Positions 1-64,000 of a stretch of DNA of 64,000 nt are shown one piece after another; the first letter of the stretch is position 1, and each line of letters begins with the position of its first letter. The notes under the pieces are model-generated. The model was not told where the DNA came from, did not search any database, and saw only the letters and a program-made list of their open reading frames with translations. The position numbers were made by a program, and so were the translations under genes. The DNA comes from Sipunculus nudus (taxonomy: Eukaryota > Annelida > Sipuncula > Golfingiida > Sipunculidae). The DNA lies in assembly GCA_026874595.1 (NCBI GenBank), contig CM049316.1, forward strand, positions 22,715,839 through 22,779,838, given 5' to 3'.

Positions 1-295
1 AAAATGGTGACCTTGACCTTCATGATCAAGGTCAAATAGGCCGAAATATAATTATTTGTGAACCCCATAACTTTTGATGTATTACATATTTTCCCCTCAA
101 ATTTGTAACACTAATTGTTTTAATCAAGTTCCCTGAGAAGCTCGAAAACTGGCGAGCTTCAAGGTCAAATCAGCCAGAAATAAAATGTCAGATCAGTTCA
201 TAACCTGGGTACCTTGAACATCATCACCATATAAATTCAAATCTTTAGAATTCCAGGATTTATGTTAGCACTTATTTGGTTCCAAGTTATGAAAT
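1..295. repeat. TGACCT/AGGTCA-rich dispersed repeat, two partial units
   Basis: The block opens with a TGACCTTGACC stretch facing an inverted TCAAGGTCA, then an 'aacccc/atcccataacttttga' stretch and a 'ttttcccctcaaatttg' stretch. The same order recurs at about 60610-60720 and 62890-63170, so this is a dispersed family. A second, weaker unit (aaggtcaaatcagcc) follows at about 160-200. No coding potential is seen. Confidence 0.7.
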
Positions 296-299
296 GACT

Positions 300-400
300 A
301 ATAGGTCCATGTGGCCGGGTGCACTGATATGTATAATTATATATGTATCTAAATGTACTTGTCGCTCTAATAAAGAATACTACTACTACTAGCACCAACT
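300..400 (+). repeat. Possible retroelement 3' tail with (ACT)n
   Basis: The sequence 'gtcgctctaataaagaatactactactacta' has an AATAAA-like signal directly followed by an ACT trinucleotide tail. Many LINE and SINE families end this way. No reverse transcriptase reading frame or target duplication was found, so this is only a candidate tail. Confidence 0.3.
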
Positions 401-897
401 TTTGAAGGGGTCAATTTTTCCCCTCAAATTTGGGAAAGTGAGGCCCGTTGTCAGGGGAAACATACCGTTGTTTTTGTGTAACAATAAAACAGGTCCTCTA
501 GTTATATCTGGGTCAACTGGAGGGTCTTTTTATACGGTCGAATATCCATGGTAAGAACCAACGTTTATCTGTTTGAGTTCGTTTGTATTCTCTGTGGGAA
601 TTCGGTCCATATTAAGGACAGAACATTCATTGTAAACCTGTCTAACCAAACCAATAATTTAAGATCTGAGGCAAAGGTAAGAGTCCGTATTAACGGTAGA
701 ATGTCAACGATGCAACCGACTTCCAGCCATGTTTACTAAATGAAATGTGAAGCCCATGCAGTACAGAAGGCCAATCGGCGGCGTACCTGCCTCTATATTT
801 GCCGTCCCTCTAACAAAACGTTACAAAACTAGACAACATAAGGAAACATCGATGTCAAAATTCCTTGTTATACTCTTTTTAGTTGACATCAGGGCAA
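401..897. other. No recognised feature
   Basis: Unique-looking intergenic sequence. Short open stretches exist (for example 548-739), but they lack recognisable protein similarity or splice context and are treated as chance. Confidence 0.5.
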
Positions 898-1311
898 TCA
901 CTGATGTAGGCTGGTCCACACTATCCAAGTCCGAGTCCAGACCACCCCAGTCCTTGAGGTTCGAGTCCAAGTCCACCTTCATCGAGTCGGAGTCATTTGG
1001 AGTCCGATACAAATCTTTGTTATTTAACAAGTTTACTTGAATGTTTAATTACGTTTAGCCCATGATGCAGAGCAGGGACTTGGCATGTATGATTATATAG
1101 TTTTTATTTTTTTTTTTGTAATACCCTGTTAGTAGTTCACCCATGTGTACAATTTGTATATAAAATGGGACAGTTTCCTTTTCTACTGGACTCAAGATGG
1201 ACTCGGGCTGATTTCTCGAGTCCTTACCTCCGAGTCTGCGAGTACAAGTCCGAGTCCACGACCCTCAAGTCCGAGTCCTTAAAACAGTTGACTTGGGTGC
1301 TACATCAGTGA
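898..1311. mobile_element. Non-autonomous TIR element with GAGTCCAAGTCC minisatellite, copy 1
   Basis: Terminal inverted repeats TCACTGATGTAG (898-909) and CTACATCAGTGA (1300-1311) are perfect over 12 bp. The interior has clusters of GAGTCCAAGTCC-type units near both ends (about 925-1005 and 1200-1285) around an AT-rich centre. The same arrangement is seen at 35229-35800. No clear target duplication was found, so the superfamily is not assigned. Confidence 0.55.
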
Positions 1312-1940
1312 ACGCAGTTATATCGATTAATTTTTATTAAGTTTTAGCTATATATTAAAGAGAAATCACCTCTTTGCTAATGTTAATGAAAAGTAGGCTC
1401 CGACTTGAGACTTTGGTATATTTCAGTATAACGGCACAGAAAAGTAAAATTATAATATATTCACTGCAGGATACACATAAAATGTAGTAAATTAATTTAT
1501 CATGTAACCACGACTTAGCATTAGCTTTAACTCAGCATGGTAAAACTGTATTTGGTGAGAGATATTTTATCATGAATACAAAGACATTACTATTAATTCT
1601 ATGCATTTACATCTGCTATCTTAAAGATAAAATCACTCCTACATAGGTCTGGGTGAAAGATTGTTATTATATAAAAGACCAGATTATATTACCATAAATT
1701 TCTGTAACCATGGCAGTAGTATAAATGGTAAATCAAAATTCAGGTAGCATTCAATATGTTAAGAAAAGTGTAGACGTTTGTTTTTTAACGAAACTAGTGA
1801 GAATATGAGGAATCGTGAAACGGGCATTTTAGGTTAATTCAGATATTGTTTTAAATGTCATGGTTTTTTGGTGAGTTCAAGAATGGAAATTCTTTATTCA
1901 TCCAGGGAAAGAGCAACAGAGTTCGTTATATAACATATTT
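1312..1940. other. No recognised feature
   Basis: AT-rich intergenic DNA without recognisable coding sequence, RNA gene or repeat family. Confidence 0.5.
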
Positions 1941-2242
1941 CACTTTTTCATAAACTCAAAAGTCTGTCACAATGAACAAACCTAACAGCTTTATTATGTA
2001 ATAAAATGTTTAATACATTAAGTGCAATAGTAATCCAACATGACTTCTACCGATCATTATTGCCAGTTACAATAACATGTCAATAAATTTTAATTACCAA
2101 AAGAAGTCAGTTACCGGAAAAGAATTAGTTACCGTAAGTACGACACCACACTTTCCCATAAACTCAAAACTCCCTCGTCATGAGCAAACCTATCAGCTTT
2201 ATTAGGTAATAAAAAGCTTAATTACACTAAAGAATTAGTTAA
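1941..2242 (+). repeat. Direct duplication, 208-bp spacing
   Basis: The segment beginning at 1941 (cactttttcataaactcaa) recurs in diverged form at 2149 (cactttcccataaactcaa), including 'aacctaacagctttattatgtaataaaa' versus 'aacctatcagctttattaggtaataaaa'. The match covers roughly 90 bp, so this is an old local duplication. Confidence 0.6.
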
Positions 2243-2865
2243 GTAGGGCAACACCAGGTGTCGTACACTGACGGAAGATTGCTCATGTGTGACTATATGT
2301 AAGAGAGGCAACCCTCCCCATCTGGAGGCATTGGTCTTCTGGCAGTGTTTCTCCCTGTTTAGTGCTACCTAGGGATTTCAGCCGTCTTTTAAATTTTTGT
2401 TAAGAAAAATTATATACCATTAACATAATTTAGAAAGAAAAAGTGAAATCCATGGTGAATAACGCATATTTTTTACAGTAATATTTTAAAAATTTGAAAA
2501 CAGAAAATCATTTTTATTACGCTGATTCAAATGAATATTCAGTTGGTCCTTCAGTGATTGATGATTGACAAAACTAGAAATCTGCATTCTAATGAATGCA
2601 AGCCTCCGCATTTCACTATTTCGGCCCATATTCCAAGGTTCATTCGTGCATAGGTGGCTCTACATTTGTGAAAATTCCTTAATAACCTTTCTGGATCCGA
2701 ATCATTTTCCGGATCCACACAATAATCTAAACGGTCCTCCCGTGGCCCATTCTAGAAATGCCAAGAACATTTCATGAGATTCCGTTCATGACTGCATGAG
2801 TTATGTTGTGCACAAGCACGAAAACACACGCATATAAACACACCCTGACACACATGAACCGGAGA
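2243..2865. other. No recognised feature
   Basis: Intergenic sequence. A 70-codon open frame at 2565-2777 has no recognisable similarity and is treated as chance. Confidence 0.45.
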
Positions 2866-2867
2866 TG

Positions 2868-3245
2868 AACGCATAACCTCCTGGCGGAAACAATAAAGCA
2901 TAAATAGAGCAGACTTTGTTTAGTCATAAATCACCAGAGACTCCAGTCTGTCAGTCAGATCTGTTTTGTTTGAGACAAATTTATGTGAGCGACATAACCT
3001 CTGGCGTTCACAACCTCCTGGCGGAGACAATAAAGCACAAATAGAGCAGACTTTGTTTAGTCATAAATCACCAGAGACTCTAGTCTGTCAGTCAGATCTG
3101 TTTTGTTTGAGACAAATTTATGTGAGAGACATAACCTCTGGTTGTTATTCCTATAGTACATTGAGAGACAATTAACGCATAAACAATGTACAACCAGGGC
3201 CGACTTTGTTTATCACTGAATCAATAAACTGTCAAGTTTGCCAGC
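2868..3245 (+). repeat. 137-bp tandem repeat, two full units plus a degenerate third
   Basis: Units start near 2868 and 3005, each with 'acctcctggcgg', 'agcagactttgtttagtc', 'gagactc(c/t)agtctgtcagtc' and 'gacaaatttatgtgag'. Corresponding points are offset by exactly 137 bp (2876 and 3013). From about 3150 a third copy keeps only 'gacaattaacgcataaacaa' and 'gccgactttgtttatcac'. Confidence 0.8.
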
Positions 3246-3644
3246 CTGTATTGTATAATACAACTGAAAAAAAAACGTAAATTTATTGGGAATACACATC
3301 TGGATTCAATAAATTAGACGAAAAAGAGAATGCATAGATATTATGAGACAAGGGGTACATTCGTTCAGTGTTAATGGTGAGTTTCTCTTCTTGGCCATAG
3401 TTCAACAAGGACGGTTTGAAAATATACGGACAAAATGAGCAGAATTCATCATTCTTGTTACGGCAGCTGTGGTCTTTACCTCATATAATTGAAATATTGG
3501 CTTATAAAAAGTATTATATGTTCACAACATGTAAAGGTCGGGTTTTAAATTGTATGTAAGTATAACCATGTCATCAGACTATAGACATTTCCCTACATAA
3601 TTTCATACTTTCTAATCGGTGTATGCTATCTATCCGCTTTCACA
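3246..3644. other. No recognised feature
   Basis: AT-rich intergenic DNA with no feature I can support. Confidence 0.45.
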
Positions 3645-3987
3645 GATTTATTGATTCAGCGAGCCAATCTGACATATATTTCATGAATAACGGACAAGCC
3701 CACAAGTGTTGGGACGAAACCACAACTGCCAATTAAACAAAATGTAAACAATACACTTAACCACGCCTTCTGAACAAGTTATCTACCGGAAACGCTACAG
3801 GCTCTTATATATTGTTTTATTGGATTGTTCGGATTCTCGATGCCTTCCCGGCAATGCTGAACGTTTGATCGGTACGTCACACCAGGCATCAGCGTAGTAC
3901 AAGTGTGCTCGAGTCATTTTATTGGTTCAACTGCCTTGTAAATTATTCATGAAATAGACGCCGGGACCGCTCGCTGAATAAATGTCT
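3645..3987. repeat. Inverted repeat pair enclosing a promoter-like stretch
   Basis: The left arm (about 3645-3692: ttcagcgagc, then atatttcatgaataa) is matched in inverse orientation at about 3943-3987 (ttattcatgaaatag, then gctcgctgaa). The roughly 250-bp interior contains a TATATA-like sequence near 3807 and an ATTGG (CCAAT-box) near 3924. It may be a small TIR element; target duplications are not evident. Confidence 0.45.
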
Positions 3988-4585
3988 TTGAAAGCGTACA
4001 ACTTAAGCTGCCACAAAATTAATAGTGTGACGATGCCATACATGATCTTATGGGTCTCTTTGTTCTTAACATTGTCACACCTCATTGATACATGATAGCC
4101 ACAAGTAGCCATAACAGATATTCAAAGGTTAATCAAACCACGCATGTCCAGTCCTTCTCACCAGCACGCATTTTGTGATGAATGAAAGGGGCACATCCCT
4201 GTGGTTTCAGGTGGCTAAAGATTCGCGAAAATGTGTGTATTATATCTGGCTATTGGTTCATTTTGGCTAAATATATACAAACATTTCACAGCAAAATTCT
4301 GTGTGGGTAAGCACAGTCCATGTGCATGTTCTCGCAACCTGACTGCGTGACAAGAGGTCCGATCTTATATATACATCATGCGAGACAACTCCAAACCACC
4401 GGTTGGGAGCTTAGAAAATATTGATTTAGCTATGCTTGGGTACCCGGTTTGCGTGCGCGGAACGTTAATATCTTGCGCCACTGATACAGCCTATGCCAGT
4501 TTATTTTCACTTGTGTTCATTAGTAAGCAAACAGTTTTAGAAAAATGTTTTAACAGATACCATAACAAGAAAACGTATATTTTAG
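3988..4585. other. No recognised gene
   Basis: A 61-codon minus-strand frame (3927-4112) with a predicted hydrophobic stretch overlaps the left edge. A 106-codon plus-strand frame (4378-4698) runs into the CCCTGA repeat. Neither resembles a known protein. Confidence 0.4.
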
Positions 4586-5306
4586 GTCATAGCTGCCAGC
4601 AGCCAAATCTAAAAAATCTTCCTGATTATTCCCTGACTATAATCCCCGACTTTCAGTTAGTTTTCAAAGATAAACCCACAATTTCATATTTGGTCTAAAA
4701 AACATCATTTTAGAGCTACATCCAATCAAAACCTTTAATAGAAAAAATATGGACCCAAATATCATACATCAGACCCAGTTCCTCAGTATAAAAATATTAA
4801 GGATATGCTTTAAAGCAACAAGTTAATTACCGGGGCAAGGAAAGTTCTGCAAAGAATGCATGGTGAATGCTATATGAAAACGTTACTCAGCTGAAGGCTA
4901 CGGTGGAAAAAATATAGGCATACTGAAAGGGGGGGGGGGGTTCTAGAAATGCATTTTTTTTTTAATTGTACCAAATTCACTAGGCACTTCTATATACTGA
5001 ATGTTATATGTTGACCCATCAATTGTTGTTGGTGGTATATATTGTGTATCCAAGCTCTGTAACATTAACCTAAGTTTTTAAACAAACTTTAAAAAGGAAA
5101 CAGGATTAAATCTGCAAACACGCCACAATTTTACAAAATTTCAAAACCTGCTTATCAACTATGATCGCAATAGCCCTTACAAATCCCTGAGTTTTCTCCG
5201 ATTCCCCTAATTACCACGGAATTGCACGAAGTTTTATAAATTCCCTGACTTTTCCCTGACCTTGAAAAAATCCCTGACATTTCCCTGTTAGCTGGCAACC
5301 GTGACT
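4586..5306. repeat. TTCCCTGA-type element with imperfect inverted ends
   Basis: The ends show an imperfect inverted repeat: gtcatagctgccagc at about 4586 against gctggcaaccgtgac at about 5290. Inside both ends lie short runs of (t)tccctgac motifs (4621-4665 and 5170-5285). The centre is AT-rich and includes a 10-base G run near 4930. Degenerate CCCTGAC-rich elements are common in invertebrate genomes. Confidence 0.4.
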
Positions 5307-6400
5307 ATATTTTAGATATATTTAACATGATTGGTCAGTGAATGGGCCCCTTTAATAACAGCTATAGTGATATGTAACAAAATTGCTTTAATTTATAAGT
5401 AAAATCTTCACACGTGCCCTGCCTTCACTCAGTCTAACATTACTCAGGTGTCAGGGTCTTAACTTTCAGAAATGTTCCAGTCTAACAAACAAAATGAATG
5501 GATGACATGATTCAGTGTATGGCCGTTTTACCCCAATTCACACTCTACCCCTGTAAAGCAGATCTTAAACCTCGGCTTCTCTGTCTTGAATAATAAGCAC
5601 AAAAAAGTTATAATACAAATATCAGTCTCATATATGTCTTTACACGTTTTTCTTTTTATATTTATGATTTTTATAAGGTCATAGTTCATTATTGATATTT
5701 AAAGGGGTCTATTTTGAGCCACATTGCTTACACTTTTTTATTCATTACAACATATCTGTCACACAATCTTCAAGACAAACAAGCGTATAATGTCTCAGTT
5801 GCCCAAACTTCGGCTAGGTACCTTACAAGTGATACCGCAAATTAACAAGACCAAACATTAGGTTTACTGGGAATTTTAATAAGACATGTATAGACCCAGA
5901 ACAAAAGTAATAAATGGTGATAAACATGTGCAAACAAATGGTGTATTATCTAATGTTATAAGCACATTTTGCTGAAAACAACAATTTTCCATAAAAAACA
6001 TCACGGCACATGGGACGTAATATCTCCAGATCACCTGCTATATATGTTGTAATAGTTTTGTGCGAGAGAAAACACAGTCAACGCGTGTCTGTTTACCGAT
6101 AAAAAAAGTTGGAAGCCTGAACAATCTTAGTTTGTGATGTTGCGCCGTATATGGTTACCAGGTGGCATGAGTGCATACCAAGTTAATTTGCGCGACTGAT
6201 CGCACCCGATGCAAGTGCATGTATTTCCTCTTTTGTACATGCAGGAGTAAGATAACGGTTGAGAACAAAACATTGGCAGACACCATAATATTTCAAGGAA
6301 TAAAGACTATACTGTAGCCCTGCCTGGACTTAAGTATATGCATTTAATAATAAAATGCTTAGAATAAAACTTGATTCCATGTACCGGTAGACATAACTCA
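5307..6400. other. No recognised feature
   Basis: AT-rich intergenic DNA. No open frame of note, no repeat family recognised. Confidence 0.45.
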
Positions 6401-6407
6401 GTGCCAG

Positions 6408-6496
6408 CTCTTTATATAGTCGGCCAGAGAGCCGTACTTTTGTTGTATAAATTGCCGCGAGGTGACAGTACCTGTTCTGAGCTTTGCGACACAGCA
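6408..6496 (+). promoter_or_regulatory. Candidate TATA promoter with short first exon and splice donor
   Basis: TTTATATAG at about 6410-6419 is followed by a GC-richer stretch (gagagccgtac, gccgcgaggtgacag, ctgagctttgcgac) that ends in AAA|GTAAGT near 6497-6505, a consensus 5' splice site. This is the shape of a short non-coding first exon. No downstream exon was identified before the minisatellite at 7055, so this is an inference from local signals only. Confidence 0.2.
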
Positions 6497-6505
6497 AAGT
6501 AAGTT

Positions 6506-7054
6506 TGATGGCTCTGTTATTGGGAGGAATTATATTTTAACCATTTCATCGACTGGGCCAGTCTAACTCTACTTAAATAATATTAAATAAACCTGGAATA
6601 TGCATATGGGGACTTTAAACACGAAGGCGATGATGATTAATGAATGAATTTATTAGACAAACTTGCTTGTCGTTGTTTGCACATGATCTAGCAACAATGA
6701 AAATTAGAACACTGCGAGTTAAGGAAGGGCCGTACAGACGTGTTAAAGACGTATAACCTTCAAGCAAGGGATGAGCGATGCTTGAATAAATAATTAAACA
6801 AAAAGAATGAAGGAACTGGCTGTAACCTATTTTAATAATTTTAACAAAGAGTAACGAATCAATGTCTCCCAATAAACGTTGAACCCTACCGGTGCCCTAG
6901 GAAAAAGGCTGCCCGGAGACAGAATTACAAAATTCAAAACCACCTACCCGATAGGGTTCCTAACCTGTTACGTAACACACAGCAGGAAAAAAGTATATAT
7001 TAAATGCAATACACGTTCAAAAAAAATCCAGTTAGTACAGTCTCTAGACGTCCT
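6506..7054. other. No recognised feature
   Basis: Intergenic. Short open frames on both strands lack similarity to known proteins. Confidence 0.4.
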
Positions 7055-8300
7055 AAGCTGGCGGCTCTGGACCCTGACTGGAGGCACTGTATCCTGATTG
7101 GCCGCACTGGACCCCGACTGGCGGCACTGGATCCCAACTGGCGGCTCTGGACCCCCACTGGCGGCACTGGACACCGACTGGCGGCACTGGAACCCGACTG
7201 ACGGCACTGGACCCCACCTGGGGGCACTAGTACCCGACTGGCGGCACTTGAACACGACTGGCGGCACTGGAACCCGACTGACTTTACTGGACCCCAAGTG
7301 ACTTTACTGCTGCCCCGGCTAGAGGCACTGAACCCCAACTGGCGGCACTGGTCCCCGACTGGCAGAACTGGCCCCCGACTAGCGGCACTAGTCCTCGACT
7401 GACTTCACTGGACCCCGACTGGCGGCACTGGACCCCGACTGGCGGCATGGACCCTGATTGGCGGCACTGTTCCTCGATTGTCGGCACCGGTACCTGACTG
7501 GCGGCACTAGACCTAAACTAACTTGAATGGACCCAACTGGCGGCACTTGACCCAGCGGGATAAGACCACGACTGGCGGCACTAGCCCAAATCTGTTGGCA
7601 CTGGACCCTGACTGGCGGCACTGGTCCCCGACTGGTGGCAATGGACCCCGACTGGCGGCACTGGACCCCGACTGGCGGTACAGGACCTCGATTGGCGGCA
7701 CTGTTCCCCGAATGGCGGCACCCGTACCTGACTTGCGGCATTGGACCTAAACTTACTTCAATGGACCCAGGACACGACTGGTGGCATAATGCCCAATCTG
7801 TTGGCACTGGTCCAAGACTGACTTCACAGGACCAAAACTGACTTCACTGGACCCCAACTGACTTAACTGGTTCCCTGACTGGCGGCACCAAACCCCGACT
7901 GGCGGCACTGGTCCCTGACTGGCAGCACTGGACTCCGACTGACGGAGCTGGACCCCGACTGGCGTTACTGGACCTCGATTGGCGGCACTGTTCCCCGAAT
8001 GGCGGCACCCGTACCTGACTTGCGGCATTGAAACCTATACTTACTTCAATGGACCCAGGACACGACTGATGGCATAATGCCCAATCTGTTGGCACTGGTC
8101 CAAGACTGACTTCACAGGACCAAAACTGACTTCACTCGACCCCAACTGACTTAACTGGTTCCCTGAATGGCGGCACTAAACCCCGACTGGTGGCACTGGT
8201 CCTTGACCGACAGCACTGGACCCAGACTGGTGGGACTGAACCCTGACTGGCGGCACTGGGCCCCGACTGGCGACAGTGGATCCTGATTGGCGGCACTGGA
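7055..8300. repeat. GC-rich 20-bp minisatellite, about 62 units
   Basis: The consensus unit is GACTGGCGGCACTGGACCCC, in register at exactly 20 bp over most of the block, with a second unit type in which GGCGGCACT is replaced by GACTTCACT. A higher-order copy of about 190 bp recurs with a 287-bp offset (from 7691 and from 7978). The unit has no stop codon in any of the six frames, so long overlapping open frames on both strands (for example 7388-7807) are by-products. The block is strikingly GC-rich against its AT-rich surroundings. Confidence 0.92.
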
Positions 8301-8479
8301 AAATTGAGACATACACTATAAGCAAAATCAGCATTTAAATTAGTAGGATTGTAATGCAATCTTGACCTTTAAGTGTGCTGTAATTATCAACAAGGTTCTG
8401 TGAGCCATTGGTTTGTGAGGCATAAGGAAAATATTTAAAGTGTCGGATGAAATCTTTGTTTAAAATGCATCCACATTTT
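8301..8479. other. No recognised feature
   Basis: AT-rich spacer between the minisatellite and the TGACCT-rich array. Confidence 0.4.
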
Positions 8480-10085
8480 TTAAAAAAGTGCTATGTGTGA
8501 CCTTGACCTTTCACCTTGGGGCCTAAAAAATAAGGGTCGTTTTCCTATTGGTAGCGAAGCAATATGTGAAAGACCGGTTTTGGATGTCAACTTTGGCTTA
8601 AATGTGTCCACACAACTATTTAGGGAGGTGGATGCAGTGACCTTGACCTTTTTTACCTCAAAATCAACAGGGTCATTCCTCTGTTGACAGAAAAGCAAAA
8701 TATGAAATATGGAAGATTTTTATCCTGGAGTTAAGCTTGAAATTTGTCCACATTTTTTTAGGTGGTCAAAGGACCTTGACCTGGTGACCTCAGGTTCCAT
8801 TATTTCTCTATTGGCAAGTTGCCATATATGCACAATTTGGCTAAATGCATTTACATTCTCTTGAAATAAGTGGGTCCTGTTAACTTCGCCTCTGACCTTG
8901 TGACCCAAAACGGAACAGGTTCTTCCTTTAGTGATGGGCCCTATATTTATAAATCAAGTTTTGAAATCTGTCAACCCAAACTGAAATAATCATCCGGAAA
9001 CTAATTTGTGGACAGACAGACAGATGGACAGGCTGATTCCTGTAGGACACCCACATATTCAAGTGGCGTTCTAATAACTAGGGACCAAGGGGTCTCGACG
9101 CTCAGCTATATTTGTATATAAAAATATAAGAATATTTTAAAAGAAATTTTCAGAATGACGGTCCTGTGACCTTAACCAATGCCCTTATGACAAAAAAATC
9201 TGAGAAATTATTATCCTTAAACTAACAGCATTTAGATTATTGTAAGAATCTTTTTAAAAGTGTGGGTCCAGTGACCTTGACCTCTTACAAGGTAACCTTA
9301 AAATCTACAGATTCCTTCCACTTTGGGCAAGTAATCCATGTGTTAAAGATGGATATTTAGGGATGAAAATTTGATTTACATTGCATCCACAATCATTTTA
9401 AAGATATGGCTCCTGTGACCTTCACCTTTGACCTCTGGACCCTGAAAATCAAAATGTTTCAAAGTATTGGGTCATTAATAAATCATGTTTGAAGCCAATC
9501 TGTCTAGCCAAAGCAGAATTATCATCAATAAACTATGAATGGATGGGCCTGTGACCTTGACTTTTGACCCTATGACCCCAAATCGAAAAGAATCTTCCCC
9601 TATTTGCAGGTGAGTAATATTTTGAAGATGAAAGGTTCGTGGTTAAAAGTTTGGCTTGAAATGCATACACATTCCTTAGAAATGGGTTCTGTGACCTTGA
9701 CTTTTGACCTTTGGACCCTAAAATCGACATGCTTATTACTTTACTGGTGAGCCATATATAAGTTAAGTTTGAAACCAAAATGTCAAACCAAACTGAAGTT
9801 ATCATCTGGAAACTAATTTGTGAACAGATGGCCCCTATGACCTTGACCTTTGGACCCCAAATTCATTTATGCTCTCCCTATACTGTCAAGTCAGCTAAAT
9901 GTGCATGACAAAAAATTTGGAATGAAAAACTTGGCTTTAAATGCAGCCATGATCTTTTTAATGTGAGTCTTGTGACCTTGACCTTTGACCTCATGACCCA
10001 AAAACCATATGTGTTTTTTCTTTAGTGGTGGGCCATGTGTAAGTCATGGTTGAAATCAATATTTCTATCCAACGTGGAGTTATCA
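8480..10085. repeat. TGACCTTGACCTTTGACCT tandem-dispersed array
   Basis: At least ten diverged units of roughly 100-180 bp. Each carries 'gtgaccttgacctttgacc', then 'ccaaaatc', a 'cctattggcaagt' stretch, 'gaaatatgg/gtgtaag' and 'aaatgcatccacaatcttttta'. Examples start near 8496, 8637, 8772, 8883, 9166, 9273, 9415, 9551, 9690, 9838 and 9974. TGACCT half-sites are stacked with spacings of 0-2 bp. Two units end in a (gaca)n tract (9010-9035, 10110-10155). There is no coding potential. Confidence 0.85.
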
Positions 10086-10295
10086 TCTGGAAACAATTTG
10101 TGTGGATATACGCATGGACAGACAGATGGACAGATGAACAGACAGACAGACAGGGTTATTATTATAGGGCATCCACTTGTGATCAATAAACACACCAGGC
10201 TTTTGGTCACTAGATGGAATCATAGCCGAGAAACTGACATGACTATTGTCATTTATAGTAAAATAAATAGAAAAAATATTTGTAAAAATTAGAAA

Positions 10296-10650
10296 AAAAT
10301 ACAGATGGCGCCACCACTTTTCCGGAACTATCAAAACTAGTCATGCGCAATATTCAAGGCAAGTTTCATGCCAATCCATGCATTCATTATCAAGATATTG
10401 GAGTTTTGTATCAAATTTATGATTATTCTGGAGGGTATTTACAAGCCCCATAGCTTGAAGGATATAGGTCGCAGTGACCTAATTTCAGGTTTAAAAGGAG
10501 ATTTTGTATTGACCTCCCTGGATTTTCACTTAGAAGTTTCTGGGACCAGCAGTAAAGATTTGTGCCCTGCTAATGGACGACTGGACTGCCCGACGACGGA
10601 CAAAGCGCCATTTCTATACCTCAGTTGACTTATAGTCAGCTGAGCTAAAA
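10296..10650 (-). repeat. AGCTCAGCTGA-hairpin repeat family, minus-strand copy
   Basis: Read on the minus strand it starts at about 10648 with the hairpin tttagctcagctgac, then gtcgtcgggcagtcc, 'agcagggcacaaat', 'cctgaaattaggtcactg' and ends near 'ggtggcgccatct' (10300-10312). This order is shared with 43600-43870, 60725-61650 and 63181-64000. Confidence 0.75.
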
Positions 10651-13600
10651 ACTGAAAAGTAAAAGTACCAGATTGATGACCTCTGCTCAGATAGTTGTAT
10701 ACTTTCATCACTCACTGAAGTAAAAGAAACAATCCAATGCATCGGCTTTAAAATAATTTATTATCTTTAGGTCTACTGATACAAATGATAGAATCATATA
10801 TACATGGTGTGTATAATAGTGTTTTTGTTAAATTTAAAATCAGCCAAACTTATTTTTTCACTCAAAACCATAACATTTTGGTTAAAATAAGGGGTGGGGT
10901 TGGGGAGCATTAATATAAAGTTATACATTATATGTAAATATGTATATACTCATAAACACATACACTAACACAGTATCTGAGTGAATGGTAAATAAACACC
11001 TGTAAGTTAAAGACCACATAGTCATTATTAATTAACACAGGCAAGGAAGGAAGTACTTCAAAATTGTATAAATCATGACAATGGGAAGCAACAGAATTAC
11101 TGAAATTCATTACACTGTAATGTATCACATTACAAAGGTAAGAAAGACATGTTAAGTAAGGCATAACACTCAAATATATAAAGGCCAGTAAAGTATATAA
11201 TATGCATAACTACAACTTATTCTGTGGTTAGCTTCATAGTCAGGGAGTTGACTTTTCAAAGTTTTAACTTTTTCAAAAATTTGGTGAGAGTTCATTTTTT
11301 GCATTCTTACTGTAATCTACACAAACAATATCAATTATCATACTTACTGTTATTATACATGCCAACTTTGAAATATGACAAGGACCCAATGGAAGCATGG
11401 AAATTCTTGTTCATTACTGACACATGATACAAAAGGTGGTGGTTATTATTTGTAATATAAATCTACTTTATGTCAACTTTTGATGCTACAGACATGATTA
11501 ACACATATGAAATACCAATGACCCTATAGTGAATTGACTCAATTTTACATGAATGATGTATTTGTGTGATAATTTCCCTTTTGTGTGCATCATAAATTTG
11601 CAACCCTTGCAAATAAAAAGCTTACTACAGAATGTGATGAACTAGTAATTACTGATACAGGTACTAGTTATTAATGAGTTTAACAGCGATTAACAGATTC
11701 CTTTGGCAATCTGTTAGTTAGTATGTAATATTATATCTAACTTGATACACTTAAAATGAATTGTTGCTACAGATACAGTGTGCAGCACTGGCCAGTAAGC
11801 TATAGAGCCTGTACTTTCATCAGTAAAATCCAGATGTAACAGGTACAAATGTATACCAATATGTCACAATACAAAGATACAAACTGCATTAGGTAGTCAG
11901 TCCCTATATTGATATGTGTACACTATTTGATCAACCAATGGAAAGTGATATCTTTCCACCCTATGCAGTAATGTACAGTTAATCCTATTGGTCAGAAATG
12001 AATTGAGCAGCATCTGTGAAAATCATATTGTCTGTGAACTGAAAGGTGTTTTGTAAAAATGAGTTCCTTAGTGAAGTTGGCAAACTTACCTCATACTCTT
12101 AAAACTATTTGCAAATGTGGAGAGCTAACAATGCATATTAACCTTGTGTGTGTGTGTGTAAGTGTGATTTTTGCTTTCCCCTTCACATATGGCACATAAA
12201 CAGTGGTGCATTATACCACCATCCAAAACCCATGAACATATCACAACCCAAAAGATTAAAGAGAAAGAGTGAAATAGTTCTAGCTTCAAACTGATGCATC
12301 AAATATATCTTCCCCTCCTTCCCTTTATATTTTGGATGTTTTGATTTTACTTTATCACACACCAGGCAAATTGTGCAGAAATGTCTGTGTGTAGGTCTAT
12401 TGTTTACCTGTATTCTCCGTTAATTACTAAGTTTACATCTTCAGATGTCCTAAAACATTCAGGACCTGGCCCAGTGTATCCGGTAAAGCTTAAGGTTGTC
12501 CTAAACAAACAAAAGTTTTTATAATATTAATAATATATTTACATTACACTCAGAGCAACACGAGTAAAAGAACCATATATTATATAAGCTCAGAACTGTG
12601 AGGAATTAAATCTGAATCTTGATTATGACTGTTCAATTTGATTGACAATTCATTTCAGCAAATGATTTCTTATATTTAAGTCTAAGCTACCAGTTTCATA
12701 AGACTCTGTGTACTGCCTGGTCTCTATTACTTAACATAAACTACAGTTTATCAACATAAATTATAGTTTATATGAAAGTATACCGACATAAGTTGATCCA
12801 TGTAACAGAGCTTATGCTAAAAATTAAGTAAATACATCAGCTGTAAAAATGTTAGAATGATAATTAAACTAAACATTAGCCCCTATTTGGCTGCATAACA
12901 TTTAAAGTTTCAATTTACCCAGATGACTTTATTCATTTACTGTCTTCAACTGGCTCTTATAATAACTTCCACAATATACATTGTATATCCAGTCTCTATA
13001 ACTTTTTAATCACTCCTTCAAGTTCTGTTATAACTGGGAACAACTGATTAAACAAGTAGATGTATCATACTGAATTTTATATAACACCATATAACATTCA
13101 ATATATGTATAACACATCAAGCCTGCATAACCTTAACTATTATGCAAATGTGCCTTATGCAAAAATATAAACCTGCAACAATACTGTGGTAAACTGAAAC
13201 AAAATACATGATTAAACATCAAGGTTGATTATTTCATGTAACCTTTGTGGGGTGATGTAACCCTATTACACACAGTTGTGTAGTATACCCTTTAATCAAA
13301 AGAAAACAAGCCTTGAAAATATATATATTTATATTCACACACACACACCAGTTGGCATAATCATATCATGCTAATGTCCCTGAACAGGTGTCATATAAAA
13401 ATATCTAATTAACACCAACCTTTATGGTAATATCCCTATTGTGAACAAGATGGTTAATCTTAATCAGCGGCATATATTAACAATATCTAACTCAACTGTT
13501 AAATTCTTTAAAAAAAGTGCACATGTAATGGTTACAATGGTTATATACAGCGGAAGAATGCTTAATTTCAAATGCTTATGAAATTATCAAAGTGTCGGAT

Positions 13601-14676
13601 AAAAAGAACTTGAAAAAAAAACCCACTCAATTAATGCACAAGTAACAGATATACAAGAGGATAATTAAGCGTTATTTTGGGATTGGGGTGGGGGAATTTC
13701 TTCATGACAGAATAATCTGATCACTGATGCAGGGGGTGGGCTACAATGATTAGGCTATGTTTCCACTTATGCAGTTCAGGCATAGATAAAGGACACAGTT
13801 ACACTGATGCAGATACAGCCATAGTAAGGGTACCTTATTATTGGTAGATTAACTTACTTAAAAAAAAAGTCCATAATTGTTTACAGGTAAACAGCTGGCG
13901 TTTATCTATTGTGAGGTGCCTCTGATATGTTAAGGCCACAAGAAGGCTTAAGGGGAATATACACCACAGAAAAGATTCCTTTATAGTCTCTCAGTATACA
14001 GCCATTATTTATCAAAGTCATAGACAGATGCTTACAGCTAAAAACAGCAATAGACTGTTAATGTTTATGAACAGTCAGATAAGTGACCTTATGATAATTG
14101 TAGGGAGTTGCATCCTTCTTAGATCCTTGGTGCTTGTGCATGTATGGACTGAAGAAGGCAGAGGGGCCTATAATTTACATCGAGGTGTTTGTACATGACT
14201 TTCCTACCCTGACAATCACTTTTTAAAATTCATTGCAAGGTTTTAAAAAAAGTATGAAGGAAATACTCATAAAATCCTGCGCCAGAATGACTTATTTCTG
14301 GATTAGAACCTTGACTTTAAGACATAAGGAATCTCCATACAACTGGAAACATTTAGCTCCATTAATATATCAAAGTTCTAAGGGTACCTATGTCTGTATC
14401 TATGTCCAGACTTCACAAGTGGAATCAGCTTGAGGCACAAGTGAGTAACAGATGAATGGGAAATGTGGAGATCACATGATGTTAGTGTGAAGATGGACAT
14501 GCAGTGATGCCCAAATATGGAATAATGTACTGATCATTGAGGAAAACTACTTATGATGAAATATTTGGAAGCACCCATGTTAAATGCCACAGCTAAAACA
14601 AGAGTAAACAGGTAAAACAGAGAGAAATTCTCACTCCAAAATAAACATGAAAAGAGCTTTAAATAACTAGTGGACT
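10651..14676 (-). other. Repeat-poor block downstream of PLA2G15-like stop; possible long 3' UTR
   Basis: About 4 kb of AT-rich, apparently single-copy DNA directly after the stop codon, with only short TG (about 12147) and CA (about 13337) runs. None of the dispersed families that crowd 8.5-10.65 kb occurs here. On the minus strand canonical AATAAA signals are visible at 12928-12933 and 10757-10762. A long 3' UTR is an inference; no transcript evidence is available. Confidence 0.3.
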
Positions 14677-15191
14677 TCAGCTGTATGCCACTTTAATGAT
14701 ATACTTGATTGCATCGTCACTTTTGAGGATGGCTAAATGGTCCACAAAATCAAACATTTTGTGATAGACTGATTGTTTTTGATGGTTCTGCCAATTTAGG
14801 CATCCGTGAAGGCTACGCTTGTTCACCGTGCCATCTCCGTCACCCCAGATCACATTGGGCTGATCATCAGGGAAACGGTCTCCAGTATACTCCAATCCTG
14901 CAACTGTTTTAACTTTAATGCCGTGAAGACAATGAACTTCTACACCAGGAGGCGTCAGTGGCTTAATAAGTGGCTCAGTGTCTTCTCGGATCAAGTAGCC
15001 CTCATTGTAACCAATGTCTGTGAAGAACTGCTTATAATCATTCACTGTATAGTTTCGGCCTGGGGTGGAAACAAGAATTTCGCTGGAATTCCAGAACGTG
15101 TTGTATGGCATCAGCCACATGGTGCTTGTCATAGAACGTTGCATCGGACGGACAGTAAGTGGGTTTACCACGAAGGCACCTAAGTTGTCAC
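14677..15191 (-). CDS. PLA2G15: PLA2G15-like exon 6: catalytic Asp and His, C-terminus
   Basis: Acceptor ttcaacag; stop TGA at 14677-14679. Encodes residues 231-401: WLMPYNTFW, NYTVNDYKQFFTDIGY, PPGVEVHCLHG, GDGDGTVN (Asp348/Asp350) and VDHLAIL (His382). The C-terminus has no membrane segment or retention signal, as expected for a soluble lysosomal enzyme. Confidence 0.95.
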
Positions 15192-18100
15192 CTGTTGAAA
15201 ACAAAACATGGGAAATCATTTTAGTACATCCCCTGCAGTATATCTGTCATGTCATTAATAAATTATTTTATTCAAAAACATGTAAAACAACACGAGTAGC
15301 TACGTGTGGATTAGTGTCACTAATACAGAACCTTGGTAATTATAGTGCATTCATCCTAGGAGTAAGCATCAGTTTTTTGAGATTCTATTTACAAAGAGAT
15401 TATATAATGAAACAAAACTATGTCATGCATGAATGTGGATCATCTGCATTAATACGGGAATAAGGACTATAACTTGAAGAAACTTATAACATTTAAGTGA
15501 CAGACTGAATCTATATCAACTGGACTTAATGTGAAAAAATTATTTTCATGAACATATGTACATATGTATTTCTATATTATGGAGTGTTTTCTCGAATTTT
15601 TGTATTTCTAGATTATGGATCAATTTTGAATGGTTGTTTTCTTCATGAGGGACTTTTCTGGAAGATCTGTAAGTCTAGATTAGAACGTGTTACTGGAACA
15701 TTTGTATTTCTAGATCAGGGACTGTTTCTCTTAAGTTTTTCATAAACATGTTTATTTAATGCTACAAGTTGAAAAAAAATGTATTAAATCTAATTTTCAA
15801 TGCAATGAAAATCAGATGGGCCATCAAGACTGTCAGTGTGAACAGAATGATCAGCAGATTGATCACAGGTATTGAAACACTCATTTATTGCTCACTGATG
15901 GTAAATCCCTCTATTTTTGTAAAAGAAACAAGGGACCCATGGGTCACATCGCTCAGCTGAATTTGGGAAAATATTAGTAACTGCAAAATATTATTTCTTT
16001 TGGTTTTTCATGTATATTATCATTAGAAAAGCTATTAGAAAATGGCCCTGCTAAAATCAAACTCTGTAAATGATAGAATAATGGACATGAGCTAAACCAT
16101 TTAGTGATGCACCAAGGGAACAAATAGGCCTACCCTAAGTGTTATATAAAAGTAACATTTCATAAACAAATAATGCATGATGGTAATTAATTTTTCAAAA
16201 GTCAAATAAATGTACATATGAGTTAAAAATTAATCCCACAAAGTTTGACCAATATTCCTAATTTTAATACTAAGTTACTAAGTATTCACACCTTTAAGAG
16301 ATATGAATGAAATGCTACAAAGTATTTATATCTTCTTAAATCTTGTCAGTCAGCACTCACATTAGATCCTAATATTTTATCACATTTGAATATTAGGATT
16401 AAATTCCATAAATTTTTTTCTTTAAAAAAATCAAAACTGTCCAAGTCTCATCAAAATGAATTTATTTAACATTAAAATGATAAGATTCATCTTGTTTATT
16501 AGTCCTGTGTATTGAAGGGGTGGGTGGGGGGAGGGGTCTCTGTTGTTACTGCTCATTGCTGAAAAAAATGTTAATTTTAAGATTCATCTAGTTCATAGTA
16601 CCGGTCTTTCAACAGAATTTGGGGGGGGGGGAAAAAGGCTCCCTGTCGTATGGTATTACTGCAGACAGCCTGATCAAGCTCAACTCAGTGGAGAGAGGGC
16701 TTGCCCTAGTGATGGGATTGCATAACATTATGCTAACGGCCTGGGGAACATAGAAAGCTGCACTGAATGACCTACATTGACCAAAGTGGACTGCTTGACA
16801 ATGTAAGGGAATACACCAGAGCCTCCAAAAAAAATTCAATAACTAGCCTGATTTTGCAGCTTTTATTTTCAAATTTCAGATTTTAACAGATTAAATCCTT
16901 ATGTGTACATGCTGTGAAAATTAAATCCACAGTACTTACAGGAAAAAAACATGCCATGGCCAAAGTTGGGCAAAATTTAAGGTACCATTTTTTTAGTTTT
17001 GCTAATATTTTAAAAAATAAAAAAGATTTTGATCTAATTTTGGGTATACAATTTAATTTTGATTAATTAAAGTTATATTACTGGAAAAAAAGTCCTTAGT
17101 TTTAACATGTTTTGTGTTAAGTGATCAAATATCATTCTTGATTTTTTACAAAATGCATTGTGATTGAGCCCATAACTTTTTTAAATTATATAATACAGAC
17201 CTAATTTCTGGCATGTACATAGGAACTATATGGAAGAATATTTAAGGCAAATATGAGGAAAAACAGATGAGTGGTTTTGATATTAGGCAGTCCTGAAGTG
17301 TGAAAATAGGTTTTTAATAAAAAATTCAGGGTTTTTCCTTAATTTCTCAAAGGAACGAAGTCTCAAAGACCCAGTTTTCGGCTTGGTAGGAGATCTTGGG
17401 AACATCTAACATTAATTTCTCAAAGGAACGAAGTCTCAAAGACCCAGTTTTCGTCTTGGTAGGAGATCTTGGGGACATCTAACATTATGCCGAATTTTGG
17501 ATTCCTAGGTCTTAAGGTTTCAAAAGTGCCACATCTACGGACAGACGGACGGACAGACGACAGACAATGGACCACGACTATAGCTCAGATGACTTATAGT
17601 CAGCTGAGCTAAAAAACAATCTAGGAAATGGATAAAATCTTTCCAGGTAAAGTTAGTCAACTTTATTACTGAGATTGTAGATCATTATTTTGAGAGAATT
17701 ATCCATTTTTTATGAGATACTGGGTTTTGGATGTGGAACTTAGGTCATCAAAGAGCCATCCTAAGTGACAATCGCCCGTCCAAATTGATGACCATTGGTC
17801 TAAAAAACATGTCCTAACACACTGATGTAAAACCAAGGGACCTGGGAAGATTTTACTGAATGTACAGTCATCAGTGTTTAATGCTCTAGTTCAATAACTG
17901 TCCACAGTCAAAATCATGAAATGACCTGTTGTCACAACATCAACATGGACACTGGCTGTACCCATGTCAACAATCTCATAATGATGATTTAAAAAAAATA
18001 TGATAGAAAGTGAGCGTACTGCCCTGTCACGTAGTCCCAAACGAAAATGGAACTCTGCATATGTAAATACTTAGATTAAGAATTAGATAAGAAAGCATAA

Positions 18101-21100
18101 AAATGGAGGCTTTTACCTCCATCCCCCCCAAAAAATATTTCACAAATATTTGCTAATTGTCAAGAGAGACATTCCCACCTATCATGATATGATACATTGG
18201 CTACACATGCTTGAGCTTGGTGGAAACTTACCAGAAGCCAGCAGTCTCAGGGTCTTCACTGCTCCACCGAACGGAGCGGAGAGGGAGATGTAGGCCTTAA
18301 CATGTTTATCCTTCCACTCCTGGGACTGTTTGTTTAGCATGTACAGGATGTTCGGGTTGCCCATGCTATGACCAACCAGCACCACCTTCTGGCCACCATT
18401 TTTAGTGTACGTCTCCTCCACCAGCCTTGTCAGCTTCTTTATAAAGTCCTGAAGCTCATCTGAAATTAAGAAATAAGGAATTATCTTCTAATTTCAACAA
18501 GCATTAGGTTCATACAGCTTTGATTGTTGAATGGTACATTTAATTTTACTGGTTTCACATTTTATTACTGTTACATGTCAGAAGATGATGCTGTACTAGG
18601 AACAATAACATAAATAATAGTTCCTAAAGTAGCAATGAAAAGTATGTCTCTATATAAAATGCCTAATACCATATGCATCGGTGCTGCAAGGAATCTTAGC
18701 TTTAGTACTGAATTAAATAATAACAAAGCACTGCCACACATACATCTGGATATCATAATATATTATGTTCCAAGAAACCCTAAGTCATCTTTTGGTTTTT
18801 GATTCTGCAGTCAAGCATTTTTATCAGAATAATACATAATATGATAACTATGAGACTCACTGGGTGATTTACGGAAGTCATATGGAGCCCCTCTGATGTT
18901 GAGGTTTCTGGTGTATCCCTTATTAACAAGAGCCTGGGCAATGTGGTAGAAGTAAGCAGCTGAAAAGATAACAGAGATGTGATGTACATAAACGCTTATA
19001 ATCAGTTTTTATACAATATTATAACATTTGGTTTGAAAAACCAGTTTACAGTTATCAGCACTATGATATTCCAAGGGGTAAAGAATGAAAACTTAAACAC
19101 ATCATACCGTATTTTTTCTAATTTGGCGACCACTTAAAAATAATTAATTTTCTCAGAGGTCGAGATAATGGAGGATATTTGAAAATTATCTTCATGCAGA
19201 ATTTGCGGTGGTCGAGATATTAGAGGCACACGGTTTGATAACCTTCCGTAGAGACGCAGAGCCGCTCTGACACTCGAGCGGTCATATGAATTGAGTGATA
19301 ATTTGGTCGTATATAAGTTTGTTTTGTTAGCTTAACAGTATTTTCTACAAACGGGCTTCCAACCGTCACATGAATTATACGCAGTCCGCAAATGATTAAT
19401 CAAACTGAGCTCAATCACTTTACAAAATGATCACTACTTCGCGTATAGGTACGATCACTTGACATAGACGGCAACTCATGTAACCACCAGTTGTTTCAAG
19501 TTAACCCGCCAGGCGACGATATCGGCGGGCCGAAAAGGGACAAGCAGCTGCATGAAGTTGGAAGAAGACTTTATAAAAAAATAAATGCCTATTATCAGAT
19601 AACTTTTATTTGCATAATACGTAATAAATATAGGAAAGTAAAGGCGCGTTAAAATATATACGACCGGAAATGGTCCTAGCTCGCGTGCCCTCGATCGGGC
19701 CCTGTTTGGTACGGGCGGTCACCCATCCAAAAACTAACCGGGGTCGTTCAAACTTAACTAAGATGACAGTTCCACCTGTATCACAGTTGTTCCACCACGC
19801 GTGCTTTGCAGTATTTTGTAAATATTATTGCTGAAGATCCCACGTGAATTGCACACGAGGCACGTGCGTACCAGGAATGGTACACGAGTTTGCTTCGTCA
19901 CGGACACCCATTTGGTTCTTGAACGCTTTATCATGTTTATATATTATGAAAAACGCATCTTTGTATCTTCATAAATTTTATTGGAAGCAAGTTTGATGTG
20001 GATGCCCAGTGTTATAAGAATCTAGTCAGATACAAACTGCGGTGCCCGTGAGAGACGGAGGCATTTCACCTTAACATCGTCGACAGAAAACATCGTCGGC
20101 AGTCGAGAAATTAGAGTCATTTTAGAAATTATGCTTTCAAAATATTTTTTGGGGTCGAGAAATAAGAGGGATGGCCAAACTGGAATAAATACGGTAAGTC
20201 ACATAAAGTGACACTGAGTCAGCGCCAGTCAAGTGGTTAAGAATGAAAACACAAACCAGATGAGTTTTTTGTGATTTTTTTCTTTAATTTTTTATTGTGG
20301 ACGGGGCTGTGGCCTTGTCTCCACCACTCAAGATGCTATGGGTCAGAATGACCTTAAATGATAAAACATCCTCATATTGTGCACAAGGATGGCTATCTGT
20401 TGGGACTGAACTTTCACTGACCTCATGTGCAAATCCCCAAACACAATGCAAAATTTGGCAGGAATGTGTTGGCATTCTACCTAGCTTACAGTATGCTGTG
20501 CCAAAGTGGTTTTGAAAATAATAGTTATTAACTGGTTTGGATTCAAACTTGTTTTATTGACACCATGCATAAACACAGGAGTAGAGATATGCTATGTAAA
20601 TACTGAAGGATCACCCCTGTTAATTTTGTGGAGCAGTCTACTGGTAGTAGGTGTCCATCACAAATCATGTTAAAACCCATGAGCACAAGATATCAGGTGT
20701 ATCAAGGCTGATCATATATATATATGCACAGCACATTGTGGAAAACTGGCAATCTGCCAAGTACTATCTCTACTCTTCAAAGAGCTCTCCAAAATCTGGT
20801 TCAGCAATATCAACAGCGAGAGATTATGGCGGTGTGCAATGTTTATGTATCCTTTGTACTGAACAATAACCTGACACAGTTATCATAATAGATGGGTTGT
20901 CCAAACAAGTGCACTGCGCAACTGATGGTCTAATGGCAACTGCTGTGAATACTGGTACACACAACAATGAGAACTGCTGAGCTATATGGCAGTGCTACAA
21001 AATTATGAGACTTAATGAATTTTGTTAGACCAATGGATCGTCCTGTATCTTTGTGACCTCTCTATAGGGTTACATCACAAACTATTCATTTGGACTTCAA

Positions 21101-24100
21101 TGGTTCAGTACCTTTGTTTATCAATTGAAAGAGGCATGATGAAAAATTTTGCTGTGTGCCAAGTGCATATTAGTTTACAGATTGTGCTTTGCATTATGAG
21201 GGTTCACACATATAGAATGTGATATCCTTATGCAAAGCAAAATAGCTAGTGGTAGGAATTTGTTGTAAAATCATATGTAATGAATGAAATAAAAATGCCC
21301 TTCGATCAATTATCAATAAATGATTTTATTTACCTTCTGTATTACCATGAATTCTGTTGTATAGCATTATCCCTAAAATTTGACCCCGTAAACTCTGATT
21401 AATACACCAAGCTGAAATTATATTTCTGACAGGATTGGAATATTTTTTATCTGGATAACATGACTTCTTTGCATGTGCATACATAATTATTGAGACAGAG
21501 TATGCAAAAATGTAACCAATATAACCCATTATGACAGAAAAATAAACAATCATCAATATGATTGATAAACTGGAACACTACTAGTGATATCTGACTTGTG
21601 AGAACATTAGTATTACTTTGATCTGTTAATTGATACTGAATTCACAAGGCCTTTCAGGCCATACAGAAGCATCCCTGACCCCATTGACCTCAACTATTGT
21701 TGTACACTGAATTCCCATCTAGCATCAGATAAGTCTGTATGATAAAACCCCTTTCATGACCCTGCCCAAACACGAGTTAATGATATCAGTGGTCTGTCCT
21801 CAGGGAAGTATACACCGGAGGTGACACTTAAGTCACTCAATTCATCCAAAAGGAGATATACTTCCTTGTGACCTACTTTCATGGGAAATACTCATCTCTA
21901 TAAATGAAAATGTTATCATCTTTGCCTTTGCCTCTATATAAAACAGTTCTGTCATGTTAAAACACCTATACATGTATTTCAAATGTTAGTGCCAAGACCA
22001 TTCTTTTTAATGGTTAGCTCCATGACCAGTATTTTTCAATGTTATCCCATTGGTTAGCTCAGTGACCAGAAGGTGGCACTTCCTGATGAAGAATTATGAG
22101 AATAACTACATGATGATAATGGAATATTATTATTTTATTAAGCCTCTAGAGATCCAGTTCACAACACATAGGGTTATGAATACTCCAAAGACTACAACCT
22201 ACAATTTTGACATCAAACATAATTTGATCATCTATCATATTGCCTCAGAAGGTCTGCCTTGGTTTGAACTGAGAATTAAAGTCAATGGCCAGGCACATAA
22301 TACATTTGAACAAGAAGTCCACTGTCTGTAACTGCAACCATGAGAAAACTTGTGCTATTTTGCTAGGAGGGATCGAGTCAAATGGTAGCAGTTCAAGGCA
22401 TTCATTGGGTAGCAACTTAAAACTGACTTTATGCAGACAAGGAGTAGACCTGCCTGTAGGCACTCTGATTTGGTTTTATTGTGAAATAGACTAATATAAA
22501 TTGATAATTGTAGACCAACTTTCAGGTGGACTTGAGTAGACAGAGAAATCAGATTCATGATCTGGCATATTTAAGGATGGATTTAGAGGCACAAGACCCC
22601 CCCCCCCCCCCCCCTTCCACCCCCCCCCCCCCCTTCTTTATCCAATGTAAAATCTGGGAAAAAGAACAAAACACTTGATACTGAAAAGCAGTGCCATGTG
22701 TTTTGTAATTAGCACAGTTTCTTCCCTACTTCTGCATTGAAGAGTTATGCATAAAATTGACTAGTACTTTGGGCACATTTGTTTACTTATGTCAGAATGC
22801 TGAGCTAGCCCCCTCTTTTCTAAGTTCCTGTATCCAACCCTGTAATTCCAAAGTCTGATACAAACTAAAATTTGAAAAACATGAGGTGCACTGGAGTAAT
22901 TGGAGGTCTGGTTTATAATAATAACTCTACTGCTTAGCAGGGGGCACATGCATTGACAACATCAAATTGTTGTGTCACGCTGCTGAAAGGACAATTAACA
23001 TTTCATGCCATATATCTTTTATATAATATATGATTCATTATCGAAGGAGAAAGTATTTTATGAGTGCTGTATAAAATGAGTGGTTATGACTTATTACTTA
23101 AATGTCCTGCTGTTTTTAAACTATTAATCTTAACTAAAAGGAAATAAAAGGGTACATAAGCCACATGTTTATTACATTGTTCACACGTACCAAATGACTT
23201 AAAGTCCTGCAGCTATGGATGGAAAAAAGGGGTTAGCCCTAGAGGTTGTTTTTGCATTCTGATATCACCAATCATGTCAGTCCACTTACATTTCACCTTC
23301 CTGGTCTTTCAGACCTTTTAATTCTTGCAGCTTTTCTCATCCCCTCAGGGAATATAAAACCACATTAGGCACCAGAAGGTTAGTTGTTCTGCTGCTCATG
23401 ACCAGTACACATTTACCCCTGGGTGAAGAGTGTGTATTCTTGTACATAGTAAAGACCTGATTTGTAATTTTCAGTCAATTTAGACCATAACACTCAACAG
23501 ATGGACTTTGAAACTATGCCAATACTCTTTGGCATATACAGTGAAACCTCATTGTATACAACTCGCTTCAGTCGAATACCTAGCTTATGTCATAGTTACA
23601 AACTTGATTTTCTGGACAACTCTAGTTAAATTATTACCAAATAAAACCTGTTTATGTCGAACCCCGGATGTGTTGAAGTTTTCTGAGGGTCCCTTCAACT
23701 TCAACACAACAAGGTTTAACTGTATTTTTTTTTATAATAACTGATCAATTTGCATAAAAAATAATTTCAAATACATATATTTATGACATATATATGCTTC
23801 TTAATTAAAGAACTGTGCATATTCAAAATGTAATTTTTAATCAAACTTCATATGATAAAAGGGGGTACCCTGCTGTGTTTTTTTTTATTTTAATTCAGGA
23901 TGGTTTCTCAATTTCAATTTAACAACTGATGACTCACTTGGTCCAAGCTGACTGGAGTCCAGCCACTCAATGGTTGACGTGTTCCCAAACTGGGTTTCCC
24001 GTATTTCCACACCTGGGGAGTTCTGTGTGGTGCGGGTCTTTTGGTCATAGGTCAGTCTGAAAGGAAGGAAGAAGGAAGTATTATGCTTGTTCTCACATTG

Positions 24101-27100
24101 GTACCAAATAACAGAAACCTAAGTTAACTGTTGATACCCTTGAGCTCTATCTACTAAATTTTATGTTCCTTTTGGAAGGTCATAATGTTCAAATAAGTCA
24201 TACTCTAACTGACCTCTCTAAAGAAGAGAACTAATTTCAAGTTTCAAATTTTTTTCTATTAAAATCAAGACATGACCATTTGTGACAAAACAATGCATTT
24301 TATGTATAAATATATGGTAACATAATAATTCAGTTAACAAAACATAATTTTTCCTTACAAGAACTATTTTTTTACAGTGGAAAGCTAAATTTAAAATAAA
24401 ATGTCTACTTCAAAGACAGTATACAACCAAACTTTGGATAAAACTAGATAAAACCTATTTTATCAGATCCGGATTAATCCAGATTTATCCAGTGGATTAA
24501 ACCAACTGCAGATAAACTGCCAACCCTGTCCGTTCCTATTACTAAATTGTGCATATTTCAACAGTCTGCTTGTAATTCTGTTTAAATCACATAAATAAAC
24601 TTCTCATTACCTTTTTTGCCAAATTTGGTAAGATTTATATGTGTGTATATAAAATATATACATATTTTTTTCAATCTTTTGTTAAACTGTTAACAGCCTG
24701 TCATATTTCTTTAGATTATGTGCATACAGAAATATGAGCAGATCTTAGATAATATATTAGCTTACTTATGAAGTCTGATAACAGTTCTTTAAAAAATTTA
24801 ACTTTTTTATTGAGCTTACTTATAAAGCCTGTTATTTGTAAGGTTCAATCTTTCCAATATACTTCTTGTCTGCGCTAATGTCCATTCAGATCTATATTTT
24901 TATAATCTCCTGATAGATAAATTATATAAAAATGTTTTATTGTGTATCTTTCATCATGGATATTATCAAACATAGAATAAACTTTGTAAATTTCACGTAC
25001 TTCATGTTGTCTACAAAGCAGTCGAGAGCATAGGGTGCCAGCTCCTCCAAATTCAGCCACAAGTCAAACCATTCTGTTTTCTTGGCACACCAGAAGTGAG
25101 GTGCCGTGGATTTATCCAGCTTGCCTTTAAGCTGACTCCCTCCATCCCCCGGAACTACAACAAATTTAAAACATTATATAATTTATTATTTAAAACATTA
25201 CTATATAGTTATCACACTCAAGACTGTTAAGCCAACCCAAATGAAAAAAGGTATGATAGGAAATACAGAAAAAGAAGGGTAAAAGTAGGAAAACTGATGG
25301 AAAAAGGTAGGAATAATTAGGACTGAAACCACACACATAAAAAATTATTTATGCTAATTCTCCATACATGAATGTGATAAAAAAATTAAATATAATTACT
25401 AAGAACATATTTAAACAATTTTTGCACTCAGTTTGTAACTGCATTTTTGTGATCACATAGTGCTCTAACCTGCCCAAATATGTTAACTAATGAGATGACA
25501 AGAACAATTTCACATAAAATCACCACAAAAATATGTGTTCCCACCTGAAATTTTGATTAATGACTTTTACTTAGGAGAAGTGACTGAGATGGTCCCTTAG
25601 AAGCAAAGGTAGTCTACATGGAAAAGGATGGTCAGGGAATGAAAACTTATTTTAAATGGGGAAGGAGAACAGTTGAGCATACAGATTGTCAGTATGTGTT
25701 TGCATGGGACTTGGAAATATGGAAACAGGACGACAGTGGAATGTTTCAAATCTTGACGAGCTTTGTGTCCTCTATTTGAAATATAATAGTATATTTTGCT
25801 GAAACTGTGCGACTTAAAATAATGTTGTATTCTTAAGAAGTTAGTGTCAGTTGTATGTCATGAACAGTGACAGACTAATCTATACTTAACTTTGAAGTAT
25901 GTCAGTTCCGCTGAGTAACAGGCATGAGAATTTAATATTTTTTTTAGAAATATTTGAGTTAATAGGCATTCTGTAAATATAGATGGAGGTAAAACATTCT
26001 GTAAATGAAATATTATCATAGCCTAGGTTCTGAACTTTCAAATGGTACTGAAATCAAGTCTCTACCTTAAATAGTCAAAAGGTTATCTCTATTTAACTTT
26101 CTGGTATCTGTGATCTGAAGTGACGAGAGTCCTTCACTTTTCCATGTGACAAAATGTATTTTTTGTGTAATTCACAGGTCAGTATCTTAAATAATATTAA
26201 TTTCAGGAAGATAAAAATGTAAACAAACTAAATGCATAAAGGTGTATATATTTATGTAGAAATAATCAATATTTCCTACGAAATTTTGTTGAAATGCCAG
26301 CATGAATTAGCTGTTTTGTGCTTCGCGCCATTTTTAACAAATTTATGAAATTGCTATTTTTAGGATTTTAATTGGGCAATTTCTAAAAAAACTTTCTTTC
26401 TAGGTCATAAAATGACATTTATGGCTTATATGTTTAAAGTTTTGACACATGCAGCATTTAATTGCTGATTAATACTATGTTTTTGTCTTTTACACACACT
26501 CAAAATCTGCAACCATTGACCCAAGAGACTCAAATAAAGAATCACTGAGCAGTTTTTTTAATAAAGGATTTCCATATTATGTAGGTTTCATTTTCAATAA
26601 AACATGATTAAAATATTGCTGCTGATATCAACTGACAATCAAAGAGCTGGGGGAGTGTATGTTTTTTTAATTCGTTTTATTACTAGGTATTCAACTTTAA
26701 GTACCTTAAGTACCAACTGAGCATGCTAAGGACTCATCAAAATGTGTCCATAAAGATAACAAAAAAGATAACAAAAATAAAAAAAAAATAATAAAAACTA
26801 CAAAATTTTACTTATGTGCTATAATTTAAAACACCAGATATGTCACACTCCAATGGATTTTCTCTTTACACATAATGCTCTACATAAATTTCCCATTTCT
26901 TTTTGTGAGGCCTTTTAATCTGAAAATGGCAGCCTATTTTTTATTTATATTTTGTTTGTATGACACAGCCAGTGATATCCCAGACTTCTGAAGTGGCACT
27001 CCACAGTCCAACCTAATGTAAGCCAGATTCTCAAAACTCCCAGGAATGGTATAAATAACACAACATATAAAAGCAGTGCAATCAGAACAACCCTGACCTG

Positions 27101-30100
27101 ATTTAACTACAGTCCACCATTACTGTAAAGTATTTATTCTAATAACACTGGCATTTAATTTACCGAGTTTTCTTTAATTCAGTGAAATACTGTAGGATAA
27201 AACTCAGTTTACAACTACTTTGATGCTAGATTTTCCTAGGCAAAACTGAAAGTTAATAAAACTTGTTCTACTCTCTTACCCCTTGCCAAGCTACATGTTT
27301 GAACAGGTTTTTAAAGATGACGTGTCAATTGTGAAATTGAGACTGAATTTGCTCCATTATTATAATACAACCCTTGTACCACAATATTTGCATTTTTTAT
27401 GGGGTAACTAGACTGAGATCACATAAAAAAACACCACCTGCATATCAAGCAAATAGAGAATGTCAATTTAAGCTGGCCTTATTTGGTTTACCCAGGGCGT
27501 ATACGACTGTCCTAAAGTGCATTTACCCCTTACCCTGGTTACAAACTGGGACATCACTCCCCAGTACATTTGTAATTAGGTAACCCTGTCTGACAGGGCC
27601 AAAAGAAATGTGACACGAATGCCAAATCAGGTTTGAAATATGATACATACTGGTTGGATGGGACAGTACTGTGTCTTTTTCTGGTCTGGTTCACATGAAA
27701 AACTGGGTAATGATATTTTTGTGTTGGCCATGCCATGAGCAGTACTCCATGCATTAATTAAATGTACATATTTATGAGTGTTCAAGCTTATGTATGTTGG
27801 GACCCTTTGAATACAAATCAAAACATGGAGTGAAGAATCAGAAAAGTTATCTTTTCAGTTTTAAGTAATCATTTGGTATCAAACATGTCTATTTCTGAAC
27901 AGCACTGAACACTGTGTGGCAGTTGCTCTTGACATAATGATGTGCCATATCTGTCCTCAGCAAAATTAAAATAACAAGATAACCTTAGTGTGCAAACAAG
28001 TTAACGAGAGTTTAGTTACAACAAATATACAAGTCTCAATGTGGTGAAAAAAAATATCAATGGAATATGCATTCATGAACATAATAGCTCAGTTTTAAAG
28101 TTTGTTGATCTTCCTATACCAATGAGGGTACCTGCATGGGTAAGTTCTGAGTATGTTATTTAATAAATTTATAAACCATGTTCATCAGCATTTTATGCAG
28201 GATGATTGGTGCCATGTCAACTTTTATTCATAAATCCAATCCAGTTCCATTTTGATAACATAACAGATCAACTGAAAAGCAAATTTTGGACTGATATAGT
28301 GGAACTTGTAAATTTCCCTGAGCTTATTAAGTTATATGATAAAACTTATGATTTCAACAATGTCACCCTAGTATTGGCAATATTAGTAAAGCCTCCTTGT
28401 GGGCGTTGGTCAACAATAACATTACTGAACCAAGCTTCTCATGTTACACTATGCTATACAGTCAAGAGCCAATACAGACCCTTGTTTATACAGATGATCT
28501 GACTAAAGCAGACTTCAGTGAAATGAGTGACTATCACACTGTCAGTGACTCTAAAAGGTCCTGTGTGATAGCCTTTAGCTAATGAGCTCTGTGACTTGTA
28601 TGTGAGGGATCAGACTAAGATAGCAGTGATGTGGCAGTAATGAAGACTTGATTGGGGATAGATTATGACCAGTACACTACAGGTTTAGGCATTTACAAAT
28701 AACTTGCTTTAAAGTGGAAGGCAACTACTTAACTTTTCTAAGTAGTTTATCAGATCATCATCATCTAGGCTTTTCCAAGTAGATCCCCCCAGGTAAACAT
28801 TTACAGCTAATCTCTTTACATTTAAGAATTTTTACATTTTTTAATATATTAAGTATGAAATGCTGTTTTTACAGCTAATCTCTTTACATTTAAGAATTTT
28901 TACATTTTTTAATATATTAAGTATGAAATGCTGTTTTCTGACAGGTGCTGTAGGGAATATGAAACTCTTGTCCATGCAGTTATTATTTCATCATTCTTTA
29001 ATGTAAAATATTGTTGTTACTCTTTTTTTATTTCTTACAAGTAAAATTTTAATTTTATATAACCAGCTAACCCCCACCCATCAGCACATTCTTATCATCA
29101 CTTAAGAATTTTTCACAATTTATTACATGATAAAGATCAAAATGTAAGGCAAATGCAAGACTGGGAAAACGCCATCTTTTAATGCTCAGTTCTTGAAATG
29201 ACACAAGCACCAATACTGTGTTTATCAATTAAGCATTGCAAAAGAATTGCTACATATTTAAACATATACAAAAATAATTGGTCAAATCCTGCAGTAGGAA
29301 AAATACAGAAAGGTTGTATTTTGTAAAGGAAACAGTTGGATTCATTGCAAATGTGGGTCATTCAAAACCATACTACAGACATCACTTTTTCAATGCATCA
29401 ATTTTAGCCATATACCAAATTCTACACTTTCATATACCTTGGCCTGGCACACCATTGCATCCTAGTGCAGTTTTCATGCTATGGAAGCCACTGATCTGGC
29501 CTGCAATGTGTGATCACATGAGTGAAGGAACTAGCCCCTGCTGAGTTCAAAAGTTCCCCAGATGAAGTCTGGCAATGAACCTGCTTTGTCAGGCCATCAG
29601 ATCATGTGACATATTATGTTCCAACACCAGCAGCACAGACAGTGCAGGACCGGGGTCATACTGACAATGTGCCAAGAGTTTTATAATATGAAAAACAACA
29701 GGTCATACGGGATTTATACCAGTACTAAGATATAATCTACTCAAAACACTCCTGCTTCATATAAAGGTGCTTTGTGAAAATATATCCTTGAGGATGGAAG
29801 ATTATGACATGGTTAATAAATGGAGCTTATGTTTCTACATTGATAAGATCAAATACTGCATGTCTTATTATTTCAAATACCCCATGATACAAGCAGACCA
29901 ACTCCACGTCATTACAATCCATTCCTTTAAAGACAAAGTACGGTGGATAGGATTACAAATTATCCCATGTTCTGAAATGATGCCTGGGGGCCGGGAGTTT
30001 ATACTACAATAGTTTTCTAATCAATATCCTGAAAATGAACAAAACTTTATATCTACATAATCTAGATCTAATTCTATATTCCTTCAATTATTTAACCTCA

Positions 30101-32147
30101 GCTGGTAAAAATGAAATAATCACCCATAGTATATTTGCTCACAAATCTGTCCAACTATCACCTAAGTCCTGTACCGGCTAATGCTATAGATAAATCTTAA
30201 AATCATGAATTCAGTTTTATATAAAATTTTAAAACAAGGTCATTTTAATTTCAATGTCACTGACTGATCAGATAAGTAGCATTTAATGACAAAAAAAAGG
30301 GAAAAAAATCTTATACTTTACTTTTTTACACTAATGGTGTAACATGCAGTAAATTAATTTAACATTTTCAGCAACAAGCACTATCATCAAAAGTGTATAA
30401 ATTATCCATGATTCCATGCATTACAAGTGCATGGATTGCACTAGGACTTTGATTGGGCATTCTTCTCTGTCCCTTCCCCTCTGAAAATTTGTTTTTTTTG
30501 CATAAAATTTCCCCTTCATCACTTCAGCTCTCCCTAACTTATCAAACAATTACAAAAGCAAGTCTACCCTATCAGCAAAAATTGCCAAAAGAAGTCTTGA
30601 AATACAGAACAATCCCTGTAGTTACAGCATACTCTTGCCTTCCCCATACACTGATATAAATTTGTCTAACATACTTTAATGTTAATGTTTCCACTGTTTT
30701 CAGGTCTCCAGTGGTCTGGTCAAGTGGGCACCAATACATCCAGAGTTAACATATTGAAGATCAAGTAATTCCATTACAGAAGCTTATAATCACAATATTG
30801 ACTTACATGCCTCACACACATAGCATTAATAGTTATAGATTTCTGATTAATTCATGTGCCTTCTCTAGACCTGTTGTTCTATACAAAATCTTTGTCTGTT
30901 GCAGGTAATCATAATGAACTTAATTGATTCAACATAAATTAATGCTATTCACATGCATATACTAGAGCACTGGAGGTGCCCAAATTGTCTATTCATACTC
31001 ATAATATGAACATGGAGTAACGAGGGTAATTAAATTAAGTTGTCTGTATCCACACTCTTCAGTCTGGGATAATCAGGTATTTGTTTGTATAAAACCTATT
31101 CAGTATTATTACACAGTGCTTTTAGTTTCTGTATTGATATGTAATAAAAGACAAGATTGCAAAGAATTTAATGCACTGTTTATACCAAACTGTGCACTAG
31201 TAGTCTAGTACATTGACCACTGATATGTACTACAATATATTAGTATCAAACGTAGTGTATAGTGTTAGTACACTAATCTGTTATTAATGGCAATTTTATA
31301 TGCCCATTAGCACATTTAAAAGATGAATGATGCAGTGATTCAAAATCACTTATGTTATTAATATTTTTGTTAAACAAGACCTATAAAATGCAAACAAAAC
31401 ATTGTTCAATTGCTTTTAAATTTGGGCGTTTTTTACTTTACATTATCTAAATTCTTAAAATACAATGAAATAGTACATCATACTTAAGAATTAATTTATT
31501 GTTATATTAATTATTATATAATTATAAAATGTTGTAATCTGCACCAGTGAACGTTGTTTGAACTTATAAACTTTGGTAAAGAGTCACAGACTGACAAAGC
31601 AGTTGTGAGATCACAAGTGAATGGTCAGTGATGGTGTCCAGTCATTAACCTGCTTTGTATGCACCGGGAGGCGTGTCACGTTGACCACTCCTGATTGGCC
31701 GTAAAAGGGTGGCGTGCCCCTCTGGGTACATATGTACTCACGTGTCACTGTCAACAACAAACCCCACCGGTTACCAAATCAATAAACCAACGCAAATTTA
31801 AAGAAAATATTCAAATTTAAACGATTTGAACACTAATCTAAATCAAAATATGAAAATTCATCCATGATCGCATCATCTAAGACGGATACTCCTGCGGTTT
31901 TCCGCGAATTCAATTTTCCATTCGTGAGCTGGTAACTTGGTAAGGTATGGCAACGTTGCGTTGCCAATGGGTATGTGAGTGCAAAATGGTGATTTCGCTA
32001 AATCGGGCGAGTAATCTAAAAAGATTCTGCCTGAAGTTTGTAGGAAATGTTCTTACCTAATATGACGGGTGCTCCAGGTGCCCCACAAAATACACTAGGG
32101 GCCGAGATGAGCAGGCAAAAAGCGAGGATGTTTGATGCAGCTGCCAT
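14677..32147 (-). CDS. PLA2G15: PLA2G15-like lysosomal phospholipase A2 / LCAT-family acyltransferase (complete, six exons)
   Basis: Joining 32057-32147, 25001-25154, 23938-24056, 18861-18959, 18232-18459 and 14677-15191 gives 1206 nt, 401 codons plus stop, close to the roughly 412 residues of vertebrate group XV phospholipase A2. All junctions are GT-AG and in phase. Features: signal peptide (about residues 1-25); VPGDGG oxyanion-region motif (31-36); a cysteine pair C53/C76 matching the conserved lid disulfide; GHSMG nucleophile elbow with Ser186; GDGDGTVN with the catalytic Asp (348 or 350); and His382 in VDHL. The family hydrolyses phospholipids at acid pH in lysosomes and transfers acyl groups to ceramide. 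N-glycosylation sequons include NTS (exon 3), NSS (265) and NYT (277). LCAT itself is a less likely match because of the LPLA2-type N-terminus and C-terminus. Confidence 0.93.
17341..17486 (+). repeat. 73-bp tandem duplication, two near-identical units
   Basis: Units start at 17341 and 17414 (aatttctcaaaggaacgaag), differing at only a few positions (ttcggc/ttcgtc, tgggaac/tggggac). The high identity indicates a recent event. Confidence 0.88.
17500..17616 (-). repeat. AGCTCAGCTGA-hairpin repeat, minus-strand terminal fragment
   Basis: Contains the conserved hairpin arms AGCTCAGATGACT and AGTCAGCTGAGCT (17582-17610, 3-nt loop) next to a gacagacggacgg tract (17537-17560). The reverse complement matches the heads at 60728 and 63184. 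Confidence 0.78.
18232..18459 (-). CDS. PLA2G15: PLA2G15-like exon 5: nucleophile elbow
   Basis: Acceptor aatttcag, donor gtaagt. Encodes residues 155-231, including KVVLVGHSMGN with catalytic Ser186 and the ISLSAPFGGAVKTLR segment diagnostic of LCAT/LPLA2 enzymes. Ends in phase 1 within the Gly codon of SGDN. Confidence 0.94.
18861..18959 (-). CDS. PLA2G15: PLA2G15-like exon 4
   Basis: Acceptor ttttcag, donor gtgagt. Encodes residues 122-155 with 'YFYHIAQALVNKGYTR' and 'RGAPYDFRKSP', the hallmark 'DVRGAPYDWR' region before the nucleophile elbow. Both boundaries are phase 1. Confidence 0.92.
19106..20195. mobile_element. 1.09-kb non-autonomous TIR element (ACCGTATTT ends)
   Basis: Left end ACCGTATTTTTTCTAATTTGGC at 19106 and the inverse of it, ending ...AAATACGGT at 20195, agree at about 18 of 22 positions. 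Both ends continue inward with a 'ggtcgaga(t/a)a' motif. TA flanks the CCGTATTT core on both sides, compatible with a TA target duplication. No transposase frame is present. The interior carries the 5S-like segment listed separately. Confidence 0.7.
19711..19765 (-). other. 5S rRNA-derived segment (internal promoter region)
   Basis: On the minus strand the segment reads AGTTAAG ... CCCGGTTAGT-TTTGGATGGGTGACCGCC. The conserved 5S rRNA internal control region reads AGTTAAGC ... CCCGGTTAGTACTTGGATGGGTGACCGCC, so about 27 of 29 bases match over the 3' part. Flanking 5S sequence on both sides is not preserved, so it is not a functional 5S gene. It is either a truncated 5S pseudogene or the head of a 5S-derived (SINE3-type) retroposon. 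Confidence 0.7.
22601..22634. repeat. Poly-C tract
   Basis: Two long C runs separated by 'ttcca'. Low-complexity; its length is likely polymorphic or assembly-sensitive. Confidence 0.9.
23537..23724. mobile_element. 188-bp TA-flanked MITE (TACAGTGAAACC ends)
   Basis: Left end TACAGTGAAACCTCATTGTA and right end AAGGTTTAACTGTA form an imperfect TIR including a terminal TA at each side, as expected for Tc1/mariner-type MITEs. A related single left end appears at 55048. No coding capacity. Confidence 0.6.
23938..24056 (-). CDS. PLA2G15: PLA2G15-like exon 3
   Basis: Acceptor tttcag, donor gtgagt. Encodes about residues 82-122 (LTYDQKTRTTQNSPGVEIR then TIEWLD), matching the 'PGV.I..P.FG.T.S.E.LD' segment of LCAT-family enzymes. 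Contains an N-glycosylation sequon NTS. Ends in phase 1. Confidence 0.9.
24057..25000 (-). other. PLA2G15-like intron 2
   Basis: 944 bp, AT-rich. 'agcttacttatgaagtctgataac' (about 24760) is echoed at about 24816 as 'agcttacttataaagcctgtta', a weak local duplication. Nothing else recognised. Confidence 0.55.
25001..25154 (-). CDS. PLA2G15: PLA2G15-like exon 2: oxyanion region and lid
   Basis: Preceded by ttgtag and followed by gtacgt. Encodes residues 31-82, including PGDGGSQL and the two conserved cysteines (WCAKKTE and LDCFVDN) that form the lid disulfide in the family. Ends in phase 2. Confidence 0.92.
28803..28938 (+). repeat. Perfect 68-bp tandem duplication
   Basis: The segment from 'acagctaatctctttacat' to 'gaaatgctgtttt' occurs at 28803 and again 68 bp later (28871) with no difference seen over a full unit, so it is very recent or an assembly artefact. 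Confidence 0.92.
31738..31744. promoter_or_regulatory. TCACGTG E-box in intron 1 near the PLA2G15-like start
   Basis: TCACGTG lies about 310 bp inside intron 1. In vertebrates the CLEAR element (core TCACGTG) bound by TFEB/TFE3 lies close to the start site of lysosomal genes. A single 7-mer is weak evidence and the binding here is inferred. Confidence 0.25.
32057..32147 (-). CDS. PLA2G15: PLA2G15-like exon 1: signal peptide and start of mature enzyme
   Basis: ATG at 32145-32147 sits in a good context (acaacaATGG) and begins a hydrophobic signal peptide (ILAFCLLISAPSVFC) ending near residue 25. The exon ends ...GTCATATTAG|gtaaga, phase 1, completing Val with exon 2. An in-frame ATG 27 codons upstream (32226-32228) is possible but would bury the signal peptide. 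Confidence 0.9.
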
Positions 32148-32193
32148 TGTTGTATGGGGTGATCGGAGGCAGGCCGTTTGACACATACAAACC

Positions 32194-32227
32194 AGGTCAA
32201 CATAGGTCAAAATGTAAATTGAGGTCA
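32194..32227 (+). promoter_or_regulatory. DR4 nuclear-receptor element plus third half-site upstream of PLA2G15-like ATG
   Basis: Two perfect AGGTCA half-sites (32194-32199 and 32204-32209) are separated by four bases (ACAT), a consensus DR4. A third AGGTCA follows at 32222-32227. The DR4 lies 47-62 bp upstream of the start codon. DR4 is the canonical site for LXR/RXR and thyroid-receptor/RXR dimers. Function is inferred. Confidence 0.45.
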
Positions 32228-32398
32228 TGGTGTCTCGGAAATCTATTGGCTCACTGAAGATTCCGCGCAGGCATACTCACAGGTTATTATCATGTGAGGA
32301 ATATGTTGGCAGGAAAACACAATTTATTGTCATAATAAAGTGAGCTATTGCCACTGTAATTTATTTTTTGTGAATAGAAATTGATCAGTGTCATTAAA

Positions 32399-32406
32399 TG
32401 ACGTCA
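32399..32406. promoter_or_regulatory. Palindromic CRE (TGACGTCA) upstream of PLA2G15-like gene
   Basis: A perfect TGACGTCA lies about 250 bp upstream of the start codon, within ATGACGTCAT. This is the full CREB/ATF site. Occupancy cannot be judged from sequence. Confidence 0.35.
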
Positions 32407-32611
32407 TTTGTTTTATGCGTATGGGCGTGCGTATTAACATGTAAATACGCACGAGTGTTTTTTTTTAGAATAATACAAAGGCCTTACGTCTAATCTGTTG
32501 GAAAATTAAAGAAAAAATATTTTATTTCATATAAAACCAAATTATCTACTTTTTCACTGAGAAAAGGTGAGGCTGAATATATATTATCAGCATATGCTTC
32601 ATGTATCTCAA

Positions 32612-32672
32612 GAACAACAACAACAATAATAATAATGATAATACTACTACCACTAATAATAATAATAATAAA
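32612..32672 (+). repeat. AAC/AAT/ACT trinucleotide microsatellite
   Basis: A run of AAC then AAT units, interrupted by 'gataatactactaccact', then AAT again. Confidence 0.88.
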
Positions 32673-33557
32673 AGCAGACAGAAGTACGTAAAAAAGGAGA
32701 AATAAATCTGCATCGTGACTGTGAAAACAGAAAATGAAATAAATCCACTGCGTTAAGACATTTACTTCTCTACCAATATTTTTAAATAAATATACTAAAC
32801 AAACAGTGGAACAAATTGACATAGACGATAACATAGCCTAAAGCCATCTTGACCGTTCATTCATTACAGTTTCACATGGCGCCGCGGTGATGATGCTGAG
32901 CGTTGGCGCCAGACTCTCGTGCATTCGTAATTTTTCTCACACACAGCCCCCCGCCCGTACTCTCTTACGTATGTATACATTGGTCGTAATTAACCCCAAG
33001 GGGTCCCTTAATATAGTTAATTTTTAAATGCACTGCCATCATTGAGAGACCTGATTCCCGAAGATGGAGCGCCCGTGCAATGGAATGTTACCAGTCTTTT
33101 TATATACGTTATATACGAATTCGATCAATTAAAAAAACAAAACAAATTCCTTATCAGCATTAGATGGGCGATTTTTACTAAATTTTTACATTAAAAAGCG
33201 TTTTTTACTAAAAATTTAAACAAAATGTTCAATGTAAACAAAGTTTCCGGTCTCCCATATGTGAAAAATCTTCTTAGCTTACAAAAAATGTACACTTCAA
33301 AGCAGTAGTTTTTGCTAACCTAAGGAAAAACTTAAACAAAGTAAGGTCATATATATCGGTCGCCACTCCTGAGAGTTTAATTCATGCATGGGAACGGCCT
33401 TACAGTACAATAAGTATGGGTACTCATTCTAATATAGAAAGTGTTTTTGTATGAAAGCCTCTACATTACTATAATTGTAAGTTTTGTCATTTAAAGATGG
33501 CTGAAATTTTGATATTGAAAAGCAGATTGTGGATGCATTTCCTGTACACACACACAC

Positions 33558-33560
<3 letters not shown>

Positions 33561-33616
<56 letters not shown>
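33561..33616. repeat. (TA)n microsatellite
   Basis: About 28 uninterrupted TA dinucleotides, preceded by a short CA run (33547-33558). Confidence 0.95.
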
Positions 33617-33619
<3 letters not shown>

Positions 33620-34370
33620 CCCGCAGTAAGCTATGTAACAGCACTAAGGATCTGATAAGCTAAAGCCAGAAAATAAATGGCTGTCCAGAAAAGTTGTTCT
33701 TAAATCTTAGATCTGTGCTTGCACATTATTTAGCTTTTATAAAACTGTTTTTATTTTGACAAATGAATTATAAAAGAGCTCCCTCTTTCTCCTATGATAA
33801 TGAAACCTTTGAAATGGCTGCAGCCTGGTCAGATAAAGTCAACACTAAAAAATAAAAAAAAAAATACTTGAATATTTTCGTATGCGCCAGAACTGTTATA
33901 CACAGTCACATGTTCAAATTTCTTAATTTTGAACAGATTTTGTTCTTGAAAAGTTCCGGAAGAGTTTCCTCGCAAAAAAAACTTTCCGTTACTTCCCCAT
34001 TGCTATTGAGGAAAGGATATTTTAAATAAATGCAGCTGTGGGTCATATGCCTCCGTCTGACTTATATCACGTCTGGCATCGACATTTCATGGTTCATATT
34101 TTTTGTCCTTGTCCAATGATATGGGTGTGTAGCCATATATAGACTATACATAACTCACTGATAAAGGACTGCATGTGGTAGAATCACACAGGTTTATGAT
34201 ATAAGTTGAGTAGACCGACCATCTTTCTGCAAATTATATGATATACATGCATTCTTTTTAATAGTTGACAAGCCATGCTTGTTAAATAAAACAGACAAGC
34301 GCCATGTCACGCGCAGCTGTTTTGGAGGTTAAACCTGCTGCGTTTACTTGGCACGTAAAATTGCGTGATT

Positions 34371-34419
<49 letters not shown>
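34371..34419. repeat. (TA)n microsatellite
   Basis: Near-perfect TA repeat of about 24 units between 'gtgattta' and 'tttttatatactgcgc'. Confidence 0.93.
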
Positions 34420-34420
<1 letters not shown>

Positions 34421-35228
34421 TATATACTGCGCGCTATATATGCGGATCTAATTCTCCATTGTGAAATCAATTTTACCGTGTTATACCCGCATGCCGCATA
34501 TACCAAAAACAACTAAGTAAACCGCGGTTTTATTATGATAACATAACTAGAGCGAAATAAAGAAACATAGAAGCAGTACCGGTTGGTGGCTAGAAACTAT
34601 AACATATACCATTATATACTGTAAGAGGAAAACAACATCTTTTATTGTATTTTTAACATTCCTTACTTGAGAATACATTTCCATTAATCTAAGATACTTA
34701 TCAGTGCATGTTGAAGAATCCCTGAAAATTTTAGTCACCTGTCATGAGCGGTTCAAAAGGAAAGGCTAATGGAACTTTGTAGTTATTTTTCCTCAACAGA
34801 ATTATATATGAGGGACACATGCCATTTTATAATTAATCTTAAATTATGAAAAACTAAATTAGATATACAGTCAAATATTTTCCAGACTAGTTGCTTGGCA
34901 TTGTGTACATGAATGATATGATGTAAGAAGCAATGTTAGATGATAATATTCGAGTTGGTAAAATTGTCTCAATTCTCTTGTTGTGACATTTGTTGTAAAA
35001 CGTGGCGCATTTTGTTATAATTGACGGAACTTTGTCACGGCACACCTCTGTGGCCACGTCTCGGATATACATTATTTAGACTTGAACTGTCGGGAACGAT
35101 GCTAAGCGTGACCTGTGGGGGTTAATTTTCCTTATTTCTCCATAAATTCAGAGAGCTTAACTTTTTTTCGGATGAGGTATCACAGCGCCACCTGACGGCA
35201 ACAACAACAACCTATCGGGACAGAGAAC

Positions 35229-35800
35229 ATGCAGTTTCATACAGTCCGAGTGCAAGTCCTAGTTCAGACGCTCGCCTCCGGTTGCAAGTCCGAGTTCAGG
35301 CCCTCGCCTCCGGGTGCAAGTCCGAGTTCAGGCCTTCGCCTCCGAGTGCAAGTCCGAGTTCAGACCTTCGCCTCCGGGCCCAAGTCCGAATACTTTAAAT
35401 TCGAGTCCAAGTCCACCCCCCTCTATATATACATGTAGTTTGTTATTTGGACCCCGAGTCCCAGTCCCAGTGTAAAATATATATCCTTATTAAAAGAAAT
35501 TTTAAATTGATATTTTATTATTTTATTATTATTTTTTTTTCGTATTATATTATGTTACTTTCTTTCATATTCCTCTTTCCGTTGCAGAGTTAGTACAAAA
35601 CTCGATGTAATATTTAGTCGTTTTGTGTACCGTTATGTTTGTAGTTCGCTCATGTAAGTAGGTCTTTACAGTGTGTGAGAGCTCACTTTTCCTATTGTCC
35701 TCGAGATAAAGTCGATCTGATCTCTCAAGTCCTATCACCTTCAAGTCTGAGTCCAAGACCCTCGAGCCCAAGTCCGAGTCCTCAAAAAATGTTATGGGTT
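35229..35800. repeat. GAGTCCAAGTCC element, copy 2
   Basis: Five units of 'gcaagtccgagttcagaccttcgcctccggg' type (about 30 bp) at 35245-35385, then 'ttcgagtccaagtccacc' (35400-35418), an AT-rich centre and a second cluster (35725-35785) ending near 'atgtcacatcattg'. The order matches 898-1311, but the terminal inverted repeats are eroded here and the left cluster is expanded. Confidence 0.7.
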
Positions 35801-36765
35801 TTATGTCACATCATTGCAAAATACTGGATTAGGTGCAGTTTTCTATTTTTTATCTAGCCTGAGTAACATCTAAATTTTAGTCTTGCATCTCTGTTATAAT
35901 GATTTTTTCGTAGATGTTCATTTTCTCTGCAATTGCTTGTTTGTTATACATATATAGCGTTTTAGAGCTAATCAACGTGCATGATTTTATACAAAGTAAA
36001 ACATTTTTATTATTATGATTATAATTATAATTATTATTTAAAAGTGGATTTGAATCCTGTTTAATTACTGTTTATAAGTCCCTTCTACCCCTTAACACCA
36101 CCGTAACATCACTGACAAAAAAAAAAACAATGACAAGAAAATATTCTTAAAATTCTTTGGCACGATATATGATGCTACTTAAGTTTTGCTATGGTATATT
36201 TGTTATCAAAAGATTCACAAAATAAATTGCTTATTTTTGTACAGAGGTTCAAAATAATTATGTTTAAAATTTCAAAACACCTTCACCTCTTACAAAGAAT
36301 ATGCTGCAATAAGACAACATATTACCCGTAAATTTACTATGGAGAACATCATCAAGCGATATTTTTCAACTTTGTTTCGTATTTTAAGATTCAGAATTAG
36401 ACTGAACATTCTTAAAGTTTATTTTAAGATATAAATCTAATATTAAGTAATGTCTCTTCCACATATAGAGTAACACAAAAGTATGTATTTATAGAATGAC
36501 CGAACACCTGTATGTATGAACGTGCCAACATGGTTTTTGATATATTTATATATCGGCCCATATATAGGGCATATATATGTTAATAATTTAATATTTCCTC
36601 CACACTATCATTGTAACCTTATTTAAAATATAGAATGAAAAGCATAAATGATTTCTGAACTACAGGAAGGAGAACTGGTTATTGACCTCGTGCACAGACC
36701 CATGAAGGTTCCATAAATCTGAGAGAAGAAACGTCCGTGTAAAACCAATAAAGCCTAAAATTAAT

Positions 36766-36972
36766 CAAAGGTATGGTTCTCAAGCACCGCCAGCCTCAAT
36801 TTTAACCCCTCGCATCAAAAATATTTATTTAGGTTTTCATCTTTCAAGAAGATAAAATAATACAAATTGATAAGTTTTCCACATTTTTATCGAAACCTAC
36901 AGAAAATGCCATAAAAAAGCCCGCTCTCCCGCAATGATTTCTGAAAAAAGTGCCTGAGAACCATATACCTTG
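36766..36972. mobile_element. 207-bp palindromic MITE-like element
   Basis: The left arm CAAAGGTATGGTTCTCAAGCAC (36766-36787) is mirrored at the right end as GTGCCTGAGAACCATATACCTTG (36950-36972), with two small differences. AT-rich interior, no coding. Target duplication unclear. Confidence 0.5.
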
Positions 36973-37199
36973 TTTGTGGCCTTCCTTCCATAATTTTATC
37001 AATTTATCAGACTTTAACTAACGTTTATACATATAATGCCCATGTATAAAATACATATTTCTTTTATAGTCTCATATCGAACTCCTCTTCTCTCATAATG
37101 GTTTATTTTACAACTGGAAGTTAAGATCTTCTGTTTATCATTTTTCATTATCAATTATCTTTGTTGTTCAGGGAAGCATTTTCTTGAGGCAACAATCCG

Positions 37200-37493
37200 T
37201 TTAATGTCTCTTGCGGTCGACAGATGGCGCTAAACACTGGCACTTCGGTTTCGTTTCATTCAATGGTTTCGTTTGTGTGGTGCGGTTCTGTAGATACAAA
37301 ATTTAGTCATGTGACCTGTGAGGTAAGCAACATGCGCAGCATGATGCGCAATGGCACCGAAAATAAGCTGGTTTCCTGTCAAAACCACAGATGAACGAAG
37401 TGATCTGTCAAATGGAGAAATAATCTAAAATACCAAGCGACAGCGGTGCCCAAGGCAACAAACACCTAGCCAGGGAACACACCAACATCAAGT
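37200..37493 (+). promoter_or_regulatory. SNRK upstream region: promoter-proximal motifs and 5' UTR candidate
   Basis: GC content rises here relative to the flanks. Visible motifs are an E-box/M-box-like GTCATGTGAC (37306-37315) and two ATGCGCA motifs close to NRF1 half-sites (37332-37349). A 21-codon upstream open frame (ATG 37332, TGA 37392-37394) would lie in the leader if transcription starts upstream of it. The start site itself cannot be fixed from sequence. Confidence 0.35.
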
Positions 37494-38088
37494 ATGCATA
37501 GAAGGGTGCAAAAAAGCGGGTATGATGGCAAAATAGCGGGTCTTTATGACCTTGAACAAACGATTGGCCAGGGGCATTATGCTGTTGTCAAACTGGCCCG
37601 ACATGTATTTACCGGTGCCAAGGTAGCTGTCAAAGTAATTGATAAAACAAAACTGGACGAAGTGTCCAAAGCACATCTTTTCCAGGAAGTGCGATGCATG
37701 AAATTAGTACAGCATCCAAATGTGGTACGATTGTATGAAGTAATTGATACTCAAACCAAGCTTTATTTGATTCTGGAGCTTGGAGATGGGGGTGACATGT
37801 ATGATTACATTATGAAGCATGAGAAGGGGCTCCAAGAAGAAGATGCAAGGAGGTACTTTAGGCAAATCGTACAAGCTATCAATTATTGTCATCAGTTACA
37901 CGTTGTTCATAGAGATCTAAAACCCGAAAATGTGGTCTTCTTTGAAAAACTTGGTATAGTGAAACTGACTGATTTTGGTTTTAGTAACAAGTTTATACCA
38001 GGAACTATGTTAGAAACAAGTTGTGGATCCCTTGCTTATTCGGCACCTGAGATTTTACTAGGAGATTCTTATGACGCCCCAGCTGTAG
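37494..38088 (+). CDS. SNRK: SNRK (SNF-related serine/threonine kinase), first coding exon, gene truncated by window end
   Basis: Encodes residues 1-198 of an AMPK-related kinase, nearly identical in layout to vertebrate [16 protein letters not shown] leader (9-20), glycine loop (G25-x-G27), catalytic Lys47 in VAVKVIDK, Glu65 in [16 protein letters not shown] (139-146), DFG (160-162), activation-loop Thr175 in [12 protein letters not shown], the expected LKB1 phosphorylation site, and APE (184-186). The exon ends GCTGTAG|gtgagt in phase 1, exactly where the family continues 'DIWSLG'. ATG has A at -3 and matches the family start. The remaining kinase lobe, UBA-like region and C-terminus are absent from the window; SNRK acts in nucleus and cytoplasm downstream of LKB1. 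Confidence 0.95.
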
Positions 38089-38099
38089 GTGAGTATGCA

Positions 38100-38108
38100 G
38101 CTTTATTG
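38100..38108 (+). repeat. 9-bp target site duplication, left
   Basis: GCTTTATTG, identical to 41022-41030, lies immediately outside the left TIR and 12 bp after the last base of the SNRK exon. Confidence 0.9.
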
Positions 38109-38345
38109 GGCACTCGGTAAAACCCGGAATTTCCGAGGATATTCCGAGATTCCTCGGAATAAAAGTTTGAGCCATTTCCCTCAGCAGTGGATCCCTGACA
38201 GTAGGAAAAAAGTACCCATACCTAAAGAATGAACAATTATCTTTCTATTTATTGAAGGTTCCGTTCTAAATTTCGACTTTTTAAGGCGTATTCTACGGTT
38301 TTTCCGAGCCAGACCTGACCGGCCAGGGACGACGGCCATGTTTAT
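38109..38345 (+). repeat. Left terminal inverted repeat of the 2.9-kb transposon
   Basis: Pairs with about 40775-41021. The outer 125 bp are highly similar between arms; similarity fades inward near 'ggccatgttta'. Confidence 0.85.
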
Positions 38346-38809
38346 GGTGGATCATACCTAAATCCGGTGGTATCAAGAGAATTCTTGGAGAGTATATACG
38401 GCTGATAGGCCTGGATAAAAATATGGCCAGTAAAGAGAGTGAATTGTAGATTTAACATATATATACTCCTTTTACTGGTAATAAGTTCCTGGAAATATTG
38501 TGGAAGGCCACAACTAGAGAAAGGGGCTGGGCATGGAGAGAGATTCTACAATTAATGGAAATGGCATTACATTTGGACAGTGAGCTTGGTTACAGCAGTA
38601 TCTGTTTCTACAAGTGTCTTCATTTACCACAGGCATTATTAAAATTCTATTTTGTTATTAGTCCAATGAACAATGAACAAAGAACACATTTTAAAAAATC
38701 ATTTATTAACAACTGAACAACTGAAATATGTACCAATGGAAAGTAAATTAATTAAGCCTCATGAAATACACTTGATACCATAATAAAATATATAATTTAA
38801 TTAAAATAC

Positions 38810-39240
38810 CAATGTAAAGTATTATGAAAACGAAAAACAGTACAAATTATAGTGAAAACAACATCTTGAAATACATATTACACCAGATGAAAACGTATGA
38901 AATATTTACAAATGATAAGTGAAATGTTCCTGAAGTACATGTTATACCAGGTGTAGCCATGACAACATGACACTCGATCAGGCCTTCGGAAATAAACTGA
39001 TAGGGCCTCAGCTCATCTAAAATCGACGTTTGGGGTGACAAGCTGTCGGTATACCAGGTGTTGATGTATGAAATATTTACATAATGAACAGTGAAATGGT
39101 CATCAAATACATGTTATACAAAGTGAAAATGTTTGAAATATTTACAAATGAAAAGTGAAATGATCATGAACTACACATATTACACCTGGTACCAATGTAT
39201 GAAATATTTACAAATGCAACAAACAGTAAAAATCAATGAA
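38810..39240. repeat. Degenerate tandem repeat of about 75-80 bp inside the transposon
   Basis: Five or so diverged copies of a unit with 'gtatgaaatatttacaaatg', 'agtgaaatg(g/t)tcatgaa', 'tacatgttataccaggtg'. A non-repeat insert (about 38955-39060) interrupts the run. Confidence 0.7.
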
Positions 39241-39264
39241 AACTTTGGACATTATAAACCATAT

Positions 39265-40391
39265 TTACTTACAGTTTGCACACATCCAAAGCCTGCTTTT
39301 CGGTGCTCTGTCTAATTTATCACAACTGAGGTGAAACCAATTAAAACACTTATCACACTGAATTTGATTTTCATATTCATCTGAAAGTCCACATTCACAG
39401 GCAATGCCTATTAAAATATTTTCATTAAATTTTGGCTTTAGGATGAGTTTCAAAAGTGAATTTTTGGGAAATGGGCTGAAAACTCCTTTTTCTAAACAAT
39501 TTATTAAATGGATTTGTAGTCTATTATGGTTGTATTTTGTGGCTATAGGTAATTTCTTAGTAAATAGATATTCCACAATGTTTGCTATTGAAAATAAACC
39601 GCAGTCCCTACTGCCTATTTTTTGTTGTTGGATTTTTGGAATCTTTACTTTCAGTGTTGACTGTGGCTTCCCATATAGTCTAGACAATTGTATTCTAAGA
39701 CTGTTTGTAAGCTCCCCTGTAGCAGCACTATCTAAAATATGTATTTCATTTTTCTCTTTTACTACAAAATCTGAATGTTATTGTCATTGCTAACTTGTGT
39801 GAATCTAACATTGTATCCCCATTTTCTGGTGTTTTGATTCTTCATTGGCAATTTTAAAGTGTCCTGGAGGTCTGTGTCATTTAGGATTTCATTAAATTGA
39901 TTTTTCAGTATCTGACTGGTTGCCTGCATGTGGTCATTTTCTAAATATTCATTATTACTTATAATTTTCTTATGCTGCAATGTTAAATTTAAATGATTCA
40001 GCCATGAATTTCCAGCAGACCTGAGGCAAATTTTTTTAGATGGCTTTTCTTTTGGGCTTTCTACTTTAGTTAAATCTTCTGCTGAAGAACGACTTTCAAC
40101 ATTATCTCTTTTTTTCTTCACATTCAGCTTGCAAGTTTTTGTTTGATTGCGAGTGTCAGGTTCATCATGTGATGTATGCAGTTGTTCATTTCCATGTGCA
40201 TGTGTTGGTGTTAAAGTGTGTGTTTTTACAGAAGTCAGTCTTTTTGAAGCACTTTTAAAGATTGGTGATAATGCAACATCAAGCAAACAAGTGTTTTCCT
40301 CAGCTTGGGCTATAGAATTTTCTTGCTCAAATCTTAGTTTTTTCTTAACTTTTATGTTTAGATGTTTCATCTGATATGACAAATATATCAA
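39265..40391 (-). pseudogene. Ulp1-type (C48) cysteine protease with C-terminal PHD finger, broken transposon gene
   Basis: The upstream part (39762-40391) has a Lys-rich linker and the start of a protease domain (SWLNHL, NDHMQATSQILKNQF, DLQDTLKL, NIQIL), then stops. The frame shifts and continues from about 39761 as VVKEKNEIHILDSAATGEL, LSRLYGK and QQKIGSRDCGLFSIANI. Asp (ILDSA), Gln (QQK) and Cys (RDCG) of the catalytic set are visible, but the segment where the family has its catalytic His-Trp is missing at the break. A C4HC3 PHD finger follows (CEC, CDKC, HLSC, CANC) and ends in TAA at 39265-39267. The 5' end is blocked by stop codons before 40391. Such protease/PHD modules occur in transposon-encoded proteins of animals; this copy should be inactive. 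Confidence 0.8.
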
Positions 40392-40483
40392 CTACTATAT
40401 GAGTAGGTATACAACCAATATATGTATAAATATGTATAACTATTTAACACAATTTTTAATACTGATACATGATTTTAAATATC

Positions 40484-40486
<3 letters not shown>

Positions 40487-40540
<54 letters not shown>
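40487..40540. repeat. (TA)n microsatellite inside the transposon
   Basis: About 27 TA units, between the broken protease gene and the right TIR. Confidence 0.93.
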
Positions 40541-40774
40541 TTGTACATTTTATTACACAATTATACTTTATTATTACTTATAGACCTAAAACATGAAATC
40601 ATAATGTAAATAATGCACTATTGAAGAATTAAACGATGTAATCCAACATTTAATAATGAATTTGTCAACAGAAATTGAGAAAGTTGCAGGTTTTTACTTA
40701 TGTGGTTTTGAGTGGGCCCGGTCGCCGTGGGTCAGGGTTCTCCGGGAATTCTCCAGGCGCTTCCAAAATATTAG

Positions 40775-41021
40775 TCAACATGGCAGTCGAACAGGGCCGT
40801 TTGAAAAGATGTTCATAAAATCGTCCGCTGTACCTTAATAAGTCGAAGATTAGAACGGAACCCGTAATAAATGGGAAGATTATAGTTCATTCTTTAGGTA
40901 TGGGTACTTTTTTCCAACTGTCAGGGATCCTCTGCTGAGGGAAATGGCTCAAACTTTTATTCCGAGGAATCTCGGAATATCCTCGGAAATTCCTCGGAAA
41001 TTCCGGGTTTTACCAAGTGCC
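40775..41021 (-). repeat. Right terminal inverted repeat of the 2.9-kb transposon
   Basis: Inverse of 38109-38345 with an additional 11-bp TTCCGAGG-type unit near the terminus and scattered substitutions inward. Confidence 0.85.
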
Positions 41022-41030
41022 GCTTTATTG
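41022..41030 (+). repeat. 9-bp target site duplication, right
   Basis: GCTTTATTG, identical to 38100-38108, immediately outside the right TIR. Confidence 0.9.
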
Positions 41031-42061
41031 GGATCAGAGTTTATGTACAGTTTGGTTGTTCTCGTCTTAATGCATGTCAGACAATGTCTACTTTACTCGC
41101 AATTGTAATTGTTTAAAAAAGATCATTAGGTATATTGGCTTATTGCTTCAATGTGTTTTTTTATTACCTGAACCAGTCGAGACATGTTGCTTACATAATG
41201 AGCATTATATTATGTATTGCAACCCTTTATTTGTATCATATAAAAAAGTATGACTTCAGTCTCCACTGTTGTGAAATGTGGTTTCTCTTATGGGATCACA
41301 TCAAAACTAGGGGTAGCCAGAAAAATATAGAAAAGTCTATTTGTTCTATATATTTACAAAGTTTTCAAATGTGAGTACATATGTATTCTGAAACTGCCAA
41401 TAGATATCATCAAGACCATTGGTTTACATTTAATATATCAAAATATGCGACCCTTGATGAACACAAAACTTTCAGTTAGCAGACTGTAAGCACAGCCATT
41501 CCCATGTTCTGTAGTACTAAGTACTTAGTCCTGTACAGTGGTATATCTGAGGGATTTATTTGAACCCATATTGAAACGAATTGTCCTCTTCCTGTCAAAT
41601 GGTATTTAATTACCTCATCCAAGGAGGTAATGTTTTCAACCATGTCTGTCAGGTTTGTCTGTAATCAGAAGTTACACAAAAAGTACTGAATTGTTTGAAC
41701 TTATTTCCACAAAACTGTGAACCTGTTCTGACTAGAACATCGACCAGGAAAGACCCCATTAAAGTTTGATGTTAATCTGCATTTAAGAGGCAAAGCTAGT
41801 GGGATTGTTTTGCCTTGTCAGTGTTGTTTTCTATTCAGGCCATTCTAGTGTATTAGGCTCATATCTGTCTTTACATGTACAATATAACCTCAGACTGGCC
41901 AAATTTGTGAGAGGTCTTTTTGTTTTATTGTTGCTTTGATAATTTATCTTACTTGCTATTCTCAACCACCATGTGTTGTTTTGCAGCATGTTTCTGACAT
42001 GCATAAGTGTGTCATTTTTTCCTCAGTCCCCCAGCATTCACCAGTAACTATAGCAATGTCT
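41031..42061. other. SNRK intron segment, mostly unrecognised
   Basis: Contains a short dispersed-family fragment (about 41612-41660, 'acctcatccaaggaggtaatg') also seen near 52165 and 54010. Otherwise nothing. Confidence 0.45.
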
Positions 42062-42077
42062 TTGTGTAAATATAGTT

Positions 42078-42513
42078 TTTTTTTTTTTTTTTAATAATTT
42101 TTTTGGTGGAGGTAACCGCCTCCATTTTTTTAATGCTGACTTAACTAAGTCTTAACTAAGTATGTACATCTCCAGAGATTCCATTTCAGTTTGGGACTAC
42201 TTGACAGGGCGGTAGCACTCGCTTCCTATCATTTTTATATCCCGGTGTCACCCAGGCCCGGTGTCTACCGCACCTGCGGGTCCTGGGTGTATAATCCTCC
42301 CCATTGCTGGGTCATAACACCGAGGAACCCCCCAAAGACGCACTCGTATGTGAGTGATACACGGCTGTAGGGCACAGCCTTCCCATTAAGCCTGCAGAGC
42401 GCTCACCCTGGGTAGGGGCCGACCGTGAAAATCCTCACCGCCTCGGCTGAGATTCGAACCCACGATCTCCCGGCTTTGAGTCCTGTGCTCTACCCCTGAG
42501 CCACAGAAGCCGG
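42078..42513 (-). mobile_element. Full-length tRNA-derived SINE with 16-bp target duplication
   Basis: On the minus strand the element starts at 42513 with a tRNA-like head: A box TGGCTCAGGGGTAGAGC, B box GGGTTCGAATC, a D-arm GCTC/GAGC pair and an acceptor stem (GCTTCTG with CCGAGGC) that still pairs using two G-U wobbles. A roughly 300-bp unrelated body follows (ctgtgccctacagccgtgta, ggttcctcggtgttatgac, cctgggtgacaccggg) and the element ends in a poly-A tail (plus-strand T run, 42078-42092). TTGTGTAAATATAGTT flanks both sides (42062-42077 and 42514-42529). Confidence 0.92.
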
Positions 42514-42529
42514 TTGTGTAAATATAGTT

Positions 42530-43598
42530 GTTTATTACCTGTAAACATGTTCAGTCCAAAAATTTTTGGACAACCTGAGTTATGTTGACTGAGATGCACC
42601 TGAGTCTGTATTACTCCAGAGCAAAGTCTGACATGAACCTGGGAAGAAGAAGAGGCTGTAGACTCATCCTCATATTACCAAGCTTCTGGCAGCTAAGCTT
42701 TCAAATACCTTGATTCATTGAATCGCTCTTGCATCTATTTAATGAATAATGAGTATATAATAACCCCTGCAATCTGGATCACAGCCTTGTTTTGTGAACC
42801 CTGTACAGCCTTCATTGATTCTCAGCAGTGATCCAGCTTGGACAGTCATATCAGTCCCTGTTGATGGTCTGTATATTGTTTCTGAATATGCTGGTGCATA
42901 TTGATGTCATTGATTAGCACCTCAGGATCTTAACAAAACATATGTTGTGGGTTTCTCATCAGTGCTTTTACAGCTGTCAGTGTTTACAAACAGTACTGAG
43001 TGACTGTTGAATGAAAGTCATGCTGTTGCTACATACTGGTCATCTATAGTGTTTTGGGGTTGTTGGGATGCTAATTATTCTATCATCATAAGCCACACAA
43101 CAGGTGGTCAGGGTCCAAACAGAGTCACACAGTACACCTAGTTTGTTGTGTTGCCTGTTTATACTGTTTTCATTGAACACTGCGAGGAAGCCCATCAATC
43201 CAGCTGTGTACTCTCTTTTTGCATGATATCACACAGTCACGTCAGTAAATTGAGAGAAAAAAACCTCACAAAACAAGTTTGTGCTTGCTTCTGATTATAA
43301 TATTTATATCATCCATGATTGACATCTCGGTATCTGTATATATAATCACTGCTTGGGATAATTCCACTTAAAGGGACCTATTCATATACCAGTTATGTTT
43401 ACAAAATACATACAAACTAGAGTGTATTCTCCTTAAAATGTTATTGTATCTGACACTATTTCATTCTAAAACTATTTGCTGAAAAGCTGTATAACAGTTG
43501 AAAAAAGCGTGCACTGCATGCAGTCAGTGGTACAAAATATAAACTAAACTTGCAAACGCCACTTGGTGGTTGTACCATGCAAATTCACAGATCAAGGT
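42530..43598. other. SNRK intron segment, nothing recognised
   Basis: No coding, RNA or repeat signature identified. Confidence 0.45.
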
Positions 43599-43870
43599 TT
43601 TTTAGCTCAGCTGACTTTCAGTCATGCTGGGCTATAGCGATGGGTCTTTGTCCGGCGTCCTTCCGTCTGTCTGTCCGGCCATCCGGCCGGCCGTCCGTCC
43701 GTTAGCAGGGCACAAATCGTAACCGTAGGGGCTAGGGCCATGAACCCTATGCAGTCTTAGAGGTTATAAAAAGATCTCCTTGCAAACCTGAAATTAGGTC
43801 ACTGCGACCTATATTCTCGAAGTTATGGGGTGTGTTTGCACCCCCCAGAAATAACTCTTTGAGACAAAAT
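43599..43870 (+). repeat. AGCTCAGCTGA-hairpin repeat family, partial plus-strand copy
   Basis: Head hairpin at 43603-43632 (one arm diverged), then a 'gtccggccatccggccgg' tract, 'gttagcagggcacaaatcg', 'cctgaaattaggtcactgcg' and 'accccccagaaataac'. It then passes directly into the TGACCT array, an arrangement suggesting composite units. Confidence 0.8.
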
Positions 43871-44715
43871 TTTCATCCCAAACCTTCCATCTTTCACATA
43901 CAGCTCACCTACCAACAGGGGAAGAACCATAATTTTTTTGAGGTCAAAAGGTCAAAGGTCAAGGTCACAGGGGCCTCTTCTTTGAAAAGCCTGTGGATGC
44001 ATTTTAAGCCAACCCTTTCATCCCAATTCTTTGATCTTTCACATATAGCTCACCTACTAAGTTGGAGAAGAATCCTATAGATTTTGAGGTCACAAGGTCA
44101 AAGGTCAGGGTCACAGGATCCACTACTTTAAAGGTTGTGGACACATTTCAAGCTAGACTTTTCATTCCAAACCTTCCAGCACTGATATCGCTTCTCTGCC
44201 AACAGGGGAAAAGACCTGTTGATTTTGAGGTCAAAGGTCAAGTTCACAGCACCCACTTCTTGCGTGGAGTCTTTTTCAGGCAAACTTTTCAATCTGTACC
44301 TTCAATCTGTCATATATTGCTTACCTACCAATAAGGGAAGAAGCTTATTGATGTTGAGATCAAAAAGTCAAACGTCAAGGTCACAATATTTAATTGTTCT
44401 AAATGCTTGTGAGCATATTTCAAGTGTAACTGTTCAACCCAAACCTTCAGTTTTTCACATATGCCACATCTATGCATCACTCAGTTTGACTCAAACTTCA
44501 TATTTATGGGTCTTTTTGCTTGAATAAATAACTTATTGATTTTGGGGTCAGCTGGTCAGCAGGTTAAAGGTTGCAGGTCAAAGTTATTCACCCATTGGTT
44601 GCAAAGTAATTACACCAGATTTAAGTGGTTAGTAGTTACCCATCATTTAGAAAGAATCCAGTTGATATATGGGCAAAAGGCCAAGGTCATAGGTCAGGGA
44701 TGTTCACAATTACTT
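43871..44715. repeat. AGGTCA-rich tandem array
   Basis: Five to six diverged units of about 125-150 bp in opposite orientation to 8480-10085. Each has 'cctaccaacaggggaag', 'gaggtcaaaggtcaaggtcac', then 'catttcaagc...cattccaaaccttc'. At 43941-43967 four perfect AGGTCA half-sites have spacings 2, 1 and 0. Confidence 0.85.
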
Positions 44716-45296
44716 ATTTTATAGACCATCTCTATTTTTCTTGTATATATAACCATCCCACTCCAGCTGGTACATCTCCCTGTGTGGCTGTAATTGTGAG
44801 TGACACTGGTGACATATGACTCCCTTTTGTATCAGCCTATTAAGTGATAAGGCTCAGTGATAAGTACCTCGTTACTTCATAACAAAAACACTGTTGTCAG
44901 AATGCTTCAGCCAGGCATTAAGACTATGAGAGTATAGTATTAAGGTTTAGCTACTGATTTATAAGATGATGGGAACATTTTGCAGTTTATTTTATGGAAT
45001 CCTAGCAATAAACTTAGTTTCCTAGATATCTGAATATTTTAATATATATCACCACATATAAAAGCAAGTGTTTGTTCTCATAATATGTGGATGTGTACCT
45101 TGATTTAGGATGGCTTTTTGTTTTATTTCAAGACTCTTAGTCATGCTTTCTGCATTTCTTTTCTTTCAGGTTTGGCAGTTTACCTACCCTGCTGACCCCA
45201 TTGAAAAGCAGAGTGATAATAAAAAATATTGGACTTACACTTTTTACAATTGCATATCTATAAATCTGATATGAGGGCCTGGACATGCCTTTTGAA

Positions 45297-45600
45297 TTAT
45301 TTTGGGCATCCATAACTGGATAATTTGCCCCAGGTTTGGTCTCTTATTGGAGAATGTGGGATATCAAATGTCATACTTGTCAGAAATCCATTATGTCTGC
45401 CAGTTAGCCACCTTAGAAATTCTTTCTTCAGTGCAGTTTCAGTAATTTTTCTGTAATGTTTGCTCCGATTTAGAGAATGTTTGTTGTCTGATTTCAGACT
45501 TGCCAGAAGTCCAATATGGACACCAGGCAACCATCTTTTAATTTCTTTTGATCATTTTATCTCAAGAACAGTTAAAGTGTATGCAGTTGGATGTATATTT
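45297..45600. repeat. Diverged tandem pair of a dispersed family
   Basis: 'acttgtcagaaatccattatg' (about 45377) and 'acttgccagaagtccaatatg' (about 45498) head two units about 120 bp apart, each with a following '(ca/gca)gttagccacctt' or 'caggcaaccatctt'. Confidence 0.55.
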
Positions 45601-46008
45601 ATGTAATCTTGTAAAGGATTGGGTCAAATATTTCTGAATAAATATTACCATCATTTATAAAAGTTCAGTACAGTTGGCTTGTATTGAATAAAAATTCACA
45701 CAGAAGCACCTGTTTCTCAATAATTCTTGCATGTTTTTCCTTGATTTTTGCTATATATTTTGATCTTATATTTGCCCTTTGTGGTGTTCCTTTTGAGACT
45801 GACAGGTTTCAAGCAAGCTGTTGGAATAGTTCCTGATAGCTTAACAATCATGCATTTTCCTCAGACCATCAATTCACTGTGTTTTAACCAGACATAGGTG
45901 ATATATATTTCTGTTGTCATAGAAAATTTTCAACAAATTGGCAAATTGGTTCTTCAAAATTTGACTGGAAGTTGTGAATCTCAGTCAATGATGTCACAGG
46001 TCATGCTT

Positions 46009-46040
46009 GGCAGCTGAGCGTCATGACCCATGGGTCACTT
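46009..46040. repeat. CAGCTGAGCGTCATGACCCATGGGTCA repeat terminus
   Basis: Contains the 14-bp palindrome TGACCCATGGGTCA. The same terminus is at about 62800-62828, and an inverse partner at about 15932-15962. Confidence 0.65.
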
Positions 46041-46947
46041 GTTTAAGGTTCAAACCAGCGGTTCTTCTTTGTTTCTTCTTTCATGTTACTTTTTGTTGTC
46101 TTCCTGGTCATGAAGACTGCTTGTGCATGACAAGACCTCACAATATGCAATTTTGTTATGGTAAACAGACACACCTCATTAACGGAGATAATGCACATAT
46201 TATTGCAAATGCTTATGTATCTATTATATAACAAAAAAAATCCAAAATTTGCATCCACAATGTTACGCTTATATTTGCCTTAAATGTTAAAGTGCATTAC
46301 CACAGAGATAATTAGCATTAAAACTATAGACCAGACTGGTCAAGCTGATAACTTGCTGCATGCTGTGTCCTTAGATCCTATATTATAATTCGCCTGTCCT
46401 GGACAGATGAACAGCCCTTAATAATAATTATATACCCTGGACCTGTGAACAATAGATCACTTTGGGTCACTGGCCTTTTAATTACAGTTATTTGCACTCC
46501 CAGGTAAGCAGTGTCTGGCCTTCCAGGCTCAGTAGGGTTGATCATCCAGTATTTACAGTCTGTGGTCACAGCTCACATCTAGTAATAGTAGTAGACCAAT
46601 ATTTTTCAGCCCAGGTCCTTTTGGATTAGGTCATTTGCGAATGATACAGTTAACCTATGAATGTTTAACTCAGATTAAAGCAGTACTGCATTTTACTTTG
46701 TTTCATAATTAATTCTTGAAAGGGACCTATATAAGTTTCATTATTAATTTATGAAAAGTACCTATTTACCTCTTACCAGGTATGTTGATTATACATGAAA
46801 TGTAGAATTTTCTACACTAATTTGCAGCAAGCCAGCAACACAACATTTAGTGCTATTTGCAGCTTAAATCCAGTCTTTCTCCTATGTCTGACATATTTAC
46901 AAATTTTTGTGGATAATATGACATTATGACTTATATGATTGTGCATG

Positions 46948-46951
<4 letters not shown>

Positions 46952-46998
<47 letters not shown>
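46952..46998. repeat. (TA)n microsatellite
   Basis: About 23 TA units, followed by a short CA run. Confidence 0.94.
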
Positions 46999-47006
<8 letters not shown>

Positions 47007-47121
47007 GTATATAATATATGTTTTTGATTGACTATGTAAAAATGCAACAAATTTATTATATTATGAAAAATGACCCAATTGATTTAATTGATTCAATTTT
47101 TATTGACACACCACAATAATA

Positions 47122-47523
47122 TATATGTCACAGGACAAACTCCGATCCAGTAGAATTGTCGATCCTACTAGGACAAAGTCCAATCGGACTTTCTACTAGG
47201 AGAAACTCCGATCAGAATTTCTACTAGTTGGATTGGCGATTCTACTAGGACAAACTCCAATCATAGCCTCTACTAGGACAAACTCCGATCAACCAGAGAC
47301 CACAACATAATTAGACTTTCTACTAGTAGAATCTGCCATTCTACTAGGACAAACTCCGATCGTAGTCTCTACTAGGACAAACTCTGATCGTAGTGTCTAC
47401 TAGGACAAACTCCGATTGTAGTCTCTACAAGGAGAAACTTACCATAATTTACCTAATTTCTGAAACCTGAGATTAAAAATGAATAAAACACAGTAATATT
47501 TTAACCAAATGTTTTATTTATGT
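47122..47523 (+). repeat. Foldback element, left arm
   Basis: Tandem CTACTAGGACAAACTCCGAT-type units in 47130-47450, then 'ctgaaacctgagatta' and 'accaaatgttttatttat', all mirrored in the right arm. Confidence 0.87.
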
Positions 47524-47634
47524 ATTTGAAAAAAAAAAAGAAAAATAAATACAAGCACATATGATAAAACACAATATCCTATGATTATATATACAAGTCA
47601 CAGATATACATATAAATGTTTCATTCAAACATAT

Positions 47635-48030
47635 TCATACAATTTTATTTTATAAAAAAATTACAAATATAAGCACGAGCACATGTAAGCACAATGAATA
47701 TGTATAATTCCTTAATATTGATACAAAATATTTCATTCACATCCTGTCTTAAATTCACAGCAAAAAAGCAATATATATCCACCTGTACTTATGTTTATCA
47801 ATTTAACCACTGATACAGAATGTAGGTATTTTCAAATAGAACTTTGATTCTCAGAAATACACATTCCTTGGTAAAGTACAATTTATACAAGTTTATATTC
47901 TAAAAAAATACAAATAAAAGCACAAGCACATATAAGCACAAACTGTTTATCTACTTGTATATATGTAAAATTCATTGATTTAAGGATAGATCTAAAATAT
48001 TTCATTCCCATCCTGTCCTAAAATCACAGT
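47635..48030 (+). repeat. Internal duplication in the foldback core, about 245-bp offset
   Basis: The segment 'aagcacgagcacatgtaagcacaa ... aaatatttcattcacatcctgtc' recurs as 'aagcacaagcacatataagcacaa ... aaatatttcattcccatcctgtc'. A further partial copy lies at about 47545-47575. Confidence 0.75.
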
Positions 48031-48520
48031 TGTGTACTCTGCCTAGCTTGGTTCACTGAACATACCTGTACAAATTTAAGTCCTTAGATCTCAAAACAAT
48101 GAAGGCCTAGCTGACCATATTGACAATTGATAGGTTGATGCCTAGCTGTCTCATACACCTTGAATTCTAGATACTCTATTATTTATATTTATAAATACCA
48201 CTATCATTAGTTTTAATTTTCTGACTTTATACACAAACTTACTTTATACCAGTACATACAGATGACCGATCTTTATTTCTTCTGTACACTATAAGGAGCA
48301 ATCATATATAATACAGCATAATAACAAGATATCTAGAAATAGAGTACATAAAACAATTAATTAATATAATGGTTTTACAAAAAAAACCTAACATTTCAAC
48401 CATTACCTTAAACCAGTGTATAAACCCCACATTAAAAACCAAATAAACAACCGTTGTCCTGTATATTGTATAAAACAATCATGATATACTCTAGTCTTTT
48501 AGAAAGTCATATTGTGTATA

Positions 48521-48950
48521 ATCATAAATAAAACATTTGGTTACCATATTACTGTGTTTGATTATTCATAATCTCAGGTTTCAGAAATTAGACCATTATG
48601 GTAAGTTTGTCCTAGTAGAGACTACAATTGTAGTTTGTCCTAGTAGAAGCTTTCAGGATCCAACTAGTACATTTATATATATGATTGGAGTTTGTCATAG
48701 TAGAGACCACGATCGGAGTTTGTCCTAGTAGAATCGCCGATTCTACTAGTAGAAAGTCTAATTATGTTGTGGTCTCTGGTTGATCGGAGTTTGTCCTAGT
48801 AGAGGCTATGATCGGAGTTTGTTCTTGTAGAATCGCAGATCCTACCAGTAGAAAGTCTGATCGGAGTTTCTCCTAGTAGAAAGTCCAATCGGACTTTGTC
48901 CTAGTAGGATCTACAATTCTACTGGATCAGAGTTTGTCCTGTGACATATA
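48521..48950 (-). repeat. Foldback element, right arm
   Basis: Inverse of the left arm, with ATCGGAGTTTGTCCTAGTAG-type units. Includes 'tctaattatgttgtggtctc', the exact inverse of a segment near 47298. Confidence 0.87.
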
Positions 48951-49076
48951 CATGTATATTGGTTGTAAGTTGAAATATGAAATAATAAATTGAGCAGAAT
49001 GAAGAATGATTCTGAATATTTTATCTAGCTGACACAACAACCCTTGCTGAAACTGTTACAATTTTATAAATGTCCT

Positions 49077-49092
49077 GGGGGGGGGGGGGGGG
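49077..49092. repeat. Poly-G tract
   Basis: A G run of about 16 bases. Similar runs lie at 50670-50687, 52697-52706, 55117-55128 and 59106-59114. Confidence 0.9.
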
Positions 49093-49295
49093 AACATTTT
49101 CAGTGGAAATGTCAGTATCAGAACATTCTTAATTCCTCATGCTTTTGTACAGCAGATTCACTGTCAGTATAGTGCAATAAATTTTTCACTCCAAAACTGT
49201 GGCTTTTAGCTTACCATGTTGTTCTAAACTTATAGTAGTTAGTAAAGGTTCTGTTTTGAACATAATATAATTATGGACTGCCATAATCAGGTTTT

Positions 49296-49875
49296 ATACG
49301 CCCATCTTACTATGATGGGATGTATCATGCCGAATATGGTATATATCCATTATCCGTCCGTATGCCATCCATCCATTAACTTTTAGTGTTGCCGCTATAA
49401 CTTACTAGGGCTTCTATGGATTTTCACAAAACTCACCATAACTACAAGTTTACCATTACCAAAAGATTATCTCAGCCAGAGTTTGATTAATGATTATAGG
49501 CAAAATCCAGGCATATTCTATGAGGCCATTGGTCATTAGGCTACTTTGTGAAGTGGATGCAATAGCTTTCAGGAATATTATGGATTCTGAATAAAACTTA
49601 ATAAAATATTAACCAATATAATATCTCGCCTAAGTTCAATTCCCAGAAAAATCCATGCATATTTAATGAGGTCAAATTACACCAGACTTTGGTGGCGCTG
49701 TGAAGACTTAACAAAAGTCTTATGGATATTCATGAAAGTCATTTTAAACGTTAACCATACAGTGTCTCACCTGAATTTAATTCTAAGCAAAATTCATGCA
49801 TATTTATTAATTAATGAGGTCAGAGGTTAGAAGACAAGAGAGGTGTATTATGCAAGTTTGCGGTGCTCTTGTTAG
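49296..49875 (+). repeat. TTTATACGCCCATC-headed dispersed repeat with three inner units
   Basis: Head hairpin CGCCCATC/GATGGGATG at about 49298-49322, a 'atccgtccgtatgccatccatcc' tract, then three diverged units of about 160 bp. Each unit has 'atct(c)gcct/cagcc..agttcaattcc', '(a)aatccatgcatatt' and 'aatgaggtca'. Ends near 'ttgcggtgctcttgtta'. Its organisation resembles that of the AGCTCAGCTGA family: head hairpin, GTCC-like tract, tandem body. Confidence 0.65.
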
Positions 49876-50660
49876 CATAATAAGTGCTTGTTAATCTTGA
49901 ATCAATCTTTGCTTCTAAGGTTAATGTAAGTTACCTGTACAGTCAGATAGATAGATGACAGGCAAGTTTACTAAAGACATAATCTTTGGTATAGATCAGG
50001 ATATGGGCCATGACATATATATTATTGGAATCTAATACCAGTATCCGCATGAACACAGAGGAACTTTCACCAAAACAAAGAGTCAAAGCAAAATTTATCA
50101 TATACTTATAATATACCTTAATATACTCAGCCATGGAATCAGATGCCAGAATTATGGCATTACCTGTAAGTGTGCCAACTCTCTATCCAAATTATATGTA
50201 TATTTTTATTATCCTACTGCATCACTTGCAAAATATTGCACAGTCATCTAAGTGTTCCAGGGGTTCAGATTTACTTCATTCTGCAGGAGGAATGCAAGTG
50301 TTTATGTGACTAAATATTACTTAAACTAATGTTATATTATCATACATGGTATCATGAATAAAGTTCATATGACTGATTGACTGTTTAACTTTTTAAGCTG
50401 TTGTCCAGTAGGGCCATGTATCGCCACTTTCGATTTGCCAGGTACCTCACCAGATTAATCAGTTCATGATAAGGCATGGAATACACAAGTTAGTTTGTGA
50501 ACCTTGTGCCTTACACAATACATAACAAATAATATCCAAATAACCTGAAAGCATTTGATTAATAAATGTGTTTACATAATATATATTTTTTTCTATTCAA
50601 ATGGTCCAATATCATTGTATCATATATATCAATTAACTATGTACTGTGGGACCCCCCTAA

Positions 50661-50688
50661 ACCGATTTGGGGGGGGGGGGGGGGGGGA
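50661..50688. repeat. Poly-G tract
   Basis: A G run of about 18 bases after 'ccgattt'. Confidence 0.9.
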
Positions 50689-52080
50689 GCAAGTTACTGG
50701 ATACTGAGTATATATTAGAAAAAAATCAGTTTAATAAAAAATTGTTTCATTTATTCTGTGTTATTTCTGTATGTGACATAATATCCATCAGCTATAAACA
50801 AGGATTTCACATAAGATTCATAAACTGGGGATATTGCAGTAGGCAAATATTTGTGCTCATATTTCTTTCATAGATTGATCACAGACTCCTCAGCGTTCTG
50901 ATGTTCATTATATAGCCTTAATATTTAGAATACCAGTGGTAGCATGATGCAGAAGGTCATAGTGTGTACTTTTCATTTTCATTACTGACCAGTTTTATCA
51001 GTAGTGCAAGAATGGAATCACGTAAAATTTGAGTGTACATTATAATTTATGTATGAAACATGACAACATTTAGAAAATGGATTTCATTTATATAGTTCTC
51101 TTAATGTGGCAGATGTCCCTGATGATTAAATTTAATGTTAAAGTAATATTACATCTTTTTTCAGCATTTTTGCATATTAAATAACCTGTGATGTCACAGA
51201 AGACAATGGGGTCACGGCCAAACTGATTCTCTGAAAGGTGGCAGTAAATGTATGTACAGCATGGTGGTGGATGTTAAACATTGTGTATATAGTTGAGGGC
51301 AGCAATAATACAATGTCCAGGTTTGTTTACAAGGCATTTTCATTGAGAAAAAAATTACCAAAAAATGATATATGTTAAAATTTGATATTCCAGGGTACCA
51401 TCATCTTGAACCATCTTCCACTCAGGGTTTGCATTCCCAATTTCGAAATATTATTTATTCTATTTCCATTTAATTTATGAATCATGACTGAAGATACAAT
51501 CAGTATAATAAAAGTCTACCCATAAAAATGTTTTACCAAATATGAATGTGGAAATAAACTTATCTACCCTTATAAGCCTGCCTGTTTTACAGGGAGGCTT
51601 AAAAACCAAAGTTCCTGGTCCAGTGAGATGACAGAGCAGGGATAAAAGAAGATTAGTTAAAAAGAAAACTATTACAAGAAGACAGAACACACCTTAGGGG
51701 TATTGCATATACACAGTACATATATAAACTTAGTTAATTACTGTAGCTTGTGCAATATGAAGCAGTTTAGGAATGCGGGTTTGAAATGTCATTGTGCCTC
51801 CTAGTATTTCCAGGACTGAGTATATTGGTATGAAATGGGGGAATAAATGACATCGATCTTGGGCAGCTGGGAAGGTATTCAGGGTTTCAGTGTGCCCGTC
51901 TTGTACAGCATTGGCCATGCTATCTAACTTGATTTGGTCGGAGCAGTGACAGAGATATAAATTATTGACCTGGGGGCCTATTGGTGCTGGTCTGCAAGGA
52001 GATCCTGACTGCCCCAGACCTCTCCTTCTCTTCAATTATCACGCAAGGCCATTGGCTTCAGTATTCGGAGCATACTCCCC

Positions 52081-52380
52081 GCTGGTGCAACCTTGATATG
52101 TATTATCACTCATCTGCATGCTTGTCCACATTGCAGAGCAGGTTCACCAAAGTGGGGTTTTCATCACCTCAGCCAACCTGCAGGGAGGTTATGTTTTTAC
52201 CTGTGTCTTTATCCTTCAGCTTGTTTTTTCTTTATGTGCAGCTCTAATATTTATTTATATATCATTAATCCATAGGCCTATCCACATTGTTGGGCAAGTT
52301 CACAAAATTGAACTTTTCTTCAACTCATCCAGCAAGATTGCAAGGATATAATGTATTCTCCCATGGCTCTCCATGTTTCT
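52081..52380. repeat. Dispersed family with 'ggaggttatgtttt' motif
   Basis: Two diverged units: 'gtccacattgcagagcaggttcacc...cctcagccaacctgcagggagg' (about 52125) and 'atccacattgttgggcaagttcac' (about 52278). A related unit is at 53975-54060. Confidence 0.5.
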
Positions 52381-52420
52381 TCATCTATGCAACCTTAATA
52401 TGTATAAATACATAATTTAT

Positions 52421-52909
52421 CAGGGCGTAAAATTAACTTTTTTAGCTACCTGAAATGGGGTCCGGCACCCAAAAATATTTGCCGGACCCCACAGAATTCC
52501 ACCTGACCCCTCGTGGTTGTTTGTTCCAAGTTGTTAATCTACTTCTTTTTGGCGGAAAACAAAACAATTGGCCCAGAGGAGTGGGAGTGAGCTACCAGTG
52601 TATGACCAGTGTTTGCAAACCACTTTTCTTCATTATAGGTACCCAGTGTTATTTCCATATATGGAAATATTCTATTTATGGAGCAAGCGATCTAAGGGGG
52701 GGGGGCGTATTCTTGGTCAGGCATCTCTTGGGTAATGTAACATCTGTCAATAGACCTCCGGGGGGAAAAGTCACTTCTTTTCATCAGAGTAACATGAATG
52801 GTTTGGAAAAAAATGCCGGAAAAGGGATCCAGTGCCTGGACAACTTATACCTGACCCCTGGAAAAACTTCCTGCCATTTCCTGGGGTCAGGCGTTAATTT
52901 TCCGCCCTG
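52421..52909. mobile_element. 489-bp hAT-like MITE (CAGGGCG ends)
   Basis: Left end CAGGGCGTAAAATTAACTTT and right end GTTAATTTTCCGCCCTG form an imperfect TIR of about 16 bp. CAGGG termini with AAATTAAC are typical of animal hAT elements. Just inside each end are 'ggggtc' and 'cacccaaaa/ccctggaaaa' stretches. The open frame 52455-52943 that spans it has no recognisable domain. An exact 8-bp target duplication is not evident. Confidence 0.65.
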
Positions 52910-53246
52910 TTTATATTGTCAATCCATTTATGTAAGCTTTTAGTGTTCAAGTTGTTGGTTTCCACATCTTGATGCAGGTTAAATAATACATTTTATCACT
53001 TCAATTTCATCCAAAAAAATATCCACAGAAGTTTAATTTTCTCCCATATTTATCTGCCCTTATGTGTGTTTCTTAGGCTGTGCAACCTTGATATGTAACA
53101 TATACATATACTATGTTTTCAGCCTGCCGCTGCCGCGTAGGTGTCCGGACAACTCCTAAGTAACCGCCGAGGGGAATTTTACAAAACCCGGGATTATGTT
53201 CGGGTCACATGTGAACTGCTGCGCTCTGATTTTGTTTTGACCTCTG

Positions 53247-53959
53247 ACCTTTCCTCTGCACTCTGCCTCCGTTTATGTGTCTGTTTCCACACATAAACCC
53301 ACATATCTCGGGAACGGTTTGACCGATCAGGAAAATTTTTTTGCACAAATGTAGCCCTTGGAGAGCTTTATAACATACACAAAAAATGGTGGCGCCACCT
53401 GCAACCATGTTTGCACAGTGTCTATCTGTTCGTCTGCCTTGGATTAAAATCACTCATATCTCGGCAGTGGTTTGACATATCTGCCTAAAATTTTTCAGGT
53501 TTATACATCCCCGACAGCTCTCTTGATTTTATGACAGGTGGCGCCACCTGCATTCTAGTTTATGCAGCAGACATCCAAGCTCATATCTTGGGAACCGTTT
53601 GACCGATTGGGCCAAAGTTTTGGATGTGTATAGTTCTCACATAGCTCTTTATCATACGCAAAACTGGTGGCGCTACCTGCAACCATCTGTTTGTCTGCCA
53701 CAGGCTAAAATCACTCATATACATGTAGTGGTTTGACTTATCTGCCTTAAATTTTGCATATGTATACAACTTGGACGGCTTTCTGGATTTTGTGGTAGGT
53801 GGCGCAACCTACATACACAATTTGGCTGCAGACATCCATGCTAATATGCAACACTTCACTCTATTTCCCCTTGCCACTCAATCCATGCCTCACTTCACCC
53901 GTCCCACTCTGATTTAGGCGGATACACGTAGTCTCTTGTCGACAACCCGTATTCTAGTT
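53247..53959 (+). repeat. Family B repeat (ATATCTCGGGAACCGTTTGACC + GGTGGCGCCACC), copy 1
   Basis: Alternating units each have 'ctcatatctcgggaacggtttgacc', 'aaatgtagccc', 'cacaaaaaatggtggcgcc' or 'gattttatgacaggtggcgc'. The copy ends 'tagtctcttgtcgacaacc...attctagtt'. It is closely parallel to 61651-62650. A GC-rich lead-in (53120-53200) precedes it. Confidence 0.85.
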
Positions 53960-54329
53960 ATATAATTAATTCACACACTTGGTGCAGATTCACAAAATCA
54001 GATTTTCATGACCTCAACCAATTATCAAGGAGGTTAATGTTTTACCCATGTCTGTTTGTCATTCCATGTGTTTCCATCGGGTCAAGAGGCTTTATTTAAA
54101 GTTCCTGTGTAACATCTATAATAGCCTTACTAGATTTAGATTAAAGCTTTTTTTCTGAGTTTATAATTTGTATACAATGATAAGCTGACTAAAATGGTGG
54201 TAAACATTTCATACCCCTAAACAACAGATTCATTCTGATCATTGGCAGGGAGGGGTCAGCTTATTGTTAGTGAATATTGATAATCAAATTACCCCCAATT
54301 CCCATCACTACAAGTTATTTAAACTTAAT

Positions 54330-54699
54330 TACTGTGGTTGGTTTCATATTCCCGAGGCTGAAATTTCGCGATTTTTCAATTTTTTATGTTTCACGAGGGT
54401 TTCATTTTCGGGATCTCACCAGAACTCAAATATTTAGTAAAGCCATACCTATGTGTGTTATAAAATGAGAATAAGTCATGAGTTTGTGATAAGGGGAACG
54501 TTTGCCTTATACCTGCATGGATGTAACTTATTATAACAATTCTCATTGTTCTAATCTATTCCCATACAAATATTGGCTACATTAAATAAGGACGTAATCC
54601 ATTGGCCAATCATTCCCGAGGGTTTCATTTTCGCGATTATTTCCCATTCGCAAATATCGCAAAATTAAAACCCTCGCGAACAAAAAGGCAACCACAGTA
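54330..54699. mobile_element. 370-bp TA-flanked MITE (TACTGTGGTTG ends)
   Basis: Termini TACTGTGGTTG and CAACCACAGTA form a perfect TIR including the terminal TA. Just inside, 'attcccgagg' / 'tttcgcga' and their inverses ('tcgcgaa', 'aaccctcgcgaac') extend the pairing. Non-coding. Confidence 0.75.
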
Positions 54700-55047
54700 T
54701 TTCCACCATGACCCAAAACATTTGCACAGATTTATGGCACACATAATACACTAATGTAGCCCTTGTAATGTAGTGCTTACAGTCAGCTGTAATTTAGTAC
54801 AAAGATAACACTGACAGATGTAAATTACATTTCATCAGCTTATTCTATTGTACACAAATAATTATTTCATATAATTGCATTAAACACATATTGATTAAGT
54901 GTCATTTACTCTTTCTGCATTTTATAGCTGGGCTTAAAATAGGTTATCGTCTGTCACGTCACTCATGTGCCTTTTATCACTATGTACCTATGAAAGGACA
55001 TTTGATAGTATTTACCTGGTTTGCTGTTTCTGTCAGCTAATGATATA

Positions 55048-55150
55048 TACAGTGAAACTTTTGTAATGTGGACACCCTTGGGAGTGAGCCAAATTGCCCA
55101 CTTTACAGAGGTGTGGGGGGGGGGGGGGTAATCATGACCACAACACAACT
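55048..55150 (+). mobile_element. Fragment of TACAGTGAAAC MITE
   Basis: Left end TACAGTGAAACTTTTGTAAT, then 'gtggacacccttgggagtg', resembling the end of 23537-23724. No matching right end was found. Confidence 0.4.
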
Positions 55151-56589
55151 AGGTTTTGCCAGGAATGCTGTCTTAAGGTCATGTAATGCTTTCTGATTTT
55201 ACTTCAGTTTACAAAGGACATTCACCCATACAACAGTAGTCAAATTGGCCTGGGGCACTCTGATGTTTAAATCTATTCCAGGAAATAGCCTCACACTAAT
55301 GCTGCAGACGACCAAATCCCTTGTTAGCCTGGGGGAGTTGAGGAGGTGGCAGTTTTGACTGAATCGATGTTGTCTGTCTTAAGACTTACCTAGGGCTCCA
55401 AGTTAGTGCTGGACCACTTGAATTTTCCAGCAGTTTTATGAAACTCAGAGAGGCCTTGCACATTTTGGTTTGCACAGGGTCCCCAAGGCCAGTGATTTAT
55501 TTCCCCACATCTGGTCAAGATCATATTTTTCAGTGATCATGCAAATATTTTGTTTGTTGCCCAATAAAAGAATAATCATGTCATCCAGTTAATTCACATG
55601 TGATTGACCCTTCATGAATTTAGACATTACCAAACAATAAAATATAAACAAAGCCATGTAAAACATTACTATCTTCAAACATTATACTGAAAACAGGGTT
55701 TCACTTGAAAATATCTGGTGTGCAGTCAAATCCTTAATGGCCAGTAAATTTTCTGCCTTGCTGAATCCACTGTCTGGTAGAAAATATAGCCGATTTCAAG
55801 CCCTACTTACAGATGTTTACCCCCACTTGTGCAGTTCTTAAAGAGTCTTGCCACAGTGACCTTATACTCAAGAAAATAAGCTTATTATGTTTGATCCTTA
55901 GGATGAAAGACTTTAAAGTAGGTGCACATGTTTGTCCAGGTTTGAGATCACATACTTCCATACACTGACACCGTCCATGAACTGTTTGCCAGCCTTGTCA
56001 GCACTCCCCAAAGGTCTTTGTACATAATGAACTGACCGTGTGCTATTCACAGAGGTCATATTGCACAGATTGCCTAAAAGCATTGTGACTTTATGACTGG
56101 GTTTAGGGGACTGACCATAAAACAGGGTCAAATATGGCATAATACCCACTTGGATGTCATCTACTGGACCGACCTGGCCTCCTGAAAGCTGTACTTGTGT
56201 TGAGTCACCTCAAAATTCAATCAGTGTTCACACCCACATATTGTGATTGGAGATTTAATTAATTAGCTCTTATTAGTCATATTTATTTCAATAGAGTGCT
56301 GGAACTGGCACTGGTAGGTAATGAATTCCAGTGAGAGGGATATGCTCTCTGTCATTATACTAATTCAACATAAGTGCACAGGGATTTGTGAGATTAACTT
56401 GTGGCAGAATGTGTGTTGTTTGTAGAAAATGTGAAGGTATTTCTAAGGAAAATGAAAGGTGGAATCACAATCAATAAATAGAAAACCATGATATTTACTC
56501 CATGTTTATCCATTTCTGCCTTTCATTGAGTATGAAAATTTGTTTGCAGCTATATAAGATATCTCTAAAGGTATAGGCAGAAGGCAGCT

Positions 56590-59160
56590 CAGAGTTTTGA
56601 CGAAAGATCAAAATTTGGGAAAGAATAAATTGAATCCATTTCTGTCTGTCTATTTATTCGTGACTTGGACATTTTTATCTGTGGTGGTAAAATCTGTTGG
56701 AGAGTTTCATTTTATCTCCAGACAAAGTCTGCAGATACAATGGTTTAGGCACGGTTGCGATGTGTCCGCCGCCGCCACAGAGATTTCGTTTGGACACAAT
56801 TACCCAAAAAATATTTTATGGATCTTTACCAAACTTGGCATGTGCATAGATATAGGTGAGAGGATGAAGCCTATTTAAAATGGGGTCATGACCTTACTAG
56901 AAGAGTGACCTTGACCTTTAATAGGTCCATTTTGGGGGAAAATCACACAAATTCTTTAATATCTCAAGAAATCTTGCAAGGATTGAACCAAAAATCAACT
57001 TGACCGAAGATCTTAGATTGTGTTGTCATGTACTGGAAACTGGTGGTGCCACCTGTACTGTGAGCATTATAAGTAAAAAACTAATGGACAGATTCCTTTC
57101 ATATTATGCATAAACAAAGACATGGATTATGAATGATGTATGTATGAAGATCTTAGATGGTGTTGTCATGTACCGGATACTGGTGGCGCCACCTGTTGTC
57201 CTTTTCTTGTTTTCATGCCATTTAATACCCCAATCATTGCCACTTAACAGTACTGTGAGCATTATAAGTCAAAAACAAATAGACAGATTTCTTTTAATTA
57301 TGCATATACATAGACATGGGTTATGGGATGATGTATATTTAAATTGCGGTAATGACCTTTCCTATGAAAGTGACTTTGACCTTGAATATTGCCATATATG
57401 GTGAAAATCACACTAAATCATAAATATCTCAATAAGGGATGCATGCATTGGTCCAAAAATCAAATTGACCGAAAACCTTGGACAGCTTTGTCTTTTGCAG
57501 AAGACAGGTGGCCCTACCTTCTGTCTTTTTCTTGTTTTCTTGCCTTTTAATACCCCATCATTGCCACTTTACAGTACTGTGAGCATTAAAAGTCCACAAC
57601 TTATTGACAGATTGGGCTGAAATTGTGCATGTACCATGATATTGGATTCCTCCATCTTGTATTCAAGACTGGTGGTGCCATCTGCAATCTTTTGTCGTGG
57701 CGTCCATCTGTACATGTGCTTTGGGTGAAAATTGCTAAAGTCTCCGGAGTGGTCCAAGGTATTGGTCTTAAATTTGACATGTCCACCCATCTCAGAAATT
57801 TTTCTCGTTAACCAGACAGGTTGCGCCACCTACCTTTCCGTTTTGTTGAATAAATTTATGCCCTTTTCTGAAATTGTGCATATCCAAAAATCTAGGATTC
57901 CTCCATCTTGTACATAAGATTGGTAGCGCCATCTGCAATTATTTTGCTGGGGCTTCCATCTGTAAATGTGCTTTTGGTGAAAATTGCTTTTATCTCTGGA
58001 GTGGTTCAAGGTATTTGTCTGAAATTTGGCATGTCCATCCATCTATGAAAGTTTTCTCATAAACCAGACAGGTGGCACCACCTGCCGTCCCTTTTTTGTA
58101 GAATTAATTAATGCCATTTTCCCTGGAGTGATTTGGCCTATTGGCCTGAAATTGTGCATATCTATAGATCTTGGACTCCTCCATCTTGTACGCAAGACTG
58201 TTGGCACCATCTGCTATCATTGTATTCCCAGACAAAGTGGGGGATACTGTTTTTATATGACGGTCCTGCTGCCGCCACATATAATCTTGTTTGGGCGAAA
58301 AAATATTTCATGAATCTTTACCAAACTTGGTATATGTATAGATATGGGTGAGAGGAGGACGCCTATTTAAATGAGGTCATGACCTTTACTAGGAGAGTGT
58401 CCTTGACCTTGAATACGTCCAATTTTGGGGAAAATCACAGATGATTCTTAAATATCTCAAGAAATCTTGCATGGATTGATCCCAAATCAAGTTGATCGAA
58501 GATCATGGATAGGGTTGTCAGGTTCAGGAAACTGGTGGCGCCACCTATTATTCTTTACTTGTTTACTTGCCTTTTAATACCCCCAAAATTGCCACTTGGT
58601 GTCAAAAAGTCAAAAACTAACGGACAGATTTCTTTCATATTATGCATATACATAGACATGGATTATGGGATGATGTATATATAAATTGGGGTCATGACCT
58701 TTCCTGTGAGAGTGGATTTGACCTTGAATATTGCCATAAATGGTGAAAATCACACAAAATCATTAATATCTCAATAAGGGATGCATGGATTGGTCCAAAA
58801 ATCAATTTGCTCGAAGATCTTGGTTAGTATTGTCATGTACTGGAAACTGGTGGCGCCACCTGTTTTTCTTTTACTTGTTTTTGTGCCATTTAATACCCCC
58901 ATCATTGCCACTTAACAGTACTGTGAGCATTATAAGTCAAAAACTAATGGAAAGATTTCTTTCATATTATGCATATACATAGACATGGATTAGGAGATGA
59001 TGTATATTGTACTTGGGGTCATGACCGTTATAATGAGAGTGACCTTTTCTATGAGAGTGGTCTGATCTTAATTGTTGCTGAAGATGGGGGGCCTATTCTC
59101 AAAGGGGGGGGGGATTAATTGTCTGGGGATACTGTGGCACCTGCGGTACCAAGAAATATC
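56590..59160 (+). repeat. Family C repeats, higher-order period about 1.5 kb
   Basis: Segments 56730-57480 and 58225-59090 are parallel copies: 'ccgccgccaca', 'aaatattt(ta)tg.atctttaccaaac', 'ggtgagagga', 'gtcatgacctt', 'aatatctcaa(g/t)aa', 'tgtcatgtactggaaactgg' and the palindrome. Between them (57480-58225) are shorter units of 'ctccatcttgta...aagactggtggtgcc' repeated about every 150-260 bp. All units carry intact or decayed GGTGGCGCCACC. Confidence 0.82.
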
Positions 59161-60600
59161 TATTTACAAATGTGAGGTTAGTTTGGTGGAGGTGCACTAA
59201 TCTGTGAGAGTTTTTCATTCACATAGATCTGCAGGCATATAAAATGAGAATCAATTGACATTAAAAAATTAATGCATCCCAAAGTTAAGACATTCTTCAT
59301 TAGAGCTGAAGATCCCAAGTTAAGTGGTAAAAGAGCTTTAAAAGTAAGCTTAGGAATTCCTGATAGAAACTTTGGGGTTCACTCTAAAAGTCTAATGTTA
59401 TAATTACTTATGGCTTCTGGGATATTCCTGAACCTGTGTAGAGAAACCCTAAAATCCAAAGAGTTAGTTATATATCAACCCAGCATATAAAGATTTCCTC
59501 ATTTCTTATTCAGTCAATACATATTACTACTAACAGACCATGGTTTTATCCTTTAAAAGAGTATCCTTTCTAGATGGGAACAGCTGAGCCCAGAGAATCA
59601 AAGGTCTCCAGCTTAGCATTTCATTTTCTGTACAAATTGAATTTTGTAAAAGCATGTGGACAATATGACACAATTGATATTTAGTCTGACAATCAATCAG
59701 ACATACCGTAGTGTTGTTATATTGAATGTCACATTCATTTTCCACCCATGCATTTTCCTGGTTTTACATATCCAGCCTTACAGATATAAATTATCATCAG
59801 ACTGTGATAAAGCAGGAAAAGAGCTGTAATTTTTTACAAAACCTGAAAAAAAAAGAAATTATTAGTTTCTCTCAACATATAAGAATGGCCTGGTTCTGTG
59901 TAGCAATTTTGAAATGATTAGGTTGTATTAATACCCAGTATGTCTTTGCCCTTAGTTAGATACATGCAGGATTCACTGAAATGATCATATTTTGTTTAAT
60001 GAATCACCAATTCTTGGAATTCAGGGTGGTTACATGACTTATTGGCCCACACTATTTCCTGAGTTTTTATATGCCCTCATTTTGTGTAGGAGAATCATTT
60101 ATCAGAAACTCAGATTACCAATTAACAATAGCAGGGTCACTGAAAACATGAATGAATTGTCTCATTTCTAAACCAGCTAGTATTAGAGCATGTTTGACAT
60201 TTCATCAAATGTCATTTCATCAGAAAAAATTGGTTAAAAAAATCAACACAGCCTTGATATTAATGCTTTCCATTGTGCATTATGAATGTGTACGAAGCAA
60301 AAGTTTTGCCAGCAGACTGAATTGGTGCAGGCTTACATGAAATATTCAGCAACAAGAAACCATTTTCAAATGTGTTCTTTTTAGCATTGACATCAACCAG
60401 GGTTTTCTAATTTCACCATACATGGGTAAGAGGGATCTTAGCAACATAAAAACTGTTTACAGCCATCTTGGCATTAATTATTATGTCTCCCCCCTCCAGG
60501 TCCTCATCTGTAGGATATCTTGTAAACATGATAACTTTTGAAGAGCTTCATATTTTCCTCAGAAATTTTAAACAATCATTCTTCTTATCATAATATCGGA
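59161..60600. other. SNRK intron segment, nothing recognised
   Basis: AT-rich, apparently single-copy sequence between repeat families C and D/A; no exon or RNA signal identified. Confidence 0.45.
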
Positions 60601-60604
60601 CAAG

Positions 60605-60722
60605 TTGGAAATCCAGTGACCCTGACCTTCATCTTTAAGGTCAAATCTGCTGAAATGTAAAATTTTTGAGAATCCCATAACTTTTGAAGGCCTTTACATT
60701 TTCTCAAATTTGTGGAGTTTGG
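60605..60722 (+). repeat. Family D (TGACCTTCATCTTTAAGGTCA) unit
   Basis: 'ccagtgaccctgaccttcatc', 'aaggtcaaatctgctgaaat', 'aatcccataacttttgaagg', matching the first unit of the window (1-140) and 62890-63010. Confidence 0.75.
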
Positions 60723-60724
60723 TT

Positions 60725-61650
60725 TTTAGCTCAGCTGACTGAAAGTCATCTGAGCTATAGCGATCACTCTTTGTCCGTCGTCCGTCTGTCCGTCTGTCCG
60801 TCCGTTAACCAGGCACAAATCGTAACCGCTGGACCTAGAACCTTGTAACTTGGGATTCTGAGAGGTCCATAAAAAATCTCCTTGGAAACCAGAAATTAGG
60901 TCTCTGTTACCCATATCCTTCGAGCTATGTGGCCCCAAATTACCCCCCAGAAAAGTAAAAAATTTCATACAAAAACTTCAATATCTCATTAACTACTTGA
61001 CTGATGGTCATGATTTTTGGCATACATATTGATCATGAGATGTTACATCACTTCCTGCAGACTGGTGGCGCCACCTGTATTTTTCGATTTTTTACGAATT
61101 TTTTTCTCTATTTTTGAGACCTTTAAAAATGTGAACATCTGTTAACAAGGCACAAATCATAAAGACTGGACTTAGAATCTTAATTCTTGACACACTGAGA
61201 GGTCCATGAAAAATCTCCTTGGAAACCAGAAATTAGGTCTCTGTTACCCATATCCTTCGTGCTATGGGGCCCCAAAGTACCCCCCAGAATAGTAAAAAAT
61301 TTCATACAAAAACTTCAATATTTCAATAACTACATCACTGATGGTCTTCATTTTTGGCATACATATTGATCATGAGATGTTCAATCAGTTCCTGCAAACT
61401 GGTGGCGCCACCTGTACTGTTTGATTTTTTACGATTTTTTCCTCCATTTTTGAGACCTTTGAGGATGCTGTCATCTGTTAGCGTGGCACAAATCGTAACG
61501 ACTGGACCTAGAATCTTCATTTTCGACACACTGAGAGACCTATGAAAAGTCTCCATGGAAACCAGAAATTAGGTCTCTGTTACCCATATCCTTCGAGCTA
61601 TGGGGCCCAAAATTACCCCCCAGAATAGTCAAAAATTTCATACAAAAACA
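60725..61650 (+). repeat. Family A: hairpin head, GTCC tract and 335-bp tandem body, copy with three units
   Basis: Hairpin head 60728-60756, (GTCCGTCT)n tract 60774-60806, then units starting at 60806, 61139 and 61479 with 'gttaac.aggcacaaatc', 'ctccttggaaaccagaaat', 'aggtctctgttaccc', 'accccccagaa' and, in the first two units, an intact GGTGGCGCCACC (61064, 61401). The third unit is cut off where family B begins. Confidence 0.88.
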
Positions 61651-62650
61651 TGACCTTTCCTCTCTATCCAGTGTCCATTTGTGGGTCTGTTTCCACTCAT
61701 AAACCCTCATATCTCGGGAACCGTTTGACCGATCAGGAAATAAAATTGATACAAATGTAGCCCTTGGATTGCTTTATAACATACACAAAAAATGGTGGCA
61801 CCACCTGTAACCATGTTTGCACAGTGTCCATCTGTTCATCTGCCTTGGGTTAAATCACTCATATCTCTGCAGTGAATTGACTAATTCACCTGAAATTCGT
61901 CATGCGTATACATCCAGGATAGCTTTCTTGATTTTATGACAGGTGGCGCCACCTAAGTTCACGTTCACGCTGATGACATCCAAGCTTATATCTTGGGAAC
62001 CGTTTGACCGATCAGGAAATAAAATTTATACAAATGTAGCCCTTTGATAGCTCTGTAACATACACAAAAAATGGTGGCGCCACCTGTAACAATGTTTGCA
62101 CAGCGTCTGTCTGTTAGTCTGTCGTGGCCTAAAATCACTCATTTCTCTGTAGTGGTTTGACATAACTGCCTAAAATTTTGCAGGTTTATACATCGTGGAC
62201 AGCTTTCTTGATTTTATGACAGGTGGCGCCACCTACATTCTAGTTAACGCTGCACACATCCAAGCTCATATCTCAGGAACCATTTGACCGATTGGGCCAA
62301 AATTGTGCATGTGTTTAGATCTCACATAGGTCTTTATCATACACAAAACTGGATGGGTTACCTGCAAAGATTTTTGCACAGTGTTTGTCTGTTTGTCTGC
62401 CATGGGCAAAAATCTCTCATATACATGTAGTGGTTTGACTTTTCTGCCTAAAATTTTGCAGGTGTATACAACTTGGACAGCTTTCTGGATTTGTGGTAGG
62501 TGGCACAACCTACATACACATTTAGGCTGCAGACATCCATGCTAATATGCAACATACCTCACTCTATTTCCCCTTGCCACTCAATCCATGCCTCACTATC
62601 TGATTTTGGCAGATACATGTAGTCACTTGTCGGTTACCCGTATTCTAGTT
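61651..62650 (+). repeat. Family B repeat, copy 2
   Basis: Parallel to 53247-53959 but with an extra pair of units. Perfect GGTGGCGCCACC at 61942, 62073 and 62222, decayed at 61794 and 62496. It joins family A at 61650 without a gap. Confidence 0.87.
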
Positions 62651-62799
62651 TTAAAAGTTTACACATTTTTCTCTATTTTTGAGATATATAAATACAGACT
62701 AAATCTTGGCCTGTTGGTTAATCTGTTTGATGCTTCAGTTGAATGGGTATATACTACCATTCTGATGATAAAATTTCCTTTTGCGAATCTCTTCCCAGT

Positions 62800-62828
62800 C
62801 AGCTGAGCGTCATGACCCATGGGTCACT
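62800..62828. repeat. CAGCTGAGCGTCATGACCCATGGGTCA terminus, second copy
   Basis: Near-identical to 46009-46040 and likewise followed by 'cttgtt'. Confidence 0.65.
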
Positions 62829-62879
62829 TGTTAACATTTCTCCTCAAATTTGGTACATAAGTTGTATCTACCAATTTCT

Positions 62880-63175
62880 TGGGTGAGTTTGAAAACTAAT
62901 GACCTTGACCAGGATCTTCAAGGTCAAATCAGCTGAATTATAATTATTATCTTGTGAACACAATAACTTACGAATTCTGCGGATTTTTCCCCTCACACTT
63001 GACACAAGTTGTCTGGGAATATTTTGGGTACTGGTGACCTTGATCTTGAGGTTCATATTTGCGTAATCCAAGGTTTATTTACTCAAATGACCTTCAAGGT
63101 CAAATCTGCTGAAATCTGGAATCATTGTTTTAAGATAGTGCATATTTTACCCAACATTTTTTTTGATGGCCCATT
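62880..63175 (+). repeat. Family D units
   Basis: Two to three units with 'tgaccttgacc', 'tcaaggtcaaatcagctgaa', 'cacaataacttac', 'ttttcccctcacacttgacac'. They precede family A as at 60605-60722, so D+A is a recurring order. Confidence 0.75.
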
Positions 63176-63180
63176 TTTTT

Positions 63181-64000
63181 ATTAGCTCAGCTGACTGTAA
63201 GTCATCTGAGCTATAGCGATCACTCTTTGTCCTTCGTCTGTCCATCCGGCCATCTGGCCGTCCGGCTGTCTGTCAGTTAACAGGGCACAAATCGTAACCT
63301 GGAATCTTCTTACTTTACATCCAGAGAGGTTAATGAAAAAGTCTCCTTGGAAACCTGAAATTAGGTCTCTGTCACCCATATTGTCAGAGCTATGGGGCTT
63401 AGAAGTACACCCTAGAAAAACTAAAAATTTGATACAAAAGCTCTAGTATCAGTATCTGAACAACTAGTGCATTGGTCCTCACTATTCTTTGCATGCATAT
63501 GCATTAGAGTGTTTCATCAGTTCCTGCAGACTGGTGGCGCCACCTGGACTTTTTCCAATTTTTACACATTATCTTTATTTTTTAGACCGTCAAAGATGTT
63601 GTTATCTGTTAACAGGGTACAAATCATAACCATTTGACCTGGAATCTTGTATCTTGACATGCAGGAAAGCCAATGAAAAAGTCTCTTTGGAAATCTGAAA
63701 TTAGGTCTCTGTTACCCATATCCCACTACTTATAGGGCTCAGAAGTACCCCCCAGAATAACTAAAAATTTGATACAAAAGCTCTAGTATCTAAACAACTA
63801 GAGCATTGATCAGCATGATTCTGTGCATGCATATGCATCATGGAGTGTTTCCTCAGCTCCTGCAGACTGGTGGCACCACCTGGCCTTTTAAAATATTTTA
63901 ACTCATTTTTTTTCTGTATTTTTGAGACCTTCAAAGATGGGGCCATCCATTAACAGGGCACAAATTGTAACCATTGGTCCTAAAATCTTCTAACTTGACA
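63181..64000 (+). repeat. Family A copy, cut by window end
   Basis: Hairpin 63184-63212, GTCC-like tract 63230-63275, units from about 63276, 63608 and 63950. The palindrome is perfect at 63533 and decayed at 63871. Confidence 0.88.

Follow-up and report, generated by a model that had tools for sequence, protein, structure and literature searches.

The SNRK exon and the element in its intron

The window, i.e. the whole stretch of 64,000 nucleotides that was analysed, corresponds to C11:22715839-22779838 of a 1.43-Gb genome and contains an exon of the SNRK gene as well as, 12 nt into the following intron, a DNA transposon of 2,913 bp (38109-41021; Table 1). When the exon (query 37497-38087) was compared with the PDB, the best match was 5yks, an SNF-related kinase (E=1.5e-108), with MARK1 following at E=1.1e-61, and the Pkinase profile PF00069 was detected with E=8e-53; the exon product is the N-terminal part of the SNRK kinase domain. 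An open frame runs through the exon from 37470 to 38120, and across the genome the exon has a single DNA match. Using a kinase stretch as query we located the next SNRK exon on the same strand at C11:22786574-22786726 (75% identity over 51 residues). Its window-equivalent position is 70736, giving a length of ~32.6 kb for the SNRK intron.

Table 1. Positions of the features at the SNRK exon border and within the inserted element (window coordinates).
Feature	Position	Strand	Basis
SNRK kinase exon, first ATG of the open frame to donor	37494-38088	+	profile/sequence matches
5' splice site TAG/GTGAGTAT, -3 to +8, intact	38086-38096	+	sequence
Left target site duplication GCTTTATTG	38100-38108	+	sequence, end scan
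Left TIR, 178 bp; 3' end relative to the coding remnant	38109-38286	+	self-alignment
TAA met by exon read-through	38118-38120	+	open frame 37470-38120
AATAAA, inward, in the left TIR, 70 nt past the exon	38158-38163	+	motif scan
Minisatellite, 66-bp unit, 2.3 copies, between coding remnant and left TIR	39064-39216		tandem-repeat scan
C-terminal transposase remnant: end of Ulp1-type region and PHD finger	39265-39777	-	PHD PF00628 24.8 bits (cut-off 24); 33% identity to L019 residues 1074-1247
Upstream part of the transposase remnant, frame-shifted by a 28-bp deletion	39762-40391	-	25% identity to L019 residues 898-1032, E=3.3e-5
(TA)26	40488-40539		repeat scan
Right TIR, 189 bp	40833-41021	-	self-alignment
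Right target site duplication GCTTTATTG	41022-41030	+	sequence, end scan

The element is flanked on both sides by GCTTTATTG, a perfect 9-bp target site duplication (TSD) with 0 mismatches over 9 bp. A preliminary description of this DNA had let the duplication start 12 nt past the exon, at 38100, and this agrees with the exon end at 38088 and the donor GT at 38089-38090. The terminal inverted repeat (TIR) of 235 bp given in the same description is too long, as the alignable arms comprise 178 and 189 bp and are followed by scattered similarity only. Counting one 11-bp gap the two arms are 87.3% identical; with the gap excluded, 165 of 178 aligned bases are alike.

Family copies across the genome

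A genome-wide search with a 21-base end pattern, allowing up to 2 mismatches, resulted in 231 matches, 121 forward and 110 reverse, and the reversed control gave 0 on either strand. Copies for further analysis were picked among the best matches, not randomly, and both ends were sought in the window and in loci L001-L040, L023 being excluded as it contains L004. This yielded 29 copies with both ends, including the one in the window, while the other fetched loci had one end or no end; a stricter definition of the ends misses some of the 29. A perfect 9-bp TSD is present in 19 of them, the odds for a chance match of a random 9-mer being near 1 in 262,144, and the remaining 10 have 1 mismatch (n=1), 2 mismatches (n=1), 3 mismatches (n=3) or 5-9 mismatches (n=5). 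The preliminary description had regarded TIR copies lacking 9-bp duplications as evidence against its reading. Such copies do exist, since 10 of 29 have no perfect TSD, but five of these are off by 1-3 bases and the other 19 copies are perfect. The elements form a dispersed transposon family, and the TSD, the TIRs and the family copies confirm that a DNA transposon has inserted 12 nt into the SNRK intron, as had been proposed.

Both SNRK flanks match only their own locus in the assembly, and no empty allele was seen there. Apart from this missing empty allele nothing favours an assembly artefact or a local inverted duplication that arose without any transposition, and such an origin is extremely improbable given that the same ends and 9-bp duplications occur at many unrelated places, that a near-identical element is located on contig C5, and that the flanks find no second locus.

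None of the 19 perfect TSDs begins with A, 10 begin with C, and 12 have an A at position 6, which possibly reflects a weak target preference. Two copies with intact TSDs are considerably longer than the one in the window: L022 (C5:5155000-5164700) has 8,956 bp and, as judged by eye, an interior Gypsy-type retroelement with long open frames, and L021 (C3:94577500-94584000) has 5,801 bp and an internal 339-bp tandem array of 6.8 units. Three further copies on C11 (20273165, 20433196 and 20590608) have equal internal match scores and are spaced by ~157 and ~160 kb, which suggests segmental duplication. The window also contains a diverged repeat at several places (60793-64000, also 10261-10569). 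The L010 copy (C17) sits inside this repeat, and the L005 stretch (C6) matches it as well. The joined flanks of L010 align with unoccupied repeat units of the window, leaving ~10 extra bases at the junction, and because L010 is without a clear duplication the support that this lends as an empty site is weak.

Coding remnant, transposase relatives and classification

We compared the window copy, in which both parts of the remnant are open frames on the minus strand, with the protein of L019 (C14:61532000-61538500), a locus with an open frame of 1,248 amino acids. Only residues 898-1032 and 1074-1247 found a match (E up to 0.001), so that no full transposase is encoded in the window, and as nothing but a broken C-terminal remnant is left the window copy is non-autonomous. 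In the L019 protein itself the MULE transposase profile PF10551 scores 34.4 bits (cut-off 27.6) and the PHD finger scores 25.1 bits (cut-off 24); CG-1 and Peptidase_C48 are matched as well, both below their cut-offs. A CxC...CxH motif in this protein, seen by eye and unreported by Pfam, we take to be SWIM-like. In the surroundings of L019 no clear TIRs were found.

Three decayed copies, E07, E11 and E12, have the left TIR in common with the window copy, one of them over no more than the first 86 bp. Deeper inside, each contains pieces of transposase on the same strand, which suggests that the TIR family is tied to the transposase. In the search with the L019 protein Ulp1/PHD pieces were also detected in E07 and E12, and the Ulp1 domain of E07 is recognised as Peptidase_C48 (PF02902, 23.4 bits, cut-off 20.7). 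The L019 match of E11 extends only to residue 844, and the window protein finds one Ulp1-region piece there (C7:73806463-73806621, 79%). All three copies are interrupted by stops or frame breaks, in two of them the outermost bases are partly mutated, and the right TIR was not found in the stretches fetched for them; among the loci examined there was no intact transposase with these TIRs. Relative to two of the three copies the window copy has a 28-bp deletion. It shifts the frame and takes away the stretch corresponding to TQHW of E07, which presumably includes the catalytic histidine.

For the MULE superfamily TSDs of 8-11 bp are given (excerpts of PMC6446971), a range that includes the 9-bp TSD found here in perfect form in 19 of 29 both-ended copies. 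The arms of 178/189 bp with 87.3% identity correspond to the long TIRs of this superfamily. Its DDE core is represented by PF10551, which is above cut-off in L019, a locus whose TIRs were not found, and the copies with the same TIR hold homologous decayed pieces and no recognised right TIR. On these sequence features we class the element broadly with the MULEs, as a non-autonomous member whose layout resembles that of Rehavkus.

Rehavkus elements are described with a 9-bp TSD, TIRs of 26-400 bp, a PHD finger and a minisatellite before the 3' TIR, and the hosts named are arthropods and annelids only (excerpts of PMC6446971). Our element resembles them in all four features. The PHD finger (PF00628) is above cut-off in both the window copy and L019, and a minisatellite with a 64-66-bp unit lies near the 3' TIR in 9 of the 12 family sequences scanned, being absent from E11, E12 and L019; in L021 it is present, with no coding remnant to orient it. 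The agreement in TSD, TIR length, PHD finger and minisatellite with the published description would favour placing the element in the Rehavkus group and outside the MULEs in the strict sense. We consider this placement possible but rather unlikely, as aphid Phantom elements are likewise listed with a minisatellite after the transposase (excerpts of PMC6446971), as Ulp1 domains are reported for Mutator transposons, namely those of Hydra, lancelet and plants (excerpts of PMC2836005), and as Rehavkus was compared by its published description. Rehavkus was, moreover, once lumped with the MULEs in a broad analysis (excerpts of PMC6446971). A difference from Rehavkus is that the term 'ulp' is absent from PMC6446971 and that CG-1 is unmentioned in the excerpts of that paper.

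The broad-sense MULE assignment can also be set against the Mutator transposons that encode Ulp1, for which the legend of Fig. 1e in PMC2836005 announces that Ginger1 and Mutator transposases are aligned over their Ulp1 and PHD domains. The likeness consists in the MULE transposase of the relatives, a C-terminal Ulp1-type region followed by a PHD finger, and long TIRs. The window copy differs in being a deletion derivative whose Ulp1 part is broken, and its relatives in having an additional CG-1-like N-terminal stretch, which is unmentioned in the excerpts of PMC2836005. Maize Mu elements share long TIRs (~215 bp in maize) and 9-bp duplications, but their TIRs are highly similar among elements (excerpts of PMC2774946), whereas here the two arms within a copy are 0.81-0.94 alike. 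A literature search on MULEs with Ulp1 in molluscs yielded nothing; the terms CG-1, Ulp and PHD are absent from PMC13359780, and Ulp1 and PHD from PMC10294476.

At the N-terminus of the MULE transposase relatives L019, L047, L053, L055 and L043 we observed a domain similar to CG-1, which is known from CAMTA factors. The five pieces are stop-free and were hand-chosen from 40 matching genome places, L043 and L055 being close relatives. Run singly, all five pieces matched CG-1 (E 7.8e-6 to 0.0025) and no other Pfam family at E up to 1; in two of the five the match exceeded the curated cut-off. A PDB profile search with the CG-1-like piece gave no match at E up to 1, and the structure model had a mean pLDDT of 50.8, too low for a fold search. 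Among the titles and opening lines of abstracts listed for CG-1 combined with MULE or transposase, for MULEs with Ulp1/PHD or in bivalves, for Rehavkus, and for insertions near donors or in SNRK, no CG-1 MULE was found. We tentatively suggest, with slightly less than even confidence, that the family represents a Rehavkus-like MULE lineage whose full transposase would combine a DNA-binding domain of the CG-1 (CAMTA) type with the DDE core of a MULE, a protease of the Ulp1 type and a PHD finger.

Recency of the insertion and its possible effect on SNRK

The copy on C5 differs from the window copy at 19 of 2,859 aligned sites, i.e. 0.66% with indels not counted. It carries the same 28-bp deletion, and its right end and second TSD are lost. 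As the deletion is common to both copies, the break in the gene preceded the move of the element, and the low divergence from the C5 copy together with the perfect TSD argues for a recent move. The insertion thus appears to be fairly recent in relative terms. The preliminary description had likewise suggested a fairly young insertion, on account of the perfect duplication and the similar arms. Recency is supported by the 0.66% divergence, but the arms are weak evidence: their similarity of 0.93 is near the top of the range observed over 29 copies, yet L036, which has no matching TSD, also reaches 0.93. We therefore rejected arm similarity as a measure of age.

The preliminary description had further proposed that a self-complementary TIR so close to the donor could affect splice-site recognition. 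The donor consensus is intact to +8, and pairing with U1 spans donor positions -2 to +8. In nine fold windows the mean unpaired probability of donor positions -3 to +8 was 0.70-0.73 with the element versus 0.47-0.71 in the joined empty site, and at least one of the eleven positions was nearly fully paired in both cases (minimum 0.00-0.01 with the element, 0.01-0.02 in the empty site). Folding of the 3.2-kb region 38000-41200 paired 169 of the 178 left-arm bases with the right arm. As neither the local folds nor the 3.2-kb fold indicated a loss of accessibility, masking of the donor by the TIR was rejected. In this fold a 7-bp hairpin is predicted (38081-38087 with 38096-38102), its loop containing the donor GT; all of its bases are host sequence and occur in the empty site, too.

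Direct read-through of the exon meets the stop codon inside the TIR in frame, just as had been described. In the joined empty allele, however, the same frame ends at a TAA as well (41106-41108), 78 nt past the target site as compared to 12 nt with the element, and because the empty allele also stops soon, a retained intron would truncate the kinase either way. With the donor intact, its predicted accessibility not reduced and truncation by read-through expected with or without the element, the suggested effect on splicing finds no support.

The AATAAA in the left TIR is oriented inward and constitutes a candidate site for an alternative 3' end, which is possible on the basis of the motif. Of 59 TIR arms scanned, 54 contain the motif. 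Since it belongs to the TIR consensus, finding it at SNRK is no sign of selection or use. The element might nevertheless alter SNRK transcripts, either by ending them at this AATAAA or by causing intron retention, so that the kinase would be cut inside its catalytic domain. The position of the motif 70 nt past the exon and its conservation among the arms, the in-frame stop and the long hairpin, which would start 20 nt past the exon, are consistent with such an effect. We judge it to be quite improbable because the donor consensus is preserved, the predicted donor accessibility equals or exceeds that of the joined empty site, the empty allele stops in the same frame, and the AATAAA belongs to the TIR consensus with no clear GU-rich stretch, by eye, after it. 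In addition, U1 bound to a nearby donor usually suppresses such poly(A) sites, which counts against transcripts ending within the TIR. The element is probably harmless to SNRK and probably neutral for its splicing.

Taken together, it is highly probable that a cut-and-paste event placed an internally deleted, non-autonomous animal MULE at +12 of the SNRK intron, the element having been moved in trans and with little effect on SNRK. The insertion duplicated 9 bp of the target. As the window copy has kept only a broken C-terminal remnant, its transposase would have had to be supplied from elsewhere in the genome. The donor was left whole, the element would probably be spliced out together with the large intron, and little effect on SNRK is the most likely outcome.

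As an insertion this is an ordinary case, a broken transposon in a large intron, and the family may matter more. At this site an insertion lies directly beyond the U1 footprint on the donor of a conserved kinase, a clean natural situation in which carriers and non-carriers could be compared. If the proposed composition of the full transposase is true, it would connect transposases with the DNA-binding domain of CAMTA and provide a lead on the origin of this domain.
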